The position numbers and the translations under genes are program-made. A stretch of DNA of 37,238 nt from a virus. The stretch is from the IMG/VR virus record IMGVR_UViG_3300033153_009749, positions 1-37,238 of that record; one strand, 5' to 3'. Under the pieces are notes generated by a model, which was not told the origin of the DNA, did no database searches, and worked only from the letters and a program-made list of their open reading frames with translations. Of the stretch, positions 1 to 37,238 are shown in pieces (within the stretch, counting starts at the first letter, position 1; the number at the start of each line of letters is the position of its first letter).

Positions 1-243
1 AATCCTGTTGGAGAGGCGGTATTTTCAGATACAAAAGAAGTTATTGTAAAGCCAATTATCAATGGTAGCGTGTCTGTAACTGATACTGAATGGCTGCATA
101 TTCACAGAGCATATCCAAGAATCAGCATGGAACTTGCTTATGACAATTCAGGTCAGCGTGTTTTCAATACCATATTCAAGGGTTTTCCTGATGATACAAG
201 CGGCCAAGTTGGTGAAATGTGGCGTGTTGGACCCGCATCTTAA
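1..243 (+). CDS. Probable tail tube / major tail protein, C-terminal part
   Basis: An open frame runs in from the left edge and stops with TAA at 241-243, giving the last 80 residues of a protein. The sequence is rich in beta-forming residues and has no recognisable motif. In siphoviruses the gene directly upstream of the tail-assembly chaperone pair and tape measure is normally the major tail (tube) protein, and the beta-rich C-terminus fits that. The identification rests on position, not on a signature. The N-terminus lies outside the window. Confidence 0.6.
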   Translation, partial: NPVGEAVFSDTKEVIVKPIINGSVSVTDTEWLHIHRAYPRISMELAYDNSGQRVFNTIFKGFPDDTSGQVGEMWRVGPAS

Positions 244-261
244 CGGGAAAGGTGATTAAAG

Positions 262-675
262 GTGAGCCAAAACAAAAGATTGAAATTAAGCACAAGAAAA
301 AGTTTTTATGATCCAATCGAAGTTGAAATCAATGATGAGGTGTATAAAAGCATCCCTATGACAAGAGAAGTCAGAGTAAGAATGGGAGAGATAAGCGAAA
401 ACATTGTCTTGACCTCAGCAAAAAAGGAAAGTGTTGAAGCTCTTTATCAATTTGTCATGTTTGTTTTCAACATAGAAAAAAAGACATTGGATAAACTGGA
501 ACTAAGAGAAGTCGAGGATATATATCTTTATGTAACACAGAGGTTTAATGAGATTGAGAAGGAGAGAATCGAGCTCATTAAAAATACGATTAAAAAAGCA
601 TGGCAATTTGAAAATACAAATCAAACTGAAAAAGAAATAGAAAAAAACCTAAAGAGGCCTGGAGACAAGGCTTAA
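262..675 (+). CDS. Tail assembly chaperone (gpG-like)
   Basis: A 137-aa, charged, mostly helical protein begins at GTG 262 behind an AAAGGTG-type ribosome site. It lies between the tail-tube gene and the tape measure, the position of lambda gpG-type chaperones that coat the tape measure during tail assembly. Near its 3' end is the slippery heptamer A AAA AAC (642-648) in the correct phase for -1 slippage, followed by a strong hairpin. Most ribosomes would end at the TAA at 673-675 and make this short form. A minority would continue into the extension ending at 956. Family assignment comes from synteny and the frameshift signal; the residues alone are not diagnostic. Confidence 0.8.
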   Translation: MSQNKRLKLSTRKSFYDPIEVEINDEVYKSIPMTREVRVRMGEISENIVLTSAKKESVEALYQFVMFVFNIEKKTLDKLELREVEDIYLYVTQRFNEIEKERIELIKNTIKKAWQFENTNQTEKEIEKNLKRPGDKA

Positions 676-702
676 TTCTTATTGCAAGAGAGTTTCCAGG
701 CC
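642..702 (+). promoter_or_regulatory. Programmed -1 ribosomal frameshift site: slippery heptamer plus hairpin
   Basis: A AAA AAC at 642-648 sits with AAA and AAC as zero-frame codons (643-648), the canonical arrangement for -1 slippage. After a 7-nt spacer (649-655), bases 656-666 pair with 692-702 in an 11-bp stem (one G-U, at 664/694) around a 25-nt loop. Heptamer, spacer and stem match the textbook design of a -1 frameshift signal. The -1 frame is open from 648 to the stop at 954-956, giving a predicted fusion of about 231 aa. Confidence 0.85.
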
Positions 703-956
703 AGTTTCCTGGTGAGCAGCTGTACAACCTTGATATAAGGGATGAATTAAGATGGATGATCGAGGCAAGAAGGAAGCAGGTTTTGAGAGATTTATCTCAG
801 CTTCAAATGGTAAATCTTGCCTTTGTCGGAGGTGCTGAAACTAAAAAATTGTATAAAGAAATGTTAAATGAATACCTAGCCCTAGAAGGAATTGACAGAA
901 GACGTGAAGAATGGGAAGCTAATTGGGGATGGCTCAAAATGAAAAAGAGAGGATAA
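648..956 (+). CDS. Frameshift extension of the tail chaperone (gpGT-like)
   Basis: This segment is read in the -1 frame after slippage at 642-648 and adds about 102 residues to the first 129 residues of the chaperone. The first in-frame ATG, at 756, has no ribosome binding site, so independent translation is unlikely. The segment ends 4 nt before the tape-measure start, just as the T domain does in lambda-type GT proteins, where it recruits the tape measure or tube subunits. It ends in a Trp- and charge-rich helix. Confidence 0.8.
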   Translation, partial: PKEAWRQGLILIAREFPGQFPGEQLYNLDIRDELRWMIEARRKQVLRDLSQLQMVNLAFVGGAETKKLYKEMLNEYLALEGIDRRREEWEANWGWLKMKKRG

Positions 957-960
957 TATC

Positions 961-3837
961 ATGGCTTTTGATGCCGGGAGTATTTTCGGAAAATTAAAGC
1001 TGGATAAGTCTGGTTTTACACAAAGCGTAAAAGCTGTAAACAAAGACCAGAAGTCTATGCAGACCTCCGCCTCTAAATCAGGAGTTGCATTTAAGGGCAT
1101 GTGGAAGCAGATGGCTGCCGGTCTTGGAGTAACAGCCGGAATAACTATGGCAGTAAGGGGGCTTATCCGCCAGTTTTCCGATGTGATTGAAAGAGGGCGT
1201 GAGTTTGAGAGAGAATGGGCAAACGTCACGACTATGCTTTCTGTGAGTCAGGGAGAGACGGATAAACTTAAAACTGAACTGCAGAAACTTCCGCCTGTGC
1301 TTGGAGATACGACTGAGCTTGCTAAAGGTATGTATCAAGTCCTCTCAGCCAGTGTTGAGCCGGCTAAAGCCATTGATGTTTTAACCGCATCAGCTAAAGC
1401 AGCTAAAGCTGGGCTTACAGAAACGAATACAGCAGTTGATGCTATAACGACTGTTCTAAACGCATATGGGATGGAAGCAGAAGAAGCTACGAATATCTCT
1501 GACATAATGTTTATGACTGTTAAACGGGGAAAACTTACGTTTGGGGAGCTGGCACATTCTCTTGGAACTGTAGCCCCTGTTGCGGGAACTATAGGAATTA
1601 AATTTGATGAAGTAGCTGCAGCTATAGCCAGCCTTACCCGTCAAGGGATACCTGCTGCGACAGCCACTATGCAATTACGTCAAGTTATGATGGCTGTCTT
1701 AAAACCATCTGAACAGGCAAAAAAGAAGGCAGAAGAATTAGGAATTGAATGGTCTGCAGCGGCTTTAAAAGCCAAAGGTCTTGGTGGGTTCCTTGCTGAA
1801 GTGAAAGAAAAGACAGGCGGAAATTCAGAAGCATTATCAAAACTTGTACCTAATGTTAGAGCTTTAACAGGAGTCATGGCTCTTGCCGGAAGGGCGGCAG
1901 ATGGGTTTGAAAAAGATTTGGGTCTTATGTCAAATGCGGCAGGTTCTACAGATGAGGCTTTTAAAAAGAACATAGATACTTTTGATACCTGGTTAGCAAC
2001 AGCAAAAGTAGTATCCAATAAAGGGAAAGAGGCCTTTTATGAAGGATTAATAAATCCAATAAAAGAAGCTGTAGGAAGTGCCGAGGATTTAGAATTAGCA
2101 AGCATTAAACTCCAAAAAACCATGAAAACCCTTGGTAGTGTTTTTGGAGAAATCGCAGTTTCAATAGGAAGCCTTTCCAAAGGATATGATGGGCTTATAG
2201 AAAGACAAACCAATATTATTATGAAAGCTATTGGTATGGAGACGATTCAAGAGCGAAATAATCGTCTCATGATTGAGGCTAAACATGAAGTTGAGGCTTT
2301 TGTCCAAGAAATGGATAATCTTAATGTTTCTTATGAAGAAGCTAAAAAGCAAAGAGAAAAAGGGAAGGAAAGCTGGGAAAAATGGACATCCTCGATGCGG
2401 ACTGCTAATTCCACCATAGGGCTTGGGAAAGGACTTATAAATGCACTTAAAGAAGGATATAAAGAATATACAGAATCTTTAGAAGATAATAAGGAAGAAA
2501 TAGATAAAACCATAATATCCCATAAAACATTTACAATTGAAACTAAAAACCTAGGAGACGAAACCAAAAAAACGCATGAAAATTTGAGTGATTTATTGAG
2601 TCTTAATATTAGAGATTGGGCTGACGAAGGAGCCGCTGCGATTGATTTTGTCTCACAAGGAATAACTCAATTAGGACAATCCTCTATAGATATGGGTCAG
2701 TTATGGGATTTAAATAAACCTGATGTTCAAGCATGGGCAAATGATAATGTAATCCCTGGATTACAAGATGTAGAGAAAGGGACAGAAGAAGTAATAACAA
2801 ATACGACTTCTCTCTGGAATCAGATGACAGACGGCCTAAAAACAAAATGGGCAACGACTTTTAGTGATATGCTTTCGGGTGCTACTAGCTTTAAAGACGG
2901 AATGGATCAGCTTTGGGAAGGGATGAAAGAGCAGTTTTTTGATATTGTCGGCCAGATGATTGCAAAATGGGTTACTGATTTTTTGGGGAATCTTTTTACT
3001 GAATCAACAAGTATATTCAATGATATTTTTGGGACAATAGGCAATGCGGCTTCTGGGGCAGCTCAGGCAGCAGCAGGAGCTTCCTCATCTCTTTCAGGAG
3101 TCTTTTTAGGTTTGGGTGCAGCAGTCGGGACATTCTTAGGGACTCTTCTTAGTGGCGGTGATGATCTAAGTTATACGAATAAGCTCCTTGAGACAATCGC
3201 ATGGGATCAATCAGCTAAAATGGATAATACCAACGCACAGCTTCATGAAATTAAATTGACCGCATGGAATGTTAACGATAAATTAGGTGCTCTTTATAAC
3301 GCCATGACCACTCAAGGTACTGTTTATGTCAATATGTTTGCATCCGATCCCATTGAACGATTAGGGCAAGATTTTAATCGAGGATTAACAGGTCTGGGAG
3401 GAGACATTGTTACATTAGGCGGGAAAATAGGAAACGGGATCGCTGGATTAGAAAAAGGAATAAGAGATTCTAATAATAAATTTATAAAAAGCATGAAAAA
3501 CTTCAACGAAGCCTCAGGGGCTCAGGGGGCTTCAATGATGGGAGCCAGAGCGATCTCCGCACAGGATGAGGGGACTTGGTATGTTCAAGCTCAAGAGCAA
3601 TTATTTAGAGCCCATAGAGGTGAAATCGTTGATATACGCCATGTGGACTCACAGCAAACAAGAGCAGGCTTTGATAGCGTGGGCAATATAAATGTTCAGA
3701 TAAAGCCTGTGGTCATTCCCAAAAATGATAAATATCTTATAAACTTTACTGTTGAAAAAGTTGAACGATTAAAGAAAGATATTATAAAAGGCAATGTTCC
3801 TATAAACCTCGGAGCTATAGCTGGAGGCAGGTTATGA
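961..3837 (+). CDS. Tail tape measure protein
   Basis: A 958-aa protein sets tail length and is probably threaded out on DNA ejection. Residues about 1-80 form a helical, Lys/Ser-rich start with a hydrophobic stretch (about 48-66). Residues about 85-340 look like the TP901-type tape-measure core (Ala-rich helices with 'LAKGMYQVLSA' and 'TAVDAITTVLNAYG'). Residues about 690-735 hold a Gly/Ala/Leu-rich stretch that could insert in a membrane. At roughly 0.15 nm per residue, the family rule of thumb, the tail would be about 140 nm. It follows the chaperone pair by 4 nt and overlaps the next start by ATGA. Confidence 0.92.
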   Translation: MAFDAGSIFGKLKLDKSGFTQSVKAVNKDQKSMQTSASKSGVAFKGMWKQMAAGLGVTAGITMAVRGLIRQFSDVIERGREFEREWANVTTMLSVSQGETDKLKTELQKLPPVLGDTTELAKGMYQVLSASVEPAKAIDVLTASAKAAKAGLTETNTAVDAITTVLNAYGMEAEEATNISDIMFMTVKRGKLTFGELAHSLGTVAPVAGTIGIKFDEVAAAIASLTRQGIPAATATMQLRQVMMAVLKPSEQAKKKAEELGIEWSAAALKAKGLGGFLAEVKEKTGGNSEALSKLVPNVRALTGVMALAGRAADGFEKDLGLMSNAAGSTDEAFKKNIDTFDTWLATAKVVSNKGKEAFYEGLINPIKEAVGSAEDLELASIKLQKTMKTLGSVFGEIAVSIGSLSKGYDGLIERQTNIIMKAIGMETIQERNNRLMIEAKHEVEAFVQEMDNLNVSYEEAKKQREKGKESWEKWTSSMRTANSTIGLGKGLINALKEGYKEYTESLEDNKEEIDKTIISHKTFTIETKNLGDETKKTHENLSDLLSLNIRDWADEGAAAIDFVSQGITQLGQSSIDMGQLWDLNKPDVQAWANDNVIPGLQDVEKGTEEVITNTTSLWNQMTDGLKTKWATTFSDMLSGATSFKDGMDQLWEGMKEQFFDIVGQMIAKWVTDFLGNLFTESTSIFNDIFGTIGNAASGAAQAAAGASSSLSGVFLGLGAAVGTFLGTLLSGGDDLSYTNKLLETIAWDQSAKMDNTNAQLHEIKLTAWNVNDKLGALYNAMTTQGTVYVNMFASDPIERLGQDFNRGLTGLGGDIVTLGGKIGNGIAGLEKGIRDSNNKFIKSMKNFNEASGAQGASMMGARAISAQDEGTWYVQAQEQLFRAHRGEIVDIRHVDSQQTRAGFDSVGNINVQIKPVVIPKNDKYLINFTVEKVERLKKDIIKGNVPINLGAIAGGRL

Positions 3838-4616
3838 TCGGACAGAATATACGTTTTATGTGGAAGAATTATTTTGATGATGCCTCTTTATCTGTTTCAA
3901 GCTCTGAATCAGGTTTCCCTGTAACTAATACACAACATCGTTGGCATACAAGAACATGGCGGAGCGAGTTAGGGCTTACTGGCGGGCTTTCTGATGCTTA
4001 CATAAAAGCTGATTTGGGATATGCCTATGACATAGAAGCATTTATTATAAAAAATCATAATTTCAGCATGCTTGAAAGCAGTGATGGGCTGAGAATACAG
4101 GCAAACGATACGGATGTCTGGGGGGCTCCTGCTTTAGATGAGGTGATTCCTGTAACATCCGGGCTTATCATTAAATTTTTCTCAAGCACTCAAAATTACC
4201 GTTACTGGCGTATAGTGATGACAGATGCTCTAAACCCTGATGGGTATCTTGAAATAGGACGTATATTTTTAGGTCCTTATTTTGAACCTTATTATAATTT
4301 CCAATCAAAAAGCCCTGCATTTTTAGACCTCTCTGCTGTAAAGCGTTCTACAGGCGGGCAGATATCCAGCGACCAGAAGCCAAGATATAGAGCATGGACT
4401 TATTCCTTCGGGGCAATCAATTCTGATGATTTTGATACGTTTTGGGAGATGTGGCAGGAAGTAGGGCTTTCTAAAGAATATTTTATATGTCAAGACCCGA
4501 TTCATGCGACTCCTTATTTGGTAACATATTATGTACAGAATACAGATAATTGGGGATTTGACCCTTTAATAAAAAACTTTAACAGGCTTACGATTACAAC
4601 AGAGGAGCTTCTATAA
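3834..4616 (+). CDS. Discoidin-like tail protein, paralogue A
   Basis: A 260-aa protein whose start overlaps the tape-measure stop (ATGA), preceded by GGAGG. The middle resembles a discoidin/galactose-binding jelly roll: 'FPVTNTQHRWHTRTW', 'IQANDTDVWGAP', 'QNYRYWRI' and 'IGRIFLG'. The same landmarks recur in the same order in the 343-aa product of 5855-6886, so the two are paralogues. Placed right after the tape measure, it is likely a distal-tail or baseplate-surface component, possibly binding sugar. The fold call is from motif resemblance. Confidence 0.65.
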   Translation: MIGQNIRFMWKNYFDDASLSVSSSESGFPVTNTQHRWHTRTWRSELGLTGGLSDAYIKADLGYAYDIEAFIIKNHNFSMLESSDGLRIQANDTDVWGAPALDEVIPVTSGLIIKFFSSTQNYRYWRIVMTDALNPDGYLEIGRIFLGPYFEPYYNFQSKSPAFLDLSAVKRSTGGQISSDQKPRYRAWTYSFGAINSDDFDTFWEMWQEVGLSKEYFICQDPIHATPYLVTYYVQNTDNWGFDPLIKNFNRLTITTEELL

Positions 4617-5854
4617 TGGCTGCAATAGATGAGAGCCTTTGGTGCTGGGTCGAAAATAATGCTAATAGATATTTGAAGCGATATAATATTGCTACAGGTG
4701 AATGGTCTGATGTGGTGAAACTCCCTGCATTTGATGTTCAAGGAGATTCTATGGGCGTATGGGACGGTGGTTTTTATATCTGGATTTATATTCAAGATGC
4801 GATAGCTGATGTAAATTATGTTAAAAAGAGATTAAATATCCATACGCTTGAGTTATCTGATTATCCGCAAGACCCAGATATAATTGATACGTTTGATTAC
4901 GGGATGATGACGCAGGATTTTGGGGGGAAAATATATGTAACTGCTTATGAGTCATTTAACGTTTGCAGTTTCTCTTATGCAACAAAAGTTTGGGGAATTG
5001 AACCTTCCCCGCCAGCCAATACCAGCACAGACCCAACTATAGCGGCAGTGCCTCCCTGGGCTAATAATCAACCAGGAAACATATTTTTAGCCAGGTCAGT
5101 GGCAGGTTCCGCAGATTTTTATATGCTTGACCCGGTTACAGGAAACTGGACAGTTAAAGCCAATACTGATGGGGCGGATGGGGTTTCGAATGCAAGAGGA
5201 ATGGTTTGGGCTCAAGTGCCTGAGAGCGGGACGCCAGAATACATTTATCTAACTAGAAAAGATGATAAATTTGATAAGTATGATATTAGTGCAAATTCCT
5301 GGTCAAATATTGGTTCTATGCCCACTGATTTAGGTTCGGCGTATGGTAGTAATACCCTCGTCTGGGATGGGGACAGATATTTATTTTGGATAACGGATGA
5401 TGATAATGGGATATACAGGTTTGATTTGATTGACGAAGCCTGGGAAGCGTATGTTACTTTTCCTGGAGATGGGCTGGATTCCCAGCATTCGATAGTTTAC
5501 ACTCCAAGAATTCGATTTATTTTTTGCGACTCAAATGGAATCGAGCTTTATGAGCCTGCTTCTTTAGGCTCTGTTCCAAAAGACAGGACTTCTACTCCTG
5601 TAAAATATTATCTTAAAGCACTGGAAGCTGAAACAGAAGATGTTACCATAGGCTTTGTCTCAGACCATAGAACGGATGCAGAGGACATTCTGGAACTAGC
5701 TCCGGATGTGGCTGGCTCTCCTGGTGCTTGGAGTGATTCAGTCAACTTAGGTTCTTTCACTGAAAATGAATATAAAGCCTTTTGGCTACGGGCTGACCCA
5801 TCAGGAGCGGCTCAAGAGGCAAAAATAGCAAGGTTTAAATTAACGATAGGTTAA
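4616..5854 (+). CDS. Kelch-like beta-propeller tail protein
   Basis: A 412-aa protein, TAATG-coupled to the preceding gene. It carries repeated units ending in the Kelch-type signature of an aromatic/Asp strand followed by W: 'YNIATGEWSDV', 'YMLDPVTGNWTVK', 'YDISANSWSNIGSMP' and 'YRFDLIDEAWEAY'. These are spaced as in a Kelch/galactose-oxidase-like propeller over about residues 15-310. The C-terminal 100 residues are a separate beta domain. No signal peptide is visible. Inserted between two paralogous discoidin-like genes, it probably decorates the tail tip and binds a host surface ligand. I see no catalytic motif. Confidence 0.65.
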   Translation: MAAIDESLWCWVENNANRYLKRYNIATGEWSDVVKLPAFDVQGDSMGVWDGGFYIWIYIQDAIADVNYVKKRLNIHTLELSDYPQDPDIIDTFDYGMMTQDFGGKIYVTAYESFNVCSFSYATKVWGIEPSPPANTSTDPTIAAVPPWANNQPGNIFLARSVAGSADFYMLDPVTGNWTVKANTDGADGVSNARGMVWAQVPESGTPEYIYLTRKDDKFDKYDISANSWSNIGSMPTDLGSAYGSNTLVWDGDRYLFWITDDDNGIYRFDLIDEAWEAYVTFPGDGLDSQHSIVYTPRIRFIFCDSNGIELYEPASLGSVPKDRTSTPVKYYLKALEAETEDVTIGFVSDHRTDAEDILELAPDVAGSPGAWSDSVNLGSFTENEYKAFWLRADPSGAAQEAKIARFKLTIG

Positions 5855-6886
5855 ATGATGACGCATGATTATTTTAACGGAGGTTCTTTCATACGCTCTG
5901 CAATATATGACTTGCCAAGAGGAGAGCCTTTAATCCGTTATGTACCCTGGTGCGTGGGTGTCTATAGAAAGCATATAAGGTATGTCCCCTTTTGCCTGGG
6001 GGTATTCAGACATCAATTATGGTTTACAATACGGAATGAAAGCGGGGCAGTAAGTGAAAAAGAATTTTCAAGACTCCGTTTCCTTTGGGATAATAAATGG
6101 GATGAAGCTACTGTAACGACAAACAGCGAACAGCTTAAATTCCCAGCCACTGACACGCAGCATCACTGGCTTTCCCGTTGCTGGCGGTCTGCTGAAAGTA
6201 AAATAAAAGGGATTTGGCTAAAAGCTGATTTTGAGGAAGCAAAGCCTATAAGGGCTTTAGTCATTGCAAATCATTGGTTTAATCCTGGCTCTACTGTAAT
6301 AATCCAGGCAAATGATGCAGACGCATGGGGAACTCCGGCTGTAAATCAAGAGCTTGAAATAATAGATGATAAGACTTTAATCGAGTATTTTTGGGATGCC
6401 GAACAGAATTATCGTTATTGGCGGTTATATATGACTGCTGGAAGCGTTACAGGGAGCTTGACTGGAGAAGAAGATATAAGCACTAGAGGGGATAGGGATA
6501 TGGTTCCATATTGCAAACCGCACTTTAAAATAGGGCGTATATTCCTGGGTGATTATTTTGAGGTAAGCCAAAACTTTATAGGTCATAGCCCTGAATATGA
6601 AGAAGACAGCCAGGAATACAAAACAGATAGAGAAGGCCATATTTCAGAAAGGCCGATGTGGAAATTTAGAGATTTCTTCTACACGTTTGATAAACTGAGT
6701 TCTTCTGACTATGATACTATTTGGGATATATACGAATCCAAAGGAAAAGGAATCCCGTTTTTTATAATAGAGAATTATCGATATTGGTGGAAACGCACTT
6801 ATTATGTAACATTTTCAGAATCATTAGAATATGAATATCTTTATAACCGGGTAAATACTACTTTGCATTTCAAGGAAACAAGATGA
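5855..6886 (+). CDS. Discoidin-like tail protein, paralogue B
   Basis: A 343-aa paralogue of the 3834-4616 product, sharing 'FPATDTQHHWLSRCW', 'IQANDADAWGTP', 'QNYRYWRL' and 'IGRIFLGDYF'. It has an extra N-terminal segment of about 70 residues with an internal duplication: 'IRYVPWCVGVYRKH' is followed at once by 'IRYVPFCLGVFRHQ'. An acidic/Arg insert follows the WRL motif (about residues 195-215). It starts at ATGATG directly after the preceding stop. Probable tail-tip structural protein. Confidence 0.65.
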   Translation: MMTHDYFNGGSFIRSAIYDLPRGEPLIRYVPWCVGVYRKHIRYVPFCLGVFRHQLWFTIRNESGAVSEKEFSRLRFLWDNKWDEATVTTNSEQLKFPATDTQHHWLSRCWRSAESKIKGIWLKADFEEAKPIRALVIANHWFNPGSTVIIQANDADAWGTPAVNQELEIIDDKTLIEYFWDAEQNYRYWRLYMTAGSVTGSLTGEEDISTRGDRDMVPYCKPHFKIGRIFLGDYFEVSQNFIGHSPEYEEDSQEYKTDREGHISERPMWKFRDFFYTFDKLSSSDYDTIWDIYESKGKGIPFFIIENYRYWWKRTYYVTFSESLEYEYLYNRVNTTLHFKETR

Positions 6887-7563
6887 GCTTTGAAGATATC
6901 GTAAAAAAGGCTGATTGGACAAAAGTCTTTATGGTCAGAATCCAACCGGCTAAACGTATTGATACTGGCTCCTGGATACAGCATGGAATATATACGAATT
7001 GCTGGCGTATTGATTATGATGAGGTGGTCGTGGAAGTAGAGGAAAATGGCACGCCTTATACTGAATGTACGACTCTCCTGGAACTCCAAAGCCTTTCAGG
7101 TGGTATGGGGTTTTATTATGATGAGGATAATCAATATTTATGGCTTCATACAAGCGGTTCTGATGACCCTGGAGGCGTAAGCGGTGGTTATTTCCTGGTC
7201 GCTTATCACTGGGAATACTACACAAACATCCAGGATGAGGATGAGCCTGTTATTTATAATGGTCATTATTACCTGCCTTATCTAAGAAGCGAGGATCTCC
7301 CGGATATAGATATGGCGGTATCTGATTATTATCAAGGTGGGATATCCCTGGGATTCGGGGATATAAAACTTATAAATGCAGACGGGTATTTTGACAAAAG
7401 GCTGTCAATATATGCTTATGAATGGAAAAACATTATTTTAGAGGTGATTGATTTAGGGGTGGGGTTTGGGGATATGGCTACATTGCATAGGGGGGTTATC
7501 GGCAATATTACCTGGTCAGATGAAGAAGTGGTCTTTGAAATACTAGATCCGAGGGAACAATGA
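6883..7563 (+). CDS. Tail hub/baseplate-type protein
   Basis: A 226-aa, Tyr/Asp/Glu-rich, beta-predicted protein overlapping its neighbours on both sides by ATGA. I recognise no motif. 'FEDIVKKADW' at the N-terminus and 'DADGYFDKRL'-like strands further on resemble tail-hub proteins of environmental siphoviruses, but this is a weak impression. The tight coupling to the next gene (7560) suggests the two are made in equal amounts and act together at the tail tip. Confidence 0.5.
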   Translation: MSFEDIVKKADWTKVFMVRIQPAKRIDTGSWIQHGIYTNCWRIDYDEVVVEVEENGTPYTECTTLLELQSLSGGMGFYYDEDNQYLWLHTSGSDDPGGVSGGYFLVAYHWEYYTNIQDEDEPVIYNGHYYLPYLRSEDLPDIDMAVSDYYQGGISLGFGDIKLINADGYFDKRLSIYAYEWKNIILEVIDLGVGFGDMATLHRGVIGNITWSDEEVVFEILDPREQ

Positions 7564-9089
7564 TTACAGAGATGCTTCCTAAGCATAAATTTTGGGTCTC
7601 CAATTATCCGAATATGGACTCTGGAAAAGACGGCTACGTAATCCCTGAGTTTTATGGTGAAAAAAGCGGGATAGAACCAGTGTGCATTGATACGACCATA
7701 ATGAAATATCAAATAGCGTATCGTGAGATTAAGGCTATAGACACTGTTGAAGTAGACGGAATCGACCTTGCTGAAGATGAAAACTATGAGACTGATTTAG
7801 CTAATGCTCAGTTTACGGTCTATGGTATGCCTTATTGTGCTGGGAATCAGACTTATATCATTGTGCTTCAGGGAGATTTTGGGATAAACGGGGCTGATTA
7901 TGTGGAAGTAGGTGGAGACTCCGGGGCTGGATATGGAGACGGTCAGTATTATAAAATAGACGGAGCTGATAATTGGGTAGGTGATGCTGGGATAGACTTG
8001 TGTTTTAAAATCTATGGGAAAAAGACTTTAGACGGGGATGAGGAGCTTGTCGTTGAACATGATAAATCCAATTATGATGCGGATTATCCTCTTAGGGATG
8101 CTGGGGTAAGGACAAAAATAGCACAAAGTTTTCTTATGCCGGCTGATAGTTATTATATAACCAGGGTGATTGTATGGGTCAAAAAGGTCGGGAACCCTAC
8201 AAATTATTTTCGGCTTTCAATTTATGAAGATGACCAGGAGACAAGAGTCGGGGGGTTTACTGAAAGGAAAGATGTGTCTGATTTCAATCCGGCAATAACG
8301 CTTCTACAGAATAAATATTATCAGTTCACAAGCGATTCAGACGTAAGGGTGGGAGCTAAGGGTTACATAGATAATTTTGGGAATCTGATTGATACGCACT
8401 CTGGAGTTCTAAAACATTTTTGGGTCACTGTTATGGAACGCTCGCTTGATTTATTAGACATCTCTTCTTTTGATGATTTAGAGACAGAACATCCGGAGCC
8501 AATAAACCTTTACCTCAATAGAGAAGAATCCTTTCAGACGATATTGACCCGGCTGGAATCCGGAGCTCTATTCAAATTCCTTCCAAAGCTAGACGGGAAG
8601 TGGGCTGTACCTTTCTATGAAGCTGGCGTACCCTCTGGGACTACGCACCTTAGGAACGAGGACTTTTTAGCATTTAGTTGTATAAGAGACGCCAAAAGCA
8701 TTTACTATAAGGTTCAGATTCTTTACGACCAAGACCCGTCCTCGATGAAATTCAAAAAAAGGGAATCAACATCTGATATAGCTCAATATTTGTATAAAAG
8801 GAAAAGCACTTTGCCTATTGAGACGTATTTAAAAGACGCTTCAGATGCTGAGAACTTGGCTGATATCTATATGGTTCTAATAGAAGTACCCCAGAAAAAA
8901 ATAAGCTATGAGGTAAGCGGCTATGCCTTTGACGCACTGCCTACTGAAAAAGTGCTTATATCAAGAGATAGGGCTGATTCAGCGACTGGGGCTTTTGACA
9001 CTGTCATATTTCGGCAGTTAAGTTTGACAAAAAGGATAAGTACAGGGACAGTAAATTGCGTGGCTCTTCTGGATGAGCTATCGTATTAA
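7560..9089 (+). CDS. Tail tip / hub protein with jelly-roll insert
   Basis: A 509-aa protein starting at ATG 7560 inside the preceding stop. The N-terminal and C-terminal parts look like a tail hub. Residues about 180-270 ('RTKIAQSFLMPADSYYITRV', then 'FRLSIYED') resemble a carbohydrate-binding-like jelly roll of the type used as anchor domains in surface proteins. No lysozyme or peptidase motif is seen. Its position before the fibre gene supports a central baseplate role. The exact family is unknown to me. Confidence 0.55.
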   Translation: MITEMLPKHKFWVSNYPNMDSGKDGYVIPEFYGEKSGIEPVCIDTTIMKYQIAYREIKAIDTVEVDGIDLAEDENYETDLANAQFTVYGMPYCAGNQTYIIVLQGDFGINGADYVEVGGDSGAGYGDGQYYKIDGADNWVGDAGIDLCFKIYGKKTLDGDEELVVEHDKSNYDADYPLRDAGVRTKIAQSFLMPADSYYITRVIVWVKKVGNPTNYFRLSIYEDDQETRVGGFTERKDVSDFNPAITLLQNKYYQFTSDSDVRVGAKGYIDNFGNLIDTHSGVLKHFWVTVMERSLDLLDISSFDDLETEHPEPINLYLNREESFQTILTRLESGALFKFLPKLDGKWAVPFYEAGVPSGTTHLRNEDFLAFSCIRDAKSIYYKVQILYDQDPSSMKFKKRESTSDIAQYLYKRKSTLPIETYLKDASDAENLADIYMVLIEVPQKKISYEVSGYAFDALPTEKVLISRDRADSATGAFDTVIFRQLSLTKRISTGTVNCVALLDELSY

Positions 9090-9104
9090 ATAGAGGTTTT
9101 AGAA

Positions 9105-10739
9105 ATGCATGGACAAAGACCAGCGACTTTCAATGAGCTTGAGGCTTTAGGGGATAGGCTTTCAAGGCAAATAAAATCTGTCCGGATTAAAGCAGCTAGG
9201 GGTGTATCGGTTTATACTGACTTGCTGGGGACGCCTTCTACTTTTGCTGAGAGTGCTGGTAAAGTAGCCAAAGTAAACAGCGATGAGGACAGCATAGAAT
9301 TCGGCTATGTGAGCCATACCGAATTAACTGATGTAGGTGCTCATGACCATCCGATAGAGGTCATAGGGACACCGACTTATGATGATTTTCAGGATTGGCT
9401 GAATATCATACAATCTGCTGGACGTATCTGTGGCGGAGAAATAACAGAGAATGCAGCGCATAACGGGACAATAGACGTAGCAGCGGGGACTGGGTTTATA
9501 AAGACATCTGATTCAGCTACGGGAACAACGAAATCTTTTGATTGGGACGCTGATACGGGAATAGCCTTAACTGATAATCAGATAAATTATGTTTATATGG
9601 ATTATAATGGCGGAGCTCCTGTTATAGGGGTAACGACTGACAGGACTACGCTTGACGGGCGGACGGAGTTTATCCTGGGTAAGGTATATCGGGAAGGGAC
9701 AACGCTTCATATTCTAAGTTTTGGGATTAGGTTAACTGAATTAGCATATAATGAACACGAAAGGCTGATAAGCGTCAGAGGGTTCGAGCGTGCTTCTGGC
9801 GGGGAAATATCAGAGACCGGACAGAGGTATCTGACCTCTGGAGCCGGCGTTTTCTATTTTGGGTTAAATAGAATTACGACCTCGGCACAGGATACGTCTG
9901 GGGCAGATAGGTTCGCTTATTGGTATCGTGACGGTGGGGGTGGCTGGACAAAAGTCACAGGTCAGCAGCAAATCGACAATACCCATTACGATGATGGCTC
10001 TGGGGCTCTTGCTACCCTTACTGCAAACCGTTATGGAGTCCACTGGGTTTACATCCATTTTGACAGCGACATAAACGTGGTCTATGGGCAAGGCAACTAT
10101 AAGCTGGCCGAAGCTGAAAACGCAGTACTTCCTGATAGCGTCCCGGAATTAGTCAGTGATTTCGGAGTCCTGGCTGCTAAAATCGTAGTACAAAAGTCTG
10201 GGGCAAATCTGCTGACTGTTAAGTCGGCTTATAAGGAATTGTTTCCTACGACTTTCCCTCCAAAGCTCAGCGATTTGACTGATGTGAATGCAGAGACCCC
10301 TAATGACAATGACGTATTATCCTGGGATGCGGGCACAAGCAGGTGGATAGCAGAGGCAGGCGGCGGGGGTGGGGGAGCATCCGTTTTTACTGATCTAACT
10401 GATACCCCTGCCAATTATACTAATAAAAAAGGATATATCCCCGCTGTGGTAGACGACGAGGATGAATTAAAATTCATAAATGCAAAAGAATTGCCTCCCA
10501 AAGGGACAGCAGATGACCCGCCGGACGATGAATTTGAAGCCGACACTCTTGACGGAAAATGGACGTTAGTTGATGGTGCTTCAGGAACCGTAGATTTGAT
10601 AGGAAATGCTGGAAATATTTACGATTTATCAACAAGACGTGGACATCTTCTTGTCCAAGCGACCGATGGAGATGAATTTGAAATCAGGCAGGATTATGAA
10701 CTTCCAGAGATGGCGGTGGCGTTTCGAATAATGAAATAA
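9105..10739 (+). CDS. Tail fibre protein (ends inside a lectin-like domain)
   Basis: A 544-aa fibre behind an AGAGGT site. It contains repeated fibre motifs of the type 'FTDLTDTP ... V ... DEDELKF': 'YTDLLGTPSTF' near residue 36, 'LSDLTDVNAETP' near 390 and 'VFTDLTDTPANY' near 425. A Gly7 linker sits near residue 420. From about 468 ('DDEFEADTLDGKWTLVDGA') a beta-sandwich lectin/DUF1349-like domain begins. It is cut off at the stop 10737-10739, just as the fold should continue. The next frame carries what looks like the rest. Confidence 0.8.
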   Translation: MHGQRPATFNELEALGDRLSRQIKSVRIKAARGVSVYTDLLGTPSTFAESAGKVAKVNSDEDSIEFGYVSHTELTDVGAHDHPIEVIGTPTYDDFQDWLNIIQSAGRICGGEITENAAHNGTIDVAAGTGFIKTSDSATGTTKSFDWDADTGIALTDNQINYVYMDYNGGAPVIGVTTDRTTLDGRTEFILGKVYREGTTLHILSFGIRLTELAYNEHERLISVRGFERASGGEISETGQRYLTSGAGVFYFGLNRITTSAQDTSGADRFAYWYRDGGGGWTKVTGQQQIDNTHYDDGSGALATLTANRYGVHWVYIHFDSDINVVYGQGNYKLAEAENAVLPDSVPELVSDFGVLAAKIVVQKSGANLLTVKSAYKELFPTTFPPKLSDLTDVNAETPNDNDVLSWDAGTSRWIAEAGGGGGGASVFTDLTDTPANYTNKKGYIPAVVDDEDELKFINAKELPPKGTADDPPDDEFEADTLDGKWTLVDGASGTVDLIGNAGNIYDLSTRRGHLLVQATDGDEFEIRQDYELPEMAVAFRIMK

Positions 10740-11116
10740 TGGTAAAACTATCCTTGAATGATGACGATAGTGGGCATACAGCAGGGAATTCTTGTGTAAT
10801 TTCAATAGATTGCCAGACAAACGGGATGAGAGTCCTTTATTATGATGGTTCAAATTATTATGGTACAGGCGGAACCAATGATTTGGTTAATTTTGGTCAA
10901 AAATTTTTCTTACGAATACTAAGAGACGGGACTGATTATTATGGATTTTACTCGCTGGATTGCGAAACTTGGGTGTCCTTATATAAGTTATCTTATGGCT
11001 CTGCTCTGAATAACGTTTGGATTGCAGTAGATTCTGGAGCTACTGTTGGCACTCCGGTTCCTATTCAGGCTTTTGACTGGATACGATTAGGGAATGATAA
11101 AGTGTGTCCCTGGTAA
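10739..11116 (+). CDS. C-terminal half of lectin-like fibre domain, in the -1 frame
   Basis: This 125-aa frame begins at an ATG overlapping the fibre stop (TAATG) but lacks a Shine-Dalgarno sequence. Its content ('SLNDDDSGHTAG', 'NGMRVLYYDG', 'FFLRILRDG', 'WIAVDSG') reads as the second half of the lectin-like sandwich begun in the fibre gene. Relative to the fibre it is in the -1 frame. It could be a separately translated chain that completes the domain, a frameshift product, or the result of a one-base mutation or sequence error. No canonical slippery heptamer is present at the junction. Confidence 0.65.
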   Translation: MVKLSLNDDDSGHTAGNSCVISIDCQTNGMRVLYYDGSNYYGTGGTNDLVNFGQKFFLRILRDGTDYYGFYSLDCETWVSLYKLSYGSALNNVWIAVDSGATVGTPVPIQAFDWIRLGNDKVCPW

Positions 11117-11135
11117 AAATTAGGGAGAGGTGAAA

Positions 11136-11396
11136 ATGGGAAAAAAAGAATTATTAGAAAGCCAAAGGGAACTTTTGAATATCAAGATCAATCAAATCAA
11201 TCAGGTTCAGCAACAGCTTGACAGAATGAGGATTGAATTTAGCAAGACAATTGCCAGGATGAAAGAGGAGCTGGGGATACCTCGGAAAGAATTAGGTGAA
11301 TGGGAGTTTGATAAGTCAGAGAGGTATTTCGTACGGAAAAAGATGCTTAAAATGCCAGAGAAAACAATACCCAAAAAGAAAGACAAGGATAAATGA
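11136..11396 (+). CDS. Small coiled-coil protein after the fibre gene
   Basis: An 86-aa protein. I chose ATG 11136 over GTG 11130 because GGGAGAGG (11123-11130) is then correctly spaced. Residues 1-50 form a heptad-rich coiled coil ('NIKINQINQVQQQLDRM') and the tail is Lys-rich. Its place between the fibre and the sugar dehydrogenase suggests a fibre-associated or accessory role. I do not recognise a family. Confidence 0.65.
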   Translation: MGKKELLESQRELLNIKINQINQVQQQLDRMRIEFSKTIARMKEELGIPRKELGEWEFDKSERYFVRKKMLKMPEKTIPKKKDKDK

Positions 11397-12142
11397 ATAA
11401 AAAAATACTTATAGCTGGATACGGTGATGTAGGAAAAGTCATATTAAAGATTGAAAAAGAGGCTGGAAACAAATGCGAAATCCTTGACCCTATTCATAAT
11501 GGAGGGCAAATTACAAAAAATCATTTCATTATGCACGCCTGTTTTCCTTATAGCCATTTTTTTGAAGAATCGATTATAAGATATTGCAGAGCATATAAAC
11601 CTAAGTATGTAATTATTCATTCGACTGTAAAACCAGGGACGACAAATTCCATACAGAAGACAGTCAGCCCTATTCTTTTTTATTCACCAATCAGAGGATG
11701 CCATGACCATCTTTACGAAGCAGTGAAAAATCACTTTATTAAATATATAGCATCTTCTTTCGTAGAAAATAATCAGGCAAAAAAAGACATCATAAGTCAT
11801 TTTGAAGAATTAAATATTAAATGGGAATGGTGGGCTGGGAAGTCAATCGGCCTTGAGCTGGCAAAAGTATTAAGTACTACGTATTACGGTTGGAACATCC
11901 TATATGCAAAAGAAGTAAAAAAACTTTGTGATAAATATGGAGTGGATTATAAAAATGTCTATACCCAGGCAAATAAAAGTTATAATCAGGGCTATGAATC
12001 AATAGGACGACCTCAATTTATTAGACCTATTCTCTATCCGCCTGATGGGATAATCGGCGGGCATTGCGTTACCCAGAACATAGAATTATTGCCTAATTGT
12101 GATCTGAAGTTTTTCTTTAAAGAATTAAACGATGAAGATTAA
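11393..12142 (+). CDS. Compact UDP-glucose/UDP-ManNAc dehydrogenase-like protein
   Basis: A 249-aa protein with, in order: a Rossmann motif 'AGYGDVG' (8-14), 'STVKPGTT' (77-84), the helix 'ELAKVLSTTYYGWNI' (155-169) ending in 'KLCDKYGVD', and 'IGGHCV' (221-226). In UDP-sugar 6-dehydrogenases these correspond to the NAD site, the 'STVPPGT' strand, the catalytic-Lys helix and the catalytic-Cys loop, so C225 and K158 are candidate catalytic residues. It is much shorter than the usual about 400-450 aa because the C-terminal UDP-binding domain is missing. It may oxidise a sugar nucleotide or act on a different substrate. ATGA overlap with the upstream gene. Confidence 0.65.
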   Translation: MNKKILIAGYGDVGKVILKIEKEAGNKCEILDPIHNGGQITKNHFIMHACFPYSHFFEESIIRYCRAYKPKYVIIHSTVKPGTTNSIQKTVSPILFYSPIRGCHDHLYEAVKNHFIKYIASSFVENNQAKKDIISHFEELNIKWEWWAGKSIGLELAKVLSTTYYGWNILYAKEVKKLCDKYGVDYKNVYTQANKSYNQGYESIGRPQFIRPILYPPDGIIGGHCVTQNIELLPNCDLKFFFKELNDED

Positions 12143-12683
12143 AACCGGAGATATAATTATTATTTGGCGTAAAAACTGGATATCAAAATTTGTCGCATTT
12201 TGTATTACTTCAGTGTTCGGAGTTATAGATCCGCCTACTCATGTGGAGATCGCAATAGATGAAATATCAGACATATCCGCTGAGAAGTGGAAGGTCAAGC
12301 TAGTGGTTAGGAAATATGAGGCTTTAAATAAGGCCAGGAAATTTATGATAATAAGACACAAGAAAATTAAAAAACCGGAAAGAGAAAAACTACTTGAGAT
12401 ATTCCCTAAATATGTAGGGAAAAAGTATGATGTTTTTCTTTATGTTCTCTGGGCTTTAAGATTGGCTTTTGTTCTTAATCCCATTATATTCTGGGTCTTT
12501 TATCCATTTAGAGCATGGCTGAAAAAAAGAGAGAATCGTTCTTATACCTGTTCAGAGCTTGTGGATACAATGCTGGGTGACATTGGAATTAGAACCGGAA
12601 TCCAAAATCATCGCAACGCCTCTCCGCATCATTTCAAGATGCTGGCTGAGGCTTGTACGGATTGGATGGTTATAGAGAAGTAA
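12132..12683 (+). CDS. Permuted papain-fold (YiiX/NlpC-P60-like) protein
   Basis: A 183-aa protein with 'TGDIIII' at the N-terminus, 'THVEIAID' (H37) and 'SYTCSELVD' (C140). This order, His before Cys with 'GDI' first, is that of the circularly permuted NlpC/P60 (YiiX-type) amidase/peptidase fold. A hydrophobic stretch at about 101-127 could be membrane-associated. It may cut cell wall or a lipid/peptide amide during entry or release. It is the last gene of the rightward tail cluster, before the promoter at 12775. Confidence 0.6.
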   Translation: MKIKTGDIIIIWRKNWISKFVAFCITSVFGVIDPPTHVEIAIDEISDISAEKWKVKLVVRKYEALNKARKFMIIRHKKIKKPEREKLLEIFPKYVGKKYDVFLYVLWALRLAFVLNPIIFWVFYPFRAWLKKRENRSYTCSELVDTMLGDIGIRTGIQNHRNASPHHFKMLAEACTDWMVIEK

Positions 12684-12774
12684 TCCATAATTTTACCCCC
12701 CTCGTTCCTTATACCAGGAATTAAAACATCTTATTTTTTTTCATATTTTTTCCCTATTTTTTTTGAAAAAAGAC

Positions 12775-12803
12775 TTGACAAATGTATATACAAATAGTAT
12801 ATT
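12775..12803 (+). promoter_or_regulatory. Promoter P1 (sigma70-like)
   Basis: TTGACA at 12775-12780, a 17-nt spacer and TATATT at 12798-12803, embedded in a very AT-rich stretch. It lies in the 174-nt gap before the gene at 12858, with predicted start near 12810. The gap 12684-12774 holds T-tracts and a short TTCCT/AGGAA dyad near 12706-12721 but no convincing terminator. Confidence 0.8.
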
Positions 12804-12857
12804 ATATATAGAACAATGAAAGAAAAAAGAAACAAAACAAATAAAGGAAGGATAAAA

Positions 12858-13091
12858 ATGTCAAAAACAAAAAAAGAAGTAAGAAGAATCTTTCACTTGT
12901 ACCAGGGGAATCCAGTAATTGCGACAATTACAGATAGCTTTGAAGAGTTTCAAAAAGAAGCGAAGAAAGCGGGATTATCCGAAGAAGATGCGAAACAATG
13001 TTTAAAGGAAGGGCCTCATATTTTTGATTTACACAAGACAGTAGTAACGGTAATAGCAAAAGATACCGAGTCCATACCTGAAGAAGCGTAA
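12858..13091 (+). CDS. Small early protein, unknown function
   Basis: A 77-aa protein from ATG 12858, chosen because AAAGGAAGGA lies just upstream. An earlier in-frame ATG at 12816 has no ribosome site and sits almost at the predicted transcription start. It is a mixed alpha/beta charged protein ('FHLYQGNPVIATITDSFEEF'). First gene of the P1 transcript. No family recognised. Confidence 0.65.
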   Translation: MSKTKKEVRRIFHLYQGNPVIATITDSFEEFQKEAKKAGLSEEDAKQCLKEGPHIFDLHKTVVTVIAKDTESIPEEA

Positions 13092-13097
13092 GCAGAA

Positions 13098-13124
13098 ACT
13101 CGGAGTGTCTTTGGCACTCTGAGT
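13098..13124 (+). other. Intergenic RNA hairpin
   Basis: Bases 13098-13107 pair with 13115-13124 (10 bp including one G-U) around a 7-nt loop. There is no U-tract, so it is not an intrinsic terminator. It ends 3 nt before the next possible start codon (13128) and may set translation or mRNA processing there. Confidence 0.55.
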
Positions 13125-13127
13125 CGT

Positions 13128-13310
13128 ATGGTAAATAAAATGAAAGAATATAAACAATTAAAGCTGATTCAAAAAAGGTCATTTTATCAAGGCTATTATT
13201 GGTTAATCCTTGACCAACAAGGTAAACCATACAAAAACTTAGTATTTCCTACAATTCAAAAAGCCCGCAAATTTATTGATTCAGTAATAGGAAAACTGGA
13301 AAGCAAATGA
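13128..13310 (+). CDS. Small basic protein, unknown
   Basis: A 60-aa Lys/Tyr-rich protein ('FYQGYYWLILDQQGKPYKNL' core). Start choice is uncertain: ATG 13128 lies right after the hairpin 13098-13124, with ATG 13140 as an alternative, and neither has a good ribosome site. Its stop overlaps the next start (ATGA). No family recognised. Confidence 0.5.
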   Translation: MVNKMKEYKQLKLIQKRSFYQGYYWLILDQQGKPYKNLVFPTIQKARKFIDSVIGKLESK

Positions 13311-13477
13311 AAAGTCACAATCACAAAATCAGCCGAGGCATTGATTGCAGACATGGAAAGTTCTTTTCATACTGTGAGGTCTGCGGTCAAAAATGGTACG
13401 ATAACGGGAAAAGATGGGAAAAGCAAAATAAGGAGAGATTAAAATATGAAAGAAATCGAAGCATTGAGAAAGATTAA
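13307..13477 (+). CDS. Tiny Cys/His protein (putative zinc-binding)
   Basis: A 56-aa frame beginning in the stop of the previous gene. It carries C14-x-H16 and 'CEVCG' (C23, C26), a possible mini zinc ribbon, followed by a Trp/Lys/Arg-rich helix. The next gene's start (13446) lies inside it behind an AAGGAGAG site. Overlaps and ribosome-site context make it plausible. Function unknown. Confidence 0.5.
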   Translation: MKSHNHKISRGIDCRHGKFFSYCEVCGQKWYDNGKRWEKQNKERLKYERNRSIEKD

Positions 13478-13622
13478 TAAATCCGGTGTATCTGTAGAGG
13501 CTATATCCAGGGAGATCGGGATCAGTGCTCAGACTATACGCCGGTGGCTGTGGGGGCAGAATAAGCCCGGGCAAATGGCGTTGATGCTGGTTAGGGCGTA
13601 TTTGGAGAAAAGGGGAGTATAA
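13446..13622 (+). CDS. Mini HTH DNA-binding protein
   Basis: A 58-aa protein from ATG 13446 behind AAGGAGAG. Residues 14-40 ('VSVEAISREIGISAQTIRRW') are a clear helix-turn-helix of the Cro/XRE or transposase-HTH kind, with little else in the protein. It ends about 20 nt before promoter P2, so a Cro-like role at P1/P2 is a reasonable inference. Confidence 0.7.
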   Translation: MKEIEALRKINKSGVSVEAISREIGISAQTIRRWLWGQNKPGQMALMLVRAYLEKRGV

Positions 13623-13640
13623 ATTATTTTGCTTTGGGTA

Positions 13641-13669
13641 TTGACAAAGGCATTTCACTGGTGTATTAT
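13641..13669 (+). promoter_or_regulatory. Promoter P2 (sigma70-like)
   Basis: TTGACA at 13641-13646, a 17-nt spacer and TATTAT at 13664-13669. Predicted start near 13676. It drives the XRE regulator at 13719 and the genes after it. Confidence 0.85.
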
Positions 13670-13671
13670 AA

Positions 13672-13694
13672 ATTATATATAGGAAACATATAAT
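13672..13694 (+). promoter_or_regulatory. Possible operator dyad at P2
   Basis: ATTATAT (13672-13678) and ATATAAT (13688-13694) form a perfect dyad with a 9-nt centre, covering the predicted transcription start of P2. It would suit autoregulation by the HTH protein encoded at 13719. The region is very AT-rich, so chance is possible. Confidence 0.35.
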
Positions 13695-13718
13695 GAAACC
13701 ATACCCTAGGAGTGATAA

Positions 13719-14009
13719 ATGCAAAATTTAAATACCAATGACCTTAATCTTCTTAAAAATCAGCTTAGAGGGCAAAATTTAAGAAATCTCTTAAAGAGGA
13801 AGGGGGTTACAAAATATCGACTTGCTAAAGACTGCGGTATAACTTATCGAACAATTTTTAATTGGCAAGAAGGAAATGTTAAGCCATCAGATGAATACAC
13901 AATACGGGTGGCAAAATATCTAAATCTTATTAAAATCAGCGAAGCCGAAAAATTGGAACTCAAAAAAGAAATAGAGGCTTTGCAAAAAAGAATACAAAGG
14001 CTTGAGTAA
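13719..14009 (+). CDS. XRE-family HTH regulator with coiled-coil tail
   Basis: A 96-aa protein behind TAGGAGTGAT. Residues about 20-72 form a Cro/CI-type domain ('KYRLAKDCGITYRTIFNWQEG' spans helices 2-3). Residues 73-96 are a heptad-like Glu/Lys helix that could dimerise it. It is first in the P2 transcript and immediately follows the dyad 13672-13694, so it may repress its own promoter. There is no peptidase domain, so it is closer to Cro than to a full CI. Confidence 0.8.
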   Translation: MQNLNTNDLNLLKNQLRGQNLRNLLKRKGVTKYRLAKDCGITYRTIFNWQEGNVKPSDEYTIRVAKYLNLIKISEAEKLELKKEIEALQKRIQRLE

Positions 14010-14023
14010 ATAAAGGAGGGGTT

Positions 14024-14203
14024 ATGCTAAAACAATACAAATATCACAAAGGGAAAAAGTTTAAGTTCACCGGCTCGTATTTTGCCTGGGATCCTATCTA
14101 TGGTAGAGAGGGAGAGAGGATCCTGGTGGATAAGGACACAGATGAAATTATACTCCATTATCAGTTGGGAAATCAGCCCGCACCCTTGCCGGCAAAAAAA
14201 TAA
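14024..14203 (+). CDS. Tiny early protein, unknown
   Basis: A 59-aa protein behind a strong AAAGGAGGGG site. It has a Lys/Tyr-rich N-terminus, then 'WDPIYGREGERILVDKDT' and a Pro-rich end. I recognise no family. Placement in a run of well-spaced tiny genes after P2 supports it being real. Confidence 0.6.
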   Translation: MLKQYKYHKGKKFKFTGSYFAWDPIYGREGERILVDKDTDEIILHYQLGNQPAPLPAKK

Positions 14204-14214
14204 AAGGAGGGAAA

Positions 14215-14385
14215 ATGAGAAAAAGACGGACACATTATACGAATGATTGGGACGAATGGAAGGAGTTCTGCGAAAGGCATAATGAAGATCCATACGAAAC
14301 AACTGATATTGGTTTTGATTTGGGAGGCGGGGACAGCGAGGATTATATCTATACCGGAGACATTCCGGAAAGAGAAGAATCATGA
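14215..14385 (+). CDS. Tiny acidic early protein, unknown
   Basis: A 56-aa protein behind AAAGGAGGG. It has a basic N-terminus ('MRKRRTHY') and a Trp/Glu-rich middle, and it ends strongly acidic. ATGA overlap with the next gene. No family recognised. Confidence 0.6.
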   Translation: MRKRRTHYTNDWDEWKEFCERHNEDPYETTDIGFDLGGGDSEDYIYTGDIPEREES

Positions 14386-14546
14386 CTGAAAAAGAGATAG
14401 ATGAGCACGTTGATAACATTTTGATGATGACTGAAGTTGATAACCCAAAAGAAAAAATAAAGCAATATCTAAAGGCTACTATTATCGCTCAGGTTGAGCA
14501 TTACGAAGCCTGGATAAAAGAATTTAAAGAAAGGAGGGAATTATGA
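14382..14546 (+). CDS. Tiny helical early protein, unknown
   Basis: A 54-aa all-helical acidic protein, coupled by ATGA overlap on both sides. Its 3' end carries the AAAGGAGGG site for the next gene. No motif. Confidence 0.6.
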   Translation: MTEKEIDEHVDNILMMTEVDNPKEKIKQYLKATIIAQVEHYEAWIKEFKERREL

Positions 14547-14743
14547 CAAAAGAATTGTTTGACAGAATCAATCCGGCAAATTTTTCAGAGCTTTTGGATG
14601 AATTCAATCCCCAGCATGAAGGGCAAATCTGTGCCTGCTGTGGTGAGTTTTATTTTTTCGATGAAGATTCCAAAATCAGAGAGCATGGATTTTGTGAGAA
14701 ATGTTGGGATTGGATGGAAAAAATTGAAAAGGAGGAAAAGTAA
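14543..14743 (+). CDS. Small zinc-ribbon protein
   Basis: A 66-aa protein with C30-x-C32-C33 and 'CEKC' (C51, C54), a two-knuckle zinc ribbon, followed by a charged helix. It may bind DNA or a host protein. Start ATG 14543 overlaps the previous stop. A frame at 14559 on the same strand is a shadow of this gene. Confidence 0.65.
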   Translation: MTKELFDRINPANFSELLDEFNPQHEGQICACCGEFYFFDEDSKIREHGFCEKCWDWMEKIEKEEK

Positions 14744-14794
14744 ATGAGTATATTTCACGTTCAAAAGACAGAGATTGAAAGCATGAAAAACTAA
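14744..14794 (+). CDS. Possible 16-aa leader peptide
   Basis: ATG 14744 directly follows the previous stop and has a good AAAAGGAGGA site, but the frame is only 16 codons. It may be a peptide, a translational bridge to the nuclease gene, or nothing. Confidence 0.25.
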   Translation: MSIFHVQKTEIESMKN

Positions 14795-14850
14795 GATTTA
14801 GAGGGATGGTTTTTTTGCCTTTTAGGAAATTATCAAGATTAGGAGGGATT

Positions 14851-15993
14851 GTGGAAGCAAAAGAATTAGGAAGAGACAATCGAATAATAAAAAGTCTTAT
14901 GGAATCCTATCGTGAAGAATGGCTTAAGGGCCCTGGACAAAGGGATAGAACAGCCAGGCGTCACTTTTATATTTCAGATGTTGGAAAATGCGACAGAGAG
15001 GTTTACTATCATTTTAAGCATCCGGAAGAAAAAAGACCCCTTGCCGACAAGACTCTTGTCCTTTTTCGGCATGGAGATCTATACCACGAAGAGATACAAG
15101 ACAGGCTAAAAAAGGAAAAAGTAATTGACAGCCCTCGGGATATGGAATATGGGCTTGAGGATTTAGAGATTGAAGTCACCGGAAGACTGGACATCTTCAT
15201 AAAAGAAAATAATGGTTTGGCTGTAGGTGAAATCAAGAGCAAAAATCCGTATGCTTTCAAAGCCGCAGAGCCAGACCAGAAAGAGATTGACCAGCTTCTC
15301 TGGTATATCTATTGCGCCAAGAGAAGTCGGAGCCAAAGGAAAAGGAATATTCTGGATTACGGATACCTTATCTATGTAGAACGTGGAGAGGTTTCTGAAT
15401 TTCCTTATAGAGTTTTCAAGATTGATTTTGATGAAGAAAAAATGAGAGAAATCCTGAGTAGATTCAGAAAGTTAAGAGAGGCTATTGACAGGGAGGAGAT
15501 TCCACAGCGCCAGTATGAGAGAGGTTCAATTGCATGCCAGTATTGCAGGTTCAGTGATTTTTGCTGGCAGGGAGTACCAAAAGAGGAAGAGCCGATCTTC
15601 AAAGCTGACGAGTCTGTAGAGAAGCCAGAAAAAGAACTTGTAGATTCCGCAGCCGAACAATATATCAAACTCAAGGATGAAGAAAAAAGACTTAAAGAGC
15701 AACTGGATGAGGTCCATAAGCTTCTTATGAATTATTTCAAAGCTACGGGAACAGAGCAGGTTTCAAAGAATGGAAAACTTATTGTCCATGAATTTGCAAA
15801 ACGAATAAGTTTGGATTTGGAATACCTTAAAAACCATGCTTATGATCGCTGGCATGTTTTCAGCAAGCCTCAAATATCTTTAATTCGCAAGGCCGTTAAA
15901 GACGGTCTTTTGGATCCGGAGATTTATGAAAGGGCTAAAAAGATTGAATATCAAGATAGGATCAAAATAAAGGAGGATAAAAATGCCGATTAA
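14851..15993 (+). CDS. Cas4/RecB-like PD-(D/E)XK exonuclease with Fe-S cluster
   Basis: 380 aa from GTG 14851, preferred over ATG 14806 because AGGAGGG lies just upstream. In order: C47 ('GKCDREVYY'), H79, D114 ('GRLDIF'), 'GEIKSK' (E127, K129), Q148, then C229, C232 and C238. H-D-E-x-K-Q is the Cas4/AddB-type nuclease core, and one N-terminal plus three C-terminal cysteines is the family's 4Fe-4S set. A long C-terminal extension (about 245-380) carries a coiled coil. Likely a 5'-3' DNA end-resecting nuclease for phage recombination or replication. No cas1 or array is nearby, so a CRISPR role is not suggested. Confidence 0.8.
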   Translation: MEAKELGRDNRIIKSLMESYREEWLKGPGQRDRTARRHFYISDVGKCDREVYYHFKHPEEKRPLADKTLVLFRHGDLYHEEIQDRLKKEKVIDSPRDMEYGLEDLEIEVTGRLDIFIKENNGLAVGEIKSKNPYAFKAAEPDQKEIDQLLWYIYCAKRSRSQRKRNILDYGYLIYVERGEVSEFPYRVFKIDFDEEKMREILSRFRKLREAIDREEIPQRQYERGSIACQYCRFSDFCWQGVPKEEEPIFKADESVEKPEKELVDSAAEQYIKLKDEEKRLKEQLDEVHKLLMNYFKATGTEQVSKNGKLIVHEFAKRISLDLEYLKNHAYDRWHVFSKPQISLIRKAVKDGLLDPEIYERAKKIEYQDRIKIKEDKNAD

Positions 15994-16957
15994 AAACCTA
16001 ACGGATAGGCGAAGGCTTCCTCGTCTTGGGAAGATTCACCTGGGTATTAAAAAGAAAAATGACAAGGGGGTGGAATACCCCCATGAAGTGGATTATTTTG
16101 TGTGTCCGCCCAAAGTGCAGGAAGTCTATGGAGAGAAGCCAAAGGAACTCAAGATAATGTTTCCGGTTGAAAATCCAGGGGTTTTCTTCCAACAGTATTA
16201 TAAACGATATTCGTACAGTCTTTTGAAGTGCAAAGGAGATGGGGAAAAAGCTATGACCTGGGATGAGGATTTGGGAGGCATGAAAGAAATCGAATGTCCC
16301 TGTCATTATTTAGATGAAGGAAAATGTAAGCGGATCGGAATTTTACAATTTATGCTTCCAGATGTCGCTGGGGCTGGAGTTTGGCAGGTGACAACAAGCT
16401 CTTGGAATTCCATTGTGGATATTAACAGTGGGATTGATTACATTAAGGCTCTAGCTGGGCGGATTCGGATGATACCACTAATTCTTAAACGGGTGCCAAC
16501 CACAACACAACGAATCGAAAAGGACGGAAAGGCAAAAAGCGGAAAACATTATACGCTTCAAATTGATTTGGATAATATTTCAGCCCGGGAAATTCAGCGG
16601 CTTGGGCAAATTGAACCAGAGAAGGCTTTGATGCCAGCCGAGATCCCCGCACCTGATGAGTCAAAAGACGATCTTTTTTATCCAGAAAATGGATTTAAAG
16701 AAGACGCTGAAGAAAAGGGATTTAAGGACGCTGAGATTAAGGCACTAAAAAAATACCGAGAAGATCTCGAAAGGGTGCTTGACAAATTTTACGAAGCTGG
16801 AGGTAAGACCACGCCAAAACAACAGGACAGAATAAAGGAGCTGAAGACACCAGGTGAATTTGCAGAAGCTATTGATTTCTATAATAGACAAATTCAATCA
16901 TTCCTAATAGAAAAAGGAGACGACGAAACCTTGTTTGGAGGAGAGGAAAACGAGTAA
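15983..16957 (+). CDS. gp3-like zinc protein (putative recombination directionality factor family)
   Basis: A 324-aa protein overlapping the nuclease gene. It has C83 ('KCKGDGEKA'), C105-x-C107 ('ECPCHYL') and C115 ('GKCK'), then 'TTSSWNSIVDIN' (137-148) and 'AGRIRMIPLIL'. This pattern resembles the phiC31 gp3-like family, some of whose members switch serine integrases to excision. No integrase is visible here, so this copy may serve another DNA role. The C-terminal third is charged and helical with an acidic tail. Family recall is from memory, so confidence is moderate. Confidence 0.5.
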   Translation: MPIKNLTDRRRLPRLGKIHLGIKKKNDKGVEYPHEVDYFVCPPKVQEVYGEKPKELKIMFPVENPGVFFQQYYKRYSYSLLKCKGDGEKAMTWDEDLGGMKEIECPCHYLDEGKCKRIGILQFMLPDVAGAGVWQVTTSSWNSIVDINSGIDYIKALAGRIRMIPLILKRVPTTTQRIEKDGKAKSGKHYTLQIDLDNISAREIQRLGQIEPEKALMPAEIPAPDESKDDLFYPENGFKEDAEEKGFKDAEIKALKKYREDLERVLDKFYEAGGKTTPKQQDRIKELKTPGEFAEAIDFYNRQIQSFLIEKGDDETLFGGEENE

Positions 16958-17025
16958 ATGGGAAGAAATTAAGAGGATGATATTCCATTTTAAGCAAGAG
17001 GGTAAACAATGAAACCTGGGAGAGG

Positions 17026-17093
17026 CTTAAGCATCTTTACCCTCCTTTTCGGGGGCAGGTTCGAAAGGGCTTGCCCCCTTTATTTATCTTAAG
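17026..17093 (+). terminator. Structured intergenic region with terminator-like hairpin
   Basis: GGGGGCA (17051-17057) pairs with TGCCCCC (17072-17078) around a 14-nt loop, followed by TTTATTTAT. The palindrome CTTAAG occurs on both sides (17026-17031, 17088-17093) and could close a larger stem. It fits a weak or partial terminator in the 145-nt gap after 16957. A 27-codon ORF (17009-17092) spans the same bases but has only a weak GAGG site. Confidence 0.5.
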
Positions 17094-17102
17094 AGGTGAG
17101 AC

Positions 17103-17291
17103 ATGAAAGAAAGCTATGCAATTCATGTTTTAAAAAGGGAGCTAAAGAAGGCCGAAAGTCATAAAAAAATGGTGATGGATTTTATGGATAAATCCCTTTG
17201 GCCGTCTGCTGTAGCAAATAAACATCTTTCAAAATCATCTTTACAAATCCATGATCTCAAGTCCGGCATTAAAAAATTGGAGGGGAAATGA
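17103..17291 (+). CDS. Small helical protein, unknown
   Basis: A 62-aa Lys-rich helical protein behind AAGAGGTGAG. No motif. ATGA overlap with the next small membrane gene. Confidence 0.6.
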   Translation: MKESYAIHVLKRELKKAESHKKMVMDFMDKSLWPSAVANKHLSKSSLQIHDLKSGIKKLEGK

Positions 17292-17410
17292 AGCCCATTG
17301 AAAAAATCCTTTTTTGTCTCTTTGGATTGATTATCCTGGTTATGTTTATTATCCTTTTATGGCTATGGATCTGGGAGCCTAGTATTGATTTTATGGGAGG
17401 CATTATATGA
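17288..17410 (+). CDS. 40-aa single-span membrane peptide
   Basis: A single long hydrophobic helix (residues 7-29, 'ILFCLFGLIILVMFIILLWL' core) with a short charged N-terminus. The start overlaps the previous stop and the stop overlaps the next start (ATGA on both sides), with GGGAGG just before the latter. Function unknown. Confidence 0.6.
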   Translation: MKPIEKILFCLFGLIILVMFIILLWLWIWEPSIDFMGGII

Positions 17411-17772
17411 TAGAGATTAAATATAGATTTTGGGATACAGCCAACAAGGAAATGTCAGACGTGGCTTTAATGATTGATGGGGATGGGGTAATTTACGAAT
17501 GGGATTCATACGATATGGATAGTGATGAAACAAATAGATATATTCCAATGCAATATACGGGGCTTAAAGATAAAAATGGGAAGGAAATTTATGAGGGGGA
17601 TATAGTTACAAATTATGCAATTCGAGATGTGATAATTTTTGACCGCGGTTGTTTTGTGACTAAAAATGCAATGATGCCTGGTTTTCCTAATTTCCGACAG
17701 CCACTATGCGTTCACGATGACTTAAAGGTAATTGGCAATATTTATCAAAATCCGGATTTATTAAAAGAGTGA
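17407..17772 (+). CDS. YopX family protein
   Basis: A 121-aa protein with the YopX family signatures in order: 'IKYRFWD' (4-10), 'MQYTGLKDKNGKEIYEGDIV' and the C-terminal 'VIGNIYQNPDLL'. YopX proteins are common small phage proteins of unknown biochemical function. Full length for the family. Ribosome site GGGAGG at 17395-17400. Confidence 0.92.
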   Translation: MIEIKYRFWDTANKEMSDVALMIDGDGVIYEWDSYDMDSDETNRYIPMQYTGLKDKNGKEIYEGDIVTNYAIRDVIIFDRGCFVTKNAMMPGFPNFRQPLCVHDDLKVIGNIYQNPDLLKE

Positions 17773-17790
17773 AAGAATATAAAGTTTTTC

Positions 17791-17819
17791 TTGACATAAA
17801 AAAATGATTGATATAAAAT
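17791..17819 (+). promoter_or_regulatory. Promoter P3 (sigma70-like)
   Basis: TTGACA at 17791-17796, a 17-nt spacer and TAAAAT at 17814-17819. Predicted start about 17826, exactly where the structured leader's first stem begins. It drives the replication operon. Confidence 0.85.
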
Positions 17820-17825
17820 TGGAGT

Positions 17826-17930
17826 ATGCGGAAACAAACCAATGAAACAAAATGAATCAAATGCCCCGTTCATAGTCTATCCTATTCAGGATATCCAAAT
17901 GTTTCCGCATGGCTATGGCGGGGCTTTTTT
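17826..17930 (+). ncRNA. Structured leader RNA / attenuator upstream of the replication gene
   Basis: Three helices can form. A: 17826-17836 with 17900-17910 (11 bp, ATGCGGAAAC/GTTTCCGCAT core). C: 17878-17883 with 17888-17893 (6 bp, tetraloop). B: 17863-17869 with 17918-17924 and 17871-17875 with 17913-17917 (12 bp, one G-U, U17870 bulged), followed by six T. B plus the T-run is an intrinsic-terminator design. A and B cross as a pseudoknot (order A-B-A'-B'), with A' and B' separated by only two bases. The RNA would be about 105 nt. It could be an attenuator, a riboswitch-like leader or a free small RNA. Confidence 0.6.
17863..17930 (+). terminator. Intrinsic terminator formed by helix B of the leader
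   Basis: GCCCCG (17863-17868) pairs with CGGGGC (17919-17924), extended by CATAG/CTATG, directly before TTTTTT (17925-17930). It lies between promoter P3 and the first gene of its operon, so it must be leaky or controlled. Confidence 0.6.
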
Positions 17931-17959
17931 ACTTAAGGGATGAAGGAAGGATTTTAAAA

Positions 17960-18847
17960 ATGCCTGAGGGACGAATGTTAAAAAAACAGATATCAATAAG
18001 CAGAACTTTGCCTGAATTAAAATCAGATTCAGCACGTCTTTTATATACCTGGCTAATTCCCCATTTAGATGTTGAAGGGCGTTTTTCCGCAGATCCTGAT
18101 GTTGTGAAAGGTCATGTAGTTCCACGTCTAAAGATGACAAAGAAAAAAATATGGGATTATCTTCAGGATATGGCCGAAAAAGGGCTTATTATATTATATG
18201 AAGCAGATGGGGATTATTATCTTGAATTCACTGTATTTGAAAAACATCAAATAATAAGGAAAGATAGAGAAGCAGATTCTAAAATACCATCTCCAAAAGA
18301 AGGTTCTATAATAACTTCAGAGTTACTCCAGAGTTACTCCAGAGTTACTCCAGAGAACTCCAGCACAAGTAAAGTAAAAGAAAGTAAAGTAAAATTAAAT
18401 AAAGAAAAGGTCAAAAAAGATTCTTCTCTTTTTGAAATAGAATTTAAAGAATTTTGGGATCTGTATCCACGAAAAACACAAAAGCAAGATGCTAAAGAAA
18501 CTTTTATGGTGCGATGCCGGCAGGGGTTATCTTCTGACATCATCAAGGCTTTAAAGGGATATTTAAAGTTTTTGAAATACCAACGAATTCAAAATAATTT
18601 CGATCAGGCTCCGATGTATCCGAAAACATTCCTTAACAAGAACCGCTGGAAGGAATTTATTAATTTTGAATATAAGGAGCCAGGTCAACGCATTTCAAAG
18701 CAAACCCCAAAAGAACAGAATTACTGGAAAGATAGGGAAAAGAAGATTGCTGGATTGGCTAAAAAGGGCTTAAACGAAAACGAAATACAAATAGAAATAT
18801 CAAAATGGTCTAAAAAATATTGGGAGGAGCAACCAAATGAAAAGTGA
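17960..18847 (+). CDS. Phage replication initiator / replisome organiser-like protein
   Basis: 295 aa from ATG 17960, chosen for AAGGAAGGA. The upstream in-frame ATG 17909 lies inside the leader hairpins without a ribosome site. Residues about 10-85 look like a winged helix ('KKKIWDYLQDMAEKGLI', 'YLEFTVFEKHQ'). A low-complexity Lys/Ser linker follows, then a C-terminal module at about 158-220 beginning 'FKEFWDLYPRK' and ending 'YPKTFLNKNRWKEF'. That module is typical of phage replisome organisers and O-like proteins that load helicase. The linker DNA contains 11-nt iterons, as expected if the origin lies inside the initiator gene. Confidence 0.7.
   Translation: MPEGRMLKKQISISRTLPELKSDSARLLYTWLIPHLDVEGRFSADPDVVKGHVVPRLKMTKKKIWDYLQDMAEKGLIILYEADGDYYLEFTVFEKHQIIRKDREADSKIPSPKEGSIITSELLQSYSRVTPENSSTSKVKESKVKLNKEKVKKDSSLFEIEFKEFWDLYPRKTQKQDAKETFMVRCRQGLSSDIIKALKGYLKFLKYQRIQNNFDQAPMYPKTFLNKNRWKEFINFEYKEPGQRISKQTPKEQNYWKDREKKIAGLAKKGLNENEIQIEISKWSKKYWEEQPNEK
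18318..18363 (+). repeat. 11-nt iterons in the replication gene
   Basis: CAGAGTTACTC occurs three times head to tail (18318-18328, 18329-18339, 18340-18350), then a degenerate copy CAGAGAACTC (18351-18360). The unit is not a multiple of three, so each copy is read in a different frame; the constraint is on DNA, not protein. A tract of A-rich AGTAAAGTAAAA-type repeats follows at about 18366-18412. Confidence 0.75.
18318..18412. other. Candidate replication origin
   Basis: Three tandem iterons and an adjoining AT-rich, A-skewed stretch lie within the initiator coding sequence. This is the lambda-O style arrangement of initiator-binding repeats beside a DNA unwinding element. Confidence 0.5.
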
Positions 18848-19055
18848 ACCAAAAGAGATTATAGTTATTTGGGGGGAAGATGATTTAAGGATGACTGCAG
18901 AAAAAGAAGGTCAATTTATCACAGTAAAGGAACAGAGATTACGAGGCTTTGTAGAATGGAAAACGTTTAAAATCACCAGTGAATTGCCTTTGGATGCTCA
19001 TCAAAAGATAGTGAAAGCCTGGGGAAGGAAGGAGCAATCCAATGACAAAAAATAA
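18837..19055 (+). CDS. Small protein, unknown
   Basis: A 72-aa protein overlapping the initiator's end, behind GGGAGGAG. It is beta-rich ('EIIVIWGEDDLRM'), then basic. No family recognised. Its end overlaps the next start. Confidence 0.6.
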   Translation: MKSEPKEIIVIWGEDDLRMTAEKEGQFITVKEQRLRGFVEWKTFKITSELPLDAHQKIVKAWGRKEQSNDKK

Positions 19056-19308
19056 AGCATTTACCTTAATAGCAATATTCGGCTTTTTGTTCTTTGTATT
19101 TGGCGTTTTATGCGGGGTATATATTGAATGGAAAAACGAAAAGTTTTGGCAAGGCGTTATCCTGGAACCGGACAGGATAGAGCAGTTTGAAGACATAACG
19201 GACGAAGCAATAGAGCTAAATAAAAGGCTGGATGCCCTAAAGCTGGAGCTTGATGCCTATTGGATGCCGGGGTCTAGTCCGGACATAGAGAGGTTATCAA
19301 GAGATTAG
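19042..19308 (+). CDS. Small membrane protein with coiled-coil tail
   Basis: An 88-aa protein behind AAGGAGC. One hydrophobic helix (residues 6-27), then an acidic helical tail. Its last codons ('IERLSRD') are encoded by the first copy of the 17-nt direct repeat (19285-19301), so the C-terminus seems to have been altered by insertion of the following gene. Function unknown. Confidence 0.6.
   Translation: MTKNKAFTLIAIFGFLFFVFGVLCGVYIEWKNEKFWQGVILEPDRIEQFEDITDEAIELNKRLDALKLELDAYWMPGSSPDIERLSRD
19285..19301 (+). repeat. 17-nt direct repeat, left copy
   Basis: ATAGAGAGGTTATCAAG, identical to 20031-20047. It lies at the end of the 88-aa gene, just before the PP-loop gene. Confidence 0.85.
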
Positions 19309-19311
19309 ACA

Positions 19312-20034
19312 ATGAAGATACAAAATATGTTTTTTATGGACGAAAGGATTAATAATTCTATTAAAATCCTAAAAACATATGAACCAAAAGAAGGTTATTA
19401 CTTAGCATTTTCCGGAGGCAAGGATTCTGTTGTTTTATATGACTTAGCCAAAAAATCGCGAGTAAAATTTGATGCACATTACCAGATTACAACAGCCGAT
19501 CCGCCGGAAGTTGTAAGGTTTATTAGAGATTTTTACCCCTTTGTGGCTATGGAAAAGCCGAAAATTACAATGTGGAAATTAATCCCTAAAAAACTTATGC
19601 CCCCAACGAGGAAGGTTCGTTATTGTTGCGAAAAGCTAAAAGAGAGAGGTGGGGAAGGAAGGATAATATTAACCGGCGTAAAAAGATCAGATTCCAGGAA
19701 TCGTAAAGATCGTCATGTAAAAGTATGTAGAGAGAGGGGGAAAATTATAATTAATCCATTATTAGATTGGTGTGATGATGAGATATGGAGTTATATAAGA
19801 AATAATAAATTGCCATATTGTTCCTTGTATGATAATGGGTTCAAGAGGTTAGGGTGTATAGGATGCCCACTTGCAAGTATCAAGCAAAGAGAAAAAGAAT
19901 TCAGACTATATCCAAAATACAAGCAAGTATATTTACGGGCGTTTGAAAACATGCTTAAAGAAAGAAAAAGACAAGGAAAAAAAACAAAATGGAAAACATC
20001 AGAAGAAGTAATGAGATGGTGGATGTCTCAATAG
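19312..20034 (+). CDS. PP-loop ATPase of the PAPS/APS reductase family
   Basis: A 240-aa protein with the PP-loop 'FSGGKDS' (33-39), C105-C106 ('RYCCEKLKE'), 'ITGVKR'-type strand ('LTGVKRSDSRN', 120-130) and C182-x2-C185 ('GCIGCPLA'). CC plus CxxC is the 4Fe-4S ligand set of APS-type reductases and DndC-like relatives. Phage copies are common but their substrate is unsettled: sulfur assimilation, or sulfur transfer to nucleic acid. It lacks the C-terminal redox-Cys tail of canonical reductases. The gene is flanked by exact 17-nt repeats, so it looks like a recently inserted moron. Confidence 0.85.
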   Translation: MKIQNMFFMDERINNSIKILKTYEPKEGYYLAFSGGKDSVVLYDLAKKSRVKFDAHYQITTADPPEVVRFIRDFYPFVAMEKPKITMWKLIPKKLMPPTRKVRYCCEKLKERGGEGRIILTGVKRSDSRNRKDRHVKVCRERGKIIINPLLDWCDDEIWSYIRNNKLPYCSLYDNGFKRLGCIGCPLASIKQREKEFRLYPKYKQVYLRAFENMLKERKRQGKKTKWKTSEEVMRWWMSQ

Positions 20035-20047
20035 AGAGGTTATCAAG
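20031..20047 (+). repeat. 17-nt direct repeat, right copy
   Basis: Identical to 19285-19301. It overlaps the stop codon of the PP-loop gene and precedes the ribosome site of the next gene. Confidence 0.85.
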
Positions 20048-20058
20048 GGAGAGGTGAA

Positions 20059-20319
20059 ATGAAAAGGTATCAATCATTTTTAATATACGTACATAGAGAC
20101 GGAAGAACAGCCCCTTCTAATATATCCAATACGAGAAACCTGGCGACAATTACAACAAATTGGGTTCTGAGAGACATCATAAGAGATAAAAGAAAATTGT
20201 TATTAGAGGTAAGCCCAAGAGGAGACGTTTATCTTACGTTTAAAAAAAATCATATTAAACTCACAAAAGAACAGGTTCAGCAAATTTGTGGATTGTGGAA
20301 AAACTTACGGAGAACTTAG
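20059..20319 (+). CDS. Small basic protein, unknown
   Basis: An 86-aa protein behind GGGAGAGG. Basic, with beta strands first ('FLIYVHRDGR') and a C-terminal helix. No family recognised. Confidence 0.6.
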   Translation: MKRYQSFLIYVHRDGRTAPSNISNTRNLATITTNWVLRDIIRDKRKLLLEVSPRGDVYLTFKKNHIKLTKEQVQQICGLWKNLRRT

Positions 20320-20339
20320 AGACTAACAAAGGAGGCAAA

Positions 20340-20906
20340 ATGAGTAAAATAACATTAGAGTGTATTGAAAAATCATTTAAGGAACATAAGAAAGCACTGG
20401 AAAAAATGTTTAACTTATTTCCAGAGTCTACTTATGGGCTTCAGTGTAATTCATTTAATGGGCGAGATTACAAGTCGTTTGAAGTATATGTTGAGTTAGA
20501 GAAATTTGCAGAGATTGCCCATGAATATTATTTTGAGAAGGCTGACCTATTTGATTATGGGAGACCCAAGATAATAGAACAGGATTATAGGACTTGGAAG
20601 TCTGATTTCGTAAGAATTTATTTTAGCTGGCATGAAGAATATAATTTTTACGATGCAGAGCACCCAATAAGAGCCTTTATTTATCTTAAATCACAAAAAA
20701 AATCTATTGGGCTTAAAGACTGGAAGAAACAATATCCCACTCTTCTGAAATTAATGGACAAAAACCCAAATGAAAAATTAGTTAAAATATTTAAAACTAA
20801 AATCCAGGAAATAAACGCAGAGGTCTTGAAGTGGGAGTCGAAATTGGGGGAATTTAGAATTCTTAAATTTGTAGGTGAGGAGACGGATGAAACAAAGCAT
20901 TCTTGA
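20340..20906 (+). CDS. Conserved-looking phage protein, unknown
   Basis: 188 aa from ATG 20340, chosen for AAAGGAGGC directly upstream; the in-frame ATG at 20286 is not preceded by one. Mixed alpha/beta, rich in aromatic and charged residues ('SFEVYVELEKFAEIAHEYYF'). No motif. Its 3' end overlaps the frameshifted gene at 20887. Confidence 0.65.
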   Translation: MSKITLECIEKSFKEHKKALEKMFNLFPESTYGLQCNSFNGRDYKSFEVYVELEKFAEIAHEYYFEKADLFDYGRPKIIEQDYRTWKSDFVRIYFSWHEEYNFYDAEHPIRAFIYLKSQKKSIGLKDWKKQYPTLLKLMDKNPNEKLVKIFKTKIQEINAEVLKWESKLGEFRILKFVGEETDETKHS

Positions 20907-20946
20907 GCTGTATCAGAAATACAGAGCTATCGGACAGGAAGTTTAG
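20887..20946 (+). other. Probable true N-terminus of the next gene, one base out of frame
   Basis: ATG 20887 has the best ribosome site here (GGTGAGGAG) and encodes 19 residues ('KQSILELYQKYRAIGQEV') before TAG 20944-20946. Skipping one base (G20941) joins it smoothly to 'FRDIYSELPICTC' in the +1 frame. It reads as one gene split by an extra base, or a +1 shift at GTT TAG. Confidence 0.5.
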
Positions 20947-21151
20947 GGACATCTACAGCGAGCTTCCAATATGCACGTGTGAAAAGGGAGGCTTCTGGCC
21001 TATCCGGAAAAGTGAAGTTTTAGAATATCGGGAATACCTGAAAAAGAAGGCTATCCCCTTATTTGAGAGATGGCGGATGGTAAGCGATGCTCATACAGAG
21101 CTTATGGATGGGGAAAGCCAGATGGAGCTGTTTTATGAGATGGCCGAATGA
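20903..21151 (+). CDS. Small phage protein with displaced N-terminus
   Basis: An open frame of 82 codons from TTG 20903. The TTG has no well-placed ribosome site, and the natural start appears to be ATG 20887 in another frame. The body ('YSELPICTCEKGGFWPIRKS', then a long helix and acidic end) has two nearby cysteines (CTC). Its 3' end overlaps the methyltransferase start. Unknown function. Confidence 0.55.
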   Translation: MSCIRNTELSDRKFRDIYSELPICTCEKGGFWPIRKSEVLEYREYLKKKAIPLFERWRMVSDAHTELMDGESQMELFYEMAE

Positions 21152-22289
21152 TTTTGTAAATAAAGTGATTTGCGGGGACGCCTTAAGCGTACTCAAAACC
21201 TTTCCGTCTGAATCTGTGGATATGGCTATAACCTCGCCTCCCTACTGGGGCTTACGGGATTACGGTATTGAACAGATATTCGGCGGTGATAAGGACTGTG
21301 AGCACGAGTGGATGAATATAACTAGGAAGGCAAAACAAACAAATTGGAATGAAGGGTTTAATCAGAGGTGGGAGAATTCTCCAACGTTTTCACAAAAACA
21401 AGACAAGGCGATAAAGATACCAGAGATGAAACAAGGCTATTGTAAAAAATGCGGTGCATGGAAAGGACAGTTAGGGCTTGAGCCGACTCCGGAAATGTAT
21501 ATCGAACATATGACCATCGTTTTTCACGAGCTTAAAAGAGTGCTTAAAAAAGAAGGGACTTTTTGGCTAAATATCGGGGATACTTACAGTGGCTCTAATT
21601 GTGGGAGCAATGATTATAGAAAAACCAAGGGATTAGGGGCAAGACCCAAAGAAAGATATAAGGGGCAAAAAGCAGGACAGACTAACTTACCATCCAAGTG
21701 TCTCTGTATGATTCCAGAACGTCTTGCCTGGTCATTGATTCAAGACGGCTGGATATTGCGTAACAAAGGTGTTTGGTACAAACCTAACGGCATACCTTCA
21801 AGCGTTGTGGATAGATTCACTAACAAATGGGAACATCTTTTTATGTTCAGCAAAAGCAAGAAGTATTATTTTAACCTCGATGCGGTGCGGGAGCCTTATA
21901 CAGAACCTTTAAATCGCTGGGGCGGAAACAGCCTCAAGGCTAAAGGAAAATCAACCTGGGACAAGGGAACCGGGCAAGAAACTTACAGAGATAGGAATAT
22001 GAGACCAAATCCTAACGGCAAAAATCCAGGAGACGTATTTATCATCAACACACAGCCGTTTCCAGAAGCTCACTTCGCGGTCTTCCCGCCAAAGCTAGTA
22101 GAGACACCAATAAAAGCCTGCTGTCCCAAACCTGGGGTAGTCTTAGATCCGTTCATCGGAGCCGGCACCACTGGCTTTGTGGCGAAAAAACTAGGTAAAG
22201 ACTTTATAGGAATCGAGCTTAATCCCAAATATGCCGAAATGGCAAGAAAGCGGATTTTCGGGTCTTTGTTTAAGGAGCTAAGAACATGA
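21135..22289 (+). CDS. Beta-class DNA methyltransferase (N4-cytosine or N6-adenine)
   Basis: 384 aa from ATG 21135 (GGAG 8 nt upstream), preferred to ATG 21087, which would add a non-homologous-looking stretch. The catalytic motif 'TSPPYW' (33-38) comes before the SAM motif 'LDPFIGAGTTG' (about 330-340), so the order is that of the beta class. A central target-recognition region includes a possible zinc knuckle 'CKKC' (103-106). TSPPYW occurs in both m4C and m6A enzymes, so the base is unresolved. Its stop overlaps the start of a nuclease-like gene. It may protect phage DNA or form a modification pair. Confidence 0.88.
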   Translation: MRWPNDFVNKVICGDALSVLKTFPSESVDMAITSPPYWGLRDYGIEQIFGGDKDCEHEWMNITRKAKQTNWNEGFNQRWENSPTFSQKQDKAIKIPEMKQGYCKKCGAWKGQLGLEPTPEMYIEHMTIVFHELKRVLKKEGTFWLNIGDTYSGSNCGSNDYRKTKGLGARPKERYKGQKAGQTNLPSKCLCMIPERLAWSLIQDGWILRNKGVWYKPNGIPSSVVDRFTNKWEHLFMFSKSKKYYFNLDAVREPYTEPLNRWGGNSLKAKGKSTWDKGTGQETYRDRNMRPNPNGKNPGDVFIINTQPFPEAHFAVFPPKLVETPIKACCPKPGVVLDPFIGAGTTGFVAKKLGKDFIGIELNPKYAEMARKRIFGSLFKELRT

Positions 22290-22741
22290 GCCTCTCAAAC
22301 ACCCAAAGGACGCTTAAATATTTAAAAGAAAAAGATTATAAATGTGATATTGTTGAGCGATGGATCCCAAACCCAAAACATCCCGGTGGCGGGTTTAGGA
22401 AAGACTTTATGGGCTTGCTAGATATTATAGCTATTGGGGAAAATAAAATTATTGGAGTCCAGTCTTGTGGTTCTAATTTTGCTGAACATGATAGAAATAT
22501 TTTAGCTAATCCTGTATCCAAATTATGGTTAAAAACAGGGGCTATGTTGATACTTATCGGCTGGCGTAAAGTGAAAAAAAAGAGAGGCGGCAAACAAATG
22601 ATTTGGCGTCCCAGGGTCAAGGTCTATACTTTAGAAGACTTTGGGCTTGAGGATAAATCAATTAAACGAAAGGAGATTAAAAAATGCAAAAAGACCCAAA
22701 CGAAGGAATGGTTCCTTCAAAAAAATCAAGGAGACGATTAA
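22286..22741 (+). CDS. PD-(D/E)XK-like nuclease-fold protein
   Basis: A 151-aa protein, ATGA-coupled to the methyltransferase. 'RKDFMGLLDIIAI' (D46) followed by 'IIGVQSCG' (Q59) is the D...(E/Q)-x-x pattern of a restriction-endonuclease-like core with Gln in place of Glu, as seen in a widespread small phage family. 'LILIGWRKVKK' follows. The C-terminus is strongly basic. It could be a resolvase, a repair nuclease or the cutting partner of the methyltransferase. Confidence 0.55.
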   Translation: MSLSNTQRTLKYLKEKDYKCDIVERWIPNPKHPGGGFRKDFMGLLDIIAIGENKIIGVQSCGSNFAEHDRNILANPVSKLWLKTGAMLILIGWRKVKKKRGGKQMIWRPRVKVYTLEDFGLEDKSIKRKEIKKCKKTQTKEWFLQKNQGDD

Positions 22742-22974
22742 TTCTGGAAGAAATGGATTTAATTGAACACAGAACATTAGAGATGAATGTTAAAATGCAA
22801 CGTATTCATGAACTATTACTTGGGGAAGTGGTTGTCAATGATGAGTATGAAGAAGAAACAGGGATAGAGAAAGGTGGTTTTTTAGGCAGATTAGAAAATT
22901 ATAGTAGCAATTTAACGAGAGTCCTAAAAAGAACAGGTAAATTATTGGATGATATCCTAAATGAATTAGACTAA
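22684..22974 (+). CDS. Helical protein, unknown
   Basis: A 96-aa protein starting inside the previous gene behind CGAAAGGAG. Two long amphipathic helices separated by an acidic/Gly turn ('EEETGIEKGGFLGRL'). No motif. The 64-nt gap after it is AT-rich and empty. Confidence 0.6.
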   Translation: MQKDPNEGMVPSKKSRRRLILEEMDLIEHRTLEMNVKMQRIHELLLGEVVVNDEYEEETGIEKGGFLGRLENYSSNLTRVLKRTGKLLDDILNELD

Positions 22975-23038
22975 AAAACATGTGAAAAATTGGATGAGAA
23001 GAAGTTTTAAAAATATTTTTTAACGAAAGGAGAGACAA

Positions 23039-23428
23039 ATGAGAAAAAAGAATTTACTTGTCATGGCAGGTATATGTTTCTTTTTGGTATTTGCGATCCC
23101 CCTCCTGGCGGCCGGTGTAGACTTTGAGATCGATGATGCTGTTGTGGATGCGATAACAAATCTTGCTGTATTTGGTTTTGTTCTATTCGCAGCGATCCAG
23201 GCTATTAAAGAATGGCTTAAAATTAAGGGCGTACTGGTCATTGTGCTAAGTGCTGTGTGTTCGTTCCTTTATACCGGATTCTATTTACTCCAGAACGAAG
23301 CATTTAGCTGGCTTGCATTTGTGGCTTATGGAATCCTTGTCACAGCCGAAGCAAATGGGTTTTACAAAATCGTAAAGCCTATTATTAAACTGCTGTTATC
23401 GCAAATCAAAGAAAAAGAAGACGAATAA
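23039..23428 (+). CDS. Multi-span membrane protein, holin-like
   Basis: A 129-aa protein behind AAAGGAGAG. An N-terminal hydrophobic segment (6-25, ending LLAAG, possibly a cleaved signal), then three more (about 40-58, 64-82 and 86-104) and an amphipathic charged tail. Size and topology suit a holin, but it lies 2.3 kb from the endolysin, so the role is uncertain. Confidence 0.6.
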   Translation: MRKKNLLVMAGICFFLVFAIPLLAAGVDFEIDDAVVDAITNLAVFGFVLFAAIQAIKEWLKIKGVLVIVLSAVCSFLYTGFYLLQNEAFSWLAFVAYGILVTAEANGFYKIVKPIIKLLLSQIKEKEDE

Positions 23429-23462
23429 TTCAAAAGGGGTGAGCGAGGGCGGGCTGATTAAA

Positions 23463-23555
23463 ATGAAAACAAAACTGTTCGTAATACTCGGTCTTATAGC
23501 CGGATACTTATGGACAGTTTTGTTTCTTTGGAGGTCTCACAGGAGGGATAAATGA
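23463..23555 (+). CDS. 30-aa membrane peptide
   Basis: A single hydrophobic helix (5-22) with a basic tail. It follows a G-rich stretch (23436-23453). ATGA overlap with the next tiny membrane gene, with AGGAGGG before it. Confidence 0.5.
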   Translation: MKTKLFVILGLIAGYLWTVLFLWRSHRRDK

Positions 23556-23647
23556 TTTGGATAAAAATATTCTTCTTTCTGGCTTTTGCTATCATCATCG
23601 GGACGTTTGTGACCATCGGGGTTATGAAGATTAAAAGGAATTTGTGA
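23552..23647 (+). CDS. 31-aa membrane peptide
   Basis: One hydrophobic helix (about 5-25), basic end. Coupled to the 30-aa gene upstream by ATGA, with a good ribosome site. The pair could be small membrane effectors. Unknown. Confidence 0.5.
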   Translation: MIWIKIFFFLAFAIIIGTFVTIGVMKIKRNL

Positions 23648-23667
23648 GTGATTTTAAGGAGGTATAA

Positions 23668-24135
23668 ATGGAATATAAAACTACGAAAAAGTATTCTAAA
23701 AAAGTCATTGATGAAATTTTTAGGATACACAAGGAAAAAGGTTTGACCGCTGAGAATTTATTAAAAGAGGCAAAAAAGAAAAGCAATCCTTTGCATTCAT
23801 TATTCAGATGGGATGACAAAGAAGCTGCTTATTTATGGAGACTTCAACAGGCAAGAGTGATTATCAATGAAGTCAAAATCATTGTCGAAGACAAAGAATA
23901 TTATGCTTTTGAAAATGTTCGTGTAGAAATCAAGGATGGTAAGGGACAAAGGGAATACAAATTAAGAGATGAGATTTTAAAAGATGATTCCCTAAGGACG
24001 CAGGTAGTAGAATCAGCTTATAATCAGCTTCTATATTGGAAATCCAAGTATGAGGATTATAAAGAATTTGAGCCTGTTTTTGAGGCTATTAAGAAAATAG
24101 GTGATAATTTGAATGCGAAAGAAAGTCGCACATAA
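23668..24135 (+). CDS. Conserved phage protein, unknown
   Basis: A 155-aa protein behind AAGGAGG. The segment 'SNPLHSLFRWDDKEAAYLWR' (about 39-58) followed by 'QARVIINEV' is a pattern I recognise from many hypothetical phage proteins, with no known function. Helical and charged. It is followed directly by the first GG-pentamer array. Confidence 0.65.
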   Translation: MEYKTTKKYSKKVIDEIFRIHKEKGLTAENLLKEAKKKSNPLHSLFRWDDKEAAYLWRLQQARVIINEVKIIVEDKEYYAFENVRVEIKDGKGQREYKLRDEILKDDSLRTQVVESAYNQLLYWKSKYEDYKEFEPVFEAIKKIGDNLNAKESRT

Positions 24136-24147
24136 GAAGTGATACGA

Positions 24148-24219
24148 GGCAAGGTATGGCAAGGTTTGGCTCGGCGAGGTCTGGCATGGCTAGGCGAGTC
24201 GTGGCAAAGCAAGGCAAGG
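24148..24219 (+). repeat. GG-pentamer array 1
   Basis: Fourteen 5-nt units plus a closing GG lie on an unbroken 5-nt grid. Of the 15 grid positions, 13 begin GG (exceptions GT at 24198 and AG at 24208), and in all 14 full units position 3 is C or T. Positions 4-5 vary freely. It lies between a stop codon and a ribosome site, is untranslated, and is far richer in G than its surroundings. Confidence 0.9.
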
Positions 24220-24238
24220 AAATTAAAAGGAGAAACAA

Positions 24239-24823
24239 ATGAAAACAAGAAGCATTAACTTAAAACCAATCCAGACGGAAGTTTTAAAATTAACAATTAA
24301 GGGCAAAACTCCATATATGCCTGAACCTATGGATGAAGAAGTCCTTGAAAGATATAACAAAATCAAATCAAAGCAAAGCTATAAAAAAGATGATGTCCCA
24401 GAAGAAGAGAAAGTCAAAGCTAAATATTATTACACAGAAGACGGGAAAAAAGGGATTCCATCAAGGGCGATTTTTCAGGCGATGGTTCGGGCTTCAAGCT
24501 ATTTGATTGAGAAAAAAGATGGTGGCATGAGAAATGTCAAAGAAGGCGTTCTTATTAAAGGTGGAATACTTCCGTTGAAATATTCAAAAGAAGAAGTATT
24601 GACTCACTGGGGAAGGACTTCAGGTCGAAACAGATCACCTAGAAAAATAATGAGAAATGCTTTTTATGATTGGTCGGTAGATGTTGAAATTGAATATAAT
24701 AAAGAGCAATTATCAGCAGAGCAGATTGTTAATATTCTTAATTGGGCTGGATTTCATATTGGAGTAGGTGCTTTTAGAAAAGAGAAAACAGGTAATTTTG
24801 GCTTATTTGAAGTGAAGATATAA
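24239..24823 (+). CDS. Phage protein bracketed by the pentamer arrays, unknown
   Basis: A 194-aa protein behind AAAAGGAG. Residues about 1-100 include 'KGKTPYMPEPMDEEVLERY' and 'GIPSRAIFQAMVRAS'. The C-terminus has 'WSVDVEIEYN', 'LSAEQIVNILNWAGFHIGVG' and then 'GNFGLFEV'. The ending, a helix then a Gly-rich G-x-G...G-x-F-G loop, is recurrent in hypothetical phage proteins and vaguely recalls RAMP/ferredoxin-like folds, but I cannot assign a function. It is the only gene between the two arrays. Confidence 0.75.
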   Translation: MKTRSINLKPIQTEVLKLTIKGKTPYMPEPMDEEVLERYNKIKSKQSYKKDDVPEEEKVKAKYYYTEDGKKGIPSRAIFQAMVRASSYLIEKKDGGMRNVKEGVLIKGGILPLKYSKEEVLTHWGRTSGRNRSPRKIMRNAFYDWSVDVEIEYNKEQLSAEQIVNILNWAGFHIGVGAFRKEKTGNFGLFEVKI

Positions 24824-24826
24824 AAA

Positions 24827-24898
24827 GGCGAGGTGCGGTGCGGCGCGACAGGGCAAGGCAAGGCGAGGCCTGGCGAGACGAGGCAAAGCAAGGCAAGG
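24827..24898 (+). repeat. GG-pentamer array 2
   Basis: The same design and exactly the same length (72 nt, 14 units plus GG) as array 1. Grid exceptions are GA at 24847, GA at 24877 and AG at 24887. The last five units match array 1 closely (GGCGA, G-CG-, GGCAA, AGCAA, GGCAA, GG), including the odd AGCAA unit. GTTTAAAC, an 8-bp palindrome, follows at 24902-24909. Confidence 0.9.
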
Positions 24899-24924
24899 AG
24901 AGTTTAAACTGAAAGGAAAACAAA

Positions 24925-25218
24925 ATGAAAAAACCTGATTTATTAAAACTAGCATCAAAGTATACAAAACTAGAGAAAAAGAAAGAGGATAAAAAAGGTG
25001 TTTTATATTTAGGTTTATGTCCATTTCATGAAGAAAAAGAACCATCTTTCACTATATGGGTATTTAAAGATGGATATCAGCTTTATCATTGTTTTGGCTG
25101 TGGTGCTGGTGGCGATGCGATTGTTTTCCAAAAAGAGATTGAGGCTAAAAAGCGAAATAAAAACTTCAAACCAAAGAGCAATGCAAAGGTATTTGAATTT
25201 AAAATAAAGGGAAAATAA
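24925..25218 (+). CDS. Stand-alone DnaG-type (CHC2) zinc-finger protein
   Basis: A 97-aa protein with the primase zinc-binding signature: '[12 protein letters not shown]' (C32, H35) and '[13 protein letters not shown]' (C56, C59). Full primases continue into a TOPRIM catalytic domain; here the frame ends about 40 basic residues after the finger. It may guide a host primase or act as a ssDNA-binding accessory. No separate TOPRIM gene is seen in the window. Ribosome site AAAGGAAAA. Confidence 0.85.
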
Positions 25219-25608
25219 ATGGCAAAGATAAACTGTTATGTGATAACATGCTCATCTGATAATGAAATGGACATCCGGTCTTTATATGTCTGGGGTGAGT
25301 GGGGTTCGGCAAGGTGGTTACCCACTACGAAAAAAGAAGCACAACGCAGGATTGAGGAGTGCAGGAAGAAAAACGCTTGCGAATTTTGCGATGCTCAAAT
25401 CCATAAAATTTACATAGAGAGAAATAAAAATACCTATATGCAGGAGATGTCAAAAAAGAATGTGCCTCATAAAAAAGGCAGAAAGTCAGCAACAAGAGTA
25501 AGAAAGCGATGTGAGTTCTGCGGGAAAATATTCTATATACTTCCTTCCCAGGATCACCATAGGAAATATTGTTCTAGAGAATGTTTTGCTAAGGTAAGAA
25601 AAAAATAA
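25219..25608 (+). CDS. Zinc-finger protein, unknown
   Basis: A 129-aa protein directly following the primase finger gene. 'CEFC' at 54-57 and a C-terminal finger C98-x2-C101 ... C118-x3-C122 ('CEFCGK' / 'KYCSREC'), in a strongly basic context, suggest nucleic-acid binding. The 111-nt AT-rich gap after it (25609-25719) shows no clear terminator or strong promoter. Confidence 0.65.
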   Translation: MAKINCYVITCSSDNEMDIRSLYVWGEWGSARWLPTTKKEAQRRIEECRKKNACEFCDAQIHKIYIERNKNTYMQEMSKKNVPHKKGRKSATRVRKRCEFCGKIFYILPSQDHHRKYCSRECFAKVRKK

Positions 25609-25719
25609 CAATAAGAAAAAATAAATATTTAAAATTCCCCATATAAACCCTTCCTAACAACAAACCTTCCTTTAAAAAATATTTGCATTTATTATTATTT
25701 ATCCCTATTTTTATAGGTG

Positions 25720-26073
25720 ATGGCAAATAATTCTAATACACGCAAGCGGGCAATTTTTAATCAAAAGTTTGCCCTTCTTACCCTATATGCCCAAACCCAA
25801 AACATAGACTTTATCTGTACATCATATACCCGTACGGCTGGAGAACAGCATAAGCTCTATCTCGAAGGCAAAAGCCAGTGCGATGGGTATGATAAAAAGA
25901 GTTTTCATCAGAAAGACAGAGCTAGGGACATTGTCATTATAGACCCTAATAACAAACCAATCTGGAATCATATACCGGAATACGATGTCTTGGGTGCATT
26001 CTGGAAATCGATTGGAGGCAGATGGGGAGGAGATTGGATAAGCCTGGATGACATTTATCATTTTGAATATTAA
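25720..26073 (+). CDS. M15 peptidase-type endolysin
   Basis: 117 aa from ATG 25720 (the adjacent GTG 25717 is possible). 'SFHQKDRARDI' (H63, D70) and 'DIYHFEY' (H114), with 'GGRWGGDW' between, are the zinc ligands and signature of L-Ala-D-Glu / D-Ala-D-Ala type M15 peptidases such as phage endolysins. No signal peptide, so export needs a holin. Single-domain, with no cell-wall binding domain. First gene of the lysis cluster. Confidence 0.85.
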   Translation: MANNSNTRKRAIFNQKFALLTLYAQTQNIDFICTSYTRTAGEQHKLYLEGKSQCDGYDKKSFHQKDRARDIVIIDPNNKPIWNHIPEYDVLGAFWKSIGGRWGGDWISLDDIYHFEY

Positions 26074-26082
26074 GGGAAAACC

Positions 26083-26283
26083 ATGAACTTTGAAGAAATA
26101 ATAACATTGCTAAATAGAATATTCGACCTGAAAGAGCAAATAGAGGACTGGATATATGTCATAGGGGATAACCGCCAGCGGAAGGGAGTTAAAAAAGCCA
26201 TAGCAAAGGCACTGAAAGCAGAGACAAAAGAAGCTCAAGAAAAGGCTCTTAAAAAAGTAAGAAAATGGCTGTGGGGAAAATGA
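26083..26283 (+). CDS. Small basic helical protein in the lysis cluster
   Basis: A 66-aa protein: an acidic helix, then a Lys/Ala-rich helix ending 'RKWLWGK'. No membrane span. ATGA overlap with the lipoprotein gene. Function unknown. Confidence 0.6.
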   Translation: MNFEEIITLLNRIFDLKEQIEDWIYVIGDNRQRKGVKKAIAKALKAETKEAQEKALKKVRKWLWGK

Positions 26284-26513
26284 AAAAACGTACGTTAACC
26301 GGACTTATTATATTCAGTATCCTTATTCTCTCCTGGTCATGTAAGCCATATCTGAATCCGAATTCATATGATGTCTTGAACCCGCCTGCGATAATAAAAG
26401 CAAATCCATTAGGGATAACAGAAGATGGGAATTTTATTGTTAATCCCGAATTTCTGAAATATGTAAAAGAATTACAGCTTGAAGTAAGAAGATTAAGAAG
26501 GGGGATAAAATAA
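26280..26513 (+). CDS. Small lipoprotein (o-spanin-like candidate)
   Basis: 77 aa from ATG 26280, which overlaps the previous stop. Basic start 'MKKRTLTG', hydrophobic segment, then 'LSWSC' with Cys near residue 21: an imperfect lipobox. The mature part is Pro/Asn-rich and ends in a basic helix. A short outer-membrane lipoprotein next to an endolysin is the hallmark of Rz1-like spanins of diderm hosts, but the lipobox deviates and Pro content is modest. Confidence 0.55.
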   Translation: MKKRTLTGLIIFSILILSWSCKPYLNPNSYDVLNPPAIIKANPLGITEDGNFIVNPEFLKYVKELQLEVRRLRRGIK

Positions 26514-26816
26514 ATGGAAGAGCAGATAACACAGGCAGGGGGGCAGATTTATTTATATATCGGCATGGGAATAACAGTGGCATTTGTGGCTCTAGATAAG
26601 GCTATGAACATAATCTCAAAGAAGAAAAATAACGGAAAAGGAAACAATAATAAGAACCATTATCACATGATTGTGGAAAATCGGACTCGAAGCCTCTTGA
26701 ACAAGCAAGCCATAGATGCGGCCTGTAAGATGATAAATGGTATGAAAGAGGAAAACCGGGACGACCATAAGAGGATATTTGACAAGCTGGATAAACTGTA
26801 TGAGAAAGTGAAATGA
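26514..26816 (+). CDS. Single-span membrane protein in the lysis cluster
   Basis: A 100-aa protein with an N-terminal membrane segment (about 11-30) after a short acidic start, an Asn/Lys-rich linker, then a charged helical tail. The layout fits either a pinholin-like protein or an inner-membrane spanin partner of the lipoprotein upstream. ATGA overlap with the small terminase. Confidence 0.55.
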   Translation: MEEQITQAGGQIYLYIGMGITVAFVALDKAMNIISKKKNNGKGNNNKNHYHMIVENRTRSLLNKQAIDAACKMINGMKEENRDDHKRIFDKLDKLYEKVK

Positions 26817-27376
26817 AGTTAACTGAGAAACAAAAAAGATTCTGCCAGGAATACTTAATAGACCTGAATGCTACTCAGGCTGCAATACGATCCGGTTATA
26901 GCAAAAAGACTGCAAGGAAAATCGGACAAGAAAACCTAACAAAACCAGTCATCCAAAAGAAAATCAAGGAAGCTATCGAGGAAAGAAAAGAGAGAACCGA
27001 AATAACGCAGGATAAGGTTATATACGAACTTGCATTAATAGCCTTCTCAGATTTAGCTGATTATATTGATATAGATGAAAATACAGGGGTAATAATAGCA
27101 AAAGCATTTAAGAAAATGGAGAAAGGGAAGTCTAGGGCTCTTGAATCAATTAAAGAAGATAGGGCTATTAAAGAAGACGCTGATGGAAAACAGGTAACAG
27201 TTTATGATAAAGTGACCTTTAAGCTCCATAGTAAAATAAAAGCTCTTGAATTACTAGGGAGACATCTAGGGATGTTTATAGACAGAATCGAACATTCAGG
27301 TCAAATAAACCATAAATTATCCGTTGAAGATTTAGTCAAATCTATTGAGGGTTTTAAAAATGCAGACTCAAAGTGA
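26813..27376 (+). CDS. terS: Terminase small subunit
   Basis: A 187-aa protein with the Terminase_2 N-terminal HTH: 'LTEKQKRFCQEYLIDLNATQ' (3-22), then 'AAIRSGYSKKTARKIG'. It binds the packaging site and recruits the large subunit. Standard length. It overlaps the large subunit start. Confidence 0.95.
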   Translation: MKLTEKQKRFCQEYLIDLNATQAAIRSGYSKKTARKIGQENLTKPVIQKKIKEAIEERKERTEITQDKVIYELALIAFSDLADYIDIDENTGVIIAKAFKKMEKGKSRALESIKEDRAIKEDADGKQVTVYDKVTFKLHSKIKALELLGRHLGMFIDRIEHSGQINHKLSVEDLVKSIEGFKNADSK

Positions 27377-28865
27377 AATAGCACAAGAAAACACACAAGT
27401 CTTTAAAACTCTTTTTGAAGAATATAAAGATAATCCTGTATTTTTTGCCGAGCATGCCCTGGGTCATATGACATGGTCTAAACAAAGAGAAATACTTCAA
27501 AGCGTCCGGAATAATAAAAGAACAGCAGTAAGAGCCTGTCATGGAAGCTCGAAGACATATACAGCGGCAGAAGTAGCAGTATGGTTTCTTAATTGTTTCA
27601 GAAAATCCAAAGTAATAACTACAGCTCCGACTTATTCTCAAATGGCTCATCTTTTATGGGCTGAAATAAATCAGATATATAAAAACAGCCGGATAAGATT
27701 AGAAGGGGAATGCCTTATAAACAGAATAAAAACTTCTGAACCAGATCACTTTGCAATAGGCTTTTCAACAGACCGGCCGGCAAAGGCTGAAGGTTGGCAT
27801 GCCCCCGAAATACTTTTCATATTTGATGAGGCAAAAGGTGTCCCTCAATGGCTTTGGGATAGTGTCCGAGGCCTTATGACTGGGGGGTTTATACGTTGGC
27901 TTGTTATCTCTACGACGGATGGCGTGGAAGTCGGAGAGCAGTATTACAAGATATTTGAAAATGATAATAATGGATGGAATAAGATTCATATAAAAGCTGA
28001 AGATTCCCCATATATAACTGGAGAGAAATTCAGATACATAGATATTCCGAATGAAGAACACCCGGAGAGGTTTAGAAGAGCAGAAGTATCCCCAAAAGAT
28101 GTAAATATCCAAATAGCAGATCAAAATTATATGAAAGAATGTGAAAAAGAATGGGGAACTGATTCTGCGTTATATCTAACTAAAGTCAATGGTCAGATAG
28201 TTGATGTGGGAGCAGATACTATCATAAAGTTAAGCCAAACCGAAAAGATGTTTGCTAATTGGAATGATTCTAAATTCAACGATGAAGGCCAGAAGGAAAT
28301 AGGCATTGATGTAGCAAGGGGGGGGTCTGATGATACTTTGTTTTTCCAGAGAAAAGGGATGAAGTATCTCAATCATAAAAAAATATCAGCAAAGCAAATG
28401 CCCCCAACTGAGAAACTTGAATTTCTGGCTGATGAACTAGAGATATTTGCTGCTCATGATAAAGAACTTCACATAAAGATAGACGATACAGGAGTGGGGG
28501 GCGGCCTGACAGATATTATGCAAAGGCGTGGATATAAAATAATTCCAATAAACTTTGCAGCAGAAGCTAATGAACCGGACAAATATCCAAACACTATAAG
28601 CGAGATGTGGTTTGAGGTAGGAAAGATAATCCACGAAATAGCCTGTCCTGAAATAACAAGGCTTCAAAAAGAATTGGTTAACCGGAAATATAAATCTTTG
28701 GATAAAAAGGGAAGGCGTGTCATAGAAAGCAAGGATGATTATAAATCAAGAGGGTTTCCTTCCCCAGATTACGCAGATGCTTTTCTTCTTTGTTTTTATA
28801 ATCGGAAGGTGAAAAAAGGTGGAGCTGGGATACCCGATATAGGAGTAGATGACATATGGCAATAA
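27360..28865 (+). CDS. terL: Terminase large subunit
   Basis: 501 aa from ATG 27360 (TTG 27345 is the alternative; GAGGG fits the ATG). Walker A variant 'ACHGSSKT' (59-66), Walker B 'ILFIFDEAKG' (151-160), and the RNase H-like nuclease with 'GIDVARGGSDDT' and later 'DDTGVGGG' and 'DYADAFLLCF'. It is the ATP-driven motor and headful or site-specific nuclease of DNA packaging. The Walker A motif lacks the usual GKT (GSSKT), as in some siphovirus lineages. Confidence 0.95.
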   Translation: MQTQSEIAQENTQVFKTLFEEYKDNPVFFAEHALGHMTWSKQREILQSVRNNKRTAVRACHGSSKTYTAAEVAVWFLNCFRKSKVITTAPTYSQMAHLLWAEINQIYKNSRIRLEGECLINRIKTSEPDHFAIGFSTDRPAKAEGWHAPEILFIFDEAKGVPQWLWDSVRGLMTGGFIRWLVISTTDGVEVGEQYYKIFENDNNGWNKIHIKAEDSPYITGEKFRYIDIPNEEHPERFRRAEVSPKDVNIQIADQNYMKECEKEWGTDSALYLTKVNGQIVDVGADTIIKLSQTEKMFANWNDSKFNDEGQKEIGIDVARGGSDDTLFFQRKGMKYLNHKKISAKQMPPTEKLEFLADELEIFAAHDKELHIKIDDTGVGGGLTDIMQRRGYKIIPINFAAEANEPDKYPNTISEMWFEVGKIIHEIACPEITRLQKELVNRKYKSLDKKGRRVIESKDDYKSRGFPSPDYADAFLLCFYNRKVKKGGAGIPDIGVDDIWQ

Positions 28866-30289
28866 TAAATACAATTAAGAATTTAGCAAATGTACAAATG
28901 ATGAAATATAAAGTGGCTTCACAAAAAGGCCGGGTAACAAAACTTGAGAATCAAGTCACCAAACTTCAGCACCTGGTTAAAGACGATATATTATCTATCA
29001 CTGAAAAGGCAACTGCTTATAAAGGGAATTCTTATACGTCTTACTCCTCGGCTATCTCTGAGGTCGATAAAAAATACAGAGGTATAGCAGACTGGGGTTC
29101 CCTGCAGACAGGGATTATAATAGACTTGAGAGCTGCTTTTACAATAGGGGAAGGCCTGGTCATTGTAAAGAAAGACAAAAACGCAAACAAAGAGCTGGAA
29201 TGGGCTGAGAGATTTTTAGAGTATAATGACCTTGATGAAGAAGTAGCACAGGAGTTTGCAAAAGAAGCGGAAATAGAGGGGAAAATTGCACTTAAGTTGG
29301 CACTTGAAGAAGATAAGGATGCGGAAAAAGAAGAAGAAAGATGGATGGTAAGTGTCCGGTATATTAGCTGGATTGAAAAAAACTATACAGTAGAGACAAG
29401 CCCTCAGGATTACCTTGATTATCAGCGGCTTAAATGGAGGCCGAAAGATAAAGAAAAAGAAGAGGTATTAGAGAAGAAGGAATTTGTTTATAAGAAATTC
29501 GGAGGCCGCATTTACAAGCCGAACGAGGCAGCTCCAAAGGTCATGAAATGCTTAACGCAGATAGAGAATTTAGATAAAGCATTAAGAGACTGGAGAGAGA
29601 TAAACCGGATATTCGGAGGTCCTATTCTATATGCTGAATGTGAAACTGATGAAGAGGTAAAAGAAGCATTGAGTGCTTTCAGTAATAAAAATTTTAAGGT
29701 AAAGAAGATATTAGCCGGCACATTCAAATTAAACTTTATCACCCTGGATACAAGCAATGTCGAGTCGATTGAAAATGAAATAACAACGAATGCTAAATTA
29801 ATAAGCGGGACTACTGGAATCCCTGTCCATTATCTTGGCTTCCCGAATCTTATGTCAAATAGAGCTACTGCTGAAAACCTTATGGAGATGATAAACGCAG
29901 GAGTAACAAAGGAGAGAAAGACCTGGAAAGGTGCTTATGAAGAAGTGATAAAAAAGGCTATGAATTTATATAATAAAAAGGTTAATCAAGGGATGAGTGC
30001 TGCAAAGAAGCTGAATCCGGATAAAATAGGGGTAGAGATACCGCTTATTACTAAAGAGCATTGGGAACATCTTGAGAAAGTATATTTACCTGCAGCTATG
30101 GCGGGCAAGATATCTGATGAAGCTTTTCTTGAGAAGGTGCCTGGAATAGACATTGATACAGAGGCAAAGAGAAAAGCGGAAAAGGAAAAAAGTGAAATAG
30201 AGCGGATTATGAAAGAGAATGATGATCTTAAAGCAGAAAAAGAAGAAAATAAATTATTTGGAGGTGGGGAAAGTGCCATATCCGAATGA
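28856..30289 (+). CDS. Portal protein
   Basis: A 477-aa protein overlapping terL. An N-terminal coiled coil (about 20-45) precedes the portal body, with 'NRIFGGPILYAECE' and 'ISGTTGIPVHYLGFPNL' followed by 'RATAENLMEM', features of SPP1/HK97-type portals. The C-terminus is highly charged. It forms the dodecameric DNA entry ring. Position right after terL is diagnostic. Confidence 0.9.
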   Translation: MAIINTIKNLANVQMMKYKVASQKGRVTKLENQVTKLQHLVKDDILSITEKATAYKGNSYTSYSSAISEVDKKYRGIADWGSLQTGIIIDLRAAFTIGEGLVIVKKDKNANKELEWAERFLEYNDLDEEVAQEFAKEAEIEGKIALKLALEEDKDAEKEEERWMVSVRYISWIEKNYTVETSPQDYLDYQRLKWRPKDKEKEEVLEKKEFVYKKFGGRIYKPNEAAPKVMKCLTQIENLDKALRDWREINRIFGGPILYAECETDEEVKEALSAFSNKNFKVKKILAGTFKLNFITLDTSNVESIENEITTNAKLISGTTGIPVHYLGFPNLMSNRATAENLMEMINAGVTKERKTWKGAYEEVIKKAMNLYNKKVNQGMSAAKKLNPDKIGVEIPLITKEHWEHLEKVYLPAAMAGKISDEAFLEKVPGIDIDTEAKRKAEKEKSEIERIMKENDDLKAEKEENKLFGGGESAISE

Positions 30290-30518
30290 AAGCTCCTGTC
30301 GTTTGAAATCGCCAGATTCTTTTCAAAAAGGAAGTTTTCGGCGAATATCTCAAAAGGCAGAAGGAAAAATTTTTCATATTATTATTGGAAGGCTTAAAGG
30401 TCAAAAAACCACTACTGCCCAAGCTTTTAGATATCCAACAAAAGAATGGACAATAGCCCAGGCTAGGAAACATTGCAGGGAACATGATGGCCGATTTGAG
30501 CCGGCAAGGGAGGAATGA
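30273..30518 (+). CDS. Small head-region protein
   Basis: 81 aa from GTG 30273, chosen because GGAGGTGGGG lies just upstream; the longer in-frame start at 30219 is inside the portal without a site. 'MPYPNESSCRL' at the start and 'WTIAQARKHCREHDGRFEPA' at the end are recurrent phage head-region motifs. Role unknown. Confidence 0.7.
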   Translation: MPYPNESSCRLKSPDSFQKGSFRRISQKAEGKIFHIIIGRLKGQKTTTAQAFRYPTKEWTIAQARKHCREHDGRFEPAREE

Positions 30519-30805
30519 TGATAAACACAAATAAAATAAATATTGAATTAGATGGCGGGAAAAAAGAAACATCCAGAGTCACGACAAAAAATATAGATGC
30601 CAGCATTAGAGTAGAGAAGCCAGAGAAGATAATAAAAAGCCAGACATTAAGCACAAATATAACTGGTGATGATTCAGATGTTGCAGATAGATTGACCCGG
30701 ATTAAAGTCATTGAAGAAAAAGAGGAATACATAAAAAAGAAAAAAATAAAGGAACGTATGGCTAAAGCTAGAGCTGCCAGAGCAAAAAAGGGGGAAAAGA
30801 AATGA
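30515..30805 (+). CDS. Small highly charged protein, unknown
   Basis: A 96-aa protein (ATG 30515, or 30518 for better spacing to GGGAGG). Lys/Glu-rich, ending in a basic Ala/Arg/Lys helix ('KARAARAKKGEKK'). No motif. Coupled on both sides by overlap. Probably a head-assembly accessory by position. Confidence 0.6.
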   Translation: MMINTNKINIELDGGKKETSRVTTKNIDASIRVEKPEKIIKSQTLSTNITGDDSDVADRLTRIKVIEEKEEYIKKKKIKERMAKARAARAKKGEKK

Positions 30806-31923
30806 AGTTTTTAGCCAAACTCCAGAATATGGCTGCTTCTGAAATAATGAATGTTATACCCTCTGAAATATACCATGAGATAAAAGAAAAAGACCCTAAT
30901 CCTGTATTTAGAGCTTATGTCATAGGCCATGAAGGGGAGGCAACTGGAAAGCAGGTCGGAGGTTGGCAGGTCGTTAAAAATTGGTTTTCTTCTGCTATTA
31001 AAAAAATAGTGGATAAGCTTCAGTTCGGAACAAAATTATTTCATGGCCATAATTTAGACTCAAGCCATGAAGGCCGGCAGCCTATAGGAGAGATTGTCGG
31101 CAAGGCTTTAAAAAAGGTGGAAAATAAGTTATCTGCAATAGGGATAGCTTATATATATCCAGAATATCGAGGTATGCCTTTGGATGTGGCATCCATTGAG
31201 GCAAACATCAATATTAGTCCTTCTAAAGATAGTGTAGAAGCTATTGATGTGAAGGACATAACAGGGATTGCCTTAGGCAATTCAGCGATCGAAAAGCCGG
31301 GATTTGCGAATGCCACGCTTTTATCCCAGATCCAGGCTTTTGCGTATAATCGATCCCAACAACAATTTAACAAGGGAGGCGATACAATGCCAACGCTCAG
31401 TGAAATAAGAAAATTTGTGAGCGATGAAGGCATAAGCCCGAATGAAATATTTGGGCGTGATGCTTTAATCGATGATCCTGTAGTAAAGGGTTACACAAAG
31501 GAAAGAATCAAAGAAGAAGTTGCAGGTGAATATGCCGGCAGGAAACGAAAAGAAGAAGCTCTGCAGAAATCCAAAGAAGAATGGGAAAAAGAGAAAAAGG
31601 AACTTGAAGAGGAGATAAAAAAACTTCAATCTGAATCTGCTAAAGTAAAGGCTACTGATCTTTTTGACACAAAAGCTAAAGAACGGAAACTTGATGAGAG
31701 GCAAATACGGTTTATAGAGAACAAGAAAGAAAGTTTTGCCCCAAAAGACCCTGATAAGCTGGAAAAAGAGGTAGATGAGTTTATGGATTCTGTACTTGAG
31801 GAATACAAATCTACTGCTGAGATTTTTGGAGTAAAAGAAGAGGACAAGACGGACTCTAAGGGCGGATCAGAACCCGGAAGCGATACAGGATCAAGCGATG
31901 ACAACGAGCTTATCCCCGATTAA
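30802..31923 (+). CDS. Prohead protease-scaffold fusion
   Basis: A 373-aa protein. Residues about 30-180 resemble a phage prohead protease ('FRAYVIGHEGEATG', 'LFHGHNLDSSHEGRQPIGEI', 'EANINISPS'). Residues 196-330 begin a scaffold-like region with a long Lys/Glu coiled coil, and 331-373 form an acidic Ser/Gly tail. An internal start with a strong ribosome site (31387) would make the scaffold alone, as in lambda C/Nu3. Catalytic residues cannot be fixed by eye; His/Ser in 'FHGHN...SSHE' are candidates. Confidence 0.8.
   Translation: MKFLAKLQNMAASEIMNVIPSEIYHEIKEKDPNPVFRAYVIGHEGEATGKQVGGWQVVKNWFSSAIKKIVDKLQFGTKLFHGHNLDSSHEGRQPIGEIVGKALKKVENKLSAIGIAYIYPEYRGMPLDVASIEANINISPSKDSVEAIDVKDITGIALGNSAIEKPGFANATLLSQIQAFAYNRSQQQFNKGGDTMPTLSEIRKFVSDEGISPNEIFGRDALIDDPVVKGYTKERIKEEVAGEYAGRKRKEEALQKSKEEWEKEKKELEEEIKKLQSESAKVKATDLFDTKAKERKLDERQIRFIENKKESFAPKDPDKLEKEVDEFMDSVLEEYKSTAEIFGVKEEDKTDSKGGSEPGSDTGSSDDNELIPD
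31387..31923 (+). CDS. Nested scaffold protein (internal start)
   Basis: ATG 31387 is in frame with the protease gene and preceded by GGGAGG (31374-31379) at 7-nt spacing, a better site than most real starts here. It would yield 178 residues beginning 'PTLSEIRKFVSDEGI', followed by the coiled coil and acidic tail. Independent internal initiation of the scaffold is known from lambda Nu3. Confidence 0.7.
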   Translation: MPTLSEIRKFVSDEGISPNEIFGRDALIDDPVVKGYTKERIKEEVAGEYAGRKRKEEALQKSKEEWEKEKKELEEEIKKLQSESAKVKATDLFDTKAKERKLDERQIRFIENKKESFAPKDPDKLEKEVDEFMDSVLEEYKSTAEIFGVKEEDKTDSKGGSEPGSDTGSSDDNELIPD

Positions 31924-31947
31924 TGGGGACAGGCTGCGTACAGTCGG

Positions 31948-31969
31948 CAGGTGAAATATTAAGCACCTG
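31948..31969 (+). other. Small intergenic hairpin before the decoration gene
   Basis: CAGGTG (31948-31953) pairs with CACCTG (31964-31969) around a 10-nt loop in the 78-nt gap between scaffold and decoration genes. It has no U-tract and may influence mRNA processing. Confidence 0.4.
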
Positions 31970-32001
31970 GGCGAAAACAAATCAATTAAACGGAGGCTAT
32001 A

Positions 32002-32418
32002 ATGGCTCAATTTTTAAGAACAGCCACTCCAATGGGAGATTGGCGGAGTTTTAAGTTCACCCATGCTGAATCAGGCGTTGCATATGAAGAAGGAAAGCTG
32101 TATAAGATCGAGGATACAGTTGGCGTTCTGATGCTTGATATTCAGTATTCAGCTGCTGGGTGTAAAGAGAACAAAGAGATAACAGTTGGCGATGAAGGTG
32201 TTCTGATTTACCATGCTGAGAAAATCATGGTGTACAAAGAGACTGGATCAGGGAATAGTTTTCTGCCTGGTGATAAGATTTATTGGTCAGGGACGCAGGG
32301 TGCTTCTGTGACCCCTAACAGCTCAAGCGGTTATCTGTGGATCGGAGTTTGCGTTAAAGCAGCCGCCGAAGATGCCACTCAGGTCATGATTGACCTAAAA
32401 GGCGATAAGGCTACTTAA
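32002..32418 (+). CDS. Head decoration protein (DUF2190-like)
   Basis: A 138-aa beta-rich protein behind ACGGAGG: 'GKLYKIEDTVGVLM', 'TVGDEGVLIYHAEKIMV', 'LPGDKIYW' and 'YLWIGVCVKAAAEDATQVMI'. This is the pattern of capsid decoration proteins of the DUF2190/gpD type, which stabilise the expanded shell. It is directly upstream of the capsid gene. Confidence 0.8.
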   Translation: MAQFLRTATPMGDWRSFKFTHAESGVAYEEGKLYKIEDTVGVLMLDIQYSAAGCKENKEITVGDEGVLIYHAEKIMVYKETGSGNSFLPGDKIYWSGTQGASVTPNSSSGYLWIGVCVKAAAEDATQVMIDLKGDKAT

Positions 32419-32429
32419 GGAGGTAGAAA

Positions 32430-33497
32430 ATGAGAGGACAAATAATAAAAGACTGGACAAAAGTTAATCCTGATAAGCTTTTTGGTCCCAATAAAGACCC
32501 TGAGCATCAGAGAAAAGTCATGGATGCACTTCAGTTCTTTTTTGCACTTCCTAATAGGACTATCCCCCCTAAATTCAGAGACAACAAAAAATTCCTTGAA
32601 AAGAAGAAGGAATTCAATGAAATCCAAGCTCAGTATTTTGCCACGCTGAACGACTTCCCTGCTACAGCAAAAGAGGCGATTGAAAAGTATCACGAGATGG
32701 ACATCTATGATAATGGATATGAAGCCATTTTTAACATGAGAGATTATACAGGCTCAAGAAGGGATGGCTTTGCTGTTGATACCGTAACAAGCACATTGAC
32801 ATTTAAGAAGATGCTCACAGGTGAAAAGCTGGAAGTCTATCAGATGTCAGGAGACAGAGAGTATGTGTTTTTTGACTACTATGGCGGAGCTTTAGGCTGG
32901 GATAGGAAGCTGTTTGAAAATCAGGACTGGTGGACGCTCGAAGAAAATGCGATTGAGTTTCGGAACGAGGCTTTCCGGATAAAGGCGGCTACTTATTACG
33001 CCTTGATTGAAGCGGTAGCAACTCTTAAAGCAGATATAGCATGGCAGGCTTCACCTGATGCTTTGGCAGCAGGGACAAGAGGATATCAGGCTCAGAGAGA
33101 TGCTGCTACGATGAATCTTGCGGCACAGACTATTCTTTTGGCTTGCCAGACAAAAGGCTTTGGGATTTCTGCTCAAAACGCCTCGTTCATTGTCCTTGCA
33201 CCTATTCAGCTGAGAGGGCGGATCAAGAGAGCTTTGGGCGTCAATTATGACAATGTTACAGGCTCCACTCCAGTTATAGATTACAATTTCACTCCTATTA
33301 TAACCACGATGCTGACTGTTACAGATCATTATTGGGTAATACTCCCCAAGAGGAAAATCGTTGGCGGAGATCGGATGGATCTTGTTACATATGCAGACTT
33401 TGATATTCTTTCTAGGACAGACACAGTGGCAGGCTGGATGGCTTTTGCAGGAGCTATTGCAGACACAGACCAGCTGGAACGTTGCGATACTGCATAA
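32430..33497 (+). CDS. Major capsid protein
   Basis: A 355-aa protein behind AAGGAGG. Content and place suit an HK97-fold major capsid protein: a helical charged N-terminal arm, 'TSTLTFKKMLTGEKLEVYQM' (E-loop/P-domain region), 'LGWDRKLFENQDWW', a long spine-like helix with 'ATYYALIEAVATLKADIAW', and late beta strands. It resembles the Mu gpT/uncharacterised siphovirus group more than HK97 itself. It is the last head gene before the glycan cassette. Confidence 0.85.
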   Translation: MRGQIIKDWTKVNPDKLFGPNKDPEHQRKVMDALQFFFALPNRTIPPKFRDNKKFLEKKKEFNEIQAQYFATLNDFPATAKEAIEKYHEMDIYDNGYEAIFNMRDYTGSRRDGFAVDTVTSTLTFKKMLTGEKLEVYQMSGDREYVFFDYYGGALGWDRKLFENQDWWTLEENAIEFRNEAFRIKAATYYALIEAVATLKADIAWQASPDALAAGTRGYQAQRDAATMNLAAQTILLACQTKGFGISAQNASFIVLAPIQLRGRIKRALGVNYDNVTGSTPVIDYNFTPIITTMLTVTDHYWVILPKRKIVGGDRMDLVTYADFDILSRTDTVAGWMAFAGAIADTDQLERCDTA

Positions 33498-33516
33498 AAT
33501 TGACTCAGAAACAAAA

Positions 33517-33564
33517 GGGGAAATATTTTTTGGGGGGCAATTTAAACTCCAGCCCCCCTTCCCC
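33517..33564 (+). terminator. Long GC hairpin after the capsid gene
   Basis: GGGGGGC (33532-33538) pairs with GCCCCCC (33552-33558) around a 13-nt loop. Outer GGGGAA (33517-33522) can pair with TTCCCC (33559-33564) across a 9-nt bulge. No clean U-tract follows (CTCCTTTG), so it may be a weak terminator or a 3'-end stabiliser that keeps capsid mRNA in excess of the cassette downstream. Confidence 0.55.
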
Positions 33565-33587
33565 TCCTTTGTCATCAGATTGGAATC

Positions 33588-35012
33588 ATGATGTCTAAAA
33601 TAACGACTAGAGATAAAAGAGTCCAGGAGATAATTAACCGCAGGAATCTTATAAACCAGCAACAGACTGCCTGGGCTGAAATAAAACGAATCGGCAATAT
33701 TACACACAAGACAACTGGTGTGGGATACAGGCGGTATATTCCACCTGAAGACCGCCTTTTGTCCTCTGAGCTTAAAGATGGGGAATGGAAAGGCCAGCGG
33801 TGTTTTATCATAGGCGGAGGCTCTAGTTTAAAGGATTTTGATTTTTCAAGGCTGAAGAATGAGCTTACTATTGGTATTAACAGAGCGTATGAGAAGATAG
33901 ACTGCACTATTAATTTTGCTATGGATAAGAGATTTTTTAACTGGCTTTATCAAGGGCGGTTAGGTGAAGAAGCTAAAGAGAGATGGGACAAATACAGAGG
34001 TTATAAAGTATGGATAAACGCTTATGGGTATAAATACCCGGAAGATATTTTTATGGTGCCTAGTATAGGGAACGATGGATTTTCCTGGTCTTTAAAAGAT
34101 GGTCTGTCAACTGGCAAGGCTAATCCGATTTATCTTTTAGGATATGACATGAGGGGAAAGAACGGAAAGCAGTCCTGGTGGCATAAAGGTTATCCTGAAC
34201 CGCAGGGAGAGAACGTCTATAAATCATTTATAAATAGGTTTGAGAAAATAGCCCCTGAGCTTAAAAAAAGAGGAATTAAAGTTATAAACCTTAATCCTCA
34301 TTCAGCACTTAAATGTTTTGAGTTTGATAAATTCAATAATATAGAGAAAATCAAACATCCGGTTATCATATCATTTTACACAACAGAAACGGGCTATGAA
34401 AAGGAAATAGAAAGGCTTAATGATTCCTTAAGACGCTTTAACCTTGAACATAAAACATACAGCTTTGAACCTACGGGAACATGGAGAGAAAATCTTAATT
34501 ACAAATCAAAGACTATCCTTATGGCACTGGATGAATTTAAAGACCGGGATATCGTATTTGTTGATGCAGACGCCATAATAAAACGCTCTCCATTTCTTTT
34601 TACAAAGCTTTCGGAGAGAGAAGAGCATCATATAGCAGCTCATTTTTATGAATATTCCCCTCGTTCTGGGGATGCGAACGAACTTTTAAGCGGCACGCTT
34701 TGGATCCGAAACTCTGCAAAAGGGCGTAAACTCATAAAAACATGGCATAATATAGCACTTAAAAAATCAAACGTAAGGCATCAAAAATGTTTAAAATTGG
34801 CTATGATCGAAATGATTAAAAAGGGACAGCTTAAAAAAAGCGATATATATAAACTCCCGTTTTCTTATACCTGTATTTGGGATTATCCGCAGGCTAAAAC
34901 ATGCGAGCCCGTAATCATGCATTATCAGGCATCCCGAAAACTTAGAAAAGAGGTAGGCTATGGCATAAACCTTATAAAGCCGAATCAGATAGATAGGACG
35001 GTGGAAATATGA
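33588..35012 (+). CDS. Two-domain sugar-modification protein (DUF115-like plus GT-A)
   Basis: A 474-aa protein. The N-terminal half contains 'CFIIGGGSSLKDFDF' (72-86) and 'IGINRAY', the DUF115/MptE-like and sialyltransferase-like loop, with 'IYLLGYDMRG' further on. The C-terminal half, from about 257, is a glycosyltransferase-A-like domain with 'DIVFVDADAIIKRSP' (DAD at 326-328) as metal/nucleotide-sugar site. ATG 33588 or 33591 has only a weak GGAA site, so it may be translated poorly. It probably transfers sugar onto a virion or host-surface target. ATGA overlap with the next gene. Confidence 0.65.
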   Translation: MMSKITTRDKRVQEIINRRNLINQQQTAWAEIKRIGNITHKTTGVGYRRYIPPEDRLLSSELKDGEWKGQRCFIIGGGSSLKDFDFSRLKNELTIGINRAYEKIDCTINFAMDKRFFNWLYQGRLGEEAKERWDKYRGYKVWINAYGYKYPEDIFMVPSIGNDGFSWSLKDGLSTGKANPIYLLGYDMRGKNGKQSWWHKGYPEPQGENVYKSFINRFEKIAPELKKRGIKVINLNPHSALKCFEFDKFNNIEKIKHPVIISFYTTETGYEKEIERLNDSLRRFNLEHKTYSFEPTGTWRENLNYKSKTILMALDEFKDRDIVFVDADAIIKRSPFLFTKLSEREEHHIAAHFYEYSPRSGDANELLSGTLWIRNSAKGRKLIKTWHNIALKKSNVRHQKCLKLAMIEMIKKGQLKKSDIYKLPFSYTCIWDYPQAKTCEPVIMHYQASRKLRKEVGYGINLIKPNQIDRTVEI

Positions 35013-35566
35013 AAATCAGCGTTGTGATTGTAACTTATAGACGTTTGGAAAGATTGGAAATGATAATGAATTCCCCAGACCCAGGGAACAAAGTACGCCA
35101 TGCTGTAGCTACGCTTACAAATGGAGACCTGGTCATAAAAGCTGATGACGATATCCTTCCAAAGTCAGGGCTTGCAGATGATTTTATTAAATGGCATAAG
35201 ACACTAGGGGATTGCGTGACCGGAGTTCATGGTCGAACTTTTGAGGGAGTGGATTATTACAGAGACACAACTCTTTATGCAGGGCATATGTTGAGAGAGC
35301 CGAAAAAGGTGGATTTTCTTGGAGTTATAACCTGTGCTTCCAGGAAATGCTTGGCTATGGATTTAAGGGGCTGTCTTACTCCGATTGAAGATATTTACTG
35401 GCATAATTATAAATATCCTGAAGTGCCGAAATATGTAATACCGACAAAAAATTATAATAACCGGCTTCCTGAGTCAAAGGATGCACAAAGACTCTGCGGA
35501 AATAAGGAAATGCGAAAGATAAGGCGTGATTATTATAAAAAAATATATTTGAGGAACTATAGATGA
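35009..35566 (+). CDS. Short family-2-type glycosyltransferase
   Basis: A 185-aa protein: 'ISVVIVTYRRLERL' (3-16) is the GT2 nucleotide-binding start and 'LVIKADDDILPKSG' (DDD 46-48) the metal motif. The stretch between them is unusually short ('MNSPDPGNKVRHAVATL'), and the whole domain is smaller than typical GT2 (about 230-300 aa). Overlaps its neighbours by ATGA. Confidence 0.7.
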   Translation: MKISVVIVTYRRLERLEMIMNSPDPGNKVRHAVATLTNGDLVIKADDDILPKSGLADDFIKWHKTLGDCVTGVHGRTFEGVDYYRDTTLYAGHMLREPKKVDFLGVITCASRKCLAMDLRGCLTPIEDIYWHNYKYPEVPKYVIPTKNYNNRLPESKDAQRLCGNKEMRKIRRDYYKKIYLRNYR

Positions 35567-36255
35567 AAAGGAAACTTGTATTCTGGACAGCGTTTAATTC
35601 TTACCAAAGCTCTAAGCTTTTACGGGAACTGCCTGAAGGTTCGATTCATCCTGTAAAGACCATGAAATGGACAAAAAGGCGGGCTAGGCTCTGGCAGAAA
35701 TATACTCTTTCTTCTATCTTGAACCAAACATATGAGGATTTTCTTTATATCATACTTCTAGACCCGGCTCTAAAAGACATGACAAGGCGCGTGCTTCCCC
35801 ATAGACCGGATAAGCGTATCATTTATGCTTATAAAGACAGACCGCATCTTATGAGGCTTCAGGAATATGATGAAATAGTCATGGCTCTTATTGATGCTGA
35901 TGATATGTACTCCAAAGATGCCGGGGAAATAATGATGCAGTGTAAGTCTAAGTGGATGTATTTTAAGCATGGGTATGCTCTAAATATAAAAAATAGTAAG
36001 TTTTATGAATATGATACGATTGGGACAGGGCCTTTTTGGGCTAGACGGATTAACCCTAAAGAACTTAAAAGGTTTGATAGAGACAAACGCCACCCAACGC
36101 ATAAAGCAGTAATAAAGCAGGACCCAGAGGAGCTTCCAGCCGGCAATTTCTGTGTATTACTGCATGATATCAATACTTCTTCAAGACCGGATATGCGTTA
36201 TGTTATAAAGAAAAGAGCTGATATATCAGTTCTAAAAAAGGAGTTCGGACAATGA
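35563..36255 (+). CDS. Glycosyltransferase, putative rhamnosyltransferase-like
   Basis: A 230-aa protein with 'RARLWQKYTLSSILNQTYED' (40-59), 'LIDADDMY' (109-116) and 'GTGPFWARR'. The layout matches the short bacterial/phage rhamnosyltransferase-like (GT-A) family. Coupled on both sides by ATGA overlaps, so it is part of one translational unit with its neighbours. Confidence 0.65.
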   Translation: MKRKLVFWTAFNSYQSSKLLRELPEGSIHPVKTMKWTKRRARLWQKYTLSSILNQTYEDFLYIILLDPALKDMTRRVLPHRPDKRIIYAYKDRPHLMRLQEYDEIVMALIDADDMYSKDAGEIMMQCKSKWMYFKHGYALNIKNSKFYEYDTIGTGPFWARRINPKELKRFDRDKRHPTHKAVIKQDPEELPAGNFCVLLHDINTSSRPDMRYVIKKRADISVLKKEFGQ

Positions 36256-37145
36256 AATATAGAAAAGACATGGACTTTTTAAAATTAAGAGCAGGCACTA
36301 CGGTTCAGGGCGTGCCTTTGGATCACCCTGTATTCTGGACTGCCTTGAATAGACCCAGAAACAAAATATGGCTTAAAAGAGCAGATGAGATAACTGATTT
36401 TTTACCTGTTTATTTTTGTAAAAATTGCCGGCAAATCGAAGATGGTGCTCACAGGATATTGGCTCTCCATAAAAGAGACGGGAAAAATGCTGTATGCGAT
36501 ATTAAGATTTACAGCAAATGTATTCATCGAAATTCAGGTTATTGGGGATTACTCGAAGCATCGCTTAAAAAGGCTGAGGATAAGGGGGCTAGGCTCCACC
36601 GGCTTGATTACCGCTGGTTAAGAGCTTGTGCAAAAGACAAATGGCCTATTATTCGGAAGGTAGTTAATTTTAAAAACAAAACTGTCTTGGATGTAGGCTG
36701 TCATTGCGGGTATTCAGTTTTAGAAGCAATCCGTTATGGTGCTAAATCAGCAAAAGGAATCGACATCAGGAAGGAGCTTATAAAAGCTGGTGCCAAAGCG
36801 ATAACGATTTTAGGGCTGCATGAATCAGTCTTGTTGACTGAATATGATTGGGAGTCTTATAAACCGGAAAAAACAGATATTGTCATGAGTCTTGGGCTTT
36901 TGCATTATTTTCCGCTTCTTGAATATGAGACGCTTTTCACAAAGCTACTGGATACAGCAAAAGAGACTGTTATCATTGAACTCCGCACTTATGAAAGCAA
37001 TATCAAAGAGCTGACACATAGAGGAAACGTAACAAAGCCTTCTTCAGCATGGCTATATGATAAGTTCGGAGAGAAAGGATTTAAGGTAATAGAGCGATAT
37101 ATAAGAAGGCCTGAAAGGGAGTTATGGATAGCGGAGAGAAAATGA
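36252..37145 (+). CDS. ParB-like / SAM-methyltransferase fusion
   Basis: A 297-aa protein. Residues about 12-90 hold 'FCKNCRQIEDGAHRILAL' (55-72), the ParB/Srx-like 'DGxHR' nucleotide-binding loop. Residues 140-297 are a class I methyltransferase: 'TVLDVGCHCGYSVLEA' (144-159), acidic 'GIDIR' (169-173), then 'DIVMSLGLLHYF'. The combination within a glycosyltransferase run suggests modification of a sugar or nucleotide-sugar, but the ParB-like part is unexpected. ATGA overlaps on both sides. Confidence 0.7.
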   Translation: MKYRKDMDFLKLRAGTTVQGVPLDHPVFWTALNRPRNKIWLKRADEITDFLPVYFCKNCRQIEDGAHRILALHKRDGKNAVCDIKIYSKCIHRNSGYWGLLEASLKKAEDKGARLHRLDYRWLRACAKDKWPIIRKVVNFKNKTVLDVGCHCGYSVLEAIRYGAKSAKGIDIRKELIKAGAKAITILGLHESVLLTEYDWESYKPEKTDIVMSLGLLHYFPLLEYETLFTKLLDTAKETVIIELRTYESNIKELTHRGNVTKPSSAWLYDKFGEKGFKVIERYIRRPERELWIAERK

Positions 37146-37238
37146 AGCATATCATAATTGCAGGGATACCTAGATGCGGGACGACTCTTTTGGCTAGGGC
37201 TGTAGCTGGATTAGAGCCGGCTAAAGTATGGCCTTCAC
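37142..37238 (+). CDS. Sulfotransferase-like protein, N-terminal part
   Basis: ATG 37142 overlaps the previous stop; 32 codons are visible before the window ends. 'IIIAGIPRCGTTLLARAV' matches the 5'-phosphosulfate-binding P-loop (GxPRSGTT) of sulfotransferases at the N-terminus, with Cys in place of Ser. It would transfer sulfate from PAPS to a sugar or protein. The fold beyond this motif is unseen. Confidence 0.6.
   Translation, partial: MKHIIIAGIPRCGTTLLARAVAGLEPAKVWPS

Follow-up and report, generated by a model that had tools for sequence, protein, structure and literature searches.

Two GG-gridded arrays flanking a vipr homologue in a viral genome: a further VIPR locus with a probable accessory protein of a different family

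The closest described system is VIPR (Viral Interference Programmable Repeat), a CRISPR-like system of RNA-guided DNA recognition that viruses appear to direct at competing viruses. It is reported in a 2026 preprint (PMC13142463), which came up in the literature on phage pentanucleotide repeats. It is built on a ~20-kDa phage RAMP protein, Vipr, whose gene is flanked by vrRNAs of 9-16 YNNGG repeats. The NN letters of the vrRNA pair with DNA and one base is skipped between pairs. The vrRNA is expressed and bound by Vipr, the complex represses its target, and the targets lie mostly in genes of rival viruses; this design was tested experimentally. The repeats are followed by an invariable 3' tail, which is structured in the SUSP1 clade. 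The systems also carry accessory genes (vap1-6), and VIPR is proposed to predate CRISPR (PMC13142463).

The window analyzed here is the whole 37,238-nt stretch of a viral record (IMGVR_UViG_3300033153_009749), which also encodes terminase, portal-like and tail proteins. It contains a locus with the order vap, vrRNA 1, vipr and vrRNA 2, which is very probably a virus-encoded VIPR that guides the blocking of rival-virus genes. VIPR is already known from the preprint, and the locus can be placed with high confidence as a further member. This analysis supports the placement through Vipr homology, the RAMP fold, the form, position, strand and co-occurrence of the arrays, the rewriting of the guide letters and their codon-like NN statistics. 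From the published system (PMC13142463) would carry over that the arrays are transcribed and form an RNP, that one base is skipped, that the target is repressed and that viruses compete in this way.

Both arrays, vrRNA 1 (24145-24222, + strand) and vrRNA 2 (24827-24901, + strand), sit after a stop codon and ahead of the next ribosome-binding site, and the 194-aa gene is the only one they bracket. Counted from 24148, array 1 reads GGCAA GGTAT GGCAA GGTTT GGCTC GGCGA GGTCT GGCAT GGCTA GGCGA GTCGT GGCAA AGCAA GGCAA GGAAA; in the YNNGG register of the preprint it begins one unit earlier, with C-GA at 24145. Its variable NN letters are GA AA AT AA TT TC GA CT AT TA GA GT, followed by a constant 3' end. 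Counted from 24827, array 2 reads GGCGA GGTGC GGTGC GGCGC GACAG GGCAA GGCAA GGCGA GGCCT GGCGA GACGA GGCAA AGCAA GGCAA GGAGA, with the variable letters GA GC GC GC AG AA AA GA CT GA GA and then its own constant end. A sequence-only reading of the window had reported GG at 13/15 and 12/15 positions of a 5-nt grid, with C or T at position 3 in 28/28 full units of the two arrays, and these counts were reproduced exactly. The best 15-unit score elsewhere in the window is 6 on the + strand and 5 on the - strand, and the maximum in 200 dinucleotide shuffles of the window is 9. Internal shuffling reached the observed phase in 0/2000 trials for each array. The GC content is 0.59 in array 1 and 0.69 in array 2, compared with 0.39 in the whole window; the GC contrast, the placement between stop and ribosome site and the single bracketed gene also stand as first described. 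Each array has about 15 tandem YNNGG units with hypervariable NN letters, within the published range, and occupies an intergenic gap beside vipr in a viral genome. Together with the grid scores, the published vrRNA description and the presence of both arrays with other letters in the sister phage L129 (record 3300033148_007061, 42,951 bases), this makes both arrays almost certainly VIPR guide-RNA genes. The gene directly 3' of array 2 (24925-25218; 97 aa), which encodes a CHC2 zinc finger of the DnaG type, is missing from L129, where array 2 runs straight into the homologue of the gene at 25219.

The constant 3' end of array 1, GGCAAAGCAAGGCAAGGAAA (24203-24222, + strand), contains the off-pattern unit AGCAA and is identical in array 1 of L129. 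The constant end of array 2, GGCAAAGCAAGGCAAGGAGA (24882-24901, + strand), shares GGCAAAGCAAGGCAAGGA with it; this sequence closes both arrays and confirms the common ending, AGCAA included, that had been claimed for them. Array 2 of L129 keeps the constant end only in part and reads GACAAGGCACGGGAA. The sequence GGCAAAGCAAGGCAAGG also terminates arrays beside distant vipr genes in L146, L148, L150, L153 and L154. In SUSP1, L126-L128 and L135 the vrRNAs are followed by GGTAGTTA and then by a short predicted hairpin, whose stem stays paired in both L126 and L135 with different letters; the shuffle z-scores of all these short hairpins are weak, and therefore the hairpin tail is a point to test rather than a claim.

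The bracketed gene (24239-24823, + strand) encodes a 194-aa single-domain RAMP protein with a C-terminal glycine-rich loop, GVGAFRKEKTGNFGLFEV. The protein belongs to PHROG 4652, which is listed there as function unknown, and PADLOC and Pfam have no model for Vipr or for the accessory protein. A family profile (A2) matches PDB chain 36pp_D, 'SUSP1 Vipr protein', with E=8.8e-44. The narrower window-clade profile (A1) gives E=3.9e-5 and the window protein as a single sequence gives E=9.3e-4, and hhalign gives 95% probability. An AlphaFold model (pLDDT 85.8, pTM 0.81) has a predicted RRM core and G-loop, and its top PDB matches in a fold search are Csm3/Cas7/Cmr-type RAMPs (best E=1.4e-6). The thumb is poorly resolved in this model because residues 31-60 are of low confidence. 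The bracketed gene almost certainly encodes Vipr, the protein that carries the guides, which agrees with the earlier pointer to its product as a candidate reader of the grid; a guide function had not been part of that reading.

The predicted RAMP/RRM fold and the glycine-rich loop are shared with class 1 CRISPR RAMPs (Cas7/Csm3 of types III-A and VII; fold-search E values of 1e-6 to 1e-4), but the sequence identity to the window Vipr is ~10-16%. The window also differs in its guide, where invariant letters recur at 5-nt intervals and take the place of a contiguous spacer, and it is without other cas effector genes. A tandem-repeat scan of the window showed no CRISPR-type repeats. The locus does not belong to CRISPR-Cas, and PADLOC on six window proteins flags only a Cas4-like exonuclease of a common phage type (14806-15993). 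This protein is a PD-(D/E)XK exonuclease related to Cas4 and to RecE-type phage exonucleases.

IMG/VR was scanned for (GGYNN)x8 by DNA pattern alone, which returned at least 120 stretches, and an HMM seeded with the window protein plus three close relatives was run on the listed loci. The protein played no part in choosing these loci, so the link between array and vipr is independent. Among the matches listed, 85/120 loci contain a vipr homologue, and 224 of the 231 arrays within 2 kb of one lie on the vipr strand, at a median distance of 232 nt. The arrays in these loci resemble those of the window, a contig often has more than one, and their last letters are hypervariable. On the SUSP1 genome the family profile finds ALH47069.1 with E=1.9e-46 (window-clade seed, 6.2e-8); one array precedes the gene and others follow it, in agreement with the preprint. 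The sequence-only reading had asked whether such arrays flank one gene family, and arrays found by pattern do sit beside homologues of the same gene in these 85 listed loci. Homologous loci that lack arrays or have lost the phase, which it named as counter-evidence, were not found; L129 and the relatives with 68-69% identity keep arrays and phase. The other 35/120 listed loci (e.g. L025, L019, L033) have no vipr homologue in the fetched stretch; some of these are simple repeats or short fragments, and others may hold diverged Vipr types.

The gene upstream of vrRNA 1 (23668-24135, + strand) encodes a 155-aa protein of PHROG 15946 and is probably the vap of this locus, judging from its neighborhood beside vipr. 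The fetched loci contain 32 homologues, almost every one next to vipr (about 30 loci, among the matches listed), and six close relatives (L126-L129, L134 and L135) all carry it in the same gene order. Gp41 of Gordonia phage UmaThurman is also a homologue. On the Vipr tree the accessory-gene label requires 4 changes compared with 24.1 in shuffles, and its carriers all fall in one group of 33 rows away from SUSP1 (support 98/99; bootstrap not fully settled). Profile comparison finds the family unrelated to the SUSP1 neighbor ALH47068.1. The model of the 155-aa protein (pLDDT 93) has no match among PDB folds.

In most of the blocks that align, the sister phage L129 and the window are ~90-95% identical. 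L129 has both arrays in the same places and phase, with near-identical flanks (93% identity upstream of array 1) and different NN letters; its array 1 is two units shorter and still in phase. When array 1 was aligned from the 3' end and counted from the unit lists with the constant units left out, the GG letters were kept at 16/18 positions and the NN letters at 4/18, an NN agreement close to random. The scaffold is conserved between these sister phages and the guide is not, as expected from the earlier claim that spacing is kept while letters change. A similar pattern is seen in L126/127 and L128 (68% Vipr identity), which have one downstream array each with two differing bases between them, both NN. 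Because the NN letters are exchanged and the arrays otherwise keep their place, their phase and, in array 1, their end, some mechanism might actively write new guide letters onto the fixed grid, but this is unlikely; recombination with the arrays of other phages is the ordinary alternative. Upstream of vipr in L127, a large protein (3091-5445) carries an intein splicing domain.

The NN letters also resemble coding sequence. In 3157 units beside vipr homologues (among the matches listed; last three units of each array trimmed), NN usage correlates with codon positions 1-2 when read in sense (r=0.77), compared with r between -0.18 and 0.43 for other choices of phase and strand. These statistics are support and not proof, because the base composition of the loci may contribute. 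Array 1 decodes to [DE][KN][IM][KN][FL]S[DE]L[IM]Y[DE]V, in which Y holds for a pyrimidine as third base. Array 2 decodes to [DE]AAA[RS][KN][KN][DE]L[DE][DE]. Both are plausible protein stretches, in line with the wobble-skipping rule of PMC13142463.

Searches for the targets gave no convincing match. The array-2 11-unit and array-1 10-unit target patterns had no match in IMG/VR, and the array-1 11-unit pattern had none in GTDB contigs. Partial 18-nt cores of both guides gave 8 matches in all, which is near the chance number; none of these (L161 and L176-L178 for array 1, L162-L165 for array 2) is convincing beyond the core. In L162 a prohead-protease-like gene matches in frame at 20/22, but the array-2 core decodes to a common charged-helix motif. 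In L178, which has the same metagenome number as L129, a stretch within a portal-like phage gene (2339-2364, - strand) matches at 18/18 in frame over array-1 units 1-9 and then at 1/6, and the other guides have no clear match in that record. Array 1 with 3 mismatches had 10 matches in 279 DPANN genomes, fewer than the reversed control, and the guides did not beat shuffled-unit guides against the window, the sister phage and all loci. The rival viruses of the window's host are probably not sampled.

The lack of near-full-length target matches in IMG/VR or GTDB contigs would also fit arrays that serve as mRNA or DNA binding sites of the 24239 protein and regulate its own operon without any guide function, in the manner of TRAP. 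TRAP acts on NAG repeats, with one protein per 5 nt. The 5-nt spacing would suit this reading, as would the position of the arrays: the start codon of vipr comes 19 nt after the end of array 1, and array 2 begins 4 nt after the stop. However, such sites should have letters that are conserved between sister phages, whereas here NN is replaced and GG is kept, and the NN letters follow codon usage. Listed loci have up to 11 arrays (among the matches listed), often far from a start codon. The bracketed protein is also a RAMP protein, Vipr, and the repeats are GGYNN rather than NAG, so it is not a TRAP; own-operon regulation is therefore very unlikely. The sequence-only reading had also offered stacked two-tetrad G-quadruplexes, with GG runs and 3-nt loops acting as structural signals in RNA or DNA. 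The sequence GGNNNGGNNNGGNNNGG is formally a two-tetrad motif and occurs in 10 overlapping copies in the window compared with 0.73 expected, but a quadruplex needs neither an exact 5-nt grid over 15 units nor a pyrimidine at position 3, and does not account for hypervariable codon-like NN letters or the tie to one protein family. An RNA scaffold for a RAMP protein explains the grid and the NN letters behave like guide letters, so quadruplexes are highly improbable. Hardly any weight is left for the third proposal, that the arrays are recombination sites for exchanging the bracketed gene as a cassette: they do flank one gene with an end in common, and vap-vipr pairs occur in very different elements, but L129 keeps the gene (91% protein identity) and changes the array letters, the reverse of the prediction, and in many relatives only one side of the gene carries arrays (59 downstream only and 9 upstream only, compared with 17 on both sides, among the matches listed).

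Under the VIPR reading, each array would be transcribed as a short guide RNA along which Vipr subunits line up, probably one per 5-nt YNNGG unit. Vipr would hold the fixed GGY and present the two variable letters. The dinucleotides would pair with one strand of DNA with one target base skipped between pairs, and the bound complex, assisted by vap, would block transcription of a gene of the competing virus.

The window locus is similar to the VIPR of Escherichia phage SUSP1 (Vipr, ALH47069.1; PDB 36pp) in its virus-encoded RAMP protein of ~195 aa, its 9-16 GGYNN repeats both up- and downstream of vipr on the same strand, and a constant end after the variable units. It differs in that its accessory protein is of another family without a match to ALH47068.1, its Vipr is on a separate branch of the Vipr tree, and it has two arrays compared with four in SUSP1. 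No hairpin was predicted after the window arrays, which have the constant GGCAAGG end, unlike the tails of SUSP1, L126 and L135. UmaThurman (gp39 Vipr, gp41 accessory) has the same accessory family and falls in the same half of the Vipr tree, but its accessory gene is downstream of vipr instead of upstream, and a long continuous array cluster with high GC lies just downstream of its vipr.

In GTDB contigs, close relatives were found only in L134 (69%, MAG labelled Lokiarchaeota) and L135 (68%, MAG labelled Woesearchaeota), for which binning errors are possible. Both contigs encode this gene pair and an integrase and have at least one array, with the VIPR relatives (L134:1416-2127 and L135:5202-6661) beside the integrase genes. 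The L135 arrays have stretches of units in common, as if duplicated. The terminase and DNA methylase of the window have archaeal-virus relatives (a Methanosarcinales virus; Methanobacterium virus Drs3). BLAST of the region against named phages and an Rfam scan of the window gave no match. Elsewhere in the window, 4.6 copies of a partly palindromic 11-nt repeat, ACTCCAGAGTT, are followed by AAGTA-type repeats (18314-18409) and are possible iterons or a replication origin. For a PAPS-reductase-family protein (19312-20034), PADLOC additionally reports a match to its model of BrxP, a BREX-associated protein, and a protein within the structural gene region (33588-35012) has sialyltransferase-like and nucleotide-sugar-transferase-like regions.

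The window locus is a compact VIPR from a lineage far from the experimentally tested one, with a different accessory protein and with relatives in contigs binned as archaea. Its sister phage shows the replacement of guides on a fixed scaffold. The units from many viruses add independent statistical support for a correspondence of the guide letters to the first two codon positions.
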